A DNA stretch of 59,399 nt from Bacteroidota bacterium (GTDB taxonomy: Bacteria; Bacteroidota; Ignavibacteria; SZUA-365): contig JARYLZ010000010.1 of assembly GCA_029907355.1 (NCBI GenBank), positions 1 through 59,399 on the forward strand, given 5' to 3'. Positions 1-59,399 of the stretch are shown here, piece after piece. How positions within the stretch are numbered: the stretch's first letter is position 1; every line of letters begins with the position of its first letter. Both the position numbers and the translations under genes were made by a program. The notes under the pieces are model-generated. The model was not told the DNA's origin. It was given only the letters and a program-made list of their open reading frames with translations, and searched no databases.

Positions 1-55
1 CCTGGAGACGGGCGCGACGTTCACGAAGGCCATCCGCATGTCGCTGGTCAAGTAA
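1..55 (+). CDS. C-terminus of a T9SS-sorted secreted protein (5' truncated)
   Basis: The frame enters from the left edge and stops at TAA 53-55. The last residues read LETGATFTKAIRMSLVK, which matches the final strand of type A Por/T9SS sorting domains (x-L-x-x-G-x-x-x-x-x-x-x-L-V-K), the signal used for export and surface anchoring in Bacteroidota. The domain is repeated in several other proteins here. Nothing upstream is visible, so the passenger function is unknown. A strong hairpin terminator follows about 46 bp after the stop, so this gene probably ends its transcript. Confidence 0.6.
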   Translation, partial: LETGATFTKAIRMSLVK

Positions 56-101
56 GCCTCACGCGTCGGCGAAACCTCGCTCGACAACCCATTCCGAACC
101 G

Positions 102-135
102 CGGGCCCGCCTATCCAGGCGGGCCCGTCTGTTTC
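102..135 (+). terminator. Rho-independent-type hairpin
   Basis: An 11-bp perfect stem (102-112 pairing with 117-127, arms CGGGCCCGCCT and AGGCGGGCCCG) with a 4-nt ATCC loop is followed by TCTGTTT. It lies between the truncated first gene and the promoter of the next. The T-tract is weak, but stem strength and position fit a terminator. Confidence 0.65.
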
Positions 136-281
136 CAGCGGCTTCGATCGACACGGACATATTCCATCGAGGCTGCGGATGACTATCCGAGAACATATTC
201 CCGTTCAGCCGCTATCCGCTCTCAGCATGCCGTTTTCTGGCCAGGTGGTGTTCGGGGATAAGAAGGCCGAGATATGACGAC

Positions 282-312
282 TTGAACGCGTATCGTTCAT
301 TCGCTATACTTG
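282..312 (+). promoter_or_regulatory. Bacteroidota-type promoter of the 356-1498 gene
   Basis: TTG at 282-284 is followed by exactly 20 nt and then TATACTTG at 305-312, one mismatch from the -33/-7 consensus (TTTG, TAnnTTTG) of the Bacteroidota primary sigma factor. It would give a leader of about 37 nt before the ATG at 356. The N20 spacing recurs at other promoters in this window. The rest of 136-281 holds nothing I recognise. Confidence 0.5.
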
Positions 313-355
313 AGCCGGGCAGCCCATTTCATCATCAGACAACAAGCAAGAACCG

Positions 356-1498
356 ATGAAACACATTGCTTCCGTCCTGTTCGCCGTCGGATGCATTACG
401 GCACTTCAATTCCCCGGCAAAACGTTCGCGCAATCCGCCGGCTGCGATATTCTCCTGGTGTCCGCAAGCAACGATAGCGTCGTGGTAAAAGCGGAGTTCT
501 ATACACCGGTCGGATACTCGTTCCGGCTCGAAGCCATCTACGTGACGCTCGCCTACGATCCGAGCACATTCAGGGTCCGTTCGAACAGCATCATGAACCA
601 CCAGTTCGCGTCTGCGGGATTCCAGCGCGATTCCGACCCGTTCCTCGACACGAACGGCGTCTACCCCGACCTCTGCATCTACGGCGAGTCCCACCCGAAC
701 TTCGGTTCCATTCCGTATCCGGCCAATTACCGCTGCAGGTTGTGTACCTTCACCTTCATTCCCCGTATCAGCGGACCCGGCAACACGTCTTTCTTGATTT
801 ACGGCAATGTTACAGCGCCTGCGTATTCGGGCTATTGGATCACCACCTCGTTCGACAACCAGGTATTCTCCCCCGCCAACGACCTCTACACGACATGGCC
901 CGTGGAATGGACCGTTTTCAATGCCGTCCAGCAAGGCGATGCAGTCGCTCTCCGCTGGACGACGGCCTCGGAACGTGGGAACAGCGGCTTCCACGTGATG
1001 CGCAGACCGGCAGGGGATGAGCGGGAAGAGGCATGGGAAGCGATCGGCTTCGTTCAGGGGCGAGGCGACTCACCATCGGAAAGCCATTATCTGTTCCTCG
1101 ACCGTACGATCGAACGAGACGGGTGGTACCAGTATCGCCTGCGGCAGGAAGATGTCGACGGCCGTTCGACGTGGTCCTCGGTGGCGACGGTGGAATTCCG
1201 GCGGGCGGTGGCTGGTTTCGCGATCGAGAACGCATACCCCAATCCGGTTTCCTCATGGGGAACTGCGACCTTCCGGTATTCCCTCCCCGAGAGGAGCAGG
1301 ATTCGGGTAACTGTCAGCGATATCCTCGGACGGGAGGTCGCCGTCCTGGAGGAAGGCGCAGTCGATGCAGGGAACTACACCGCAACGTGGAAACCGGCCG
1401 GTCTCCCCGCGGGTCGTTACCTTGCGACACTCGTCGCGGAAACTGCAGAGGCCGGCCTCGTCGTCCGCAAATCCGTTTCCGTCACGGTCTCTCCGTAA
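356..1498 (+). CDS. Secreted protein with T9SS type A sorting domain
   Basis: 380 residues. An N-terminal signal peptide (about 1-26, ending FAQS) is followed by a cohesin-like beta domain (about 28-170; CDILLVSASNDSVVVKAEFY and ITLAYDP-type strands resemble a cohesin/carbohydrate-binding fold). Next comes the linker domain common in these bacteria (about 180-285, ALRWTTASERGNSGFHVMRR), then the sorting domain (about 293-380, AYPNPVSSWGTATFRYSLP and ILGREVAVLEEG). The protein should cross the inner membrane by Sec and be exported and anchored by T9SS. No catalytic motif is evident, so the role is unknown. It has its own promoter and is followed by an unrelated ferredoxin-reductase pair. Confidence 0.75.
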   Translation: MKHIASVLFAVGCITALQFPGKTFAQSAGCDILLVSASNDSVVVKAEFYTPVGYSFRLEAIYVTLAYDPSTFRVRSNSIMNHQFASAGFQRDSDPFLDTNGVYPDLCIYGESHPNFGSIPYPANYRCRLCTFTFIPRISGPGNTSFLIYGNVTAPAYSGYWITTSFDNQVFSPANDLYTTWPVEWTVFNAVQQGDAVALRWTTASERGNSGFHVMRRPAGDEREEAWEAIGFVQGRGDSPSESHYLFLDRTIERDGWYQYRLRQEDVDGRSTWSSVATVEFRRAVAGFAIENAYPNPVSSWGTATFRYSLPERSRIRVTVSDILGREVAVLEEGAVDAGNYTATWKPAGLPAGRYLATLVAETAEAGLVVRKSVSVTVSP

Positions 1499-1554
1499 AG
1501 CATCTGATCGACAGATCCCACCGCTCCCTTCGCAGAACAAGCGAAGGACTGCGC

Positions 1555-1800
1555 ATGGAAAGAGGACGGCGGGTTCCTCGAGACAGCTCTATTCCGAGAC
1601 TCCCAATAACCATTCTCGAGGGGGTATGTGATTACTGTGGCTGTTGCGTGGGCGTATGCAGCGCCGACGCCATCGAATTGCGCGCATCGAGCATCGAAAT
1701 CGACGAAGAGCGCTGCACCCTCTGCATGAAGTGCGTGCATGCGTGTCCCCTCGGTGCTCTCCTATACCAAGGGACATTGAAGATCGAAGGGAAGCCGTGA
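1555..1800 (+). CDS. 2[4Fe-4S] ferredoxin paired with geranylgeranyl reductase
   Basis: 81 residues. Two complete C-x2-C-x2-C-x3-C sets are visible (CDYCGCCVGVC, and CTLCMKCVHACP with the classic trailing proline), so two [4Fe-4S] clusters are expected. ATG 1555 is chosen because GAAGGA lies about 6 nt upstream. Its TGA overlaps the GTG start of the next gene (GTGA), implying translational coupling. The inferred role is to donate electrons to the adjacent flavin-dependent prenyl reductase, as for the ferredoxin encoded beside geranylgeranyl reductase in Methanosarcina. The roughly 25 residues before the first cysteine are basic and unlike a ferredoxin core, so the start could lie further in. 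Confidence 0.8.
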   Translation: MERGRRVPRDSSIPRLPITILEGVCDYCGCCVGVCSADAIELRASSIEIDEERCTLCMKCVHACPLGALLYQGTLKIEGKP

Positions 1801-2975
1801 ACGACCGGTACGATGTCGTCGTCATCGGTGCTGGTCCCGCGGGATCGGTGGCTGCATTGGGGATCGCCCGGGAAGGGTTTTCGGTTCTGCTCCTGGAGAA
1901 AGACCCTCAGGTCGGTATTCCGGTACGCTGCGGCGAAGCCGTCAGCGCCCGGAGCCTCGAGGCTCTGACGGATGTCGATCCGCATTGGATCACCGCGACG
2001 ATCCGGCGGTTCAGACTCGTCGCACCCTCCGGCGCGATGGTTGAACCGGACATTGGGGGGCACGGGTACATTCTCGACCGCGTGCGCTTCGACGGCGACC
2101 TTGCACGCGCGGCCGTCGACGCGGGGGCCGTGCTGTTGACGGACGCGTATGCCTACGGGCTCGTCACGGGGGCGAACGGCTTCGAAGGCGTCCTCTACGA
2201 GCACGAGGGTGAATGCCGTCGAGTATCGGCGCGCATCATCATAGGAGCGGATGGTGTCGAGTCCCGCGTCGGGCGGTGGGCAGGTATCGAGACGGCCGCC
2301 ACGCTCCGCGACATGGAGTGCTGTACGCAAATGACCCTTTCGAACATCGATACTGCCCGGGATACATGCACCTTTTACTTCGGCTCCGCCATCGCCCCGG
2401 AAGGCTATCTCTGGGTTTTCCCCAAGGGCGATCGGCAGGCCAACGTGGGGATCGGCATCAGCGGAACCGCAGCGCAAAAACGACGCCCAATCTCTTTTCT
2501 CCGTGAGTTCGTCTCCTCGCATTTCCCGGGTGCGGTCGTGTCGCGCGTTGTCGCTGGCGGCGACCCCTGCGCGGAAACCCTGCGCAGGATCACGGCACAG
2601 AACGTCGTCCTTGTCGGCGACGCAGCACGCCAAGTGAATCCCCTCTCCGGCGGCGGGATCACGAGCGGGATGCAGGCTGCCGAAATGGCGGCACGTGCCG
2701 TGGTCCGCGCCCTTCGAGAAAAACGCCCGTCGCGTCTTTCCGAGTACCCACGCGAGTGGAGGCGCAAAATCGGGGCGAAGCACCGGACGTATTACCGGAT
2801 GAAGGAAGTCGTGCGCCGTTTCCCCGACGCCGCGCTCGACGATATTGCAGAACGCGTCTTGCGCCTTCCCCCTGAAAAAAGGACCTTGTGGGGAGTGTTT
2901 AAAACAGCGCTCGTCCATCACCCCTCGCTCCTCTGGGAAATGGTGCGCACCTTCCACATTTCCCTTTCGGATTGA
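1797..2975 (+). CDS. Geranylgeranyl reductase family FAD-dependent oxidoreductase
   Basis: 392 residues from GTG 1797, which overlaps the ferredoxin stop by 4 nt. The FAD-binding Rossmann motif is at the very N-terminus (VVVIGAGPAGSVAA, glycines 11, 13 and 16). The family signature YLWVFPKGDRQANVGIG is present, as is the second FAD motif GDAARQVNPLSGGGITSG. Family members saturate double bonds of polyprenyl chains: archaeal lipid geranylgeranyl groups, chlorophyll phytyl chains, or menaquinone side chains (MenJ). No archaeal lipid or chlorophyll gene is nearby, so a quinone or polyprenyl substrate is likelier, but this is inference. The ferredoxin partner suggests that reducing power comes from ferredoxin rather than NAD(P)H. 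Confidence 0.85.
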   Translation: MNDRYDVVVIGAGPAGSVAALGIAREGFSVLLLEKDPQVGIPVRCGEAVSARSLEALTDVDPHWITATIRRFRLVAPSGAMVEPDIGGHGYILDRVRFDGDLARAAVDAGAVLLTDAYAYGLVTGANGFEGVLYEHEGECRRVSARIIIGADGVESRVGRWAGIETAATLRDMECCTQMTLSNIDTARDTCTFYFGSAIAPEGYLWVFPKGDRQANVGIGISGTAAQKRRPISFLREFVSSHFPGAVVSRVVAGGDPCAETLRRITAQNVVLVGDAARQVNPLSGGGITSGMQAAEMAARAVVRALREKRPSRLSEYPREWRRKIGAKHRTYYRMKEVVRRFPDAALDDIAERVLRLPPEKRTLWGVFKTALVHHPSLLWEMVRTFHISLSD

Positions 2976-3000
2976 GCCCTGGGAATGTTCCTATGTCTTT

Positions 3001-4446
3001 ATGAGCGACAGGATGAGCTCAAAAGGAGACACGAAAGGCGCCTTGTCCGCCCGGTTCCGAGTCGGACTCATCTCTGCATGGACGCTGGTCGTTTTTCCTC
3101 TCACTTTTCTCGGCTACGGGAGCGACCCCGATGCCTGGCTGGTCGCACGGGCTGCGCATGACATCGCAAAGACGCACACGTACGTAGCTTCCCGGTCCAC
3201 GGGCTTCCCTCTCTTCGAGATCCTCGAAGCGCCGCTCGTGTCGTCGGGCGGGTGGATGCTCGCGAACCTGCTCCCCCTCGTTTCCGGGATCGCCGGCCTG
3301 TGCGCATTATTCCGGATGGCACGCAACGGCATCATGCACGCACCGCGGGTTACCATAGCCGTTTTCGCGTTTCTGCCCGTCATCGTTAAAAACGCTTCAT
3401 CGACGATGGATTACATGCCCGGCCTCGCCCTCCTGCTCTGGGCGATGGCGACACTCGGAGAGAAACGTAGGCTGCTGCCCGCGGTATTCCTCGGTCTCGC
3501 AGCAGGGTTTCGACCGACCAATGCGCTTTTTCTCATCCCATGTCTCCTCGCATTACGGGCTGAGGAACGCCCCGGCCGGGAAATGTTCCGCTTCGCCGCC
3601 GTAACGTTCGTTACCTCTTGCGTTTCCTTCTCACCCGCTCTGCTCACCATCGGCATTCGAGGCTCGTATGCCGTCATGCATTTCGACATTCTCACGCGGA
3701 CGATGATCGGAGCATACAACGCCGCGGCGCTGTTCGGCGTGCAAGGGTGGTGCGCCATCGCGTGTGCAATTCTCCTCGCGGGGATGAATCCCCGCTTGCG
3801 GGTGCATCCCATTCCCCCACGGTCGTTCCTCGTGCTCCACATTTCCGTTATCGTCCTATGGGCGATCCTGTTCGCTCTTCTCCCCGACGAACCCGAATAC
3901 CTCCTGCCGACCGTCCCTTCGGTCATGCTCCTGCTCGACAGGATTCTCTCGAAGCGCGCATGGGTCATCGTGTCGTTGTTTCTCCTTTCCTACCATTTCT
4001 TCCGCATCGAGACGGCGGGGGGGGAAAGCGGTGAGAGGACGTTCACCGTCGCGATACGTCCGGGGCGGACGATCGCGGATGTACAGGACAGGGTATTCAA
4101 ACTCTCGGTGCGTGATGCGGCAGTCGAAGCGCACGTCGAGAGACCGACCGTTTTGATGTACGGTTCGCTGTGGATTCCGACTCTCCACCACACGTGGTCG
4201 TTCGACACGATGCGCGGTATGTGGGCCCGTCGCGATCGCCGTCTCTTCATCGCGGAAAAAATCCTCGAGGAAAAACGGTTGAGGAGGCTGAGAGACGAAG
4301 GCTTCCGCCTTGTCGTCTGGAAAAGCGACAAGTGGGAATACACCCGGAGCGGCCACCCCACATGGAGGGAGTACGTCGATGTCGTGGATGATCTCGAAAC
4401 ATTCTTCGGGCGCAAACTTCGAGGGAAACCTCTCACCCTCCATTGA
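3001..4446 (+). CDS. Multi-pass membrane protein, GT-C glycosyltransferase-like
   Basis: 481 residues from ATG 3001; ATG 3013 is an alternative. About ten hydrophobic segments cover residues 20-330, then a soluble tail of about 130 residues. The first extracytoplasmic loop carries GSDPDAW, the acidic pattern expected for lipid-linked-sugar glycosyltransferases of the GT-C fold (PMT/ArnT type). Later segments have the AAGFRPTN stretch often seen in such proteins. Donor and acceptor cannot be read from the sequence. It starts 25 nt after the reductase stop on the same strand, so it may share a transcript. Assignment to GT-C is by pattern only. Confidence 0.55.
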   Translation: MSDRMSSKGDTKGALSARFRVGLISAWTLVVFPLTFLGYGSDPDAWLVARAAHDIAKTHTYVASRSTGFPLFEILEAPLVSSGGWMLANLLPLVSGIAGLCALFRMARNGIMHAPRVTIAVFAFLPVIVKNASSTMDYMPGLALLLWAMATLGEKRRLLPAVFLGLAAGFRPTNALFLIPCLLALRAEERPGREMFRFAAVTFVTSCVSFSPALLTIGIRGSYAVMHFDILTRTMIGAYNAAALFGVQGWCAIACAILLAGMNPRLRVHPIPPRSFLVLHISVIVLWAILFALLPDEPEYLLPTVPSVMLLLDRILSKRAWVIVSLFLLSYHFFRIETAGGESGERTFTVAIRPGRTIADVQDRVFKLSVRDAAVEAHVERPTVLMYGSLWIPTLHHTWSFDTMRGMWARRDRRLFIAEKILEEKRLRRLRDEGFRLVVWKSDKWEYTRSGHPTWREYVDVVDDLETFFGRKLRGKPLTLH

Positions 4447-4719
4447 GGGTTGCTATATAGGAGGCTGTTTGCCGCCTGCGCCCCTGAAGCGGTATATTTC
4501 ACGATCCGAGGGTATCGGGACGGTTTCGTGAGTGATTCGGCACCCCGCAGGCGAGCACCCGCACAGTATGCGCGTGCCATATTCAGCCAATCCCCTAAAG
4601 CACGGAACAGCGCTTTTCCCGACGAGCAATCGCGAAAGGTTGTCGCACTTCCCCGCCCCTCTTTTCGGGAGATCAAACCCGATAGAGGAGAACGTCGGAT
4701 TCCGGAGAGGGATGGCGCC

Positions 4720-6141
4720 ATGAAACGCACCAGTATGACACAGCAGGAAAACGAATTCGAAACACGTTTCGCACCTTTCCGTGAACGCATGGAAAGGTCC
4801 GGAGCACCCCCGCTTGCGATCTATTCCTTCCGGAGGAGTTACGCCGCACTCTGCTACGGCACAGCAGGGCCAATCCCATCCTCGAGGATCCGACCTGTCG
4901 TTGCCCTCCCTTCCCTCGAGGATATCACGGCCTATGCCGACCGGGGGCGCAAGCTGCTCGAACGCGTGGTCATCGTCAAACTCAACGGGGGACTCGGAAC
5001 GGGAATGGGGCTCGAATGCGCCAAGAGCCTCATCGAAGTGAAGAACGGTCTGACATTCATCGATATCGTCGCCCTTCAATGCCGGGCGCTCCGCGAACGG
5101 AGCGGCATTGCTATTCCTCTCGTCTTCATGAACAGCTTCCGGACGGACGCCGAGACGCTCAAAGCCCTCGAGCAGTACGGGGATGTTGCGGGAGATTTTC
5201 CTCTATCCTTTCTCCAGCACAGGGTCCCGAAAGTCTCCGCACGCGACCTCACACCGGCCATCAACCCCGCCGATCCGGCGCTCGAATGGTGTCCCCCAGG
5301 ACATGGGGACTTCTTCACCGCTGTCCAAACCTCCGGCCTCCTCGAAATATGGCTCGGGCACGGGTACCGATACCTATTCGTTTCGAACGTGGACAATCTC
5401 GGCGCGGTTTTCGACCCGTCCATCGTCGGGTACATGGACCAAGAAGGTATCGAATTCCTCATGGAAGTCACAGACCGCACAGAGGCGGACCGTAAGGGGG
5501 GACATATCGCCGTAGCGGAAGACGAGCGACTTCTCCTTCGTGAAGCAGCCCAATGCCCTCCGGAAGAGCGTTGCGAGTTCGAGGACATCGAACGATTCAA
5601 GTATTTCAACACGAACAATATTTGGATCGATCTCGCTGCCCTCCGTTCCCTGCTCGCCTCGCATGGCGGGATTCTCCCGTTGCCCGTCATGGCTAACCGA
5701 AAAACCTTAGACCCGCGCGACCCCGCCAGTGCCGAAGTCTACCAACTCGAAACCGCCGTCGGGGCCGCCATCACGCTCTTCGACCGAGCGGCCGCTCTGC
5801 GAGTCCCACGAATGCGATTCGCCCCCGTCAAGACGACGGACGACCTCGTCGCCGTGCGTTCCGATGCCTACCTTCTCACCGAGGATTTCCGCATCATCTT
5901 ACACCCCGACCGCAAGCTGCGCGCACCGATCGTGCACCTCGACCCGGTGCATTACCGGTTCCTCGAACAGATCCGGGAACACTTCCCCGACGGGCCGCCA
6001 TCCCTGCTTCGATGCACGTCGCTGAGAGTAGAAGGCGATGTCGTGTTCGGGGGAAATGTCCGCATCGTCGGGACGGTTCACCTTCGCGCACCGGAGGGGG
6101 AACGGCTCGTCATCCCTGGAGGGACGGTACTCGAGCAATGA
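4720..6141 (+). CDS. UTP--glucose-1-phosphate uridylyltransferase (UDPGP family)
   Basis: 473 residues from ATG 4720, preceded by GGAGAGGG. This is the eukaryotic-type UDPGP/UAP family rather than bacterial GalU. It shows the nucleotide-binding loop VVIVKLNGGLGTGMGLECAK, the substrate-loop lysine region SLIEVKNGLTFID, PLVFMNSFRTDAET, and YLFVSNVDNLGA with the metal-site Asp. The C-terminal part (from about 430) shows a short left-handed beta-helix repeat (VEGDVVFGGNVRIVGTVHL). Expected reaction: UTP + glucose-1-phosphate to UDP-glucose + PPi in the cytoplasm, feeding cell-wall or exopolysaccharide synthesis; the family also includes UDP-N-acetylhexosamine enzymes. A 270-nt leader separates it from the preceding gene. 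Confidence 0.85.
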   Translation: MKRTSMTQQENEFETRFAPFRERMERSGAPPLAIYSFRRSYAALCYGTAGPIPSSRIRPVVALPSLEDITAYADRGRKLLERVVIVKLNGGLGTGMGLECAKSLIEVKNGLTFIDIVALQCRALRERSGIAIPLVFMNSFRTDAETLKALEQYGDVAGDFPLSFLQHRVPKVSARDLTPAINPADPALEWCPPGHGDFFTAVQTSGLLEIWLGHGYRYLFVSNVDNLGAVFDPSIVGYMDQEGIEFLMEVTDRTEADRKGGHIAVAEDERLLLREAAQCPPEERCEFEDIERFKYFNTNNIWIDLAALRSLLASHGGILPLPVMANRKTLDPRDPASAEVYQLETAVGAAITLFDRAAALRVPRMRFAPVKTTDDLVAVRSDAYLLTEDFRIILHPDRKLRAPIVHLDPVHYRFLEQIREHFPDGPPSLLRCTSLRVEGDVVFGGNVRIVGTVHLRAPEGERLVIPGGTVLEQ

Positions 6142-6258
6142 TGAGGACCCCGATGTAATCCTTTTCCTATCTTCCTTACCCCTGAAGACACGACCTTCGT
6201 CTCGGCGAACGAAGAGCGAGAGGAAACAGGAAGACTCCTTCCTTCCACGACACGACAG

Positions 6259-7545
6259 ATGAACGAAGACGGTACACGACCCCCCGGGAGCGAACCGGGT
6301 AGCACAGGCGGCGAGGCGACTCGACCGCGGTTCGTGGGGCGCCCGCATCGAAGGTACGTCCGGCGACGTGTCATCCCCTTTTCGACCATGTCTATCGTGG
6401 CTTCCGTCGCGGGCTTCATCGCGGTGATCTGTGGGGTTTTCGTTTACACGTATTTCGCCGAAAACGCCGATGTCCGCCTTTCACTCGACGGCGGGTGGGA
6501 GGCGGTCCACGTCGTCGCCTGGTCGCGGGATGCATCGATCATCGCGGCCGTTGGAACCCCTGCCGGAGGCTCCGAAGATGCATCCAGCGCAGTGGTCTGG
6601 TCCGCCCATACCGGTCGGGTGTTGTTTCGTCCCGCACAGGGGAAAGGAAATGTCGAGGCCATCGCCATCGCCCCGGACAACCGGAACGTCGCCTACATCG
6701 TTTCCGAAAACGGGGCCGTCGATGTAAGGAAACTCGTCACGGCAAGACTCCCGCAAGGGGAAGTCGAGAGCGAGGATACCCTCCACTGCGGTTTCGTCAG
6801 CAGTCTCATGTACTCACCGAAAGGTTCCCGCATTGCCGTGATAAGCGACAGGATCCTCATCTGGGACACGGACCAACGGAAGGTATCCGACTCGCTGGAC
6901 ATCGAGAGAATATGCTTCGTTTTTTCAGCCCGTTTCGTTGCGGAAAACCGCCTCTTGGTGACGTGTGTTTCCAACGACACCCTCTTCATCCAGGAAGTCG
7001 GCCCCGGTCGAACGCACGCTTTCCCCGTGCCGGCTTCACCTATCGCCGGCATGCCCGTGTTCTCGCCGAATGGTATGTACCTCGCCTATGCGACAGTCAA
7101 CACCCTTTTCGTGCGCTCGACAACGGAATTCGAACCCTTCTCCTCATTCCCGGCTTTATCCCATGAGCAGAGATTGCTCTCTGTCTCGAACGATGGATCA
7201 GGGGTCCTGCTCTACGACACGATCGGCACGGTCTTTTTCATTTCCCGCACGAGCGGTCGATCGGACACTGCAGCGAAGGGGAATCGCGTCGTGCTGCGGG
7301 AAGCGGTGGCTGCAGCGGGCGGGCCGGGCTCTATCGCCTCGTCACCGGATGGGAGGCAGGTCGCAGTCCCGCAACCGGATAAGGGTCTGCTGCTGCTGTT
7401 CGATGCCTCAACGGGGAAAAAAATTGCGGAAATCCATCACCGCGAAAGCGTGTTTCACGGACCGGAATTCTACACGTTTCAATTCACACCCGACGGCTCC
7501 TGCACGACGATGCGCAAGCGAATCCACGTGTGGAAACGGTATTAA
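6259..7545 (+). CDS. Single-pass membrane protein with WD40-like propeller
   Basis: 428 residues. A basic cytoplasmic N-terminus (PHRRYVRRR) precedes one transmembrane segment at about 46-66. The rest is made of WD40-type strands (VAWSRDASIIAAVG, IAIAPDNRNVAYIV, MYSPKGSRIAVIS with ILIWDTD, SSPDGRQVAVPQ, FQFTPDGSCTTM), enough for about six or seven blades exposed outside the inner membrane. No catalytic residues or partner can be named; propellers of this kind usually scaffold protein contacts. It stands alone between the UDPGP gene and a long gene-free stretch. Confidence 0.6.
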   Translation: MNEDGTRPPGSEPGSTGGEATRPRFVGRPHRRYVRRRVIPFSTMSIVASVAGFIAVICGVFVYTYFAENADVRLSLDGGWEAVHVVAWSRDASIIAAVGTPAGGSEDASSAVVWSAHTGRVLFRPAQGKGNVEAIAIAPDNRNVAYIVSENGAVDVRKLVTARLPQGEVESEDTLHCGFVSSLMYSPKGSRIAVISDRILIWDTDQRKVSDSLDIERICFVFSARFVAENRLLVTCVSNDTLFIQEVGPGRTHAFPVPASPIAGMPVFSPNGMYLAYATVNTLFVRSTTEFEPFSSFPALSHEQRLLSVSNDGSGVLLYDTIGTVFFISRTSGRSDTAAKGNRVVLREAVAAAGGPGSIASSPDGRQVAVPQPDKGLLLLFDASTGKKIAEIHHRESVFHGPEFYTFQFTPDGSCTTMRKRIHVWKRY

Positions 7546-8621
7546 GCGGCAATCCCGATATCTGAAGCTCAGACAGGAAAAGAGAAGCCCTATCGAGCGC
7601 TCAGCCGCCTAAGGGAGAATCTAAGCGAGGGGTGAACGGGATGTTTCGTTCAATGTACCTTCCATTCCACGCTCTGAATGCGGAAACAATGCCTGATAAA
7701 CAATCAAGAAAAAAGACCGACAACTTTCGAAAAAAACAGAGAAAACCCCATAAGCCACAATTGTTGTATGGGAAATGCATTGTCGAAAAAAGACTCCATG
7801 AAGCATGTCAGGCACTGTCAGTCTAACAATCACGAACAGCGGTGAATCCGGCGTTCCCGACACATGAAAGCCGGTTCCCTTCGGGCGAAAAGGTTAGCTT
7901 TCGAGCGGTGCATCCTCCAAAGAACATGCACATAGGGTTCAAGGCAATCGATGTAAACCTTTCCCCCTGCGAATGTGTACATCGTATCGGTTTCGAAACG
8001 CTTCGCCGAACTACCCTTTGCCCTCGCCGATCAGGGGGTAACCTCCGCTCATCGGTCTCGTCGGTGATGAGGCGCATCATACCATTGCGAATACTCCCAG
8101 CTTGCCTTTTTTCGAAATGCGCACGAAAACCCTCCAATTTCCACATCACATGCCGAAATGATATTTTTTCTCTGTGAGGAACGCGTAAGAGACGCGTGGA
8201 AATGTCCAGGAAACCGATATGAGAGTTTGCGTTGGTTCACACAGGTCTCCCTTGCCCATCTCTTCGGACGAAAGCGCGACATGGCGGGTCATCCCTCTCC
8301 GAAACGGGCCGGAGTGGAATCACGACCGATGGAATCGCTCATTCTTCGCATCCCACGCCCTTTTGTGTATTGCGGTCACCGTGAGCGTTCTCGACATGAT
8401 CCCCGGTACTTCTTCCTCCGCTTGAGCTTTGCGATAGGCCGAGGGTAAAGCAACGACGCTTTCCCCACGAACAATCCGTAGCGTCCACACCCCTCTTGAA
8501 AAGAAATCGGATATTTCAAATCACGATAAAGCAGCTGGACCGTGAGGATGAAGTTTTTCACACGCGCAGGAGTGAGATACTCGAGGCATTCATCGATCAT
8601 CATCATGGAGTGCACCGATCT
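7546..8621 (+). other. 1.08-kb gene-free stretch
   Basis: The area around 7680-7830 is AT-richer than its surroundings. Short open frames at 7632-7826, 7842-8177 and, on the minus strand, 8376-8633 have no recognisable domain, no good ribosome site, and a composition rich in Arg, Ser, His and Pro typical of non-coding frames. I see no tRNA, RNase P or tmRNA signature. A TATTTTTT run near 8160, about 20 nt after a TTC, could be a weak promoter reading toward the RidA genes. It may be decayed coding sequence, but no remnant was recognisable. Confidence 0.4.
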
Positions 8622-9011
8622 ATGAGCCACCACAGAGAGCGGATCGCCACGAGCGACGCCCCCGCAGCCCTCGGCCCATACAGCCAGGGAATCGCCGCGA
8701 AAGGCATGGTGTTCGTGTCAGGTCAGCTCGGCATCGACCCGAAGACCGGGAAAATCGTCGAAGGCGGTATCGGCGCCCAGACGCGCAGATCCCTGGAAAA
8801 CATCGGGGCGATCCTGAAGGAAGCAGGGTGCGGCTTCGACGACATTGTCGCATGCACCGTGTTTCTTCGCGACTTGAAAGAATTCCCGGCGATGAACGAA
8901 ATGTACGGATCGTTTTTCAGTGGGACAGCCCCGAGTCGAGCCCTCGCCGAGGTTTCGAGGCTCCCTCTCGACGCAGCGGTCGAAATCAGTTGCATCGCCG
9001 TCAAGGTATAA
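8622..9011 (+). CDS. ridA: RidA family reactive-intermediate deaminase (cytoplasmic)
   Basis: 129 residues from ATG 8622, matching the usual family length. Signature segments are DAPAALGPYSQ at the N-terminus, VFVSGQLGIDPKTG, and the carboxylate-binding arginine in PSRALAEVSRLP (Arg106, equivalent to Arg105 of E. coli RidA) before VEISCIAVKV. RidA trimers hydrolyse the enamine/imine intermediates released by PLP enzymes such as threonine dehydratase, protecting other PLP enzymes. There is no signal peptide, so this copy is cytoplasmic. Its TAA overlaps an ATG at 9011 (TAATG) that begins the frame of a second, exported RidA, so the two may be translationally coupled. Confidence 0.9.
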   Translation: MSHHRERIATSDAPAALGPYSQGIAAKGMVFVSGQLGIDPKTGKIVEGGIGAQTRRSLENIGAILKEAGCGFDDIVACTVFLRDLKEFPAMNEMYGSFFSGTAPSRALAEVSRLPLDAAVEISCIAVKV

Positions 9012-9040
9012 TGGGCCGGTCACGAGACGGGAACTGCGAC

Positions 9041-9493
9041 ATGCGCACTTTCCTGTGCGGGTTTCTCCTTCTCATGATCGTCCCCGCACCGCGCGGAGTG
9101 AAGGGGCAGGAACACAACCGCGCCATCCATACCCCGAATGCGCCGGCGGCTATCGGGCCATACAGCCAGGCGGTGATCTCCGGGAACACGGTGTTCGTCT
9201 CCGGTCAGCTCGGGGTGGACCCGCATACCGGTATGTTTGTCGAAGGTGGCGTACGCGAACAGACTGCGCGAGCCATCGATAACATCGCCGCCGTGCTCGA
9301 AGCGGCCGGGACAAATCTCGAGCACGTGGTTTCGTGTACGGTTTTCCTCGCGGATATGAACGATTTTCCCGCGATGAACGAAGTCTATGGAAACCGTTTC
9401 CGTGAACCGTACCCGGCGCGTGCAACCATCCAGGCTGCACGTCTACCGAAAAACGCGCTCGTGGAAATATCCTGCATCGCCGTGCTCCCGTAG
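9041..9493 (+). CDS. Exported RidA family protein
   Basis: 150 residues from ATG 9041. The N-terminus (MRTFLCGFLLLMIVPAPRG) is a clear signal sequence; ATG 9011, overlapping the previous stop, would add ten residues to its n-region. The mature part is a full RidA domain: NAPAAIGPYSQAV, VFVSGQLGVDPHTG, AMNEVYGNRF, and PARATIQAARLP with the key arginine at 127. The neighbour at 8622-9011 is a close paralogue, so a local duplication followed by gain of an export signal is likely. RidA substrates are cytoplasmic in textbook cases, so a periplasmic copy implies another substrate or a binding role. Confidence 0.8.
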   Translation: MRTFLCGFLLLMIVPAPRGVKGQEHNRAIHTPNAPAAIGPYSQAVISGNTVFVSGQLGVDPHTGMFVEGGVREQTARAIDNIAAVLEAAGTNLEHVVSCTVFLADMNDFPAMNEVYGNRFREPYPARATIQAARLPKNALVEISCIAVLP

Positions 9494-9689
9494 CATTGTT
9501 CGCGAGAGGGATGCCCCTTCGCCGAACTAGGCCTATTCATCGGTAGAGAACACGAACAGAAGAACCGTGTTTCCCGTAGAGCGGTTGGGATGATGCTTCT
9601 CGACAACTTCCATATGGATTACGGGCATATACCATGACGTTCATCGTGTTACACCCGAGCGAGATGTTTCACGTTACCGGAATGGAACC

Positions 9690-10466
9690 ATGATGAAAGG
9701 AATCATGCGCGCGGCGTTTCTCGGCATCGCCTTTCTCCTTTTCACGATCGGCCGAGCGTTTTCCCAAAAACAGGAAACGCGCGCCCTCATCGTCCTCACC
9801 AGTACGAGTACGATGATCGGTGCGAACAGCCGGACAGGTTACCGACTGAAGGATGCCATTCACCCCTACTACATCTTCCTGCAAGCGGGATTCACCGTCG
9901 AATTCGCGAGCCCGGAGGGAGGGCGTCCGCCGCTCGAGCCGGGGAGTATCGACTCGACCGATGCATGGACCAGATTCTTCTTCACCGATACCCTGCTTCA
10001 AGGACTCCTCTCACGGACTATTCCGTCCAGGGCTCTGGACCCCGAACGGTACGATATCGTCCTCTTTGCGGGCGGGCACGGCGCGTTGTGGGATTTTCTC
10101 GCCGACACGAATCTCCATTCGCTCACAGCCCGTATATTCGGGAAGCGTGGAATCGTCGCCGCCGTGGGGCAAGGCGCCGCAGTCCTGCTCAACACAAAGC
10201 TCAGCGACGGGAATTACATCTACGTCGGCAGCCGCCTGACCGCCTCGTCCGATGAAGAAGAAGAGCGGGAAGGTGTCCTCTTCAATCTCCCGTACATGCT
10301 GGAAACCGCACTGCGACGCGGGGGGGGTATCTATTTCAAGGCGCCCCCCTTCACTCCGAATGTCATCCCGGAGCACCGTCTCATCACGGGACAGAACTCC
10401 GCCTCCGCGCTCGGCGTCGCCAAAGCGGTCGTCGAGACATGGAAACGGCTCCGGACGGAGAAATGA
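9690..10466 (+). CDS. Exported DJ-1/PfpI (Hsp31-like) protein lacking catalytic residues
   Basis: 258 residues. A signal peptide (about 1-25, ending GRAFSQ) precedes a full DJ-1/PfpI domain of the Hsp31-like type: HPYYIFLQAGFTVEFASPEGG, YDIVLFAGGHGALWDF, and HRLITGQNSASALGVAKAV. In active relatives the nucleophile elbow reads AAVCHG; here it reads VAAVGQGAAVLLN, so both the Cys and the following His are gone. The acidic residue of the usual LEE stretch is replaced (RLKDAIHP). Fold elements are intact, so this looks like a selected non-catalytic protein and not a decaying gene. It follows the two RidA genes on the same strand after about 200 bp with no gene. Confidence 0.8.
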   Translation: MMKGIMRAAFLGIAFLLFTIGRAFSQKQETRALIVLTSTSTMIGANSRTGYRLKDAIHPYYIFLQAGFTVEFASPEGGRPPLEPGSIDSTDAWTRFFFTDTLLQGLLSRTIPSRALDPERYDIVLFAGGHGALWDFLADTNLHSLTARIFGKRGIVAAVGQGAAVLLNTKLSDGNYIYVGSRLTASSDEEEEREGVLFNLPYMLETALRRGGGIYFKAPPFTPNVIPEHRLITGQNSASALGVAKAVVETWKRLRTEK

Positions 10467-10679
10467 GCTCCCTCCATAGGACAAGAGGTGAAACCGTCCG
10501 ACGATCTCATGACGCTGGCGGTAGAACGAAAGGCGCCCCGGCCGATCGCCTACAGGATGGCAATATATCGCGCATTCCCTTCGTCCGGGGCTTTCATCGA
10601 GAGGAACAACGCCGTACCTGTCGCGGCGGGGGAACCCACCCAATTACCTCTGTGAACGACGAGGGGGAGAGAGTCGGTT

Positions 10680-11324
10680 TTGACTGACACGGAGAAAGCG
10701 AACGTCTCCACCGCTGAACTCTTGGCGCGAATGATCTCCGTTGCCCTCGTCCCCCCGACGTGGGCGGCGCTCGGGTTCGCAGGTCTCGTCGCCGCCTATG
10801 AAAGCGGGTCGTTTCAAAGGAAACTGCTCCTATGGCTCATTGCGACCGGCTTCAACGGTCTCTGCCAGATCGTTTTCGTGCTGTACTTGAAAACGAGGAA
10901 CCGTGTCACGGCGTACGATATCCCGAAACGTCGGCAGCGCACCGGACCGTACGTGTTTTCCGTCGTTCTCTCTCTCGTCGGCCTTCTGGTTCTCGCTTCC
11001 CTCGACGCCTCGGCCTGGGTCCTCGGTCTCACGTGGTGCTACGCCGTGAACACCGGCATGCTCGCGGTCGTCAACCGTTTCTGGAAAATGAGCGCCCACA
11101 TGATGGGGATGATGGGACCTCTCACCGCTCTCTTCCCGACCGTCGGTTCGTGGATGTTCGCCGCCCTCCCGATCGCCATCTTGCTCGGCTGGTCGAGGTT
11201 GCGCCTCAAGGCACACACACCGGCACAGGTCGTCGCCGGCGGGCTCGCGGGCATTCTCCTTACCGCCGCCCAACTCCATCTCTGGTTCGTCTACGGCCAG
11301 CAATGGCAGCACATCATCCGCTGA
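10680..11324 (+). CDS. PAP2-like membrane protein
   Basis: 214 residues, with TTG 10680 as the likely start because GAGGGGGAGAGAG lies just upstream and no ATG is well placed. Five or six hydrophobic segments are visible. The C-terminal half keeps a PAP2 (type 2 phosphatidic acid phosphatase) layout: KMSAHMMGMMGP where KxSGH is usual, and WSRLRLKAHTPAQVVAG where SR-x5-H-xxxQ/D is usual. The N-terminal KX6RP-like segment is less clear. Likely role: hydrolysis of a lipid or prenyl pyrophosphate at the membrane. The Gly-to-Ala change before the first His is also seen in other divergent PAP2 proteins, so activity is uncertain. Confidence 0.6.
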   Translation: MTDTEKANVSTAELLARMISVALVPPTWAALGFAGLVAAYESGSFQRKLLLWLIATGFNGLCQIVFVLYLKTRNRVTAYDIPKRRQRTGPYVFSVVLSLVGLLVLASLDASAWVLGLTWCYAVNTGMLAVVNRFWKMSAHMMGMMGPLTALFPTVGSWMFAALPIAILLGWSRLRLKAHTPAQVVAGGLAGILLTAAQLHLWFVYGQQWQHIIR

Positions 11325-11413
11325 AGCACGACCCAGCCGTATCTATCGTCCGGCACGGGGAAAAGCCGTAGATTTCGTGTCGGAACGAACGCTGAAGCCT
11401 CGCCGAGAGAACC

Positions 11414-12082
11414 ATGATCCAGGCCGTCCTCTTCGACCTCGACGGTGTCATCGCCGATACGCTCCATTACCATTACCTGGCATGGGCGCACATGTTCGAG
11501 AAACTCGGCGGCACGATTTCGAAGGAGTCCGTTTTCCTGCATGAAGGCCGTACGTCACGGGAAATCCTCCCGATTTTCCTCCGTGAAGCGGGCGTGACGT
11601 TAGAAAACGGCGCTCATGAAGAGTTCATCGAGAGGAAGAGGCGTTACTACAGAAGCATCGTCCGCATCCGCTACTTCCCCTATGCGTTCGAGACGGTGGA
11701 AGAAATAAGGCGGCGCGGTTTTCGGACGGCCCTCGTTACAGCCTCCAGCCGCCGGAACATGGAGAAATCCATCGACCCGGACCGCCGAAGCCTGTTCGAC
11801 GCCATCGTCACCGGTGACGACGTCTCGCAAGCTAAGCCGTCTCCGGAACCCTATCTCGCAGCGGCACGGCAAGTCGGCGTCCCGCCCGCGAACTGCCTCG
11901 TTGTGGAGAATGCCCCGCTCGGTATCGCGTCGGCGCGGAACGCAGGGATGACCTGTGTGGCGGTGGTCACGACGCTCCCCATCGAGCATCTCCGCGAGGC
12001 GGATATCGTCATCGGTGAGATCCGCGACCTTCTCGAACTCCCCCCTCTCATCGCACGCCGCACTTCACACGGTACACCGTAA
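11414..12082 (+). CDS. HAD superfamily phosphatase, beta-phosphoglucomutase-like
   Basis: 222 residues. HAD motif I is at the N-terminus (FDLDGVIADT, Asp8 nucleophile and Asp10 acid/base). Motif II is VTASSRRN, motif III the lysine of AKPSPEPY, and motif IV ENAPLGIASARNAGM. The helical cap between residues 15 and 85 places it with the subfamily IA beta-phosphoglucomutase/sugar-phosphatase group. Substrate cannot be assigned: beta-PGM, 2-deoxyglucose-6-phosphatase and similar activities share this pattern. The ATG at 11414 directly precedes motif I. It is followed 26 nt later by the M16 peptidase pair. Confidence 0.8.
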   Translation: MIQAVLFDLDGVIADTLHYHYLAWAHMFEKLGGTISKESVFLHEGRTSREILPIFLREAGVTLENGAHEEFIERKRRYYRSIVRIRYFPYAFETVEEIRRRGFRTALVTASSRRNMEKSIDPDRRSLFDAIVTGDDVSQAKPSPEPYLAAARQVGVPPANCLVVENAPLGIASARNAGMTCVAVVTTLPIEHLREADIVIGEIRDLLELPPLIARRTSHGTP

Positions 12083-12108
12083 CCATCTTTCGCGCAGGAC
12101 AAGTATCC

Positions 12109-13440
12109 ATGAAACACATTTCTCTGGTGGTCCTCTTAGCGACGCTTCTCTTCCTGCCGGCATTCGGGCAGGATTTCGTGCCCATCCAATTCGAAGAGTA
12201 CAAACTCTCAAACGGGTTGACCGTTATCCTCCACGTCGACAGAACCGCACCGACTGCCATGACGTACATCGTCTACCGCGTCGGCTCGAAGGACGAAGTC
12301 CCCGGACGCACGGGGTTCGCACACTTTTTCGAGCATTTGATGTTCGAAGGGTCTGCCCATATCGGGCGCGGGGAAGTCGACAAGCTCATCTCGGCGGCAG
12401 GCGGCATCAACAACGCGTCGACGAGCAACGACCGAACGGATTATTTCTTCAAGGTCCCCGCCAACCAGCTGGAACTTGCACTCTGGATCGAGTCGGACCG
12501 CCTCCTCTCGCTGAACATCGACTCGCTCGGCATCGAGACCCAGCGAAAAGTCGTCAAGGAGGAACTCAAGCAGCGTTACGAAGGGAAACCGTACGCAACG
12601 CTCCAGGAGAACCTCTTCCGTCAGACATTCGCAGGGACACCGTACGAGTGGACGCCCATCGGCAACCCCGACGATATCAACCGCGCGACGCGTAAGGAAT
12701 TCCTCGCCTTCCACCGGAAATACTACCTGCCGAACAACGCCTGCCTCGCCGTCGGCGGCGATATCGACGTCGAGCAAACGAAACGATGGATCGAGAAATA
12801 TTTCGGACCCATCCCCGCAGGCCCGCCCCCCCCCCGCGCCGCCGTGAAGATCACCGAGCCGACACAGGAGACCTTCCTGCGCGTCGAGGAGAAAACCACG
12901 CCGCTCCCGGCGCTCATCGAGTCCTACCTCACTGTTGACCAGCGGCACCCCGATGCGTACGCGCTGGAGTTCCTCGGCGCGGCGCTCTCGACGGGACGGA
13001 GTTCGCGGCTTTACCGTCGTCTCGTGGACCAGGACCAGACAGCGATCATGGCGGGGAGCTTCCCCTTCACGCTCGACCAGGCGGGCATGTTCGCGTTCTT
13101 CGTCATCGCGAACCGCGGCGTCGACATCGAGACCATCCGCAAAGCCGTGCACGAGGAGATCGAGCGCATCCAAAAGGAAGGAATTTCGGATGAAGAGTTC
13201 CGAAAACTCCGGAACACGAAGGAAACGGAATTCATCCGCGGCCTGACGAGGCTGGACGGCAAACTCTCCAGTCTGGCTTACTACGCGCTTTTCCATGGGA
13301 ACGCCAACCTCGTCAACGAAGAGTTCCAGCGTTTCATGGCCGTGACGGCCGATGACGTCCGGCGCGTCGCGGCCACTTACCTCCGGCCGAACCGCCGGAA
13401 TACCATCATCTACCCTGTCCCCGAAAACCCCTCCCGGTAA
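12109..13440 (+). CDS. M16 family zinc peptidase, catalytic subunit
   Basis: 443 residues. Signal peptide 1-20 (LFLPAFG). The inverted zinc motif HxxEH is present at 72-76 (HFFEH), and the third ligand Glu falls at 152 (VVKEELKQRY), exactly 76 residues after the second His as expected for the family. Two M16 half-domains follow, as in the beta-type subunits of mitochondrial-processing-peptidase-like enzymes. It should act in the periplasm on peptides or misfolded proteins. The next gene, 30 nt downstream, encodes the inactive partner, so a heterodimer is expected. Confidence 0.88.
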   Translation: MKHISLVVLLATLLFLPAFGQDFVPIQFEEYKLSNGLTVILHVDRTAPTAMTYIVYRVGSKDEVPGRTGFAHFFEHLMFEGSAHIGRGEVDKLISAAGGINNASTSNDRTDYFFKVPANQLELALWIESDRLLSLNIDSLGIETQRKVVKEELKQRYEGKPYATLQENLFRQTFAGTPYEWTPIGNPDDINRATRKEFLAFHRKYYLPNNACLAVGGDIDVEQTKRWIEKYFGPIPAGPPPPRAAVKITEPTQETFLRVEEKTTPLPALIESYLTVDQRHPDAYALEFLGAALSTGRSSRLYRRLVDQDQTAIMAGSFPFTLDQAGMFAFFVIANRGVDIETIRKAVHEEIERIQKEGISDEEFRKLRNTKETEFIRGLTRLDGKLSSLAYYALFHGNANLVNEEFQRFMAVTADDVRRVAATYLRPNRRNTIIYPVPENPSR

Positions 13441-13470
13441 GCCGAGACAGGCAAGACAGGATCGAACGTC

Positions 13471-15573
13471 ATGAACACACCTCGCATCTTCGCCGTCCTT
13501 CTCCTCGCGTGCATCGCCCTCCCCTCCCCCGCTCAGCTCGACCGGAGCAAGAGGCCGGAACCGGGTCCGCCCCCGAAAATTTCCTTCCCTGCCTACGAGG
13601 AGCACGTGCTCCCGAACGGTCTGCGCGTCTTCACCGTCGAGGATCACAAGCAACCCCTCGTGACGTTCCGACTCATGATCAAGTCCGGGATGGAATACGA
13701 CGGTGCCGGGAAGAGCGGAATCGCCACGTTCACGGCAGACCTTTTGACGAAAGGGACGGAAAGCAGGACCTCCCTTGCGTTCGCCGAAGAAGCCGATGCC
13801 TGCGGGATCACCATCGACGTCTCGGCAGCGGATGACTACGTATCCGTCACGGCATCCGGGTTGAAAAAGCACATGCAGCGCATGCTCGAACTGCTGGCCG
13901 ACGCGATCCTCCATCCGGTCTTCCCGCCGGAGGAGATCGAGAAGCTCCGCACGCAAACGCTGTCCAACCTCGCGGTGGAAAGGAAACAACCGACGGAGAT
14001 TTCCACCCGACTGGAAATCACCGTCGGTTTCAACGACCACCCCTACGCGAACTTCCCGACCGAGAAGAGCGTCTCCGCTATCACGCGCGATGATATCGTC
14101 GCTTTCCACCGGCAACACTTCCTTCCCAATAACGCTTCCCTCGCCGTTGTCGGGGACGTCACGCCGAAGGAAGCCGCCGCGGCGATCGCGAAGCATTTCG
14201 GGGCGTGGAAAAAAGGGATGGTCCCGCATGCAGACTTCCCCTTGCCGAAACCCATACGCGGAACCTCGGTACACCTCGTCGACCTCGGTTCGACGCAAAC
14301 CCAAACGGCGCTGTGCATCGTCGCCACCGGCATGAAACGGAACAACCCAGACTGGCGCCGGTTCCTCGTCCTCAACTCCATTCTCGGCGGGGGCTCGAGC
14401 GGAAGGTTCTACAACAATCTTCGGGAAAAGCACGGTTTCACCTACGGCGCATACTCGCGACCCGACGGGCGCCGTCAGGCGGGTCTCTGGTCGATCAGCA
14501 CCGAAGTGCGCCGTGTCGCGACGGATTCCGCCGTCCGTGAAATTCTCTCGGAAATCCGTCGCATCAACGAGGACGAACCGCCGGCCGAAGAACTTGAGAT
14601 GCACAAGCAGTACCTGGTCGGGACGTTTCTCCTCAGCCTCGAGAACCCCTCGGTCACCGCAGCGCGGGTTCAGGACATCGACCTTTACGGACTGCCGAAA
14701 GACTATTACCGGACCTTCGCATCCGTCATCTCGGGCACGACCGCCGCGGATATTCGACGGCTCGCCCGAATGTACATTCCGCCGGATCACCTCGCCGTCA
14801 CGGCGGTCGGCGACGCTTCCTCCATCATCGACGGGCTTCGAACTTTCGGTCCCGTCACGATGTACGACCCCGACATGGAACGGCTGGAAGGTGCGGGCCC
14901 CGAAACGCCGGATATCGACGCGGCGGAACTCCTCACCAAAAACATCGAAGCGCAAGGCGGGAGGGAAAAGCTCCTCTCCATCCGAGATCGGACGGTCGAG
15001 GGGAAAGTGACCCTCAACTTCGGAGGACAGGAAATCGAGGGTTCGATGGTGGAAATCAAGAAAGCTCCGAACAAGAGTTACCAGAGGATATCCATGATGC
15101 TGATGGGACAGGTCATGGAGCAGGAAAAGTGGAACGACGGCTCAACGGTCGTCACGAGAAACCCTATGCAACAAACTCCCGTGACGCTCGAGGGGGACGA
15201 ACTCTTGCAGGAACTGGAGCAGGACCAGTTCAACGAGTTCCTCCGCCTCGACGAGCTCGGGTACGCCGCAACGGTCAAGGCGAAAAAAACCGTCGGCGAC
15301 CGGAAGGTTTACGTGCTCGAGGTCATGAAGAAATACGGCAAGAGCGTGTATCTCATCGACGCGCAAACATGGCTGCTTGCGGGCGAGGAGACGACGCGGG
15401 AAACACCCGAGGGACCGTCGACCGCGACAGTGTTCTACGACGACTATCGCCCTGTGGACGGTGTTCCAGTCCCGCATCTGATCCGCGTCGAAGGCGGCCC
15501 GATGAAAATGACGGTGCGCGTGACTTCGGTCAAGCAAAACACCGGTGTGCCGGACGGAACGTTCCGCCCGTGA
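13471..15573 (+). CDS. M16 family inactive subunit fused to a LolA-like domain
   Basis: 700 residues. Signal peptide 1-21. Residues about 40-470 form two M16 half-domains, but the zinc site has Thr86, Ala89 and Asp90 where the partner has His, Glu and His (GIATFTADLL against GFAHFFEHLM), so it cannot bind catalytic zinc. The glycine-rich loop that shapes the substrate chamber in alpha-type subunits is present (LGGGSSGRFYNNLRE). Residues about 480-700 are a separate beta-rich domain resembling the LolA/outer-membrane-lipoprotein-sorting fold (KKAPNKSYQRISMMLMG, FYDDYRPVDGVPVPHLIR). With the preceding gene it makes an active/inactive heterodimer; the extra domain may bind lipid or lipoprotein. 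Confidence 0.8.
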   Translation: MNTPRIFAVLLLACIALPSPAQLDRSKRPEPGPPPKISFPAYEEHVLPNGLRVFTVEDHKQPLVTFRLMIKSGMEYDGAGKSGIATFTADLLTKGTESRTSLAFAEEADACGITIDVSAADDYVSVTASGLKKHMQRMLELLADAILHPVFPPEEIEKLRTQTLSNLAVERKQPTEISTRLEITVGFNDHPYANFPTEKSVSAITRDDIVAFHRQHFLPNNASLAVVGDVTPKEAAAAIAKHFGAWKKGMVPHADFPLPKPIRGTSVHLVDLGSTQTQTALCIVATGMKRNNPDWRRFLVLNSILGGGSSGRFYNNLREKHGFTYGAYSRPDGRRQAGLWSISTEVRRVATDSAVREILSEIRRINEDEPPAEELEMHKQYLVGTFLLSLENPSVTAARVQDIDLYGLPKDYYRTFASVISGTTAADIRRLARMYIPPDHLAVTAVGDASSIIDGLRTFGPVTMYDPDMERLEGAGPETPDIDAAELLTKNIEAQGGREKLLSIRDRTVEGKVTLNFGGQEIEGSMVEIKKAPNKSYQRISMMLMGQVMEQEKWNDGSTVVTRNPMQQTPVTLEGDELLQELEQDQFNEFLRLDELGYAATVKAKKTVGDRKVYVLEVMKKYGKSVYLIDAQTWLLAGEETTRETPEGPSTATVFYDDYRPVDGVPVPHLIRVEGGPMKMTVRVTSVKQNTGVPDGTFRP

Positions 15574-15630
15574 CGGCGGCGGCGAAGGACCGGTGGCTCT
15601 GTGCCCCGAGTGGTCCCTCTTCCGACACCG

Positions 15631-16449
15631 CTATGACCCCTTGTGGGAATCGTCTATCAGTCGGCGGAGATCGACGATACGCGGGATCCACCGATCCTGC
15701 ATCTCCGGGTGGCGGGCACAGAGCGTAAGGAAGACTTCCACCGCCTCCTCGTACCGGCCCTGTCCGATATAAATCTCCGCCAGCGTTTCCGTGGCGGGGC
15801 GATGATGGAAATCGATATCGGGCGGTGCCTCGCCTTGCGCCGCAACAGAACCTTCCTCCGGAATGAGCGGTATGTGGGCCGTTTCCAGCTCGCGTACCAG
15901 TCTCTCGAGCTTGTCCTCCTCCGCAGGGCGTGTCCCGTCCGGTGCGGCCGAAGGGGAAACGGTTATGGCAGGCGGTTGCGTTTTTTCCTTTTGCGATGCC
16001 GAGGGCGAAAATCCGGGAATCAGGTCCTCTCTTCTGCTCGCACGGAATCGCTCCCTGGGGGCGAAGTGCGTATCGGCTGCACCCCGCGCCCGAAAGCCCG
16101 CGGTCGGGGCGAGAGGGGGGCGCGATTTCTCGAGCTCGACGATCGCTGCGCGCAACGCGTCGGCGGCGGGACAGTCGGGAACGAGTTCCTCCACCACGTC
16201 CAACGCTGCCCGAGCATCCCCATACCGGCGGACCGCAGCAAGCGCACGTGCCCTCACCATATGGGCAGTCGGATACCACGGGTAATAGCGCAGTCCTCGT
16301 TCGAGGATGCCAAGCGCTTCGTCCACACGGCCGTCCTGGAGCAGTAGGTTCCCCAGACGCGCGAACACGGGAGACGTCGGGTCCACCGTGATGCGGGTCC
16401 GCAGGGCTTCGCCTTCCCCCGCCTCTCCCGATTGTTTGGAATGAGTCAC
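15631..16449 (-). CDS. Tetratricopeptide repeat protein
   Basis: 272 residues, no signal peptide. The N-terminal third holds two clear TPR units (LGNLLLQDGRVDEALGILERG, and HMVRARALAAVRRYGDARAAL). A proline- and charge-rich linker (about 105-215) follows, and the C-terminus has one more unit (LAEIYIGQGRYEEAVEVF). Such proteins are adaptors. It is the last gene of the minus-strand cluster that includes the GT2, lptE and the sigma-54 activator, so an envelope-assembly role is possible but not shown by sequence. Confidence 0.65.
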   Translation of the reverse strand: MTHSKQSGEAGEGEALRTRITVDPTSPVFARLGNLLLQDGRVDEALGILERGLRYYPWYPTAHMVRARALAAVRRYGDARAALDVVEELVPDCPAADALRAAIVELEKSRPPLAPTAGFRARGAADTHFAPRERFRASRREDLIPGFSPSASQKEKTQPPAITVSPSAAPDGTRPAEEDKLERLVRELETAHIPLIPEEGSVAAQGEAPPDIDFHHRPATETLAEIYIGQGRYEEAVEVFLTLCARHPEMQDRWIPRIVDLRRLIDDSHKGS

Positions 16450-16571
16450 GCGACGGCCGTCAATGATGTGTTCCGCGAAAGTTTCAGGATATCCGCACGA
16501 GGGAACGCCGCCCCTGCATGCGCCGGAATACGGTCAGGCCGATAGAGGTTCTTCGCTGAAACGAGACGAGG

Positions 16572-18035
16572 TCAGGCACGCCGGACGGGAACGGCATGCT
16601 GGATCGACATGAACCCCACGAGACCGAATCCCATGAAGAACAGGAGCTGGAACGGAAGCGCTGCGATCTCGAGGAAGTACAGGGAGGCGGATACGCCCAC
16701 CAGGCAGTAGACGGCCAGGAGGAGTTCGATGAAAACGCTGAGGGAAAATTTCCGTCCGGCCGTGCGGTACTTTTTCTGGCGCCAGCTGTCCTTCTCGGAC
16801 TCGATGCGGTACTTCGGCGTGCGCACGAAGGCACTCTTCTTATTGAGGAGTCCTTCGATCACGGCTCGCGTGTTGTTGACGGAGAACCCCATACTGCCCG
16901 CCATGAAGAGCGGGAAGAGGAAGATGCGCCTCTTCCAATCGGGGTAGACGTCTTTCTGGGAGAACAAGTAGAACAGGAAAGTGCTGATGAACGCCAGCAC
17001 GAATATGGACATGAATGCAAAGAAGGTGTTGTACGCCTCGTTCTGCTTGATGAAAACGAGAGGGACATTGAGCAGACCCGTCAGGAGAATGAACGGGAAG
17101 ACGAGATTGTTCGTCAAGTGAAGCGTCGATTGCAGTTTCACGCGGAGCGGGAGATGCGCTTTCCAAACGAGCGGGAGGATTTTTTTGGACGTCTCGATCG
17201 CTCCCTTCGTCCAGCGGAATTGCTGGGATTTCAACGCGTTGATTTCGGAGGGAAGCTCGGCCGGGGAGGTGAAATCGTTGAGGAAGACGAATTTCCAGCC
17301 TTTCAGTTGCGCACGGTAACTCAGGTCTAAATCCTCGGTGAGCGTGTCGTCGTGCCAGTTCCCCGCATCCTCGATGCAGGAGCGTCTCCAGATGCCCGCA
17401 GTCCCGTTGAAGTTGATGAAGAACCCGGCTTTGTTACGCACCTGTTGTTCGATGACGAAATGCCCGTCGAGGGCAATGGCCTGTGCCCGTGTCAGGAACG
17501 AGTATTCCGTGTTGAGGTGTTCCCAGCGGGTCTGGACCATACCGATGCGGTCGTTCACGAAATGACGGAGGGTCACTTGCAGGAAATCCGCGCGGGGAAC
17601 GAAATCGGCATCGAAGATCGCGATGAACTCTCCCTTGGCGAGTTCCAGACCGTAGCGCAAGGCTCCTGCTTTGAACCCCTTCCTGTTCCCCCGCCGGATA
17701 TGGGAGATATCGAACCCCTCCTTCCGCTTCCTCTCGACGATGCTCGCAGCGAGTTCGACGGTCTCGTCCGTTGAATCGTCCAGCACCTGGATCTCCAATT
17801 TGTCTTTCGGATAATCCAGCCTGCAAACCGATTCGATCAGACGTTCCACGACGTAGTACTCGTTATACACCGGCAGTTGGACGGTAACCATGGGAGGAGA
17901 ATCCAGCGACGGTTTCTTCTCCGGGACCCGGTGCCTGTTCTTGAAGTAATAATACACCATCACGAAACCGTGTGATCCGAACAGGAGAAGAATGGTCAGG
18001 GAAAAGACGTACGCACCCAGTATAACATTTTCCAT
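16572..18035 (-). CDS. Cellulose-synthase-like family 2 glycosyltransferase
   Basis: 487 residues. Transmembrane helix at about 3-25, cytoplasmic GT2 domain at about 45-275, then four or five transmembrane helices. The processive-type motifs are complete: QVLDDSTDET, FIAIFDADFVPR, TEDLDLSYR and QQFRWTKG (the QxxRW acceptor site). This set matches beta-glucan, mannan and ceramide-glucosyltransferase-like synthases (CESA superfamily). It would use a nucleotide sugar, plausibly UDP-glucose from the UDPGP enzyme encoded at 4.7 kb, and extrude or cap a polymer or lipid. GAGGTG sits upstream of the ATG. No BcsB/C/Z partner is nearby, so ordinary cellulose export is not supported. Confidence 0.85.
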   Translation of the reverse strand: MENVILGAYVFSLTILLLFGSHGFVMVYYYFKNRHRVPEKKPSLDSPPMVTVQLPVYNEYYVVERLIESVCRLDYPKDKLEIQVLDDSTDETVELAASIVERKRKEGFDISHIRRGNRKGFKAGALRYGLELAKGEFIAIFDADFVPRADFLQVTLRHFVNDRIGMVQTRWEHLNTEYSFLTRAQAIALDGHFVIEQQVRNKAGFFINFNGTAGIWRRSCIEDAGNWHDDTLTEDLDLSYRAQLKGWKFVFLNDFTSPAELPSEINALKSQQFRWTKGAIETSKKILPLVWKAHLPLRVKLQSTLHLTNNLVFPFILLTGLLNVPLVFIKQNEAYNTFFAFMSIFVLAFISTFLFYLFSQKDVYPDWKRRIFLFPLFMAGSMGFSVNNTRAVIEGLLNKKSAFVRTPKYRIESEKDSWRQKKYRTAGRKFSLSVFIELLLAVYCLVGVSASLYFLEIAALPFQLLFFMGFGLVGFMSIQHAVPVRRA

Positions 18036-18083
18036 AATCGCGGTTACACCTCTGACCTTGTTGAAGTCGTTGGACGTGCCGAA

Positions 18084-18605
18084 TCACCACCCGGAAATCG
18101 TTTCGAGGAGGATGTCGTCCGTCACCTTCTCGAGTGCTTTCGCCAAGCCGGCTTCGCGTTCGGAAATCCCTCCCGAAGGCGCGTAATCCCCGGTTGCGGT
18201 AAAGGTTTTTTTCCACACCTGCTTTCCCTTCACCCGGTCCATGAGGGTCACGGAAAGGTGAAGGGTGACCTGCAGGCGGGCTGCCTGCGTGCCTTGTGCC
18301 ACCGCGATAGGCTGGTCCGCTTCGACCGCCGTGATGGTCCCCAGCATTTCCACAGCCGCCGTCGAACCGTCACGCAAGGGAAGCGTGTTGTCCCGCTGGA
18401 ATTTTTCGATGAGCATGTTGGTGACCTTCTCCCGAAGAGCAGGCTGACCGTACCCGCTCTCGTCCTCGAACAGAGTGATGGAAATCGAAGTCCAATGCTG
18501 GGGGACTGTAGCTCCGGAGAAGGAATAGCAATGGATACAGGACAAACATCCGATCGCAGCACAGCAAACATACAAGGAAATTCGCAATGGAATCAAGTTG
18601 CTCAT
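18084..18605 (-). CDS. lptE: LptE family LPS-assembly lipoprotein
   Basis: 173 residues. A hydrophobic N-terminus with several cysteines (CLSCIHC) gives a plausible lipoprotein site, then CYSFSGATVPQHWTSISITL, the characteristic opening of Bacteroidota LptE. The body alternates strand and helix (LREKVTNMLIEKFQRDNTLPL, VEMLGTITAVEADQPI). LptE plugs the LptD barrel in the outer membrane and helps insert lipopolysaccharide. It overlaps the sigma-54 activator gene by 4 nt (ATGA), a pairing common in Bacteroidota and Chlorobi beside miaB. LptE is poorly conserved, so the call rests on the N-terminal pattern plus context. Confidence 0.75.
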   Translation of the reverse strand: MSNLIPLRISLYVCCAAIGCLSCIHCYSFSGATVPQHWTSISITLFEDESGYGQPALREKVTNMLIEKFQRDNTLPLRDGSTAAVEMLGTITAVEADQPIAVAQGTQAARLQVTLHLSVTLMDRVKGKQVWKKTFTATGDYAPSGGISEREAGLAKALEKVTDDILLETISGW

Positions 18606-19798
18606 GACAAACCGAACTCCCGGATTTTCCGGTAGAGGGTCCGTTCGCTGATATCGAGCGCTCTCGCCGCCATCCGGCGATTTCCGTTAAATTTTGCTAA
18701 AACACGGCTTATCAGAACTTTTTCCATCTCCTCGAGTGTCATGGAATCATCGAATTCCGGGACTGGTTTTTCCGCGATCTCCCGGTTGCCGGATGGGGGA
18801 AGAGCACGGGGAGAATACATGACGACGGGGAGAAGAAGCTTTTTTATCTCCTCGATGCCTGTACGGAGTTCCCAGAGAGCTCGGAAGATCAATTCTCGTT
18901 CGGCCTGCTCGGGCGTCTTTCCCAGGGCGATAGGGAGGGGACGGTTCGATTCGCCCGGCTCGAGGGGCGGAAGATAGCGGTATATCACGGCTGCATCGAC
19001 GAGCTTGTCCCGCTCCAACACAAACAGACTCTCGATGAGGTTGCGAAGCTCCCGGACATTCCCCGGCCATGAATGATTCTCGAGCGCGGAAAGGGCGTCT
19101 TCCGACAACCGGATGGCGTTCGACGGGTCCTTCCGTCGTCCCTCTTCAAGGAAAGCCTCGACGAGGAGCCGGATATCGGAGCGGCGTTCCCGAAGGGGGG
19201 GGATGCGAATGTTGACGGAGCGCAGCCGGTAGTAAAGGTCTTGGCGAAAACGGCGGGCGCGGACCTCCTGCTCGAGGTCCTTGTTCGTCGCAGCGATGAC
19301 CCGCACGTCCGTCCTGCGCTGCTCGGACGAACCGACACGCATGAACTCCCCTGTCTCCAGGATTCTCAGGAGTTTCACCTGCGTCGAGATGGGCGTGTCG
19401 CCGATCTCGTCGAGGAAAATCGTCCCGCCGTCGGCGATCTCGAAATATCCTTTGCGCGATTCTACGGCACCGGTGAATGCCCCTTTCTCATGGCCGAAGA
19501 GTTCGCTCTCGAGGATCCCTTCGGGGATCGCACCGCAGTTGACGGCGACGAAACGGCGGCCCGCCCTCTTGCTCGCCTTGTGAATGGCACGCGCGATGAC
19601 CTCCTTCCCGGTCCCGCTCTCCCCGGTGATCAGGACGGTGATATCCGTCGGCGCGACCTGGCGCACCGTATCGACGATCTCGAGGATCTCGGTGGACCGC
19701 CCGATGATGCCGTGCTCGAGTTGAAAACGATGGCGATCGACCACCGTCGGTTCGGCCGGCCGATACTCGAATGACGCACTGGGAGGTATGGTATTCAT
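18602..19798 (-). CDS. Sigma-54-dependent transcriptional activator (no receiver domain)
   Basis: 398 residues. Only about 30 residues precede the AAA+ domain, so there is no receiver, PAS or GAF sensor. Walker A is GESGTGKE (59-66), the sigma-54 contact loop GAFTGA is intact (106-111), GGTIFLDEIGD is Walker B, and RQDLYYRLRSVNIRIPPLRER is the sensor region. A Fis-type helix-turn-helix closes the protein (NRRMAARALDISERTLYRKIREFG). It should be a constitutive or partner-controlled activator of RpoN promoters. It overlaps the SPOR gene upstream and lptE downstream by 4 nt each, so it is co-transcribed with envelope genes. Confidence 0.9.
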   Translation of the reverse strand: MNTIPPSASFEYRPAEPTVVDRHRFQLEHGIIGRSTEILEIVDTVRQVAPTDITVLITGESGTGKEVIARAIHKASKRAGRRFVAVNCGAIPEGILESELFGHEKGAFTGAVESRKGYFEIADGGTIFLDEIGDTPISTQVKLLRILETGEFMRVGSSEQRRTDVRVIAATNKDLEQEVRARRFRQDLYYRLRSVNIRIPPLRERRSDIRLLVEAFLEEGRRKDPSNAIRLSEDALSALENHSWPGNVRELRNLIESLFVLERDKLVDAAVIYRYLPPLEPGESNRPLPIALGKTPEQAERELIFRALWELRTGIEEIKKLLLPVVMYSPRALPPSGNREIAEKPVPEFDDSMTLEEMEKVLISRVLAKFNGNRRMAARALDISERTLYRKIREFGLS

Positions 19799-20463
19799 TC
19801 GAGTCGCACCACGATTCCTTCCAATCGATGTCGAGCGGCAAGACGGGCTGCGAAGTTTCGCGCTTCCTGCCGCGTGGCGAAACGCCCCACCCAGACGGCC
19901 TGGAACAAGCGGTCTCCGACTTTTTTCTCTCGCACTTCAACGGTATACCCGTCCTTTCGGAGCCGTTCCGCCAGGATTTGCGCCTCTTCCGCCTCCTTGA
20001 ACGCCCCAACTTGAACGGAAAAGGAAGGTACTCTTTCCGCCAAGGCAGTCGACCGCGGAACTGCAAGGTATGGCGATGAGGGGTAATCCGTTTTGAGCCG
20101 TGCCATATAGGCATCCGCAGTGCGATAGGCTCCGACGGCGCATGAATACTGGTAGAGGCGGTACAAAGCGTCGTCCGCCCATTCGCTTGCAGGGAATCTG
20201 TCGAGCACAAGGCGGTAATACTGAACGGCCGAATCGCCGTCCTCTTCGGAGCGCCCTTTCATGTAAAAGTAACCGGGGTCGTTCCGCATACGGTCACCCG
20301 CCTCGGCGAGTTTCCTCTTGAGCCGGACAACGTCTCCCGCATCCGCGGCGTCACGCAATTCCTGTATGCCTGTCGTCTGGGCATAGTGCATGAACGACGG
20401 GACGCACATGACGAGGAACAACTCGGCGACATGCCGAACGACCCGAAAGAAAAAAGTCTTCAT
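19795..20463 (-). CDS. SPOR-domain exported protein with TPR-like region
   Basis: 222 residues from ATG 20463; an in-frame ATG seven codons upstream (20484) is possible and would overlap the end of miaB. Hydrophobic N-terminus (about 10-28). A TPR/YbgF-like helical part at 30-135 (SAVQYYRLVLDRFPASEWADDAL) precedes a C-terminal SPOR domain (about 146-222: FSVQVGAFKEAEEAQILAER, YRVWVG-type closing strand QAVWVGRF). SPOR domains bind denuded peptidoglycan glycan strands, usually at division or remodelling sites. It overlaps the sigma-54 activator by 4 nt. Confidence 0.8.
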   Translation of the reverse strand: MKTFFFRVVRHVAELFLVMCVPSFMHYAQTTGIQELRDAADAGDVVRLKRKLAEAGDRMRNDPGYFYMKGRSEEDGDSAVQYYRLVLDRFPASEWADDALYRLYQYSCAVGAYRTADAYMARLKTDYPSSPYLAVPRSTALAERVPSFSVQVGAFKEAEEAQILAERLRKDGYTVEVREKKVGDRLFQAVWVGRFATRQEARNFAARLAARHRLEGIVVRLE

Positions 20464-20480
20464 GCCCTGCCGATGACCGT

Positions 20481-21857
20481 TCATACCACTGCACTTTCTT
20501 GGACACTGGCAGGGTGTGTTACGTTCCGGACGACGACACCGCGGAGCGTCGCCGACGTGGCAGCGAGGATTTTCACCTTCACGTAATCTCCTCGCGCAAC
20601 GTCTCCATGGGGAAAGACGACCATCTTGTCGGTTTCCGTTCTCCCCACCCAGTCTGCCGGTGATCTCTTGCTCGGTCCTTCGACGAGGACCTCCAGCTCT
20701 CGACCGATATGTGCACGGTTGCACCGGGCGGAATGAGACCGCTGTAGGTTGATGACCTCCTCGAGGCGCCGCGTTTTGACATCGTCCGGCACGTCGTCCG
20801 TCATACCCCATGCCCGAGTTTTCGGGCGCGGTGAATAGCGAAACGTGAATGCCGCGTCGAAAACGATTTCCTCCATGAGTTCGACAGTGCGCCGATGATC
20901 GTCTTCCGTTTCGGTGGGAAACCCGACCATGATGTCCGTCGTGAGCGCCAGGTCGGGGACGGCTTCCCGTGCAGCGGAGACGCGGTCGCGATATTCGGCG
21001 CTCGTATAGCCTCGGTTCATCGCAAGGAGTATTCTGTCCGATCCCGATTGCAGGGGCAAATGGACGGCGTTGCATATGTTTGGGACCGATGCGATCGCCG
21101 CGATGACACGGTCGGAGAAATCCTTGGGGTGAGACGTCATGAACCGTACACGCAGACGACGATCGATGGAAGCCACGGCTCTCAGCAGGTCGGCGAAATC
21201 ATGCGTTCCATCCCGATAGGAATTCACGTTTTGTCCGAGAAGCGTCACTTCACGGATCCCCATCGTGGCGAGACGCTCTACTTCGCCGACGACGCTTTTG
21301 AGCGGTCTGCTGCGTTCTCTCCCACGCGTGAAAGGGACAACGCAGTATGCGCAAAAATTATCGCATCCGCGCATGACGGTAACCCACGCCCTGACACCGC
21401 CGGAATGCATCGGCTGGATATCGTCGTAGGTCTCCCCGATGGAAAGCCCCGTACAGGCACATCTCCTGCCCTCGAATGCCGATTCCATCATGCACGGGAG
21501 AGAGCGATATTCGTCCGGTCCGCATACGATGTCGACCATCCCATGCCTCTCGAGGAAAGCCCTCTCGTGAAACTCGGCCATACAGCCCAATACACCGATC
21601 ACGACGCCCGGTCTGTGTCTTTTCACCGCCCCGAACGTGTCGAGGCGACCACGGACGCGTTGTTCCGCATGTTCTCGTACTGCACAAGTATTTATCAAAA
21701 CAGCATCGGCATCTGATGGGTTGTCACAGATCTCGTAGCCCGCCTCGGCCAGAATGGTGCAGATCCTTTCGGTATCCGAAATGTTCATCTGGCAACCATA
21801 CGTCTCGATGTATACCTTTCTTCTCATCTCCGCCGAATGAATATATGTCAGGCTCAT
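20481..21857 (-). CDS. miaB: tRNA-2-methylthio-N6-dimethylallyladenosine synthase
   Basis: 458 residues. N-terminal UPF0004 domain with KVYIETYGCQMNISDTE, INTCAVREHAEQ and GVLGCMAE cysteines for the auxiliary cluster. The radical-SAM motif is CDNFCAYC (C-x3-C-x2-C), and a TRAM domain is at the C-terminus (GRELEVLVEGPS, VGRTETDKMVVF). The enzyme adds a methylthio group to i6A37 of tRNAs reading codons that begin with U. ATG 21827 is an alternative start that gives the usual MRRKVYIETYGC beginning, but its GGCGGAG is too close to the ATG. It is the first gene of the minus-strand cluster. Confidence 0.92.
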   Translation of the reverse strand: MSLTYIHSAEMRRKVYIETYGCQMNISDTERICTILAEAGYEICDNPSDADAVLINTCAVREHAEQRVRGRLDTFGAVKRHRPGVVIGVLGCMAEFHERAFLERHGMVDIVCGPDEYRSLPCMMESAFEGRRCACTGLSIGETYDDIQPMHSGGVRAWVTVMRGCDNFCAYCVVPFTRGRERSRPLKSVVGEVERLATMGIREVTLLGQNVNSYRDGTHDFADLLRAVASIDRRLRVRFMTSHPKDFSDRVIAAIASVPNICNAVHLPLQSGSDRILLAMNRGYTSAEYRDRVSAAREAVPDLALTTDIMVGFPTETEDDHRRTVELMEEIVFDAAFTFRYSPRPKTRAWGMTDDVPDDVKTRRLEEVINLQRSHSARCNRAHIGRELEVLVEGPSKRSPADWVGRTETDKMVVFPHGDVARGDYVKVKILAATSATLRGVVVRNVTHPASVQESAVV

Positions 21858-22256
21858 CGGATATTCTGTCGCACCCGTGCAAACGATAAATTTACTTTAT
21901 CTTGATTGAGCAAACAACATGAACGTGTCGGACTGCCTCGAGGAGTATGTACTATTGTTCCGACCCGAGTTCGATGGCACACACCGGATTTTTTTCTTTC
22001 TCTTTGATAAACACCGCTGGATGAATCCCGCAGAGTTTTCTCCCTCTTACCATCCCCTGTCGTTTCACCTACAGCCGACGAGTGTGCGTTCAAACTTCAA
22101 GGCGACTTTTGATTTCAATTACCTTCGGAGGGGAAGTATCGGTTCAGCCATCCCTTGAGAACCGGATATCTCCACGAGTGGATGCGATGTTTCTTTGTCG
22201 GTGTCGATATGTATCATTCTCACATATCCCCGATTCATGAAAAGCGGAGGCTTCCC
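21858..22256. other. Divergent intergenic region between miaB and the thiamine-binding gene
   Basis: About 400 bp, AT-rich in 21880-22150. Minus strand: TTTG (21911-21914) and TATCGTTTG (21880-21888) separated by 22 nt form a plausible -33/-7 promoter for the miaB cluster, giving a very short leader. Plus strand: only GCGGAGG at 22244-22250 ahead of the ATG at 22257 is notable. An open frame at 21919-22158 has no recognisable features and is not called. Confidence 0.4.
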
Positions 22257-22595
22257 ATGGTTCTTTGCGAAATGGCGATGTTCCCAACGGACAAGGGGGC
22301 AAGCGTGAGTCGCTGGGTCGCCCGCGTGTTATCTCTCATCGACGAGAGCGGGCTTCCGTACCAGTTGACACCGATGGGGACGATCATCGAAGGCGAGTGG
22401 AAGGAAGTGATGGACCTTGCCGGTCGATGCTTTGAGGCCTTGCGGCAGGATTGCGAGCGGGTGTACATCTCGATGCATATCGATTACCGCAAAGGCGGCG
22501 GCGGGCGCATGAAACAGAAAGTCGAAAAAGTATCGTCGATTCTCGGGCGCTCACTGTCAACGGCCCCTCAGGGCAGGGGTGACGAAAACCGTTGA
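22257..22595 (+). CDS. MTH1187/YqgV family thiamine-binding-type protein
   Basis: 112 residues from ATG 22257, which has an ideal ribosome site (GCGGAGG, 6-nt spacing). The sequence follows the DUF77/MTH1187 pattern: VLCEMAMFPTDKGASVSRWVARVL, YQLTPMGTIIEGEWKEVMDL, VYISMHIDYRKGGGGRMKQKVEKV. Family members are small tetrameric proteins with an ACT-like fold; some bind thiamine or pyrimidine precursors in the cytoplasm. No thiamine-pathway gene is adjacent, so the ligand here is an inference from the family. It converges with the following minus-strand gene. Confidence 0.85.
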   Translation: MVLCEMAMFPTDKGASVSRWVARVLSLIDESGLPYQLTPMGTIIEGEWKEVMDLAGRCFEALRQDCERVYISMHIDYRKGGGGRMKQKVEKVSSILGRSLSTAPQGRGDENR

Positions 22596-22646
22596 CATAC
22601 CGCATTCCTTTCGGAGATGATGCCGTCGAAGCGGCGGTGGGAACGC

Positions 22647-23129
22647 TCAGCCGTAATCCGGGTACTGCCGCATGAGTTGCAGGTCGGTCAAGAGTTTGGT
22701 CGCATCGTGGACCGCGTCCCGTGAGGCTTCGAGAAGGCGCATGCGGATTGTCTCATCGGCGCATCTCGAGGCCAAATCCTCGAAGAGATCCGCGATGCGT
22801 TCCTTCTCGCGTGCCCCCTGCTCGATCAGCGATCGTAAGGGCATTACGCGCAGTTCATCTTCATGCGGCGACGAACCGTCGATCCCTGCAGCGGGAGGTA
22901 TGGTGCCGCTCGGTTCCTGTTCTTCTTCCTGTTGCCGGTAACGCAGGAACCGTTGTTCCCACCGCGCGTCGTTCTCCATGATCGCCTGGTATTGGTATCG
23001 CAAGGTGCGGCTCCTACACCTTTCCATCAAGGTGCGGAACAACGCGAGGGAAGCTCTCTGGGCACGGATGGCGGCTTCCAAAGCGTGCGCACGGGATATT
23101 TCATCCGGGATCACGCCTTTCCTTTCCAC
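22647..23129 (-). CDS. All-helical protein, possibly ferritin-like fold, unknown function
   Basis: 160 residues from a GTG start. Almost entirely helical, with two long charged helices around 15-70 and 95-155 joined by a proline/glycine-rich linker (about 72-88). The heptad layout (HALEAAIRAQRASLALFRTL, REKERIADLFEDLASRC, DAVHDATKLLTDLQL) resembles rubrerythrin/ferritin-like four-helix proteins, but the paired ExxH iron ligands are largely missing. It lies 95 bp after the Rrf2 regulator gene on the same strand, suggesting co-expression with an iron-sulfur or redox-responsive regulator. Confidence 0.45.
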   Translation of the reverse strand: MERKGVIPDEISRAHALEAAIRAQRASLALFRTLMERCRSRTLRYQYQAIMENDARWEQRFLRYRQQEEEQEPSGTIPPAAGIDGSSPHEDELRVMPLRSLIEQGAREKERIADLFEDLASRCADETIRMRLLEASRDAVHDATKLLTDLQLMRQYPDYG

Positions 23130-23224
23130 GAATCGATTCCGAAAGGCGCAGGGCTCTTCGTTTTTCCTATTCTCTCCCCTCCATTGAAAACCGACCCGGG
23201 CGGTGTAGAGTGCCCTGCTCCATG

Positions 23225-23764
23225 TTACCGACGTTTGCTTTTTCCCCCGCTTTTTGAACGCATGGGGGCTTTTGACGGTGCCGTTGTCGTCTTCCCGGTT
23301 TTTTTCCTCTTCGCTGCAGCCGGCATATCACCGGCGAGAAGAATCGGTTTGTACTTGTCGGACATTTCTGTCGCGAGCTTGAGAATAGTCCGTTTGCTGA
23401 GAAGGAGACGGATGTCTTCGCGGATGCGTTTCCATGGGTTATGGAGTGGGCACGGGTTCTTTTCGTCGCAGGCGGTGGAACCCATGATACACATGTCGAA
23501 ATCCATCGGTCCGTCGATGATCTCGATGATCTGCAGGAGTGTTGCCGCGGCTCCCTTGTCGGAAAGGGAAAACCCCCCATGGGGGCCTTTCACCGAGTTC
23601 AGGAAACCATAGCGACTCAAGGTTTGAAGAATTTTGCTGAGAAACGATGGGGGAAGCCCGAGGCTGACGGCTACATCGCGAACGAGAATATTCTTGCCCG
23701 TATTGTTCGCCGCGATGAACATCATCGATTGGATGGAATACCGCGCGGTTTTGGAGTACAGCAC
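23225..23764 (-). CDS. Rrf2 family transcriptional regulator with Fe-S ligand pattern
   Basis: 179 residues from GTG 23764, with GGAGGG six nt upstream. N-terminal winged helix (YSIQSMMFIA, LGLPPSFLSKILQTLSRYGF, GPHGGFSLSD) is diagnostic of Rrf2. Cys92, Cys99, Cys105 and His108 (DMCIMGSTACDEKNPCPLH) are placed almost like the Cys92/98/104 and His107 ligands of the IscR [2Fe-2S] cluster, so it probably senses Fe-S status, NO or redox. A lysine-rich tail (about 150-179) is unusual for the family and may add non-specific DNA contacts. A sigma-70-like promoter precedes it. Confidence 0.85.
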   Translation of the reverse strand: MLYSKTARYSIQSMMFIAANNTGKNILVRDVAVSLGLPPSFLSKILQTLSRYGFLNSVKGPHGGFSLSDKGAAATLLQIIEIIDGPMDFDMCIMGSTACDEKNPCPLHNPWKRIREDIRLLLSKRTILKLATEMSDKYKPILLAGDMPAAAKRKKTGKTTTAPSKAPMRSKSGGKSKRR

Positions 23765-23815
23765 GTTTTACCCTCCATCGAATAATCGGAGATGAAAATC
23801 TTATAGACGAGAGAG

Positions 23816-23844
23816 ATGTTACACCGATTTTTCCCCATTGTCAA
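23816..23844 (-). promoter_or_regulatory. Sigma-70-like promoter of the Rrf2 gene
   Basis: On the minus strand, TTGACA (23839-23844) and TAACAT (23816-23821) are separated by exactly 17 nt, a near-perfect classical -35/-10 pair. This differs from the TTG-N20-TAnnTTT pattern of other promoters here. The leader would be about 45 nt. The rest of the 23765-24259 gap contains no gene I can support. Confidence 0.45.
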
Positions 23845-24190
23845 GCCGCGGGATTCGTTTCTCTCGATTGGCTCTTTCCATGGAGATCTTCGAAATATCC
23901 GCCACCGTCCCTCCTCGAATGCCGGCATCCCCGGTGAGTCTTTATGATAACCGCCGCGTTGTCGTAAAAGCCCATAAACGCCATCTCTTGAACATTTTTC
24001 TTTTTCATCGCGTCAACGGTCGAGGTCCGAGCGAAGGGAAAGGGGAATACACAGGAGAAGAAGCGATGTCGGGTGAAATCGACACGAAAACAAAGACATT
24101 CCTATGTTTCCGCTCCCACGACCTTCTTCATAAGGGAAACGGAACGGGAATGACGGCACGAAGTTCTTCCCTACCCCTGAATCATTCGCA

Positions 24191-24222
24191 TTGGAAGTCC
24201 GGCTGATAGGGGGTATTTTTTG
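24191..24222 (+). promoter_or_regulatory. Bacteroidota-type promoter of the LCP gene
   Basis: TTG at 24191-24193, then 20 nt, then TATTTTTTG at 24214-24222, close to the TAnnTTTG -7 element. The ATG at 24260 lies about 30 nt beyond the expected start point. Confidence 0.5.
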
Positions 24223-24259
24223 GGATGTGAACACATATGCGGTATAAACCGCTTTCATC

Positions 24260-25651
24260 ATGGAGCACCGGAACGTTACAACGCCGCCGCAACCACGAGA
24301 AGAGGGAGAAACGGGCAAAGCCGAGAAGCCAAGGCTGGGCGTTCGGATATTCATATGGACGGGCGCCGTACTGGTTGCATGGGCACTGTTCTCTACTATC
24401 CTGCCCGGGGTGCCGACTCCCGCAAGCGCCGTGCGCGGCATGCTGGTCCTTTTGAAGAACGCCAGCGATCGCATGTATTTCACGGCAAACAGGGAAAGCC
24501 TGGAAAAAGACGCGGAGAAGGTGCGACAGGAGGCACGCGAAGTGACGGACGACGAAAATGACAGGGAGGGGATGCGCCGCCTCGAAGAGATGAACCGGCG
24601 GAAGATCCCCACGGTACCCGTTGCGGAAGACTCTTCCCTCCGGGCGGAACTCCGCGCCTTGTCCGATGCCCCCGTCATTCGGGGACGAACGATCAACATC
24701 CTCCTCGTCGGAATCGACTCGCGCCTCAGTTCGCGCAGCGCCCGCGCCGATGCCATTCACCTGTTCACGATCAACCCCGACTCCGCCGTCGTCGAGATCA
24801 TGTCCATCCCCCGCGACATGTACGTCGATCTCGGGTATCCGGACACGACCAGTTTCAACATCCTGGCGAACGCACGTGCGGTGGGATATCCTCGCTTCCT
24901 CGAGCATGTCGCAGATGTCGCCGAGCGCGGGTCCATTCGATACTACGTCGAAGTCGGTTTCAGCCAGGCGATGGGCGTCCTGGAAATCCTCGGGTACAAA
25001 GACCCCGCCGGGACCCTGCGATTCCTTCGCAACCGCCGCGGGCATGCGGCAGGGGACGTCCAGCGCTCGCACAACCAAGCGGTATTCCTCCGTCACAATC
25101 TGATCGAGAAGTTTTCTCTCCTGACGGGGGCATCGGGGGAGATCATTCTTTCGGCCGGGCTGGCGTTCGTCACGACGAACATGTCGAAGGAATTCTGCCG
25201 CGGGTTGATTTACGCCCTGGCGCAGAGGGGCTTTCCCCGCCATCGACCGGACGCCGTCCGCTTGCGCATGCCGTCGAAATACCGTTTCCGCCTGAAGGAC
25301 TTCCAAGCCGATTCGGCCACTATTGCACAGACGAACAGACGCCTCGATCAATTGGTGGGTGACGATCACGCCCCGCGCATACACGTGGCCTCGTACCTTC
25401 GACGCACATGCCGGGAAGCCGCCGCGGACAGCAATCGCCCCGGCCTCGTGATCCATTCTCTCGGCAGGCTTTGCGAACAACATGCCTGGCTGCAGATCCC
25501 GGACCGCGCGGAACGCATCGGAGTCCGCGACACGTTGATGAACTTACTCCAGCGAGCCTACCGGCGGGTGGGGAAAGAAGAAGAGGCACGCCGAATCGAG
25601 GAGATGCGTCGTGCCGAAGACATCCTGATACGGGCCGATTCCAACCGTTGA
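24260..25651 (+). CDS. LytR-CpsA-Psr (LCP) family protein
   Basis: 463 residues. Cytoplasmic N-terminus, one transmembrane helix at about 34-53, a coiled-coil-like stretch (80-120), then the LCP domain at about 145-300. Visible signatures: NILLVGIDSR, ARADAIHLFTINPDSAVVEIMSIPRDMYVDL (arginine and aspartate ligands of the polyprenyl-pyrophosphate site), and LRFLRNRRG with DVQRSHNQ. LCP proteins transfer glycopolymers from polyprenyl-phosphate carriers to cell-wall acceptors on the outer face of the inner membrane. In a Gram-negative-type cell the acceptor is uncertain. A helical tail of about 110 residues follows the domain. Confidence 0.85.
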   Translation: MEHRNVTTPPQPREEGETGKAEKPRLGVRIFIWTGAVLVAWALFSTILPGVPTPASAVRGMLVLLKNASDRMYFTANRESLEKDAEKVRQEAREVTDDENDREGMRRLEEMNRRKIPTVPVAEDSSLRAELRALSDAPVIRGRTINILLVGIDSRLSSRSARADAIHLFTINPDSAVVEIMSIPRDMYVDLGYPDTTSFNILANARAVGYPRFLEHVADVAERGSIRYYVEVGFSQAMGVLEILGYKDPAGTLRFLRNRRGHAAGDVQRSHNQAVFLRHNLIEKFSLLTGASGEIILSAGLAFVTTNMSKEFCRGLIYALAQRGFPRHRPDAVRLRMPSKYRFRLKDFQADSATIAQTNRRLDQLVGDDHAPRIHVASYLRRTCREAAADSNRPGLVIHSLGRLCEQHAWLQIPDRAERIGVRDTLMNLLQRAYRRVGKEEEARRIEEMRRAEDILIRADSNR

Positions 25652-25732
25652 CACGATCCCTCCTTGGGACTTGCGCGGGGGCTTCGTAAGTTCCCGCCGA
25701 AGCGACGCCATCATCATCCCCATTTCTCATAA

Positions 25733-26740
<1,008 letters not shown>

Positions 26741-26877
26741 AACCGAACGCGGGCGCTGCGGCGCTTCTCCGTCAGGAGAGCCTTCACCAGACTGGGGTTC
26801 CGCGTTGGAAGAAGGGGGAACCCTGAAAAGGTCCGCGGGGCGGGGTTTCATTTACGAATACGCGCTTCATACCTATG

Positions 26878-26910
26878 CAGGGGCGGGATGCACCATACCG
26901 CCCCTGTTTT
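26878..26910 (+). terminator. Rho-independent terminator after gap
   Basis: A 9-bp perfect stem (26878-26886 with 26898-26906, arms CAGGGGCGG and CCGCCCCTG), an 11-nt loop, then TTTTGTTT. It stands 58 nt before the pgk start and separates gap from pgk. Confidence 0.8.
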
Positions 26911-26968
26911 GTTTCCCCTTCCTCTTTTCGTAGGTTTTCCTTGACACGGAATTCCACGGGGTACAGCC

Positions 26969-28168
26969 ATGAATAAATTGACCGTCCATGATATCGACGT
27001 CGCCGGGAAACGGTGTGTGGTCCGCGTGGACTTCAATGTCCCACTCGACGAGAAAGGCGGCGTCGCCGACGACACACGGATCGCCGCCTCGTTGCCGACT
27101 ATCGAGACGCTCATTACGAAGGGAGCGAGCGTGATTCTCATGAGCCACCTCGGGAGGCCCAAAGGGAAACCGGACCCGAGGTATTCGCTCCGTCCCGTCG
27201 CAGGGCGCCTCGCGGAACTGCTCGGTCGCCCCGTTCTGTTCGCACCGGATTGCGTCGGACCCGATGCCTCCGCCATGGCGGAAAGCCTGCAGGCAGGCGA
27301 CATTCTCTTGCTCGAAAACCTCCGTTTCCACCCCGAGGAAGAAGCGAACGACGAGACCTTCGCGACGTCCCTCGCATCCCTCGGCGACGTCTACGTCAAC
27401 GACGCGTTCGGCAGTGCACACCGCGCGCATGCTTCCACGGAAGGCATAACGCGGCACCTCCAGCCCGCCGTTGCGGGCATGCTGATGGAAAAGGAAATCC
27501 GATATCTCGGCGGTATCCTCGAGAATCCTGCACGGCCTTTCACGGCGATTCTCGGAGGGGCGAAGATTTCGGGAAAGATCGATGTCATCCGAAACCTTCT
27601 CGACAAGGTGGACACGCTGTGCGTCGGCGGCGGCATGATGTACACGTTCCTGAAAGCTCAGGGGAAGGAAATCGGGAAAAGCCTCCTGGAGGAGGAGAAG
27701 CTCGAAGTTGCGGCGGGAGTGCTCTCCGAAGCCCGAGAACGGGGAAAGCCGCTCTTGCTCCCCCCCGACACCGTGGTCGCCTCGGCAATCAGCGAAGACG
27801 CACCCCTTCTCATCGTCTCCGTCGATGGGATCCCGTCGGACATGATCGGCGTGGACATCGGGCCGAAAACGATCGACCGTTTTACCGATGTGATCCGGGC
27901 TTCGCGGACCATCGTCTGGAACGGCCCGATGGGGGTCTTCGAGATACCGCGTTTCGCAGAAGGAACGAATGCGATTGCCCGCGCCATGGCGGAAGCTACG
28001 AAGACGGGAGCTGTGACGGTCGTCGGGGGGGGCGATTCCGCTGCGGCGGTCATGGCGGCCGGTTTAGGACCGTTCATGTCGCATGTCTCGACGGGGGGAG
28101 GAGCCTCGCTCGAGTTCCTCGAGGGGAAGACGCTCCCCGGCGTTGCCGCCCTCACGGAACGAGGGTAA
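26969..28168 (+). CDS. pgk: Phosphoglycerate kinase
   Basis: 399 residues, standard length. N-terminal substrate domain: VVRVDFNVPLDEKGGVADDTRI, VILMSHLGRPKG, and NDAFGSAHRAHAST. C-terminal nucleotide domain: ILGGAKISGKIDVIRNLLDKVD, IVWNGPMGVFEIP, and the glycine-rich VVGGGDSAAAV. It transfers the acyl phosphate of 1,3-bisphosphoglycerate to ADP. It lies downstream of gap, as in many glycolytic clusters, but a hairpin terminator intervenes. An ACGGGG sits about 10 nt before the ATG. Confidence 0.96.
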   Translation: MNKLTVHDIDVAGKRCVVRVDFNVPLDEKGGVADDTRIAASLPTIETLITKGASVILMSHLGRPKGKPDPRYSLRPVAGRLAELLGRPVLFAPDCVGPDASAMAESLQAGDILLLENLRFHPEEEANDETFATSLASLGDVYVNDAFGSAHRAHASTEGITRHLQPAVAGMLMEKEIRYLGGILENPARPFTAILGGAKISGKIDVIRNLLDKVDTLCVGGGMMYTFLKAQGKEIGKSLLEEEKLEVAAGVLSEARERGKPLLLPPDTVVASAISEDAPLLIVSVDGIPSDMIGVDIGPKTIDRFTDVIRASRTIVWNGPMGVFEIPRFAEGTNAIARAMAEATKTGAVTVVGGGDSAAAVMAAGLGPFMSHVSTGGGASLEFLEGKTLPGVAALTERG

Positions 28169-28246
28169 CAGCGGTGGTATTCAAACACGATTGCACGAAG
28201 CCGACGAAGACGATTTTCTTGGAAACCGACGGACGGATCCACACGA

Positions 28247-29170
28247 ATGGCATATTCACCGTATGATCCGGGCGTTTATCGCCCTACATTCCGGAGATTC
28301 AATTTTTTTCCCCCTGTCATCCGCCTGCTCATCCTGACAAACGTCGGGGTGTATCTCTTCCAGGTATTCGTGTTGCAGGGATTCCTCACCGTCGGTGGCA
28401 ACAGTCTCCAGATCGTCTTCGCAAAGCTTTTCTACCTCTGGCCGATCGGCGGAGGCTTCAGGCCATGGCAGTTGCTCACGTACATGTTCCTCCACGGGGG
28501 ATTCGTCCACCTCTTCTACAATATGCTCATGCTGTGGATGTTCGGCATCGAGGTGGAGAACGAATGGGGAACGAGGAAATTCGCATTGTTCTATCTCGCT
28601 TGCGGGGTCGCAGCCGGGCTGGCGAATCTCTTCTTCGCACCGCTGTTCACCGAACCGGCTCCGACAATCGGCGCATCGGGCGGTGTATACGGTGTCCTCG
28701 TCGCGTTTGCGATGCTTTTCCCTAACCGATACGTTTATTTTTACTTCTTCATCCCCATCCGTGCGAAATATCTGATGATCTTCCTCATAGCCCTTGAAGC
28801 GTACGCCGGTATCGCGGGGACCCAGGAAGGCATCGCGCACATCGCACATCTTGGCGGAGCTCTCTTCGCAGTGCTCTGGATGGTGATGGATGCGCGCGGG
28901 GGAGATCGGGTACCCTGGTTCCACAAACACACACGGCGCGCGCGCTCGACGGGTGAGCCGATCATCGAGAAACCTATCCGAGGAACCGTGTACACGGGCC
29001 TCGATGAGGACGAACCGATTCCCCGGTCACGGACGACGAGGCATGACTACGACCAGAGGGTCATCGACGACATCCTCGACAAGATCAGCCGCTTCGGGTA
29101 CTCCGGTCTCACGGAGGAAGAGAAGCGCATCCTGCTCGACGCGAGCAGGCGCATGCACTCCGACGAGTGA
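28247..29170 (+). CDS. Rhomboid family intramembrane serine protease
   Basis: 307 residues. Six transmembrane segments cover about 22-215. The rhomboid signatures are complete: the L1-loop region with WQLLTYMFLHGGFVHLFYNMLMLWMFG, the serine motif GASGGVYG (Ser144), and the histidine in AHIAHLGG (His201). It cleaves transmembrane substrates within the bilayer. The soluble tail of about 90 residues ends in a short helical module (DDILDKISRFGYSGLTEEEKRIL) often attached to rhomboids of Bacteroidota. It is about 65 bp upstream of ispG on the same strand. Confidence 0.92.
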   Translation: MAYSPYDPGVYRPTFRRFNFFPPVIRLLILTNVGVYLFQVFVLQGFLTVGGNSLQIVFAKLFYLWPIGGGFRPWQLLTYMFLHGGFVHLFYNMLMLWMFGIEVENEWGTRKFALFYLACGVAAGLANLFFAPLFTEPAPTIGASGGVYGVLVAFAMLFPNRYVYFYFFIPIRAKYLMIFLIALEAYAGIAGTQEGIAHIAHLGGALFAVLWMVMDARGGDRVPWFHKHTRRARSTGEPIIEKPIRGTVYTGLDEDEPIPRSRTTRHDYDQRVIDDILDKISRFGYSGLTEEEKRILLDASRRMHSDE

Positions 29171-29236
29171 ACGTCTCGTTCTACCTCGGGCACGCATGAT
29201 CCGCCACGAGTCGGAAGACGGCGGAAACAACGAACC

Positions 29237-30415
29237 ATGCGCCGTGGATTCGACCGCGAGCCAATGAACCTCGAACGACCGTGCTTCGAATACATGACGG
29301 ACCCAGCAAGCGATAAAGCCTCCGCTTCCCGTGCGGGAACAAGTCGGGAGGAAAGGTTTAGACGTGCGACACGTATCGTACGCGTGGGAGGCATCCCCAT
29401 CGGCGGTCGGTCCCCCATCAGCGTACAAACGATGACGAAGACGAAGACCCACGACGTCGAGGCGACGGTCCGTCAGATCGAGGAAGCGGCAGCGTACGGC
29501 TGCGACATCATCCGGGTGACGGTCAACGACAAGAGAGCGGCGGAAGCGATCGCGGAGATTGTCCGCCGCTCGCCGATCCCCGTAGTCGCTGACATTCATT
29601 TCAACCATGTCTTCGCCCTCGCATCCATCGCCGCTGGCGTAGCGAAGGTACGGATCAATCCGGGCAACATCGGATCGCCGTCACGCGTCCGGGAGGTTCT
29701 CCGTGCCGCGAAAGAACGCGGGGTACCGATCCGAATCGGCGTCAATTCGGGTTCGCTCGAGGACGATATCCTCCGACGCCACGGCCACCCGACGGCGGAA
29801 GCCATGTTCGAGAGCGCGATGCGACACATACACATCTGCGAGGACTTCGGTTTCACCGATCTCGTCATCTCGGTGAAATCGACGGACGTCCTTCTGACCA
29901 TTGAAGCCTACCGGCTCATAGCGGAACGGACGGACTACCCGTTGCATCTCGGCGTGACCGAAGCGGGCACGGAAAAAACGGGGACCATCAAATCCGCCGT
30001 CGGAATCGGGACGCTCCTCGCCGAAGGGATCGGCGATACGATTCGGGTGTCGCTGACGGCTGAACCCTGGAAGGAAATCGAGGTCGGAAAGAGCATTCTC
30101 CGTTCTCTGGGTCTCGCTTCACGGTCCGTCGAGATCATCACGTGCCCGACATGCGGCAGGCTGGAAGTCGATTTGTTCCGCATCGCGGCGGAACTCGAGG
30201 CACGGCTCGCGGGGATGAAGAAACCATTGCGGATCGCCGTTCTCGGTTGTGCAGTGAACGGACCGGGCGAAGCGCGTGAGGCGGATATCGGCGTCGCGGC
30301 CGGGAAAGGCGAGGCCATCCTGTACCTGCGGGGAGAAATTCTCCGACGCGTCGAGGAAGAAGAAATCGTCGACGCCGTCGTCGAAGAAGCCGCCCGTTTT
30401 CGATGCGACGACTGA
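29237..30415 (+). CDS. ispG: 4-hydroxy-3-methylbut-2-en-1-yl diphosphate synthase
   Basis: 392 residues. TIM-barrel half: GGRSPISVQTMTKTKTHDVEATV, GCDIIRVTVND, VADIHFNHVFAL, KVRINPGNIG. Cluster-binding half: TCPTCGRLEVD and VLGCAVNGPGEAREADIGVA, holding the three cysteines and glutamate of the [4Fe-4S] site. The enzyme reduces MEcPP to HMBPP, the penultimate step of the MEP isoprenoid pathway, so this organism uses MEP. The first 30 or so residues are not conserved; ATGs at 29264 and 29294 are alternative starts. It has the short bacterial two-domain form, not the plant/Chlamydia three-domain form. Confidence 0.93.
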   Translation: MRRGFDREPMNLERPCFEYMTDPASDKASASRAGTSREERFRRATRIVRVGGIPIGGRSPISVQTMTKTKTHDVEATVRQIEEAAAYGCDIIRVTVNDKRAAEAIAEIVRRSPIPVVADIHFNHVFALASIAAGVAKVRINPGNIGSPSRVREVLRAAKERGVPIRIGVNSGSLEDDILRRHGHPTAEAMFESAMRHIHICEDFGFTDLVISVKSTDVLLTIEAYRLIAERTDYPLHLGVTEAGTEKTGTIKSAVGIGTLLAEGIGDTIRVSLTAEPWKEIEVGKSILRSLGLASRSVEIITCPTCGRLEVDLFRIAAELEARLAGMKKPLRIAVLGCAVNGPGEAREADIGVAAGKGEAILYLRGEILRRVEEEEIVDAVVEEAARFRCDD

Positions 30416-30828
30416 CCGCACGCGGGACACGTCGCGTGCTCCGCACTTCGCTGGAAGAGGCCGCCTCATGTGCGAGAGGACAGGATCGTGTACGAGGCAA
30501 GCACGCACTCCCGACTCGACGAAGGCTTCGCAGGAGCTGTGCGAAGAAATGGCTGTCGCATCGTCCGGGATAGAAGGCGCTCCCCATGCGTCCCGTGCAT
30601 GATGATACCCGCAAGCGCCGCCTTCCGTCCCCCTGTCTTCGCGCCATACACGCCTCCTTCGAGAAAGGCGTCGCGTCGGTACCTGCCGAAGACCGATCTG
30701 AAAAAACAACGATGCGACGCATCTATGCTATCGCTCGCAACGTGGGGAAAGGATACACACAACGTGCGATGCGTACGACGCTCTCGAGCATCGTGCAACC
30801 TCGAGGCGACATGCGCCTCTTCCACCTC

Positions 30829-30846
30829 CGGAAAAAAATTTTTCCG
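30829..30846. repeat. A/T-rich near-perfect palindrome
   Basis: CGGAAAAA and TTTTTCCG arms (30829-30836, 30839-30846) flank two bases. It lies 42 bp upstream of the -7 element at 30888. It could be an operator, an UP-like element, or a bidirectional terminator following ispG. The rest of 30416-30828 holds no gene I can support. Confidence 0.4.
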
Positions 30847-30862
30847 TCATGCGTGAAATCTC

Positions 30863-30895
30863 TTGCGCATTTCACTTTTCCTCGTTGTATTTTTG
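30863..30895 (+). promoter_or_regulatory. Bacteroidota-type promoter of the structured RNA/pfk leader
   Basis: TATTTTTG at 30888-30895 is an exact match to the TAnnTTTG -7 consensus. TTG at 30863-30865 stands 22 nt upstream. Transcription should begin near 30902. Confidence 0.55.
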
Positions 30896-30901
30896 CAGTG
30901 A

Positions 30902-31000
30902 GATCCGCTGCAGAGAATCGCAGCACGAACATAGAACTTGATGGACACATCAAGGAGGCACAGCGGAGGTGATGGTGATTGCATCACCTCCGCTTTTTTC
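30902..31000 (+). ncRNA. Candidate structured small RNA or pfk leader attenuator
   Basis: About 99 nt from the predicted start to the T-tract, with three consecutive hairpins: GCTGC/GCAGC (30907-30911 with 30920-30924), CTTGATG/CATCAAG with a GACA loop (30937-30943 with 30948-30954), and a 13-bp perfect terminator stem (30962-30974 with 30982-30994). AAGGAGG lies between the second and third hairpins. No Rfam family known to me matches. It ends 68 nt before the phosphofructokinase ATG, so it is either an independent sRNA or a terminating leader for that gene. Start point is inferred from the promoter. Confidence 0.55.
30962..31000 (+). terminator. Strong Rho-independent terminator
   Basis: A perfect 13-bp stem (AGCGGAGGTGATG with CATCACCTCCGCT), a 7-nt loop GTGATTG, then TTTTTTC. 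The 5' arm contains GGAGGTGAT and the 3' arm ATCACCTCC, the same bases as the 16S rRNA anti-Shine-Dalgarno tail. Confidence 0.85.
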
Positions 31001-31067
31001 TGTTCCGACATCGCGCAACCGCTTTCCCTCTTCGAGTGAACCCGACACGGACAGGAGGACCTCTCCC

Positions 31068-32228
31068 ATGACGTCACGCATCACAAAGACCACGAGGGCA
31101 CCATCACGGCCCGCAGCGAAACAGCAAGCGACCGTCAAACGCATCGCCGTCAATACGGGGGGCGGTGATGCTCCCGGCCTCAACGCCGTCATCCGTTCCA
31201 TCGTCCTCTGTGCGTTGAATCGAGGTTGGGAAGTCATCGGCATTCGCGATGGCTACAACGGCCTGCTTGCACCGAAGACTTTCAAGGATGGCGGGCTCAT
31301 CAAGCTGACGAGGGAATCGGTGCGCGGCATCACGCATCTCGGTGGGACGATTCTCGGGACGACGAACGCGGGCAATCCCCTCCACTACCCCGTACGCCGA
31401 CCAGACGGGAGTTACATCGAAGTGGACCGCGGGGATGAACTCCTTCGCGCCTTCGCGCGTCATCGCTTCGACGCGTTGATCGCTATCGGCGGAGACGGTT
31501 CCCTTTCCATCGCGAACGAACTCTCGAAGCGTGGATTGCGCGTCATCGGCGTGCCGAAAACCATCGACAACGATCTCGACCAGACCGTCGTGACATTCGG
31601 CTTCGACACCGCCGTTTCGTTTGCGACGGAATGCCTGGATCGGCTTCACTCGACAGCGGAAGCGCACCGCCGTATCCTCGTCGTCGAGGTCATGGGCCGT
31701 TACGCCGGTTGGATCGCTTTGCACGCGGGCGTTGCGGGCACAGCCGATGCGATTCTCATCCCGGAAATCCCTTTCGACATCCGTTCCGTCGCTGCGAAGA
31801 CGCAGGAACGCGTGCGCCGCGGCAGGAACTTTTCGATCGTCGTCGTTGCCGAAGGTGCCGTCCCCGTCGGAGGCACCCGCTCGGTGATCGCCAAAGAGGT
31901 CGGACACGCCGAGCGTCTCGGCGGCATCGCAGAAACCGTCGCCAAGCAGTTGCAGGAAATCACGGGGCAGGAAGCGCGGCACGTCGTTCTCGGCCATCTC
32001 CTGCGCGGTGGATCACCGACGACATCCGACCGCTTGCTCAGCCTCCGGTTCGGTGCGGCCGCCGTCCGTGCCCTTGACGAGGGAAAATCCGGCATCATGG
32101 TTGCGCTCGATCCGCCCACGGTGCGCTATGTCCCGCTCGCTGCAGCGACCAGACGCATGAAAGTCGTCCCGCTCGATTGCGACACGATGAAAACGGCGCG
32201 CGATCTGGGCATCTGCTTCGGAGACTGA
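31068..32228 (+). CDS. pfkA: 6-phosphofructokinase (ATP or PPi donor not certain)
   Basis: 386 residues from ATG 31068, preceded by AGGAGGAC. Phosphofructokinase motifs: NTGGGDAPGLNAVIRS, AIGGDGSLSIANEL, VPKTIDNDLDQTVVTFGFDTA, EVMGRYAGWIALHAG, HVVLGHLLRGGSPT. The phosphate-donor site has glycine in GGDG (as in ATP enzymes) but lysine in PKTIDND (as in PPi enzymes), the mixed state of group III enzymes, so the donor cannot be fixed by eye. The first 25 residues are basic and non-conserved. It is downstream of a structured leader with a strong terminator, implying conditional read-through or another promoter. Confidence 0.9.
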   Translation: MTSRITKTTRAPSRPAAKQQATVKRIAVNTGGGDAPGLNAVIRSIVLCALNRGWEVIGIRDGYNGLLAPKTFKDGGLIKLTRESVRGITHLGGTILGTTNAGNPLHYPVRRPDGSYIEVDRGDELLRAFARHRFDALIAIGGDGSLSIANELSKRGLRVIGVPKTIDNDLDQTVVTFGFDTAVSFATECLDRLHSTAEAHRRILVVEVMGRYAGWIALHAGVAGTADAILIPEIPFDIRSVAAKTQERVRRGRNFSIVVVAEGAVPVGGTRSVIAKEVGHAERLGGIAETVAKQLQEITGQEARHVVLGHLLRGGSPTTSDRLLSLRFGAAAVRALDEGKSGIMVALDPPTVRYVPLAAATRRMKVVPLDCDTMKTARDLGICFGD

Positions 32229-32524
32229 GAACGCCGTAAACGGCGCAGCGAGCGGAGAAATACCGGACGCAATGGGTGACGGGGGTGAGGTAAATACCGG
32301 ATAGGCGGATCCGATAATCCCGGTTTACTGAGGCGCATGCGAAAGCCATTCTGCGTTTGCATGCCGATCGATTCTACTCAACTCCCATGATCCCTCGCAC
32401 GACGCGCTTTCCCCCGCCTTGCCGGTGGGAAGAGAACATCACAGGAGACGGGTGACCCATCGAAAGGAACATGTGCTCGCGCGAGAGAGGGGACGTCGCG
32501 TCCCCGGCCCGCACACGCATCCGA

Positions 32525-33415
32525 TCACACGGAAGCGGAGAATCCCTCGATGGAGATGACACCGTCGAAAACCAACCGCGCCGGACCGCGGAGCGTGAGA
32601 GAGGAGGCCTCTCGCGCACGGGTCCATCGCCCAGGATCGGACGTGGAGGGAGACCCCGCATCGAAGTCCACCGTCAGGACGTCGCCGCCCTGCGTACGCA
32701 AGGTGATAGGCGGGCGGTACCCGCGGGCTGCATAAGCGATCAGTGCGGAAGCGACCGTTCCCGTCCCGCAGGAAAGGGTTTCCCCTTCGACTCCTTTCTC
32801 GAACGTCCTGATACGGAGCTTCCCGTCTTCCATCTCCTGCAGGACATTCACGTTCGCGCCTGCCGGCATCGTTTCCGGGGCATACCGGAGAATGCGCGCA
32901 TACGTGAGCATGTCGAATGCCTCGATCGACCGCGGGGACCCCACGAACATATCGAGGAAGAGAACGAGGTGAGGAGCTCCCGTGTCCGCGAAGTACGGGC
33001 GCGATGTCAGGAAGTCGACATCGATTGGGAAGTCCGGCCGGAGATCCGCCCCACCCGGAAAACGAAGGAGAACCATCTCGCCTTCGACCTCCGCCTCGTA
33101 GGTTTTTCCGAGCGATTCGAAACGCATGCGATACCCTGCGAGCCCTCGCAAGGCTGCGTACAAGGCAGCAGCCCGCCCGCCATTCCCGCACATGGAACCG
33201 GATGAACCGTCGGGGTTCAAGAAAACCATGCGGAAATCGTGGGTCGCAGAGCGTTCGAGAAAAATCGTTCCGTCTGCTCCGACGCCTGTCCGCCTTTCAC
33301 ATACGGAGCGCGAAAACGCGGACCGCATGCCGAGGGGAATGGGACAGGCGGCGGCCTCGACGATGACGAAATCGTTTTTCGCCGCTTCGACCTTCGTGAA
33401 TCGAATGCCGGTCAT
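32525..33415 (-). CDS. dapF: Diaminopimelate epimerase
   Basis: 296 residues from ATG 33415, overlapping the stop of the mscS-like gene by 4 nt. Both catalytic cysteines are present: Cys76 in SGSMCGNGGRAAA and Cys216 in GETLSCGTGTVASA. RRTGVGADG and NPDGS surround the substrate site. The N-terminal stretch reads KNDFV where GNDF is usual. The enzyme interconverts LL- and meso-diaminopimelate for lysine and peptidoglycan. The roughly 300 bp beyond its stop (32229-32524), shared with the convergent pfk gene, contain only a short hairpin at 32232-32245 and no gene. Confidence 0.93.
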   Translation of the reverse strand: MTGIRFTKVEAAKNDFVIVEAAACPIPLGMRSAFSRSVCERRTGVGADGTIFLERSATHDFRMVFLNPDGSSGSMCGNGGRAAALYAALRGLAGYRMRFESLGKTYEAEVEGEMVLLRFPGGADLRPDFPIDVDFLTSRPYFADTGAPHLVLFLDMFVGSPRSIEAFDMLTYARILRYAPETMPAGANVNVLQEMEDGKLRIRTFEKGVEGETLSCGTGTVASALIAYAARGYRPPITLRTQGGDVLTVDFDAGSPSTSDPGRWTRAREASSLTLRGPARLVFDGVISIEGFSASV

Positions 33416-34452
33416 GCCGCTCCCTGGTCCCAAATCGGTCTCGGACGCGCGAAGGGGACGCCCGCCTGCGCAAAGCGCTTCACGACCGCGATGTGGACGT
33501 TCTGCCTGCATTCCATGAAGAGATTGAAATCCGGACTCGGGATGTAGTACACGAGTTCGAAAACGATACCGGCGGGCGTGATATCACGGAGGTGGGCACG
33601 GTCGAAACGCGCAGGGGGAGCCTCGTTCACCGCCTCGCGCAGCATCGAGGGGACGGCCGCGAGGATGTCCCCCCCAAGATCGAGGCTCACCGTGTAGAGG
33701 CTCAGGACGCGTCGTTCCTCCATGCGCTTGAAATTCCTTATACGGCTTTTCAGGAGATCGTTGTTCGAGATGACGATTTGTTCTCCTGAGTAGCTGCGGA
33801 CACGCGTCGTCTTCAGCCCGATATGCTCCACCGTGCCGGCGAACTCGTCGACGGTGATCGCGTCACCTACGAGGAACGGTTTGTCCAGGACGATGGAAAG
33901 GGAGGCGAACAAATCGCTTAAAATATTCTGGACGGCAAGGGCGACGGCGATCCCGCCGATACCGAGGCCCGTAATCAGTGCCGTAACGTCGAAACCGAGA
34001 TTGTCCAGAAAGAGAAGGAGGAGAAGCGCCCAGAGAAGAATGTTCGCAATGACACCGAGCGCGCCGGATGCGTGGACGGAAGCCTCGTCCCCTTCGGGGG
34101 ATTTCATCCAAACGCCGATCAGATACCGGATCACGTGCGCCCCCCAGAATCCCCCTTGCAGCAGAACGGCGGCAACGGTGATCCTGTCGAACACGTGAGC
34201 GACTGTCGGGGAGAGAATGAGGAAACGAATCCCGACATCGCAGGCGACGATGAAAAGGAGGAAGAGTTTCGTCCCGGCGAGCATATCGACGAACATGTCG
34301 TCGACGGTGGATTTCGTTCGCCGGGTCAGAACACGGAGCCGGCTGACCGCCAGGCGCTGGGCGACTTTCAAAAATCCCGTGACCCCGACCGTTACGGCGA
34401 TCGCGATGACCCATTTCCAGAGAGGATTCCCAAGTAGAACGAACTCGAACAT
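33412..34452 (-). CDS. MscS family mechanosensitive channel
   Basis: 346 residues from ATG 34452. About four transmembrane segments (12-30, 65-85, 95-115, 140-165) precede the pore helix and the MscS beta domain: GIGGIAVALAVQNILSDLFASL, DKPFLVGDAITV, GTVEHIGLKTTRVRSYSGEQIVISNNDLL. A C-terminal alpha/beta vestibule domain follows. It should open under membrane tension to release solutes during osmotic downshock. It overlaps dapF, an arrangement implying shared transcription but not a shared function. Confidence 0.9.
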   Translation of the reverse strand: MFEFVLLGNPLWKWVIAIAVTVGVTGFLKVAQRLAVSRLRVLTRRTKSTVDDMFVDMLAGTKLFLLFIVACDVGIRFLILSPTVAHVFDRITVAAVLLQGGFWGAHVIRYLIGVWMKSPEGDEASVHASGALGVIANILLWALLLLLFLDNLGFDVTALITGLGIGGIAVALAVQNILSDLFASLSIVLDKPFLVGDAITVDEFAGTVEHIGLKTTRVRSYSGEQIVISNNDLLKSRIRNFKRMEERRVLSLYTVSLDLGGDILAAVPSMLREAVNEAPPARFDRAHLRDITPAGIVFELVYYIPSPDFNLFMECRQNVHIAVVKRFAQAGVPFARPRPIWDQGAA

Positions 34453-34678
34453 CGCGCAGAAATGAATGGATGGAGTGAAGTCTTCGTGCCGGTGAAATGT
34501 ACATGCCGCGATACTGGGGACCAAAACCATGCGGCGAATTTCGGAGGAGGGTATCCGGGATCCATCGTGTCCCTTCCCGCCGCACCGCTGCAGCGCACCG
34601 CACTGGGGAGAGATCGCAACGTTTCGTATCCTTGTACCGAACGACGAATCCCCCTTCGCCTTCCCGAGGAGTGAAACC

Positions 34679-35305
34679 ATGAACACGAGGTTTCTCAACC
34701 TGTTCCTTCTCCTTCTCATGCTCACCCCCTCGCTGGTTGCCCAGAAGAGGCAACGGGCGCGCACAAACTACCCGACGGCAGAGCTTTCCTTCGCCGGCAC
34801 GATCGGGAACACCCGGGAGGTGTACCGGACGGAGTATACCTCTTCATACACGCAATGGGAAAACGAGCAGGATTACGCCGTCTTTTCCATGCGTCTCGGA
34901 TTCCCTTTCGCCGCATGGTTCGCTTTCGAACCCGAATTGATGTTCACATTCTCGAGCGACCAGCCGCCGGCGCACTCCCTCAGCGCAAACGCCGTGTTCA
35001 CCCTCCCTCTGCGGCGGAGCCCTCTTCGACCCTTTCTCCTCGTCGGGTACGGTGCGGGGAATGCCGTCCCCCAAATGGGGCGCGTCGACTATCGAAGCGA
35101 CAAAGACCCGTGGGACGTGCGCCTCGTTCATGCAGGAGCGGGCCTCAAAATCTTCCTGCAGGAATCCGCCTTCCTCCGCGTCGAGTACCGCTTCCAAATG
35201 GCGACGAACGAACAGAAATTCGGCGGCGGCGAATACGTTTTCACCACGAAACAGACCGTATACTTCAACGACATCCTGTTCGGGGTGGGAATCGCACTGT
35301 ATTGA
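34679..35305 (+). CDS. Outer-membrane beta-barrel protein
   Basis: 208 residues from ATG 34679, with GAGGAG about 8 nt upstream. Signal peptide 1-21 (LLLLMLTPSLVAQ). The mature chain alternates hydrophobic and polar residues in amphipathic strands (YAVFSMRLGFPF, LSANAVFTLPL, PFLLVGYGAGNA, VRLVHAGAGLKIFL, SAFLRVEYRFQM), ends with NDILFGVGIALY, and has a terminal aromatic. This is an eight-stranded OmpA/OmpW-like barrel without a peptidoglycan-binding domain. No substrate can be named. Confidence 0.7.
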   Translation: MNTRFLNLFLLLLMLTPSLVAQKRQRARTNYPTAELSFAGTIGNTREVYRTEYTSSYTQWENEQDYAVFSMRLGFPFAAWFAFEPELMFTFSSDQPPAHSLSANAVFTLPLRRSPLRPFLLVGYGAGNAVPQMGRVDYRSDKDPWDVRLVHAGAGLKIFLQESAFLRVEYRFQMATNEQKFGGGEYVFTTKQTVYFNDILFGVGIALY

Positions 35306-35522
35306 TGCGTCCGCCCCTGATATCGGTCCCACTTCGAGAGGAAGAACGGTCCGTTTCCGATAGCTGTCGGGACGCAACACGAACGTCCCATTCCCCTCCT
35401 CGTCCCCATGGGTTGCGAGTTCACCCCCTGGGTGAGCGAATGGAACGTGGGTCATCCTCTCCCTGCACCGGGAAGAGGGACGGTCAGGGGTGAAAAACAG
35501 AGGGGAGGGGGATCCCCTCTCG

Positions 35523-38500
35523 TTAGCGCATCAGGACAATACGTCCCACGGCGCGTCTGCTCCCTGCACTCACCGTGTAATAATAGACGCCGTTCACCGC
35601 CTTCCCCGGCTCCCAGACGGCCACGTGATCGCCGGAGGGCAAGGTGTCGTCGACGAGCCGAACCACCTGCCGACCCGTGCAATCATGGATGGTCAGCGTA
35701 ACGTGAGACGATGTGGAGATAGTGAACGGAAGCACGGCGGCATCCGAAGCGGTCACCGGGTTCGGGTATGCATAACCGAGGCGAAGCCCCGAGGGAAGGG
35801 TCGATCCGTGTTCAACGGTTGAAATGGGGTTCCGCGCGAGAGCTTGGACGACACCCGTGCGCGAAACGGCCCATCCTCTCCCCTCCCGGTCGAACACCGC
35901 GGTTTGAATGGCGCCTGTAGGTACCATTCGTGTCTGCGTCCACGTATTCCCTTCGTTCGTGCTGACCCATGCGAGCGAGTCGGTGACGATCCACACGATC
36001 TGCTTCGCCGAGTCGCAATGCACGGCGACGGGACGCGAACCGTTCATGGGGTAATAGCTCGTGATCCAGCTGATCCCGCCGTTGATCGTCCGCCGTACGC
36101 GTCCGTAGACCGGGTCGACACAGAATCCCTTCAGCGGGGATAAGAACCCGATGTCGGAGACGAAGCGCGTTCCCGCCGTGACGGACGTCCAGGAGAGACC
36201 TCCATCCGTCGTCCGCAAGATGGCGGCGTCGCGCGGGATGGACTGACCCTGGTTGATGGCCGCAACCCAGCCGCATTGCCTGTCGATGAACGTGATGGTC
36301 GGCGAGAAACCGAGCCACCATGACGGGGCGAAAATTCTCGGTCCTGTTTTCTCCCACGTCTCCCCCCCGTCCCTCGTCAGGTACACGTCTGCGGAATCGC
36401 GGTCATGGCGAGAGAAAATGATCCCCTCGTTCTCGTTCCAGAAGTGAATGTCGCCGAAGAGCGCAGCGATATCGGAAAGGACCACCCGCCATGAACGCCC
36501 GCCGTCCGTCGTCTTGAACAGTTGTCCGCTCCGCGTCCCCGCCACGATACGGTCGCGATCGAAGGCGAACAACGCCAGCGCCATTCCTTTCGTGCCGGGA
36601 AGCTGGAAATCCTGCCATGTCACGCCCCCATCGGTGGAACGCGACACGACGGCCGAATCGCGCCCGACCCATAGTACATCGGCCGACCGAGCGAAGGGGG
36701 GCGGTGCGACGATGGTGTAGACCTGCGTTTCCATCGGTTCGGAATGGACGATACGCCAATCGGCCTGAGCGGTTTCCCTCGTTTCGACACTGAAGACCTG
36801 CACGGCGGACCCGACACTGTTTCGTGCCTCGAGGGTGAAGTGTGCGCGCGACTCGTTCCCGCTCCAGCGCACGAAACCCAACACCGTGTCGACGATGGCG
36901 CCCGACGGGGCATCGAGGAGCCTGAACGTCGCCGGGGGGGATGCCGAGACAACCGGTGCATAGAGAAACGGTTGGCCTTTCTCGAGGGTGGTCGTGTCCG
37001 GGCTGGAAAGGAAGATCGGTGCCGCAGGCGGCGGCTGGTTCCAGGCGAGGTCGTACATCCCCCGCCCATGCGTGATGGCCCGCAAGGTACCGGTACCCGG
37101 GCTGTACCGAAGCTTCTGAACGGACACGGTCGGCATGCCGACACCGAACAAAAGCCATGACCGCCCCTCGTCTTCCGAGATGAAGCACCCGATGTCCGTC
37201 CCGATGATGAGCTTGCCGTCGAGGCGAATGATGTCGTTGACGGGAATGTCCGGCAAATCGCCGTTGATACTGCGCCACGTGTTGCCCCAGTCGGTGGAGC
37301 GCCACACCTTTTCCACACCGTACCGGCTGTATGTCGCGTACACGACGCCCGGTTCGAAACTGCGGACGGAGCTGCAATACGCCAGCGGGAGCGAGTCGCG
37401 AACGATGGACCAAGTCTGACCGCCATCCTGGGAAACGCCGACCATCCCGCCCGTTGCGCCTGCAAAGACATACCTGCCGTCGTACGGGGCGACGCTGACT
37501 GCGGAGATGTAATAGCACGAACCCGTCCCCGTCGGGAAGAAGCAATCGCGGAGCATGCGCCACGAATCGCCGCCGTTCGTGGTTTTGTACATCTTGTATG
37601 TCCCGAGATAGAGAACATCGGGATCGGTCATGTCCATCGCGAAGTCGATGTAGAAGAGGGACTGGTCGAGAGGCATCGAGCCCATCGCCTGGGTCCATGT
37701 TCTCCCGAAATCCTCCGAGCGCCAGAACTTGAGCGTCTCCATGGTCGTGTAGACGACGTTGGGTTTTCGCGGGTTCACCGCACCGTTTCCTCCGTCGCCG
37801 TACAGCGTCGTCTCCCACATCGGCGCCGACGAAGTCGTCATCGTCCCGTTGTCCTGCGTACCGCCGAGCAGGTAGGCATCGGAAGTCGGGTGCATCGCCC
37901 CGCCGATGAACTGCGTGATCGAAAGTCCCAGATCGCTCTTGATGACGGTTTTCCCTTCGTCCCGAAGAATGTAGAAACCGCCGTCGTTTCCGATGTAGAC
38001 CTCGTCCGGGTTCTCGGGATTGAACTCGATGGCGTGCTGATCGACGTGAAGGAGACCGCCGAATCCCTGGTCGGGAATACGCTCCCAGTTCATCCCGCCG
38101 TCAGAAGAGCGTATGAGCTTGACGCCGCCTGCATACACGATATCGGGATTCGTCGGGTGCACACCGACGATATTGTCATACCAGCCCTGCGAGACCATGT
38201 AATCGAAGGGGACCGGTAGGCGGGACCACGTCAAGCCTGCATCGGTCGTCTTGAAGACACCGAGGAGTTGTGTTCTTCCCGTCCCGGTCAGCTCGGAGAC
38301 ACCGAGATACAGGACATCCGGATAGGAAGGACAGATGGTGATGCTGGTCCGCCCCATCAGGGTATCCGGCACGCCGATGTCGCGCTTTTCCCACGTCGTT
38401 CCGCCGTCCGACGTGACGAACAATCCCGTTCGTGGGACGACCCCTCCGCTGTAGACTGCGCTCGAGACGGTGTAGAGTACATTCGGGTTCTTCGGGTTCA

Positions 38501-39293
38501 ACACGATGTCCGTCATCCGCCCATCGAGGATGAGGTCCCACGTTTCGCCGCCGTCTGTGCTCTTGTAGATCCCTTCCTGCGCTGCGTCGCGCACACCGTC
38601 GGGAATGGCGACGTAGAGAGTGTTCGTGTTGACGGGGTCTATGACGATATCGCTCGCCCGGGCATAAGGGGGCAGCGTCGACCCTCCGATGAGGCGCCAT
38701 GTCGTCCCGCCGTCCGTGCTCTTCATCATACCGCCGCCGTCGAACATGTGTTGTCCGAAATTCGCCTCGCCGGTGCCTGCGTATACGATATTGGTGTCCA
38801 CCGGGTCGATCGCGATGGCACCCATCGCCTGGGCGGGCCAATCGTCGGAAACGGAGTGCCAGCTTCTCCCCCCGTCGTGACTCCGCCATGTCCCCCCGTC
38901 CGCTGCACCGATAAAGATCGTCTTCGGGTTTTTCGGGTTGACCGCAGCGGCGAGGATGCGGCCACCGATGTTGAAAGGACCGACATTGCGCCACACCGCC
39001 GCGTTTTGGACACCGTTTCTCCCCCCGCGGGCGGACTGCAGCTTCGCGCGGGCTTTGAGGAATGCTTGGGCACGTGCGCCGACGGGGATTTCACCGCCCG
39101 GGTAGATACGGCGGGTCAAAAAATACTCGATTCGCGCTTGCGGTTTCGATTCATGCATAACCGCACCCTCCCTGCCGGGGATCGCGGCTCCGGGGTCGCG
39201 GGGCGTCGTGGTCTGTGCTTCAGCAACGTGGACCCCGAGTGGAAAAACGAGGAATGCAACGAACAAGACGATGCAGGTTCCAAGGCCTTTCAT
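35523..39293 (-). CDS. Large secreted Asp-box (sortilin/BNR-like) propeller protein with T9SS sorting domain
   Basis: 1256 residues from ATG 39293 (GGAGGGTGAC just upstream; an ATG 14 codons earlier is less likely). Signal peptide about 1-26. I count 17 Asp-box motifs of the S/T-x-D-x-G-x-T/S-W type between about 115 and 1130 (for example SHDGGRSW, STDGGTTW, TSDGGTTW, TTDGGLSW), enough for two or more VPS10/Ycf48-like propellers. A putative immunoglobulin-like domain (PIFLSSPDTTTLEKGQPF) interrupts them near 775-860. The C-terminus (AYPNPVTASDAAVLPFTIS, VNGVYYYTVSAG) is a T9SS sorting domain. It is a surface or secreted protein of unknown ligand; this class is related to exo-glycosidase and photosystem-assembly propellers but lacks their catalytic residues as far as I can see. 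Confidence 0.8.
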   Translation of the reverse strand: MKGLGTCIVLFVAFLVFPLGVHVAEAQTTTPRDPGAAIPGREGAVMHESKPQARIEYFLTRRIYPGGEIPVGARAQAFLKARAKLQSARGGRNGVQNAAVWRNVGPFNIGGRILAAAVNPKNPKTIFIGAADGGTWRSHDGGRSWHSVSDDWPAQAMGAIAIDPVDTNIVYAGTGEANFGQHMFDGGGMMKSTDGGTTWRLIGGSTLPPYARASDIVIDPVNTNTLYVAIPDGVRDAAQEGIYKSTDGGETWDLILDGRMTDIVLNPKNPNVLYTVSSAVYSGGVVPRTGLFVTSDGGTTWEKRDIGVPDTLMGRTSITICPSYPDVLYLGVSELTGTGRTQLLGVFKTTDAGLTWSRLPVPFDYMVSQGWYDNIVGVHPTNPDIVYAGGVKLIRSSDGGMNWERIPDQGFGGLLHVDQHAIEFNPENPDEVYIGNDGGFYILRDEGKTVIKSDLGLSITQFIGGAMHPTSDAYLLGGTQDNGTMTTSSAPMWETTLYGDGGNGAVNPRKPNVVYTTMETLKFWRSEDFGRTWTQAMGSMPLDQSLFYIDFAMDMTDPDVLYLGTYKMYKTTNGGDSWRMLRDCFFPTGTGSCYYISAVSVAPYDGRYVFAGATGGMVGVSQDGGQTWSIVRDSLPLAYCSSVRSFEPGVVYATYSRYGVEKVWRSTDWGNTWRSINGDLPDIPVNDIIRLDGKLIIGTDIGCFISEDEGRSWLLFGVGMPTVSVQKLRYSPGTGTLRAITHGRGMYDLAWNQPPPAAPIFLSSPDTTTLEKGQPFLYAPVVSASPPATFRLLDAPSGAIVDTVLGFVRWSGNESRAHFTLEARNSVGSAVQVFSVETRETAQADWRIVHSEPMETQVYTIVAPPPFARSADVLWVGRDSAVVSRSTDGGVTWQDFQLPGTKGMALALFAFDRDRIVAGTRSGQLFKTTDGGRSWRVVLSDIAALFGDIHFWNENEGIIFSRHDRDSADVYLTRDGGETWEKTGPRIFAPSWWLGFSPTITFIDRQCGWVAAINQGQSIPRDAAILRTTDGGLSWTSVTAGTRFVSDIGFLSPLKGFCVDPVYGRVRRTINGGISWITSYYPMNGSRPVAVHCDSAKQIVWIVTDSLAWVSTNEGNTWTQTRMVPTGAIQTAVFDREGRGWAVSRTGVVQALARNPISTVEHGSTLPSGLRLGYAYPNPVTASDAAVLPFTISTSSHVTLTIHDCTGRQVVRLVDDTLPSGDHVAVWEPGKAVNGVYYYTVSAGSRRAVGRIVLMR

Positions 39294-39577
39294 GTCACCC
39301 TCCGAGCGAAACTTCACATGAAAAAGAATGTACACGAAAACGGGAAAAGTGAAAACTCAAACGAACGCGTGAACGGGTTCGATCATCCGTGACACCCGTG
39401 CCGTCGGGGTAAGACATCGGCATCCCCTTCCATCATCGTCGGATTCGTTTCCGAATCGAGTCCCGGCTGCATCGGTCAGATGGCGGCAAGGGAATGATCT
39501 GGAACGATCGATCATCGAACCACTGCTCGATCCGTAGATATTCGGATTCGAAGAAAAAACGCGACGACGAATCCTTT

Positions 39578-40867
39578 TCAGAAGGGAACATGCTCTTCAC
39601 CCGACCGCCGTTCGCTCAACGAGCGGTACGGAAAGAGGAGGACGCGCAAGCCGATCAGGGGGACCATCGGTAACGCGTATTTTTCCCATGTCTGGTAACT
39701 CCAGGCCATCAGCACGAGAAAGGAGAATACGGCGAGGTCTAAGAGGAGTTCATCGGGAGCATCGACCGTACCGCGGACATTTCTCGCGACCGAGCCGCCG
39801 AGTGCAAGGAGGACATGCAGACCGGCAAGAAAACAAATGAACCACACGGCATGAACGGCGATATTCTCGCGGAGCACCGACACGAGAAAGCGGTGGAACA
39901 AGCCGACGGTTTCGTACCGGCTGTACAGCAGGGCGGCTTCGGACGGCGCGATGGGAGCGAGAAAATAGATGAGGGAAAGGGCGACAAGGAAAAGGTGCGT
40001 CCGTACACCGAAGCGGAATACATTCGCACGCATGACGATCACGGGGAAACAGAAAACAGGGATGAGCGCTATGTACAACGTGAGATTGCGCGCGTGAAAA
40101 GCGACGGGGCTCGTCCCATCGAAAGGTACGAGAGCTCGAGGGGGAGCGATCCCTCCCCACGCCGCCATGAGCCCGGCCAGCGGAAGTGCGGACACCGCGG
40201 AAGCAATCGCGAGAGAGAGGAAACGCCGGTCTCGTGTGCGGACGAACCGAAACAGCGTGAAAAGAAAAACAGCAGCGACGAGAAACGCTGCGTATTGGCG
40301 CGCGAGAAGTGCTCCTGTGGAAGTGCAACAGAGCCACACCGCCTTGCCGCGTATTGCCGCCCATGTCGCGAGGAGAAGGAACAGGATCATCGTCATGTCG
40401 GTATAGACGAAGAAACTCAACCCTGCACCGTACGGATTCAGGAGAAGCAGGAAGGGGAGGAAGAAGGATTCTCGCCCGGAGCCAAGAACAGTACGGGCGA
40501 GAAGATGGAACACCAGCCCTGTCGCGAGGGCGATGAGAAGAGAAAGGCATCGCAGCGAGCCGAGATCGAATCCGAAAACAGTACCCCAACCTGCGTAGAG
40601 CAGGAACACGAGAGGCGATGCGCCTGCGTCGTAATCGACCACCGCTGCAGGCCCTCGCGAGGCGAAGTCGTTGATCACACGCAGGAAATGGCACTCGTCG
40701 GCCCAGCAGGGACGATCCCACCCGATCGACCATGAAACGGCAAGCAGAACGACGGCGTAGACCGCGGCGAATACTGCCGGTTTATCCCATCGAGGGCTTA
40801 GGGCCATTTCGCTCATCACCACTCCATCTCGGGATTCATGGACCTCCGCGTTAGACGGCAGAGACAT
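39578..40867 (-). CDS. Multi-pass membrane protein, GT-C glycosyltransferase-like
   Basis: 429 residues, about ten transmembrane segments. The first external loop carries WADECHFLRV with the Asp-Glu pair expected at the catalytic site of GT-C enzymes that use lipid-linked sugars. Later, NPYGAGLSFFVYTDMTMILFLLL resembles ALG10/PMT-like transmembrane stretches. The donor and acceptor are not identifiable. It is unlike the GT-C-like protein at 3.0 kb in detail. It sits between the Asp-box protein and an NlpC/P60 hydrolase on the same strand. About 280 bp upstream of the Asp-box gene and downstream of this one (39294-39577) contain no gene. Confidence 0.6.
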   Translation of the reverse strand: MSLPSNAEVHESRDGVVMSEMALSPRWDKPAVFAAVYAVVLLAVSWSIGWDRPCWADECHFLRVINDFASRGPAAVVDYDAGASPLVFLLYAGWGTVFGFDLGSLRCLSLLIALATGLVFHLLARTVLGSGRESFFLPFLLLLNPYGAGLSFFVYTDMTMILFLLLATWAAIRGKAVWLCCTSTGALLARQYAAFLVAAVFLFTLFRFVRTRDRRFLSLAIASAVSALPLAGLMAAWGGIAPPRALVPFDGTSPVAFHARNLTLYIALIPVFCFPVIVMRANVFRFGVRTHLFLVALSLIYFLAPIAPSEAALLYSRYETVGLFHRFLVSVLRENIAVHAVWFICFLAGLHVLLALGGSVARNVRGTVDAPDELLLDLAVFSFLVLMAWSYQTWEKYALPMVPLIGLRVLLFPYRSLSERRSGEEHVPF

Positions 40868-40974
40868 GATACGGCATTTCTCCCATTGAAGGGAGAATCC
40901 CTCGCGCGATTCGCCTCACAGGGAGGTCGCAGTCCGGGAAGAGCTGCTGCTACCGGCGCCGAAGCGCCGCGGTA

Positions 40975-41748
40975 TCAGTTCGAGAAGACGTTCGCGGTTT
41001 GAATATGGTTCTGCCGGCCCGCGATGAAGCGACCGCCCCACCGGAACCTTTCCGTGTAGTACCCCTCCGAGATATGCGAATATATGACGCCGCGGCCGGT
41101 GGAGGAATGAGCGAAAACACCGTTGCCGAGGTATACGCCGACATGGCCGATCCGGTTGGATTTCCTGTTCCTGCCGCTAAAGAATACCATGTCCCCGAAT
41201 TGCAGGCTGTCCACCGAAAAGATCGGTGTGAAACGCGCTGCCTGCACATGGGATGAGCCCGCGAAGGTCGTCCTCAGAGTAGCACTCATGACGGCGGACG
41301 TGAAACCGGAACAATCGACACCTCGCGATGTCGACCCTCCATACCGATATCTCGTGCCCAGCCATTTGTCAATGTTCCGCAGGAGGTCATACCTCAGGAA
41401 CGGGTCGGCGAACGGCGAACGGCTGTCGAAAGTCACTGGAACGGAGATGTACGAGAAACCTTTGCCTTTTACCTTTGTTTCGTGAATATCGGCGATTTCC
41501 GGCAGGTATTCGCGAAGCACAGTGATCGCTTGCGGCTTATGATTTCTCGATTTCCTCCTGTTCGACTTCCTTTTACTCTTCGTTACCCTGTGTTTCCGCC
41601 TTTCGGATATTTTCTTTATTTTAACGATTGCACGAGTCGCAGTCTTCTTGGTTCCTTTTACCGTCGTCGCGCCGCTTTCTTGAACTGCCATCCCCAGGAA
41701 GAGCATGGCGAGAACGACCGGTAGAAACCTCAGGGGGAATTTCCTCAT
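40975..41748 (-). CDS. NlpC/P60 family cell-wall endopeptidase
   Basis: 257 residues with AGGAGATCT before the ATG. Signal peptide 1-27. A very lysine/arginine-rich segment (about 32-75) follows, then the NlpC/P60 domain: GTRYRYGGSTSRGVDCSGFTSAVM with the catalytic Cys, GDMVFFSG, and RIGHVGVYLGNGVFAHSS with the catalytic His. Family enzymes cut gamma-D-Glu-meso-DAP or similar peptide bonds in peptidoglycan. The basic linker could tether it to the wall or to LPS. A hairpin (40952-40972) follows the stop but lacks a T-tract on this strand. Confidence 0.88.
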   Translation of the reverse strand: MRKFPLRFLPVVLAMLFLGMAVQESGATTVKGTKKTATRAIVKIKKISERRKHRVTKSKRKSNRRKSRNHKPQAITVLREYLPEIADIHETKVKGKGFSYISVPVTFDSRSPFADPFLRYDLLRNIDKWLGTRYRYGGSTSRGVDCSGFTSAVMSATLRTTFAGSSHVQAARFTPIFSVDSLQFGDMVFFSGRNRKSNRIGHVGVYLGNGVFAHSSTGRGVIYSHISEGYYTERFRWGGRFIAGRQNHIQTANVFSN

Positions 41749-42111
41749 AGATCTCCTCTCTCATGAAACATTGATGATAAAGATGATGATGGAAGCTCGA
41801 TGGGTTTTAATAGGCCCTGAATAGAGAAGCTACAGATTGAGATAAATCGAGTCAATATTCTAAGTCTTTAATTTGCACATTCCTTTTATTATCAACGATT
41901 TAGGTTGTGTGCCCTTAAAAAATTACAGATTTTCTCTCTCGTTTTGAGAAAAAGCGTCGTGAAATATTTCATCGTTGAATGAAAAGGACCGCTCCATACA
42001 TAAAAATCCCATGAGCAGAAAATGGACACAATACTTTTAAATCTTAGAAGAGACCGGCGGTTCAAGTGCGGTATTCCATGTGCATCGTGTTTCACAAACG
42101 TTCGAGAAAAC
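41749..42111. other. AT-rich divergent intergenic region
   Basis: About 360 bp, clearly lower in GC than the rest of the window, between divergent NlpC/P60 and Omp28-type genes. It contains the ribosome site of the NlpC gene (AGGAGATCT) and runs up to the promoter of the plus-strand gene. No RNA gene or conserved open frame was recognised. Confidence 0.4.
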
Positions 42112-42113
42112 TT

Positions 42114-42144
42114 TTGACTTGCGGATAAGAGAGCATTACCTTTT
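42114..42144 (+). promoter_or_regulatory. Bacteroidota-type promoter of the Omp28-type gene
   Basis: TTTTG at 42112-42116 (TTG 42114-42116), exactly 20 nt, then TACCTTTT at 42137-42144. Transcription would start near 42151, about 20 nt before ATG 42171. Confidence 0.55.
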
Positions 42145-42170
42145 ACAATCTAACCTAACGGCGTCCTTTC

Positions 42171-44336
42171 ATGAGTTCTTTTCTCGACAATCATGCGCTA
42201 TTTCCCATGCCACGGAATCTTTTTCTCCCAATATTCTCCAATCGTTCCTTTCGTGCGCTCGCCGGGGTCCTCTTCGTCGCTTCGCTGGCCACGGCGTCGA
42301 GCCAAACCTACACGTACAATGTATCCAAAGGTGCAAGGCCTTTCATTGCGGAGATGAGACCCAATGCCGTCCTCGTCTACCCCCCGCCGAAAGACGATGT
42401 CCTCTCCGAATGGGTACCCCTGCCCTTCTCTTGGAATTTGTACGGGTCGCCCGTCACGGGCTTTTTCATCAGCGACAACGGGTATATCACCTTCGACGGT
42501 ACGGCGGTCTCGAGCGACCCGCAGAACAGGGCTCTCCCATCGCCCGACGCCCCGCGCAGTGCGATCTTCGCGTTCTGGGAAGATCTGCACACGGAATCCG
42601 GTTTTCCTCAATGGAGCAACGAGGTGAGGACACTGCTGTGGGGGACTGCGCCGAACCGTGTTTTTGTCATTATGTGGATCGGGGTCGTCCCGCACGGCGT
42701 CGGGTTCTCTTCGTCGAACACGCTTTCCTTCGCCATAGCTCTGCACGAGGGAGGTGACTTCGAAATCATCTTCGTCGGGGGAAACACGAGTGTCCGTTGT
42801 TCCGCAGCGATCGGCGTTCAGAACGCCGACGGCACGATCGCGACACAGGTTCCCGGCAGTCCCGATATCCCATACCCCGCTGTGACGGCCGACCCATCCG
42901 ACGATATCGGCTATCGCTTCACATGGTCGAATACCGCCTTGGATCTCGGGATATACGAGTGTTCCCTCCCACCGACCGTGACGATTGGCATACCGCAAAC
43001 GATTAGGGGAACGTTGAAAAATTTCGGTTCGAGAGAGATCACCGGTTTCGACATTGTATACCGGGTCGATGGAGGGCCAGAATTCCGCGACAGCGTACGT
43101 GGGATCCGAATTGGGACGAATGAAACGCTTGCGTTCTCGCACGTCTCCCTGTGGACACCCACCGAAGCGGGCCGCTTCCATGACGTGCTCGTGACGGTGG
43201 GAAACGTCAACGGGCAAGGACTCGACGAGAACCCGGCAAATGATTCCACCTCCATGCGCATTTTCACGATCCTGGGGAAGAGCGGGGAAAAACACGTGCT
43301 GGTGGAGGAATTCACCGGGACATGGTGCGGCTGGTGCCCGGACGGCAGCCTGCAGATGCAGGCGATCCAATCCGCAGTACGGCAAGCGGTCCTCGTTGCG
43401 ATTCACGCCGGCGGTGTCGATTCCATGATTGCACCGGAGGGTGCGAACCTGGCATCCGCATTCACACCCTCCTACCCACAAGCGATGGTGGACAGGGTGC
43501 AGTTCCCCGGTCAGTCGAAAGTACCGATCAACAGAAGCGGGAATGCATGGCTCTCACGCACACTGGAACGGATGCAGGCTGCAACCCCCGTGACGGTCGG
43601 TATAGCCCCCGCGTACGACCCGGCGACACGGAAGGTGACGGTGGATGTGACCGTGCGCTTCGAGGATTACGTTCCCCCCGGCGAGGATCTCCGCCTCCAC
43701 GTGTTCATCGTAGAAGACCGGGTGGTCGGGACGGGACCGGGGTGGGACCAGACGAATTATTACAGCAATAATTCGTGTTTCCCGACCCATCCCTATTACG
43801 GCGAGTCCAACCCCATCGTCGGTTTCATGCACAGGCATGTTCTCCGCGCATCGCTTACCGGTGTTTGGGGGATCCCCCTTCAACAGGAGTATTCGCCGGG
43901 GTCTACGCGGACCGAGCGGTTCACGAAGGTTCTCCAAAGAGCGTGGAAGGAACAGGATATCGTGTTCGTCGCCTTTGTAGGCAGACATGACTCGGCGATC
44001 ACACAACGGTCGGTGCTCAACGCCGCAAAAGCCCCTCTGCTCGTGGGGACCTTCGTCGAGTCTTCGACACCTTACTCATTCCAGACCGGCGAGATTTTTC
44101 CCAACCCGTCTCATGGGACGGTGTTTCTTCCTATCGAGACCGGGTCGGAGACCCGCGTTCGCGTTGAGATCTTCGACGCCATCGGGCGGCTCGTCACCCC
44201 CGTTCACGATGAGATTCTTCGGCCGGGCCACCACCTGATTCAGGTCCCGTTCGCCCCCTCATCGTACGGTATGCACTGGGTACGCATCGAGAGCGGTGAC
44301 CGTATCACGGTGAAAGCCGTAGCGATAACACCCTGA
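42171..44336 (+). CDS. T9SS-sorted protein with Omp28/thioredoxin-like domain
   Basis: 721 residues; ATG 42207 (MPRNLF) would give a more typical signal peptide, ending near ATASSQ. Domains: an N-terminal beta domain (about 50-250; FFISDNGYITFDG, FAFWEDLH), a CARDB-like adhesion domain (about 255-355; LKNFGSREITGFDIVYRVDGG), an Omp28-type thioredoxin-fold domain (about 375-620) opening with HVLVEEFTGTWCGWCPDG and a CGWC redox pair, and a T9SS sorting domain (about 640-721; GEIFPNPSHGTVFLPI). It should be surface exposed or released. Whether CGWC is redox active outside the cell is unknown. A GT2 gene starts 7 nt downstream. Confidence 0.8.
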   Translation: MSSFLDNHALFPMPRNLFLPIFSNRSFRALAGVLFVASLATASSQTYTYNVSKGARPFIAEMRPNAVLVYPPPKDDVLSEWVPLPFSWNLYGSPVTGFFISDNGYITFDGTAVSSDPQNRALPSPDAPRSAIFAFWEDLHTESGFPQWSNEVRTLLWGTAPNRVFVIMWIGVVPHGVGFSSSNTLSFAIALHEGGDFEIIFVGGNTSVRCSAAIGVQNADGTIATQVPGSPDIPYPAVTADPSDDIGYRFTWSNTALDLGIYECSLPPTVTIGIPQTIRGTLKNFGSREITGFDIVYRVDGGPEFRDSVRGIRIGTNETLAFSHVSLWTPTEAGRFHDVLVTVGNVNGQGLDENPANDSTSMRIFTILGKSGEKHVLVEEFTGTWCGWCPDGSLQMQAIQSAVRQAVLVAIHAGGVDSMIAPEGANLASAFTPSYPQAMVDRVQFPGQSKVPINRSGNAWLSRTLERMQAATPVTVGIAPAYDPATRKVTVDVTVRFEDYVPPGEDLRLHVFIVEDRVVGTGPGWDQTNYYSNNSCFPTHPYYGESNPIVGFMHRHVLRASLTGVWGIPLQQEYSPGSTRTERFTKVLQRAWKEQDIVFVAFVGRHDSAITQRSVLNAAKAPLLVGTFVESSTPYSFQTGEIFPNPSHGTVFLPIETGSETRVRVEIFDAIGRLVTPVHDEILRPGHHLIQVPFAPSSYGMHWVRIESGDRITVKAVAITP

Positions 44337-44343
44337 AGAGGAC

Positions 44344-45387
44344 ATGGAACCGGCGTCTCTGCATTCCCCGGGGGCGAGCGCATCGATTTTCACATCCTTC
44401 GTCGCATATGGAGCGGAACATCGGGAACGCGAGTCCATCGCCGCTTTTCTCGCGGAGTGTGATGCGGAGGGTCTCGAATCCCGCGTTGTGATCACGGACA
44501 ATTACGAACGATACACGCAAGGGGAACTCGAAAGACTTCGCGAGGAGTGGTGCGAAGGGCCTCTTCACGCCGCCTGGTTTTCCATGGACATGTCGGAGAC
44601 CGATGAGACGCTGCCGGAAAGCGGCTCGTCTTTTCCCAACTCCCGCGTCGTGTTTTTCCCGACGCTCTCGAACCTCGGGTACGCACGGGCGCATAATCTC
44701 GCCTACCGTCTCGGGGGCGGTTCAGGATACTCCGCCTTCCTTGCGGCCACACCGGACGTGCGCATCGAGACACCGGGCGGCATCCGAACCCTCCTAGCGA
44801 GGCTGGAAGCCGAACCCGACGCGGGCGTCGTGGGACCGTGCATTGTCGACGGCAACAATAGGCGGCAGGGACCTTTCCGTTTCCAGGGGGCCGCTCAAAG
44901 GTACGGCCCATTGCTCGCTGCACCGCTCGTGCGTCTCGCCACGGGTTCGTACTTCATCGATGATACGATCCGATCACCGCGCCGCGGCCCGGTGTATCGG
45001 CTCATGGGGTGTTTTCTCCTTTTCCGCCCACAAGCGTTTGAAGCTGCGGGCGGTTTCGACCCGCAGACCTTCCTCTATGCCGAGGAGAGCATCATCGCCG
45101 AACGGCTCCATTCCGTCGGGTTCCGATGCCACTATGAGGATTCCGTCACGGTTCGCCACGAAAAGGGAACGACGATCGGTTCCCATTTCGACTCTGCCGA
45201 ATCTTTGCGCCTGCGTTTCGAAAGCGATATGATCTACTACACGGCATACGCAAAGTCTTCGCGTATCGGGACAGCGATCGCGCGTGCCGGCATGTGGATG
45301 TTCCTCCGGGTGTGGCTTCCGCTGCACGGTGTCCTGCATTCCTCACGTCCAGCGGCAAGAACGCACGGGAAAAGGAGGGGAACGTGA
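44344..45387 (+). CDS. Family 2 glycosyltransferase, rhamnosyltransferase (WbbL)-like
   Basis: 347 residues starting 7 nt after the Omp28-type gene, so probably co-transcribed. Soluble GT-A fold with FTSFVAYGAEHRERESI at the start, FPTLSNLGYARAHNLAYRLGGG (the WbbL-type N-x-G-x-x-x-A-x-N segment), and GCFLLFRPQAFEAAGGFDPQTFLYAEE, where EE stands in for the usual ED. This fits enzymes adding a deoxy-sugar such as rhamnose to LPS or glycolipid acceptors. A hydrophobic stretch near 310-330 may attach it to the membrane. The sugar is inferred from family only. Confidence 0.8.
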   Translation: MEPASLHSPGASASIFTSFVAYGAEHRERESIAAFLAECDAEGLESRVVITDNYERYTQGELERLREEWCEGPLHAAWFSMDMSETDETLPESGSSFPNSRVVFFPTLSNLGYARAHNLAYRLGGGSGYSAFLAATPDVRIETPGGIRTLLARLEAEPDAGVVGPCIVDGNNRRQGPFRFQGAAQRYGPLLAAPLVRLATGSYFIDDTIRSPRRGPVYRLMGCFLLFRPQAFEAAGGFDPQTFLYAEESIIAERLHSVGFRCHYEDSVTVRHEKGTTIGSHFDSAESLRLRFESDMIYYTAYAKSSRIGTAIARAGMWMFLRVWLPLHGVLHSSRPAARTHGKRRGT

Positions 45388-45426
45388 CCTTGATAGGCGT
45401 GACTTCGGGTCTTCGACACTCCCGCT

Positions 45427-45456
45427 TTGCATTTGTGGAGGAGTTATGTAGGTTGC
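45427..45456 (+). promoter_or_regulatory. Probable promoter of the cobalamin riboswitch transcript
   Basis: TTTG at 45426-45429, 19 nt, then TAGGTTGC at 45449-45456 (two mismatches to TAnnTTTG). It lies immediately upstream of a hairpin and the aptamer. Confidence 0.35.
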
Positions 45457-45458
45457 TG

Positions 45459-45483
45459 CTCGCGACGGGAACACCGTCGCGAG
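45459..45483 (+). repeat. Perfect 10-bp hairpin at the 5' end of the riboswitch transcript
   Basis: CTCGCGACGG (45459-45468) pairs with CCGTCGCGAG (45474-45483) around a GAACA loop. It precedes the aptamer by 5 nt. No T-tract follows, so a role as 5' mRNA stabiliser or in aptamer folding is as likely as termination of the upstream gene. Confidence 0.5.
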
Positions 45484-45488
45484 TATGC

Positions 45489-45644
45489 GTTGCGGTTATC
45501 CCGTACCGGCGGGAGAGGGAATGCCGTGGGAATCGGCAGCTGCCCCGCAACTGTAAGCAGGCGAAAACCGCGCAGGTGCCACTGGACATATCCCGGGAAG
45601 GCGCGCGGTTGAAGTAACCCCTGCGAGCCAGGAGACCGACCGCA
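45489..45644 (+). promoter_or_regulatory. Cobalamin (B12) riboswitch aptamer
   Basis: The closing P1 stem GTTGCGGT (45489-45496) pairs perfectly with ACCGCAAC (45637-45644). Inside are GGGAATGCCGTGGGAATCGG, the conserved CTGCCCCGCAACTGTAAGC core (from about 45540), and the B12 box GCCAGGAGACC (45625-45635). These are the defining elements of the cobalamin riboswitch class. It sits directly upstream of a terminator and a BtuB-type receptor gene, so it should shut off B12-uptake genes when adenosyl- or other cobalamins are plentiful. Confidence 0.95.
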
Positions 45645-45709
45645 ACGGTTCACCCAGGGCCTTCGCGGGTGAGGACCGGTGAGTGATTCCGGAAAATCCG
45701 GCATCCCCA

Positions 45710-45738
45710 CCCCGACGCAGAAACTGCGCGGGGTTTTT
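45710..45738 (+). terminator. Terminator of the B12 riboswitch expression platform
   Basis: CCCCG and CGCAG arms (45710-45720, with A45715 bulged) pair with CTGCG and CGGGG (45724-45733) around an AAA loop, followed by TTTTT. It lies 65 nt after the aptamer and 40 nt before the receptor ATG, so control is by transcription termination. Confidence 0.85.
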
Positions 45739-45777
45739 CATGTTCCTCTCCTTGCGCGGACCCGCACGATTCCTCTT

Positions 45778-47739
45778 ATGCGGTTCCGTTCGCTTCTCCT
45801 TCTCGTACCTATCCCATTCTGGGGAATACGGCTCGCAGCACAGAACGCGGAGCCTGCCGATTCGTTGCTCTACGGTTTCGGGAGGGAAATTGTCGTCACC
45901 GCCACGCGGCTGCCGATCCCAGCGGCGCGAAACCCCGCGGCGACGGAAACCTTCGACGCCGACCGAATCGAGGGGTTCGCCGCGCGGAGTGTCGGCGACA
46001 TTCTTCGAGCTTCCACCGCCGTCCATGTCCTCGAGTACGGCGCACCGGGCGCGTTGCAGCTCGCCTCGTCGCGCGGATTGGGAGCGGAATACACGGTGGT
46101 CTGCTTCGACGGCGTTCCCATCAATGACGCACAGAACGGCCTCGTGGACCTCTCTCATTTCAGCTTGTCGTCTATCCGGCGGGTCGAGATCGCCCGCGGG
46201 ACATTCGCTTCATTGTATGGCAGCGATGCTATCGGGTCGGTCATCGACATCAAGAGCGGCGGCGGACCTCCCCTCGCCATTCGGCTGGGCATCGGGTCCT
46301 TCGGGTGGAATGCGTACGACCTCGAGACGCATCATGAAACCGAGATGTTCCGGGGCCGATTCACCGCGACACAGGAACGCGCACGAAACGATTACGTGTT
46401 CCATCTCCCCAACAGCGGCCGGACACAACGACGCACGAATGCCGACATGTTTCGGCGTGGTGTCGCCGCGAATACCGAGTTCCGTTTCCGCCGTTCCGTC
46501 CTTTCCTTTTTCGGCCGCCTCCATGAAAGCACTCTCGGCGTCCCCGGTGCAGTCACGAACCCCGGCGTCACCCCTGCACGCCAGCATGACGAATCCTTCC
46601 TGTTCTCGGCGCAGTACCGACGCGTTCTCGGCGCATACACCTTGCTGAGCATCCAGCCTTCCCTTTCCCTGCAACGGGAAACGTACGACGACCCTTCCCT
46701 TCTCCGAGACGGGATACCCCTCTCTGCGGACCACGAGAACGTCTCTCTGCGGTCTCTGGCAACGATTCTCGTCGACCCCGTCTCCTTCGTGCGGACGATC
46801 GCCGGTTTCGAGATCGGTTGTGCGGCTCTCCGTTCGACGGATGTCGCCGGCAATCCTGAAAGGATCTCTACGGCTTTCTTCGCTGCCGCCGAAGTCACGA
46901 CGCGGCTGCCCGGCAATATTCGCTTCTTCCCGTCAGCCCGTTTCGACCGTCTCGTGGACCGACCTTCGCGAAAGACCATGACCGAACTCAGCCCGTCGCT
47001 GGCAGCCGAGGCGCACGTTGCCGACGAAGCCCTCTCGTTCTACATCCGTGTCGGACGCGGTTTCCGTGCGCCGACGTTCAATCACCTTTACTGGCGGCAG
47101 GGCGGATCGACTGCCCTTCGCCCGGAGCAGGCCGTCTCGTTCGAGACGGGGTTCCATGCAGCCCTTCGCGGCATCGGCACCACTCTCGGTATGACCGCAT
47201 ACCGGCACGATGTCACAGATAAGATCGTCTGGGTACCGGGGAAAGGAATGTTCTGGGAACCGAGAAACATACGCGCCGTGCGTTCCATCGGTGTGGAAGC
47301 GCGCGCCAGCGGATCGCACGTCGCCGGAATTCTCCACTGGACAGTTCAGGCAGCATGGACATCCGCCCGCAAGATGAACGCATCATTTGAAGGTGACGCC
47401 ACACAGGGGAAACAGCTCGTTTCCATCCCCATGCACTCGGGCGGTGTGGAAACGCATGCCCGACTCATGGACTGTCTTTTTCTCGGTATCACCGGCCGAT
47501 ACATCGGTGCCCGCTTCGCCGAAGAAACGAACGATCCCGCATCACGTATGGACCCGGTATTCCTTGTCGACGCGGTAGTTTCAGTCCTTCAGCCTTTCCA
47601 TCAGCTGGACCTGACTCTCCGCCTTGAAATGCTCGACGTGTTCGACACACCGTACGAGGTGATTCCTTTCTACCCCATGCCACAGCGCTCATTCCGCCTT
47701 TCGCTCACGACTGCACTTCGAGAGGGTACCTCGCGATGA
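45778..47739 (+). CDS. btuB: TonB-dependent cobalamin receptor, BtuB-type
   Basis: 653 residues from ATG 45778, after the riboswitch terminator. Signal peptide to about residue 23 (GIRLAAQ). The plug domain (about 35-145) shows VVTATRLPIPAARNP, SVGDILRASTAVHVLEYG, SSRGLGAEYTVVCFDGVPIND and RVEIARGTFASLYGSDAIGSVIDI. The remaining chain is a 22-strand barrel type, ending with SFRLSLTTAL. It transports cobalamin across the outer membrane using TonB energy. Specificity is assigned from the upstream B12 riboswitch and the downstream BtuG-like gene, which it overlaps by 4 nt (ATGA). Confidence 0.92.
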   Translation: MRFRSLLLLVPIPFWGIRLAAQNAEPADSLLYGFGREIVVTATRLPIPAARNPAATETFDADRIEGFAARSVGDILRASTAVHVLEYGAPGALQLASSRGLGAEYTVVCFDGVPINDAQNGLVDLSHFSLSSIRRVEIARGTFASLYGSDAIGSVIDIKSGGGPPLAIRLGIGSFGWNAYDLETHHETEMFRGRFTATQERARNDYVFHLPNSGRTQRRTNADMFRRGVAANTEFRFRRSVLSFFGRLHESTLGVPGAVTNPGVTPARQHDESFLFSAQYRRVLGAYTLLSIQPSLSLQRETYDDPSLLRDGIPLSADHENVSLRSLATILVDPVSFVRTIAGFEIGCAALRSTDVAGNPERISTAFFAAAEVTTRLPGNIRFFPSARFDRLVDRPSRKTMTELSPSLAAEAHVADEALSFYIRVGRGFRAPTFNHLYWRQGGSTALRPEQAVSFETGFHAALRGIGTTLGMTAYRHDVTDKIVWVPGKGMFWEPRNIRAVRSIGVEARASGSHVAGILHWTVQAAWTSARKMNASFEGDATQGKQLVSIPMHSGGVETHARLMDCLFLGITGRYIGARFAEETNDPASRMDPVFLVDAVVSVLQPFHQLDLTLRLEMLDVFDTPYEVIPFYPMPQRSFRLSLTTALREGTSR

Positions 47740-48791
47740 CAAGACCGATTCTTCTCTGCACCCTTCCCATGTGGTTCGCTCTTCTCTTCCCCGGGTGTGC
47801 ACCGGAGGAAACGACCGGCCCTCCCCCGCCCGCACCAGCCGTCCTGAAAGGTGTGCTCATCTTGAACGAGGGGAATTTCCAGCGGGGGAATGCCTCACTC
47901 TCGCTCTTCCTACCGGATTCCGGCATGATGGTGAACGACGTGTACCAGGCGCTCACAGGGAAACCTCTCGGGGACACGGGGAACAGCTTGACCCTCCACA
48001 ACGGATATCTCTATATCGTCGTCAACGGCTCGAACCGTGTCGAAGTCCTCGAACTCTCCAGCGGCAGGCACGTTCGAACGATCGACTGCCCGCCCGGCTC
48101 GAGCCCCCGCTACATCGCGTTCGGTTCGGACGGCTACGGTTACATTTCGAATATCTACACGAACTGCCTCTCCATCTACGATCCTGCAACGAACGAGATT
48201 ACGGGGCGGATTCCGGTCGGGAACAACCCCGAGCAGATGCTCGTGCATGGGAACGACCTGTACGTTGCCAATAGCGGTTTCGGCAATGGGAACACCGTTT
48301 CCGTCGTGGACCTTTCCCGCGCTGAAGTCGTCAAAACCCTGAACGTCGGCGACAACCCGGTTTGGATCGAGAGGAAAAACCCGTCGGAAGCTCTTGTCCT
48401 TTGCGCGGGTGCCTACCATGATTTCGCCGACCCGAACGACGACACGCCCGGCGCACTGTACACGATCGACCTCACGACACGGTCGGTCATCGATTCCCTG
48501 ACGCTCGGCGGTCATCCCCAGCGTCTCACCCTCGACGGGGCGGGACATTGTTACACCGTCCAGCAGGATGGTATCCAGCGCGTGGACCTCTCGGCAAAGC
48601 GCATCACGGAACGATTCATTTCCGGAAGATTCTCCACCGTGCTCTTTGACGTGAAACGCTCGCTCGTCTACGCGGCCGACCCCCTCGATTATCTCCAGCC
48701 GGGCCGATTCTTCGTTTACGACACCCTCGGGCGGAAGCTCGGCACGTACACGGTGGGGATCATCCCGGGCGCAATGCTCATCGCGGAATGA
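47736..48791 (+). CDS. BtuG-like beta-propeller surface lipoprotein (B12 capture)
   Basis: 351 residues. Lipoprotein signal with lipobox LFPGC (Cys21), followed by a Pro/Glu-rich tether (APEETTGPPPPAP). The rest is a propeller of the DUF5074/YncE type: GYLYIVVNGSNRVEVLELSS, SPRYIAFGSDGYGYISNIY, GNDLYVANSGFGNGNTVSVV, NPVWIERKN. Gene order riboswitch-btuB-propeller lipoprotein and translational overlap with btuB match the BtuB/BtuG pairs of gut Bacteroides, where BtuG sits on the receptor as a very tight cobalamin-binding lid. Function is inferred from fold plus context; B12-contacting residues cannot be checked by eye. Confidence 0.78.
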   Translation: MTRPILLCTLPMWFALLFPGCAPEETTGPPPPAPAVLKGVLILNEGNFQRGNASLSLFLPDSGMMVNDVYQALTGKPLGDTGNSLTLHNGYLYIVVNGSNRVEVLELSSGRHVRTIDCPPGSSPRYIAFGSDGYGYISNIYTNCLSIYDPATNEITGRIPVGNNPEQMLVHGNDLYVANSGFGNGNTVSVVDLSRAEVVKTLNVGDNPVWIERKNPSEALVLCAGAYHDFADPNDDTPGALYTIDLTTRSVIDSLTLGGHPQRLTLDGAGHCYTVQQDGIQRVDLSAKRITERFISGRFSTVLFDVKRSLVYAADPLDYLQPGRFFVYDTLGRKLGTYTVGIIPGAMLIAE

Positions 48792-48901
48792 TGCAACGGA
48801 ACATTTTCTTTCTCACCAGTTCCAACACCGACACCATCGTTTCGCTCACTCAGCATCCGAGGAAAACGGTGCCGGGGGTTCAGAAACAGGAAAGACAACG
48901 T

Positions 48902-49903
48902 ATGAGTACCGGCCTCGAGAGAGACATTGTCCTCCCCAACGCACGCGGAGTACTCGCAGGAACGCTAACGCTCCCCCCTGCTGTCCCGGTTCGTGCCGGC
49001 GTCGTTCTGCTGAGCGGGAGCGGGGCGAGGACACGCGACTACACGATTTCCGGTTTCCCGATGTTCCGCCTCCTCGCCTACGGATTGGCGGCGGAGGGCA
49101 TTGCCTCCATCCGTTGCGACGACCGGGGGACCGGTAGTTCCGAGGGTTCGATGCACGCGTCGACGCTGGGAGACTTTGCGGACGACGCTCTCACGATGCG
49201 GGATTTTCTCCGCAGGGAGATCGCGCCCGAAGGCGGGACCGTCGGTTTCATCGGGCACAGCGAGGGAGCCGCCGTCGCGGCGCTCGCGGCTTTGAAGGCA
49301 CTCGATGCCCCTTTCGTCGTCATGCTCGCCGGTCCCTGCATTCCCGCTGCCGCAAACATTCTCGCCCAAACCGAGAGGATCGCGCGGGCGAACGGTTTCA
49401 CGGAGGAACGAGTTGCCCGTGAGCGGGACCTCGTCGATCGCGTCTTGCGTGTGATATCGTCCAGCCTTCCGACCGATACCCTACGCCGCGACTTCAGAAG
49501 AAAAGCCGCTCTCGATGCAGCGGGTGAATGGGAAGATGCTCGCCGTGCGCTTTCCGACACGGATCGGCTCGGCGACGTCGTCTTCCGCCAGTGGATGAAG
49601 GACCTCGATACGCCGTGGTTCCGTTCCCTGCTCGCATTCCGTCCCGACGAAGTTCTCCCGCTGATCCGCGGCTCTCTCCTCGCACTTTTCGGGGGTCGTG
49701 ACCTGCATGTGCCCCTGGAAATCAATCTCCCTGCTCTCAAGCAGCTTCGCCCCGACGCCTGGACGCATGTTTTCCCCGAAGCGAATCACTTTTTCCAGGA
49801 AGCGCACATCGGAACTCCGGCCGAGGTTCCATCGCTCCCCAAGAGGTTCGTCGAGGGATTCCTTCCGTGCATCGCCTCTTGGGTGAAGGCACGCACAGCA
49901 TGA
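48902..49903 (+). CDS. Alpha/beta hydrolase family protein
   Basis: 333 residues from ATG 48902, with AGGAAAG 8 nt upstream; an in-frame ATG at 48788 overlapping the previous stop would add 38 unlikely residues. Alpha/beta-hydrolase landmarks: oxyanion region VVLLSGSGARTRDYTISG, CDDRGTGSSEGS, the nucleophile elbow GFIGHSEGAAVA, the acid near LALFGGRDLHV, and the histidine in FPEANHFFQ. There is no signal peptide. It resembles the S9/BAAT-like carboxylesterase group. It follows the B12-uptake genes on the same strand and may be read through from them, but a link to cobalamin is not evident. Confidence 0.8.
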   Translation: MSTGLERDIVLPNARGVLAGTLTLPPAVPVRAGVVLLSGSGARTRDYTISGFPMFRLLAYGLAAEGIASIRCDDRGTGSSEGSMHASTLGDFADDALTMRDFLRREIAPEGGTVGFIGHSEGAAVAALAALKALDAPFVVMLAGPCIPAAANILAQTERIARANGFTEERVARERDLVDRVLRVISSSLPTDTLRRDFRRKAALDAAGEWEDARRALSDTDRLGDVVFRQWMKDLDTPWFRSLLAFRPDEVLPLIRGSLLALFGGRDLHVPLEINLPALKQLRPDAWTHVFPEANHFFQEAHIGTPAEVPSLPKRFVEGFLPCIASWVKARTA

Positions 49904-49943
49904 CGGCACGATGCACGAGAACCTGCCTCCCCGAGACGTCCCC

Positions 49944-52070
49944 TCAGTGGGGAACAGGGGATGCACAACGATCGCATTCCCGTGGCGGGCGCGTCGCGTC
50001 GATCGGGAGCCGGAGCGTATCTATGCAGTTCGGCCCCGCGAGAAGGCCGCTTTCCCTGCACAAATTGACATACGACACGGTGGAAGGGACCGCGAAAGCG
50101 GTGTCCGTGCACCAGACTGTCTTCCGGGCAATGGAGGCAAAGGCCTCTGCCCATACAGGTGCACAGGCAGTCCCGCCATAGCGGAACTGCCCCGTGAGCC
50201 GTCGGGAGGGGTCGTCGAAACCGATCCAGATGGCGGCACTGAGCCGAGGCGTGTATCCGACGAACCACGCGTCCGTTGAGAGCTGGGTCGTGCCGGTCTT
50301 CCCTGCTGCAGGGCCATGGTAGACCGCACGGATGGCATCCGCCGTCCCGCTGTCCACGACCGAAGCCAACGCCGTTGTCACGAGAAACGCGATAGAGGAA
50401 TCGAGCACGGTCGTCGTGTCGGGTGCGGCTGTGTACAGCGTTCGTCCGTCCAGGTCTTCGATGCGGGCTACGGAGAACGCACTCGCCCGCTTACCGCAGG
50501 AGGCGAACACCGCAAACGCCGATGCCATCTCGAGGGGCGTCACCTCTGATGTCCCCAGTGCGAGGGAAGGGTATTCCTGCAAAGGGGAGGATATGCCGCA
50601 TCGCCGTGCAAACTCCGCCACGACGGCAGGGGAGGAGAACTTCACCATTGCCTGGACCGCGACGAGATTCAGCGACTTGCGGATGCCCTCGATCATCGGG
50701 ACTTCTGTTCCACTCCACCTGTCGTCATCGTTGTTCGGTCTCCATTCCCACACCGTCCCGGAATCCACCACGACGGGGGTGTCAGGGATCGGGGTGGCGA
50801 GGGTGAAACCGTTTTCGAGAAGGGAACCGTAGAGAAACGGCTTGAACGCCGAACCGGGTTGTCTGCGTGCTTGCACGGCGCGGTTGAGACCTCGTGGATC
50901 AGACCCCGGGGCCCCTCCGACCATTGCGCAAACCGCCCCTGTCCCGACCTCGACACAGGCGATTCCGACTTGTGCCTCCTTCAAGGGGGAAGCTAGGGCA
51001 CGCCAACGGGACTCGACCGCTTTTTCCATCGCTTCCTGGACAATGGGATCCACGGTAGCCGTGATCTTGTACGGGGTTGCGTTCGGCGACCGCCCAAGAG
51101 ATCTCAAGACGGAAGCGGTCTCGATACGAATGAATTCGAGCACGGAACGGCTGGGATATTTCCTCAACTTCAAACCGAGGGGCTTGCCCGCAAGTTCTCG
51201 GTAGGTTTTCTCGCTGATCTTTCCAACCTCCACGAGATTATGGAGAACTTCGTTCCGGCGCGCGAGGGCTTTCCCGGGATATTTCACGGGGTCGTACGCC
51301 GCCGGGGCTTTGAGAAGACCGACCAGGAGGGCGCTCTCCGGCACGGAGAGCCGGTCGGGTGTCGTCGAGAAGTATTCCTGCGCCGCCGCCCAGATGCCAT
51401 ACGCTCCGCGCCCGAAGTACACCGTATTGAGATAGAGGACAAGGATGGAATCCTTCGGGTATCGTTTTTCCAACAGTCCGGCTAGTTCTATTTCTTCCAT
51501 TTTCCGTGAAATCGTTCGCTCGTTGGAAAGGTAGAGGTTCCTGGCCAACTGCATCGTGATCGTGCTCCCCCCCTCCACCTTTCCCCTCAAGGTGTTGAGA
51601 AGGGCACGGCCGAGGCTCTTTAACGACACCCCGCCATGCGTGTAGAAATCACGATCCTCCGTCGCGAGGAGAGCGTCGATGAAATGACGGGGTACCTCCT
51701 CCTTCGCACGAATTGTCACCCGATGGGGTTCGGCAAGGTAACCCAATAGCGCACCGTCTTTCGAAACGGCGTACGAGGCGCATTTCAGCGTGAAAGGGGG
51801 AAGACTCTGGGCGCTAACGACGGGCGAAACCGCCGCCATGCATCCCAGAGCAACCAGAGAGGCGAAGATTCCATGTGCCACACAGCGAAGCACTCTTCGC
51901 AAGGAACCGATGCACAGGTATCTCCATAACCTTCTTTCTTGCTTTCCATCCGCCTGTGCTACCCAATGCGCATCCTTTTGCGACCGGTTCTTTTGCGATC
52001 CCGATGGTCCTTTCCTATACACGGGAATAATGTACGCAATCGAACGGTGGTGTGAGAAGAAGCCCTTCAT
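49944..52070 (-). CDS. Class A penicillin-binding protein (PBP1A/1C-like)
   Basis: 708 residues from ATG 52070. Basic N-terminus, membrane anchor at about 68-92, then a GT51 glycosyltransferase domain (LLATEDRDFYTHGGVS with the catalytic Glu, EGGSTITMQLARNLYL, KMEEIELAGLLEKRYPKDSIL). A transpeptidase domain follows, with the nucleophile serine in GSAFKPF, SLN, and GKTGTTQ. It polymerises and crosslinks peptidoglycan in the periplasm. The C-terminus has an unusual cysteine-bearing tail (CRESGLLAGPNC, ECDRC), similar to tails on PBPs of this phylum that may form disulfides. The gene converges with the hydrolase gene, only 40 bp away. Confidence 0.92.
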   Translation of the reverse strand: MKGFFSHHRSIAYIIPVYRKGPSGSQKNRSQKDAHWVAQADGKQERRLWRYLCIGSLRRVLRCVAHGIFASLVALGCMAAVSPVVSAQSLPPFTLKCASYAVSKDGALLGYLAEPHRVTIRAKEEVPRHFIDALLATEDRDFYTHGGVSLKSLGRALLNTLRGKVEGGSTITMQLARNLYLSNERTISRKMEEIELAGLLEKRYPKDSILVLYLNTVYFGRGAYGIWAAAQEYFSTTPDRLSVPESALLVGLLKAPAAYDPVKYPGKALARRNEVLHNLVEVGKISEKTYRELAGKPLGLKLRKYPSRSVLEFIRIETASVLRSLGRSPNATPYKITATVDPIVQEAMEKAVESRWRALASPLKEAQVGIACVEVGTGAVCAMVGGAPGSDPRGLNRAVQARRQPGSAFKPFLYGSLLENGFTLATPIPDTPVVVDSGTVWEWRPNNDDDRWSGTEVPMIEGIRKSLNLVAVQAMVKFSSPAVVAEFARRCGISSPLQEYPSLALGTSEVTPLEMASAFAVFASCGKRASAFSVARIEDLDGRTLYTAAPDTTTVLDSSIAFLVTTALASVVDSGTADAIRAVYHGPAAGKTGTTQLSTDAWFVGYTPRLSAAIWIGFDDPSRRLTGQFRYGGTACAPVWAEAFASIARKTVWCTDTAFAVPSTVSYVNLCRESGLLAGPNCIDTLRLPIDATRPPRECDRCASPVPH

Positions 52071-52103
52071 CGTTCGGGAACCCTCAACACTCGGCTTTAT
52101 CCA

Positions 52104-52134
52104 TTGATTCAGCCGTCCTGTGATGGTATATTTT
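52104..52134 (+). promoter_or_regulatory. Bacteroidota-type promoter of the 52238-53569 gene
   Basis: TTG at 52104-52106, exactly 20 nt, then TATATTTT at 52127-52134. The leader would be about 95 nt. It lies in the divergent region between the PBP gene and the T9SS protein gene. Confidence 0.4.
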
Positions 52135-52237
52135 TTCGCCGTTGCCCACTTACAGAGCGACTGCGAACCCACCGCCAACGGTCGATGATCACGGGTGACG
52201 ATGCACGCAACGCTCGGGAAGAAAGGAGATCCCGATT

Positions 52238-53569
52238 ATGACCAGGCAGTATCTCACGGTTTTCGTCCTCGCATACGCTGCGATGATTCTCAGTGCCGAT
52301 GGGCAGGTTCGCCTCGATCCCGCACATCCCATGATGTCGGTGTACTCCCCATTTTCCCGGATCATCGACGATATGTTGGACGCACATACCGCCGTGAGCG
52401 CAACGAAACCCGTCCCGTTCATTTGCCCTATCATCAAGTATTACAGCGAGAGCGGTACGAATAGAACGTACGAGGAAACCCCTCCCACCACACAGTGGGC
52501 GATCCGTCTCACTTTGCCGAGCGGCAATGTGGCTCCCCCGTGCACGGTGTGGACTGTTCAAGTCGATTTCGAGCTCTCCTCTTCCAACCAGAACCGGGAT
52601 ACGATCCAGTTTTTCCTCCGTGAAGCGGCCGCCCCGTACACACAGATTTTTACGACATACTACCTAGCACGCACGGGGGAAAACGTCGGAGAATACGAGA
52701 TCGCCCCACCGCCCCAAACGAACCCTCCGACGGTGGTATGGCCCATTATCGGTTTCCCCAAACGGGACATGTACGTCGGGTATTATGTGCGCGGGGATAC
52801 CTCCCATCGCGTCAAGTGGAAATTCAAACAGCCATCCGTGAACACGAACCCCGTCCGGTCCATGGCGTTCACTTCTCCGACGACGGTCGTTCCCGCTTCC
52901 ACCATCGTCGGGTATTCCGCGGACTGGGTCTCCTGGCTGCGACTCTGCTGTAATTACTTCCCGCCCGTCGAGTTGTCCTTGTTCACCGCCGAGATCAGCG
53001 GCGACGAGGTGCATCTCTCGTGGAAAACGGAATCGGAAACGAACAATTTCCAGTTCGAGATTCTTCGCGCAACCTCACCGGAAGGTCCATGGGAAAGCAG
53101 GGGCTTCGTCCCCGGACGTGGGACCCTGCGCACACCGCAGTGGTATACGTTCACGGATATCCTCGCTGGCATGGCGGAACGACAATACGCGGGAACCCTC
53201 TTCTACCGGTTGCGTCAAACGGATTTCGACGGCAACACGGATGACGGTCCTATTCTCCGCGTTACGATCGAGGACCCGACAAGGGGGAATACACGTCTAT
53301 ACCCCATCTTCCCGAACCCTTTCCGGCCCGAAATCTCTACGGGAGTCGTCTTCCGTTACGATTTACGCAAGGCATCGACGGTCCGCCTGACCATTCATGA
53401 CCCCCTCGGTCGCGAAGTTGCCGTCTTGGCGAACGGTACGGAAGAGGAAGGTTTTCACCAGGCACTTTGGACCCCTCGGTCTACGGACGGCCTCACCGCC
53501 GGCACATACTTTGCCCGTCTCGTCGCCGACGACATGGTCTCGACGACTCTCTTCAGCGTGATCCGGTGA
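52238..53569 (+). CDS. Secreted protein with T9SS type A sorting domain
   Basis: 443 residues; AAGGAGAT 8 nt upstream of ATG. Signal peptide 1-22 (MILSADG). A beta-rich passenger of unknown family (about 23-240) contains VWTVQVDFELSSSNQNRDTI. A linker domain (about 245-345; VELSLFTAEISGDEVHLSWK) is close to the one in the 356-1498 protein. The sorting domain is at about 355-443 (YPIFPNPFRPEISTG, PLGREVAVLANG, LTAGTYFARLVAD). It should be exported to the surface. It is alone on its transcript as far as can be seen, with dut 44 bp downstream. Confidence 0.75.
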   Translation: MTRQYLTVFVLAYAAMILSADGQVRLDPAHPMMSVYSPFSRIIDDMLDAHTAVSATKPVPFICPIIKYYSESGTNRTYEETPPTTQWAIRLTLPSGNVAPPCTVWTVQVDFELSSSNQNRDTIQFFLREAAAPYTQIFTTYYLARTGENVGEYEIAPPPQTNPPTVVWPIIGFPKRDMYVGYYVRGDTSHRVKWKFKQPSVNTNPVRSMAFTSPTTVVPASTIVGYSADWVSWLRLCCNYFPPVELSLFTAEISGDEVHLSWKTESETNNFQFEILRATSPEGPWESRGFVPGRGTLRTPQWYTFTDILAGMAERQYAGTLFYRLRQTDFDGNTDDGPILRVTIEDPTRGNTRLYPIFPNPFRPEISTGVVFRYDLRKASTVRLTIHDPLGREVAVLANGTEEEGFHQALWTPRSTDGLTAGTYFARLVADDMVSTTLFSVIR

Positions 53570-53613
53570 GAAGGGCGATTGCACCCGCGAAGTAAGGGAC
53601 GCCTCCAGCGGTG

Positions 53614-54072
53614 ATGGAGCAGAACTGCACGATACGGATTGTCCGCCTGCGGCCGGGGTACGAGGACATCCCCCTCCCGGAGTACGCGACCGACCATGCG
53701 GCAGGTGCGGATCTCCGCGCCGCGCTCGACGAGCCGATCGAATTGTTACCCGGCGATATCGTCGCCGTGCCGACGAATCTCGCGGTAGAGCTGCCGCCCC
53801 ATCTCGAAGCGCAGGTCCGCCCGAGGAGCGGGCTGGCGCTCCGCCACGGCATCACCTTGCCCAACTCACCGGGGACCATCGATGCCGATTACCGGGGGGA
53901 AATCAAGGTCATCCTGGCGAACATGGGAAGAGAGACCGTTCGCATCTCGCGCGGCGACCGGATCGCACAACTCGTCATCGCACCCATCGTACATGCTCGG
54001 TGGATCGAAGTCGAATCATTGACTGCGACACCGCGCGGCGAGGGAGGGTTCGGTCATACCGGCATGGATTGA
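53614..54072 (+). CDS. dut: dUTP diphosphatase
   Basis: 152 residues from ATG 53614 (GTG 53611 is also in frame). All five trimeric dUTPase motifs can be read: [26 protein letters not shown] with the catalytic aspartate and uracil-recognition hairpin, GDRIAQLVI, and the flexible C-terminal [10 protein letters not shown]. The enzyme hydrolyses dUTP to dUMP and PPi, keeping uracil out of DNA and supplying dTMP synthesis. It is followed 38 bp later by guanine deaminase, giving a short nucleotide-metabolism pair. Confidence 0.95.
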
Positions 54073-54110
54073 AGCTTCCATGGACACATGAACCCCGTAC
54101 AAGCGGAAGA

Positions 54111-55394
54111 ATGAACGCCCTGCCGTTCCGTCTCAGCGGTCCTATTCTCTCTCCGCAATCCCCTTCCGAATGCACGTGGTACCCGTCAGGGACACTCGCC
54201 ATCGGCGAGCACGGTCGCATCCTTTTCTGCGGGCCTTGTGACACAGCTCCGGAAGATATTCGCACCCTGCCCGCAATCACGACCGACGATATCATCCTGC
54301 CGGGTTTCGTGGATCTCCACACACACCTCCCTCAATACGACGCACGAGGGAAATTCGGCGTCACGCTTCTCGAATGGCTCGAACGCTTCATATACCCGGA
54401 AGAGGAACGGTTCGCCGATGAAGAATCCGCACGCGACATCTCGCGGCGCTTTTTCCGGGCCCTCCTCCAAGCGGGAACCACAACGGCCTTCGTGTACGCC
54501 CCGGTCCAGTTCCGCGCGGCATGGGTCGCTTTCGAGGAAGCGGAGCGCTCGCGACTCCGCGTCGTGCTGGGTAAAACACAGATGGACCGCAATGCCCCCT
54601 TCTCACTCCTTGAATCGACTCATGACTCGCTCCGGGACGCCGAGCGCCTCATCGAAGCGTGGCACAGGAAGAACGGCCGCCTTTTCTACGCGGTGACACC
54701 GCGATTCGCCCCCACCTGTACGCCAGTGCTGCTGCGTCGCTGCGCGCTGCTCGCCGAACGTCACGGGACATTCATCCAAACCCACGCGAACGAGTCGCTT
54801 GCCGAGATCGCGCGCGTCCGGGAGCTCTTCCCCCAGGCGTCCTCGTACCTGGATATCTATGCGAACGCCGGTCTGCTCTGCGAACGCACCATCATTGCGC
54901 ATAACATCCACGTGAGCGACGACGATCTCGCCCTGTGCGAACGCACGCGATGCGCCATTGCCCATTGCCCCGACTCGAATCTCTTCCTGGGGAGCGGCCG
55001 CTTTCCCCTCGAACGATACGCCGAGAGAGATATCCGTATCGGCCTCGGATCGGACGTCGGCGCAGGGACGACGCTCTTCATGCCTCAGATCATGCGTTCG
55101 ATGGCGTGGGTACAACAACGCAGCCTGCATCCATTCATCCCCTTGTACCATGCGACAGCGGGCGGCGCCGCTGCGCTCGGCAGAGAATGCGACACCGGCA
55201 CTCTCGAGAAAGGGAAGTGCGCCGATCTCGTGACGATCCGCGTCGATGGCCACTTCTCCGGCGGGAAAACATTGGAAAAACTTTCCGCCGTCGAAATCGC
55301 TTCCGCCATCGTCTACCGAACGCAGCCGTGCGACATCCGCTCCGTATGGGTGGAAGGGGAAAGACTGTACGAATATCAGGATGAAAAGCGGTGA
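54111..55394 (+). CDS. guaD: Guanine deaminase
   Basis: 427 residues from ATG 54111 with GCGGAAG close upstream. Amidohydrolase motifs in order: PGFVDLHTHLPQYDARG with the first two zinc histidines, FIQTHANES with the third, AHNIHVSDDDL with the fourth, HCPDSNLFLGSG, and GLGSDVGAGTT with the metal-binding aspartate. PQYD and the 427-residue length favour guanine deaminase over other cyclic deaminases such as chlorohydrolases. It converts guanine to xanthine and ammonia in the cytoplasm. It is downstream of dut on the same strand. Confidence 0.9.
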   Translation: MNALPFRLSGPILSPQSPSECTWYPSGTLAIGEHGRILFCGPCDTAPEDIRTLPAITTDDIILPGFVDLHTHLPQYDARGKFGVTLLEWLERFIYPEEERFADEESARDISRRFFRALLQAGTTTAFVYAPVQFRAAWVAFEEAERSRLRVVLGKTQMDRNAPFSLLESTHDSLRDAERLIEAWHRKNGRLFYAVTPRFAPTCTPVLLRRCALLAERHGTFIQTHANESLAEIARVRELFPQASSYLDIYANAGLLCERTIIAHNIHVSDDDLALCERTRCAIAHCPDSNLFLGSGRFPLERYAERDIRIGLGSDVGAGTTLFMPQIMRSMAWVQQRSLHPFIPLYHATAGGAAALGRECDTGTLEKGKCADLVTIRVDGHFSGGKTLEKLSAVEIASAIVYRTQPCDIRSVWVEGERLYEYQDEKR

Positions 55395-56194
55395 GAGGGG
55401 ACATCCGCCCTTGAACCCCCTCATGGAAAGGATCTCCTTTCCCAGAAGGCGATGTATCACGCCCGTCCAGCTTCCGCCGAACGAAAAATCCCTCGTGTGC
55501 GTTTCGGTACGGCTGTGGTCCGGGGGATAGGATCGGTGATAGGATTGAGGTCGAGTACGGTATCGATGGCCACACCTCTCCATCTACTCTTCTGCGGGCC
55601 GGTTCCTCTTCTGCGGGCCGGTTCCTCTTCTTCGAGCGTGGCAGACAAGGTGGATGCCGGATTCAACGGGATGCTCATGTGCGAGCAACGGAACATGAAG
55701 GAGGAAGAAATCGGGACGGGGAGGACATCTATGTCACCCGCAACAGTTGTCGGCATTGGAATAGTGCCCATACCGTTTGCCATCCCGAAATCCAAGTTTT
55801 CTCACGGTAACCCCTACAGAATCACATCGCTCGAACCTGTGAAACAACGGAAGGGTGGGTCGAATGCGAGGGTGGAAATGCCGAACAGCAGGAAGAAGGG
55901 GGCTGTTCCGTGCTCGACGAGGCATCATGTCGAAGATGCGGCAATATACCAGCGGATGCATCGAGAGGTGGGAGACGGGTATCCATTCCGCAAACTCCCC
56001 GTCCTCCGGAAAACCTCTCGCCACATTCACATCCCCTTTCTCCCAGCAGTCTGATGTCCGGAAGGTTTCCCATGCGAAGGAGCAATGGACGACATCATGA
56101 AAAACGAAAGGAAGCCGATCTCGGCGTTTTCTTGTACACGAAAAGATTTCTCTTTAATGTGCGACCGATCCCGCAAGGCCAGGCGATTATTACG
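55395..56194 (+). other. 800-bp stretch without a supported gene
   Basis: An open frame covers 55452-56054, but its product has no recognisable family, an erratic composition and no ribosome site. The opposite strand is likewise unconvincing. A short tandem repeat is present at 55587-55630. It may be decayed or regulatory DNA upstream of the thioredoxin-fold gene. Confidence 0.35.
55587..55630 (+). repeat. 19-bp tandem duplication
   Basis: The unit CTCTTCTGCGGGCCGGTTC occurs at 55587-55605 and again exactly at 55606-55624, followed by a partial third copy CTCTTC (55625-55630). Perfect identity indicates a recent slippage event in non-coding DNA. Confidence 0.8.
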
Positions 56195-56746
56195 ATGAAG
56201 AGCAAGGGGTTCCCATCGGAAACGCTCGGTCGATGGAATCCGTTGAGAAAAACGGCTATTGTGCTGTCGCTGGCGGCAGTGCTCGTTCAAAGTCCTTGCA
56301 ACGGGACGAGGGATTCGACGAAATCGTCAGCGGCGGGCCCGGCGATCGTAGGGATAATGAGCTGGAGGGAATGGGTCGCTGCGACAGGCTGGGACATTCG
56401 AAACGAGGTCCATCATTTCCCGGAAGAGAAACTCCGCCATTTGCGAAGCCTCGTCGAGAGGAACAACGCGAGCTTCATCGTGTTCGCCTCCTCCCGATGC
56501 GAGGAATGTCATGAACACCTCCCCCGCATTTTTTCCATGTTCGAGGAAGCAGGGATCGATACATCCCGCGTCACGCTCGTGGGGGTGGACGAGTCCCTTC
56601 GGGAACCGACCGGCGCTTTCGCCCGTTTCGAAATCCCATCAACTCCGTGCGTCGTCGTTCTCCGCGGTGAGACCGTTGCCGGAATGATTGCCTACCCCGA
56701 TTTTCGCTGGCTGAACGGCATGCTCCGCATTCTCGAGTCGGAATGA
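56195..56746 (+). CDS. Exported thioredoxin-fold protein, possible lipoprotein
   Basis: 183 residues from ATG 56195. Membrane-targeting segment at about 20-32 followed by VQSPC (Cys35), a poor but possible lipobox. The rest is a thioredoxin fold: ASFIVFASSRCEECHEHLPRI with a CEEC pair at 102 and 105, and the cis-proline loop EIPSTPCVVVLRG. CEEC is followed by His, so a CxxCH haem site is formally possible, but the surrounding pattern is clearly thioredoxin. A 1-bp gap to the following outer-membrane protein gene means they are co-expressed. Likely role: thiol redox work in the periplasm; the partner is unknown. Confidence 0.7.
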   Translation: MKSKGFPSETLGRWNPLRKTAIVLSLAAVLVQSPCNGTRDSTKSSAAGPAIVGIMSWREWVAATGWDIRNEVHHFPEEKLRHLRSLVERNNASFIVFASSRCEECHEHLPRIFSMFEEAGIDTSRVTLVGVDESLREPTGAFARFEIPSTPCVVVLRGETVAGMIAYPDFRWLNGMLRILESE

Positions 56747-56747
56747 C

Positions 56748-57665
56748 ATGAAGGCGCTTCCATTCTTCGCAGCTCTTATTCTCTGCGAGCATTGCCTGTT
56801 CGCGCAATGCGCGTGCACGGCCGGTGCGGCAGTAGGAGGCCTGACGCCCGTCGGCGGCACCGTCAACGTCGGCGTCCTGCGGGAAGGGTATGGACGCGCT
56901 TCACTCACGTACAGGTATGCCGCGGGCAGGACAACGCTCCGGGGAGACGAGCGGACGGGGAATGAATCCATCCGAAGCTACGGCACACATTACACGACAC
57001 TTCAGCTCGCCTATGGACTGACGGACGTTTGGACGCTCGAAACGGGCGTCGGATACTTCCCGCGAAAGGTACAGGACTTCGGCTATACGAAAGCGACGGG
57101 AAGCGGCGCCTCGCACATCTACGCCGGAACGAAGTACAACGTCTTCTCCCGCCCTTCCCGCGAAGCTGAAGTGACGTTGGGGGCAGGAATCAATTTCCCA
57201 CTCGGGAGCGGCGACAGCTCCGTACCCCAGCACATTCTCCCTTCATCGGGCGCATATGGGCTCGTTCTCCAGGGGTTCCTGCATAAGGGCTGGAAACGCG
57301 CCGGTTTCAGGGTCATCCTGTTGCATCGGAGCGAGTTCAACGCGGAAAACAATATCGCGTATCGCTACGGTGCCGGACATTTCACGTCGATCATCGCGGG
57401 AAAATACATCGGGGGACCACTGACGGCTTTCCTCGAACTCCGCCATGAATTCCGCATGCCCGATATGTATCTCGGAAATCGTCTCGAGAACACGGGATGC
57501 ACGGTGTTCACGATCTCTCCGCAAATCAACGCCGTGTTCGGGCAGTTCAACCTCTCGGCTCTCTTCGATTACCCCGTATACCGATATTACAAGGGCACAC
57601 AGCTCGCGAACGATTTTTCCGCCGCGGTCGTCTTGACCTGGCAAGCCGACCTCCGCGGGGAATGA
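56748..57665 (+). CDS. Outer-membrane beta-barrel, transporter-like
   Basis: 305 residues; ATG 1 bp after the preceding stop. Signal peptide 1-19 (LILCEHCLFA), and the mature N-terminus QCACTAGAAVGG has two cysteines. Amphipathic strands throughout (RASLTYRYAAGRTTLRG, TTLQLAYGLTDVWTLETGVGYF, EVTLGAGINFPLG, FTISPQINAVFGQFNLSALF) resemble transporter-family porins encoded beside redox or metal genes. The Cys pair near the N-terminus could interact with the co-encoded thioredoxin-fold protein. The gene directly abuts a decayed cytochrome gene, so the three may once have formed one electron-transfer locus. Confidence 0.65.
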   Translation: MKALPFFAALILCEHCLFAQCACTAGAAVGGLTPVGGTVNVGVLREGYGRASLTYRYAAGRTTLRGDERTGNESIRSYGTHYTTLQLAYGLTDVWTLETGVGYFPRKVQDFGYTKATGSGASHIYAGTKYNVFSRPSREAEVTLGAGINFPLGSGDSSVPQHILPSSGAYGLVLQGFLHKGWKRAGFRVILLHRSEFNAENNIAYRYGAGHFTSIIAGKYIGGPLTAFLELRHEFRMPDMYLGNRLENTGCTVFTISPQINAVFGQFNLSALFDYPVYRYYKGTQLANDFSAAVVLTWQADLRGE

Positions 57666-57699
57666 GTGGGAGCGTCTGCAGATTTGGCAATGATACCTC

Positions 57700-58387
57700 G
57701 TCATTCGCAACACGGGAGAACGCCTGGAATACCGAGTGTGAGAACTGTCATTCGTCTTTCTCCCAACCCGATCCTCCATGGGAAAGGGCAAGAACCTCAC
57801 CATAGGAGGGAGCGAGGAGAATCCCCAAATTCCATTACCCGATCTTCAGGGCGTTCCGTTCTCTGTTTACGAATCACTTGCCAAGCCCAGGTCGTCTTTC
57901 CTGTACGGGATCGCATCGTCTCCCATGACGGCGGCATTGTTTCACTATATCGGACCTGGAACCGCTTTTCCGATGCTCCCGACGCGACATGATGCTCTCC
58001 ATCTCTCACAGAATATCCGTCATCTCATCGGCCAAACTGACACCCCGCCTGCGTTCGGGCGTTTCATGTATTTCGAGAAGTCTGACTCCTGGGCTGTGTT
58101 CTGGGGTTGTGCCGTGATGATCGGAAGCGGACTGGCGATGGTACCCACATGTTGTCCTCGCAGTATTCCCGTACATGCCGCCTTCGGTTTTCGATGCCTT
58201 CAAGGAAATACACGCCCATGAGGCTGTTCTCGCATTCCTCGCTATCGTCATCGGGTACATTTGCAACATACACCTCAGACCCGGCCGTTTCCCCGGCACA
58301 GCCCTCTGGATACACGGCCGCATGAGCAGTGACGAAGTGAGGTCCGAACACCCTGCGGAAATGCCTGAACCGACAACCGGTCAATGA
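57700..58387 (+). pseudogene. Frameshifted cytochrome c / di-haem cytochrome b gene remnant
   Basis: Three pieces of one protein lie in order but in different frames. In one frame, 57737-57751 encodes CENCH within WNTECENCHSSF, a c-type haem motif; this frame stops at 57805. In the next frame, 57961-58140 encodes MLPTRHDALHLSQNIRHLIG, FGRFMYFEKSDSWAVFWG and MIGSGLAMVP. From about 58160 the first frame resumes with VFPYMPPSVFDAFKEIHAHE, AVLAFLAIVIGYICNIHLRP, GRFP and GRMSSDEVRSEHPAE, ending at TGA 58385. These match the last helices of the cytochrome b subunit found in multihaem electron-transfer modules (DYWAVFWG, IH-x-x-EA, HLRPEKFP, G+M-x-x-EE-x-x-EHP). At least two frame changes and loss of the expected N-terminal helices indicate decay. 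The remaining 58388-58598 is empty. Confidence 0.7.
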
Positions 58388-58598
58388 GATCAAGAATCCG
58401 GAAGCCGGTTACCCGTCTCGTACGTCTTGCTTACCGGTGTGGATAGTTCGGTCGCTGCCGCCGACCCGCCTGGGAAACGGAAAACTCAGCAGTCATTCCT
58501 GCCCTCATCTCCTTCCAGCGGTGAACCCCCTACGAAGTGTCTCACGCTCCGGTGGAGCATCTTTCACGGGATGGAGGTGAAATCGCGTTAAACCTCTC

Positions 58599-59399
58599 TC
58601 ATGGTGAGACGACGAGACGTCCGACAGTCGAAACAACGCCTTCGGGGGAAACAGTCGCCAAGCGGACGTAATAGACACCCGCTCTCAACCCTGCGTGCGC
58701 GATATCCAGGATCACGGGATCCGTTCCCTGGACATCCTTCGACAGTTCACGGACCGCTCTGCCGAGGGCATCGACGACCGTCATGTGGACGGAAATCCGC
58801 CCCCCGCGTCTGGAAAGGAGCGCAACGCGCCCATGGCTCGACAGGGAGACCGGGTTGGGATAGAGCTCGAGTGTTAGCCCGGTATTTCGGGGAAGGTCGT
58901 CTACACCCGTTGTCGTGGGGTTGCCGATGAGAACGACGGAGACGGATGGGTTCATGAAGTCCGTCGACTCGATGTAGAGCGACGCGGTTTTCCGCCCGAG
59001 GCTGCGGGGACGAAAACTCACGGGGATCATGACAGAGCCCTGTGGAGGGATAGGGACGTTGGGCGGGGGGACGAAGTGGAAATCCCCTGCGTCCGGTCCC
59101 TCGAGCCTGTGGTTCGCTGTGAGGAGATCGGCCTTGCCGTCGTTTCGTATCGTGAGATACAACGTTTTCGTGCTGTCGACGATCACCCAACCGAAATGCA
59201 AAGTGTCCGGGATGACGACAATCTTCGGTCCGATGGCTTCGCCGCGGATCGGAACGAGGTATTGCGGTTGCGCGGGGTCGTCCGTCTCGAGGGAGAGGAA
59301 TGCTTGGAAAGGTTCCGGCCGGAGGGGGGCGAAGATGATTTGCACGGAGTCTTCATAGCCCGGCGTCAAGATGAAACTGCTCGGTCTGCCGACTTGGAA
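58599..59399 (-). CDS. T9SS-sorted protein with choice-of-anchor/ASH-type domain (5' truncated)
   Basis: At least 266 residues; the frame is open to the right edge (RPSSFIL precedes the first visible internal TTG), so the N-terminus is outside the window. The visible part has two abnormal-spindle-like/choice-of-anchor D beta domains (FQAFLSLETDDPAQPQYLVP, LTIRNDGKADLLTANHRLEG, SVMIPVSFRPRSLGRKTASL). The sorting domain follows (LELYPNPVSLSSHGRVALLS, ALGRAVRELSKD, LRAGVYYVRLATV). It is a surface or secreted protein of unknown role. Confidence 0.75.
   Translation of the reverse strand, partial: FQVGRPSSFILTPGYEDSVQIIFAPLRPEPFQAFLSLETDDPAQPQYLVPIRGEAIGPKIVVIPDTLHFGWVIVDSTKTLYLTIRNDGKADLLTANHRLEGPDAGDFHFVPPPNVPIPPQGSVMIPVSFRPRSLGRKTASLYIESTDFMNPSVSVVLIGNPTTTGVDDLPRNTGLTLELYPNPVSLSSHGRVALLSRRGGRISVHMTVVDALGRAVRELSKDVQGTDPVILDIAHAGLRAGVYYVRLATVSPEGVVSTVGRLVVSP

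Follow-up and report, generated by a model that had tools for sequence, protein, structure and literature searches.

The segment 30863-31067 of the window (the whole stretch of DNA analysed, 59,399 nucleotides), which runs from a possible -33 element through the base preceding the ATG of pfk (31068), carries a promoter, a compact structured RNA and an intrinsic terminator, and comparison with a homologous locus indicates that the RNA is real and under selection in two genera. It is suggested, with about an even chance of being correct, that this RNA is the leader of pfk ending at a premature terminator, that is, a transcription attenuator of phosphofructokinase. All features of the locus lie on the + strand. 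The gene for 6-phosphofructokinase (pfk, PF00365) occupies 31068-32228, with AGGAGG at 31053-31058, and the upstream neighbour ispG/gcpE (PF04551, 29237-30415) ends 472 bases before the -7 element. This element, TATTTTTG (30888-30895, 8 bases), is an exact match to TAnnTTTG, as the initial annotation had stated, and is conserved in the homologous genome G001, where the putative -33 region TTGCGCATTTC (30863-30873) is found at identical spacing. The primary sigma factor in Bacteroidota has TAnnTTTG, with TTTG near -33, as its consensus (PMC7366714).

As judged from the -7 element and the T-run, the RNA would be about 100 nt long and extend from 30901 to 31000. Exactly three hairpins, as had been proposed, form in the predicted fold of this 100-nt segment, with a free energy of -42.9 kcal/mol against -23.3 +/- 3.0 for shuffled sequences (z -6.6; reached by 0 of 200 shuffles). 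Hairpin 1 (30907-30924) pairs GCUGC (30907-30911) with GCAGC (30920-30924), and hairpin 2 (30937-30954) pairs CUUGAUG (30937-30943) with CAUCAAG (30948-30954) around a GACA loop. The third hairpin is the terminator (30962-30999), in which a perfect, G+C-rich 13-bp stem, formed by a 5' arm AGCGGAGGTGATG (30962-30974) and a 3' arm CATCACCTCCGCT (30982-30994), encloses a 7-nt loop and is followed by a T-run, T6 (30994-30999); it lies 68 nt upstream of the pfk start codon. As far as the sequence alone informs, the locus has its own promoter and intrinsic terminator and is without an open reading frame, which is the anatomy of an sRNA. An inverted repeat, ATGCG...CGCAT, that may be an operator is located at window positions 30849-30870, where it overlaps the -33 part of the promoter. 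It recurs in G001 (L003, - strand), directly ahead of the promoter; its halves are separated by 12 bases in the window and by 9 in G001 (ATGCGTGAAATCTCTTGCGCAT and ATGCGCGGAGGTTGCGCAT).

The rarity of this arrangement was assessed against 457,399 bases of this genome (the window plus 398 kb), scanned on both strands for perfect stems of at least 8 bp followed by five T. Such terminators are scarce, with only 11 in 457 kb, and the one upstream of pfk has the longest stem (13 bp); no other is preceded at 50-230 nt by a TAnnTTTG element, and no other carries CCTCC in its 3' arm. By itself TAnnTTTG occurs at chance level (8 in the window, 7.5 expected); the combination of promoter and terminator found here is beyond chance.

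When 100 relatives were searched by BLASTN, a single genuine homologue emerged, in G001 (E 1e-12, with 116 bases aligned at 74% identity); the remaining matches spanned 15-46 bases and were judged to be chance. This genome belongs to a different genus of the same family, and its homologue likewise precedes pfk (protein 80% identical), such that the order of promoter, RNA, terminator and pfk is common to both. In the promoter region (30863-30895) 25 of 33 bases are identical, with equal spacing, and the RNA is identical at 78 of 106 positions overall and at 44 of 51 (86%) in its core, columns 19-69. In the two adjoining pfk genes, by comparison, four-fold degenerate sites agree at only 82 of 195 positions (42%), close to saturation, and the values for the RNA therefore point to purifying selection on it. 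The conservation of the hairpins, on which the initial annotation had staked its proposal, was borne out for the stem of hairpin 2, which is invariant though its loop is altered, and for the terminator; it was not borne out fully for hairpin 1, whose pairing is retained in G001 as G-U wobbles while a different local hairpin is preferred there. The upstream blocks differ between the two genomes, ispG being absent upstream of the RNA in G001, where extra genes are also inserted between pfk and dapF, and the RNA and pfk nevertheless remain together. In other members of the family, pfk orthologues of 74-77% identity are not preceded by the RNA. Judged by pfk, the closest named relatives are genomes from metagenomes that carry the labels Ignavibacteria and Bacteroidetes.

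To seek further members, the two sequences were combined into a covariance model. The search of relatives proposed with the original description yielded the homologue before pfk in a second genus and no further convincing member: across 16 genomes of the order, 294 of the class and 395 of the phylum there was no copy elsewhere at E < 0.001, and the next matches (best E 0.005, in one genome) were rejected as sharing little beyond a hairpin and a T-run. A degenerate pattern of the core was absent from 84,980 GTDB genomes; with 3 mismatches allowed, it was found within the order in this genome (G000), in G001 and in two chance matches. One of these two, in G005, resembles coding sequence. A further 18 matches, in viral contigs, were rejected, as they have only the hairpin in common with the RNA and lack the rest of it. 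No Rfam 15 family matches the RNA region at the gathering or a permissive threshold. The signal recognition particle RNA is located elsewhere in the genome, and 6S RNA was rejected since RF00013 finds none in the genome and three separate hairpins are not 6S-like; a second 6S model, RF01685, was uninformative, no control genome having given a match. The RNA is therefore described as a candidate new family of a known kind, either leader attenuator or intergenic sRNA, which in the data examined appears confined to two genera and lineage-restricted.

For a transcription attenuator, the promoter at 30863-30895 would start an RNA of about 100 nt in which two upstream hairpins precede a very strong terminator; most transcripts would end there, and a regulated fraction would read through into pfk. 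Where transcription starts and ends, that it reads through, and what signal is sensed are inferred in this scheme. In favour of this reading are the selection on the RNA, the compensatory changes in its terminator stem and its shared position before pfk in the two genomes. In the window as in G001, no promoter of the TAnnTTTG type, the type that the scan covered, lies between the terminator and pfk, and that of the RNA is the only one of this type recognised ahead of the gene; two relatives that lack the RNA, by contrast, carry TAGATTTG 76-113 nt before pfk. A possible alternative closing stem spanning 30904-30967, in which UCCGCUG (30904-30910) would pair over 7 bp with CAGCGGA (30961-30967), could be an antiterminator in this genome, as it cannot coexist with hairpin 1 or with the base of the terminator, and its stabilisation would switch pfk on. 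In the predicted fold of the window RNA before the 3' arm is transcribed, this outer stem is formed and the 5' arm of the terminator is sequestered. However, the 7 of 7 pairs in the window fall to 5 of 7 in G001, where two are broken and the truncated RNA folds otherwise, so that the stem is not conserved as an antiterminator and this step of the mechanism is weak. A factor-dependent attenuator would not need an antiterminator structure. Counting against an attenuator, other family members do without the RNA; furthermore, so strong a terminator might let hardly any transcripts through and, with only two homologues in the data, the linkage of RNA and pfk may be plain inherited synteny. A more ambitious proposal, speculative and judged unlikely, is that leader RNAs of a novel class, present in a single family of Ignavibacteria-like Bacteroidota, couple pfk expression to a cellular signal through control of the terminator that directly follows them; the candidate signals under that proposal would be a sugar phosphate, or free 30S subunits at the conserved AAGGAGG.

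The main rival to an attenuator, less probable than even but a serious contender, is an independent trans-acting sRNA whose gene is merely located between pfk and its upstream neighbour, and which is proposed to pair with other mRNAs via the conserved AAUCGCAGCAC, ACAUAG or GAGGCA. An own promoter, a length of about 100 nt and a strong terminator with T6 are the criteria for high-confidence intergenic sRNAs in Bacteroides (PMC7366714), and the terminator here is the strongest of the 11 in 457 kb. Conservation outside the terminator, moreover, falls in largely unpaired stretches. Set against this, a free-standing sRNA would leave pfk with no recognisable promoter in either genome, and both of its only two members, with no copy elsewhere in the searches described above, lie before pfk. 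The original suggestion of a compact structured RNA, either attenuator or sRNA, stands, whereas its other component, a purposeful pairing of a Shine-Dalgarno sequence with an anti-Shine-Dalgarno copy, does not. The elements themselves were all found as had been reported: GGAGGTGAT lies in the 5' arm of the terminator (30965-30973), ATCACCTCC, which we take to be the 3' tail of bacterial 16S rRNA, in the 3' arm (30983-30991), and AAGGAGG (30952-30958) just before the hairpin. The identity is with the 16S tail of bacteria in general, the organism's own tail not being among the sites examined (30 of the 43 genomic occurrences of ATCACCTCC, none of which looks like a 16S end), and with 43 occurrences this 9-mer is no rarity in the genome. 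The arms of the G001 terminator are AGCGGAAGGCGAC and GTCGCCTCCGCT: two T-A pairs have become C-G, as compensatory changes that had been anticipated for a genuine stem, and one A is inserted in the 5' arm. These changes appear compensatory but are not statistically proven, given that 121 of 500 shuffles reach the same covariation and that with only two sequences significance is beyond the reach of such a control. As a result of the changes, ATCACCTCC becomes GTCGCCTCC and GGAGGTGAT becomes GGAAGGCGAC, with loss of GGAGG, and the pairing is kept. A conserved Shine-Dalgarno and anti-Shine-Dalgarno stem was accordingly rejected, and the retention of the stem while its words change suggests that the anti-Shine-Dalgarno copy is incidental: a striking match of this kind, seen in a single genome, can arise simply from the sequence of a terminator stem.

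The same comparison bears on the idea that the RNA senses free 30S subunits, or acts as a Shine-Dalgarno decoy, in that a ribosome at AAGGAGG would cover the 5' arm of the terminator and cause read-through into pfk. AAGGAGG is exactly conserved in G001 and placed equally there, three bases before the terminator, and in the window GTG 30969 and ATG 30972 follow it by 10-13 nt, the GTG frame continuing into pfk. In G001, however, no ATG, GTG or TTG is found at the proper distance, such that no start codon is conserved there between the two genomes; the anti-Shine-Dalgarno nonamer has been lost, as has GGAGG from the 5' arm; the first three bases (AAG) of AAGGAGG are paired in hairpin 2 in both folds; and the 3' arm is locked in a stem of 12-13 bp. 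Since AAGGAGG is conserved, a weaker idea of 30S binding survives, and a sensor of free subunits is considered improbable. Less credible again, and to be given very little weight, is a short translated leader peptide with the conserved frame LDxHIKEAxR that would control termination. The frame CTT GAT GNN CAC ATC AAG GAG GCA nAG CGG is open in both genomes. Nevertheless, in the stretch between AAT and CGG five codons have changed, a single one of them synonymously and two at both the second and third positions; the frame stops at 30970 in the window and runs on in G001, and a proper start is lacking downstream of the presumed transcription start. On the codon pattern the peptide was rejected. 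A CsrA-type GGA loop was also rejected, the GGA at the hairpin 2 loop being UCC in G001.

Three known systems offer comparisons. Cuckoo RNAs of alphaproteobacteria are sRNAs with an anti-Shine-Dalgarno motif exposed in loops; the pfk RNA resembles them in its CCTCC stretch and differs in that this stretch is buried in the 13-bp stem of the terminator, and in that the wider nonamer is lost in G001. With transcription attenuators (riboswitches, T-boxes and protein-binding leaders) it shares the arrangement, ahead of a metabolic gene's start codon, of promoter, structured leader and intrinsic terminator, together with a possible alternative stem competing with the terminator; unlike them, it has no Rfam match and no known ligand motif, and its antiterminator is not conserved in G001. 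If the RNA is an attenuator, it would exert direct RNA-level control of phosphofructokinase, of which we know of no case in bacteria and of which a limited literature search found none. GibS, an intergenic sRNA of Bacteroides thetaiotaomicron (PMC7366714), is alike in its TAnnTTTG-type promoter, its intrinsic terminator and its nature as a free-standing intergenic RNA, a likeness of anatomy, whereas the pfk RNA is tied to pfk. The RNA family appears to be undescribed. It belongs to a branch of Bacteroidota that has been little studied and in which intrinsic terminators are scarce, and it stands before a key glycolytic gene.

Three minor observations concern pfk and the rest of the genome. Upstream of its ATG, pfk remains open in frame as far back as GTG 30969 (window 30969-31067), 10 bases after AAGGAGG, and a start there would yield a phosphofructokinase of 419 aa with a 33-residue extension; the pfk frame of G001 is also open upstream, without a start codon at the corresponding place. 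A second phosphofructokinase gene, 54% identical, is present at G000:C103:1095-2102, and the covariance model finds no copy of the RNA at it. The sole Rfam match in the window at the gathering threshold is a cobalamin riboswitch (RF00174, 98 bits) at 45476-45658 on the + strand.
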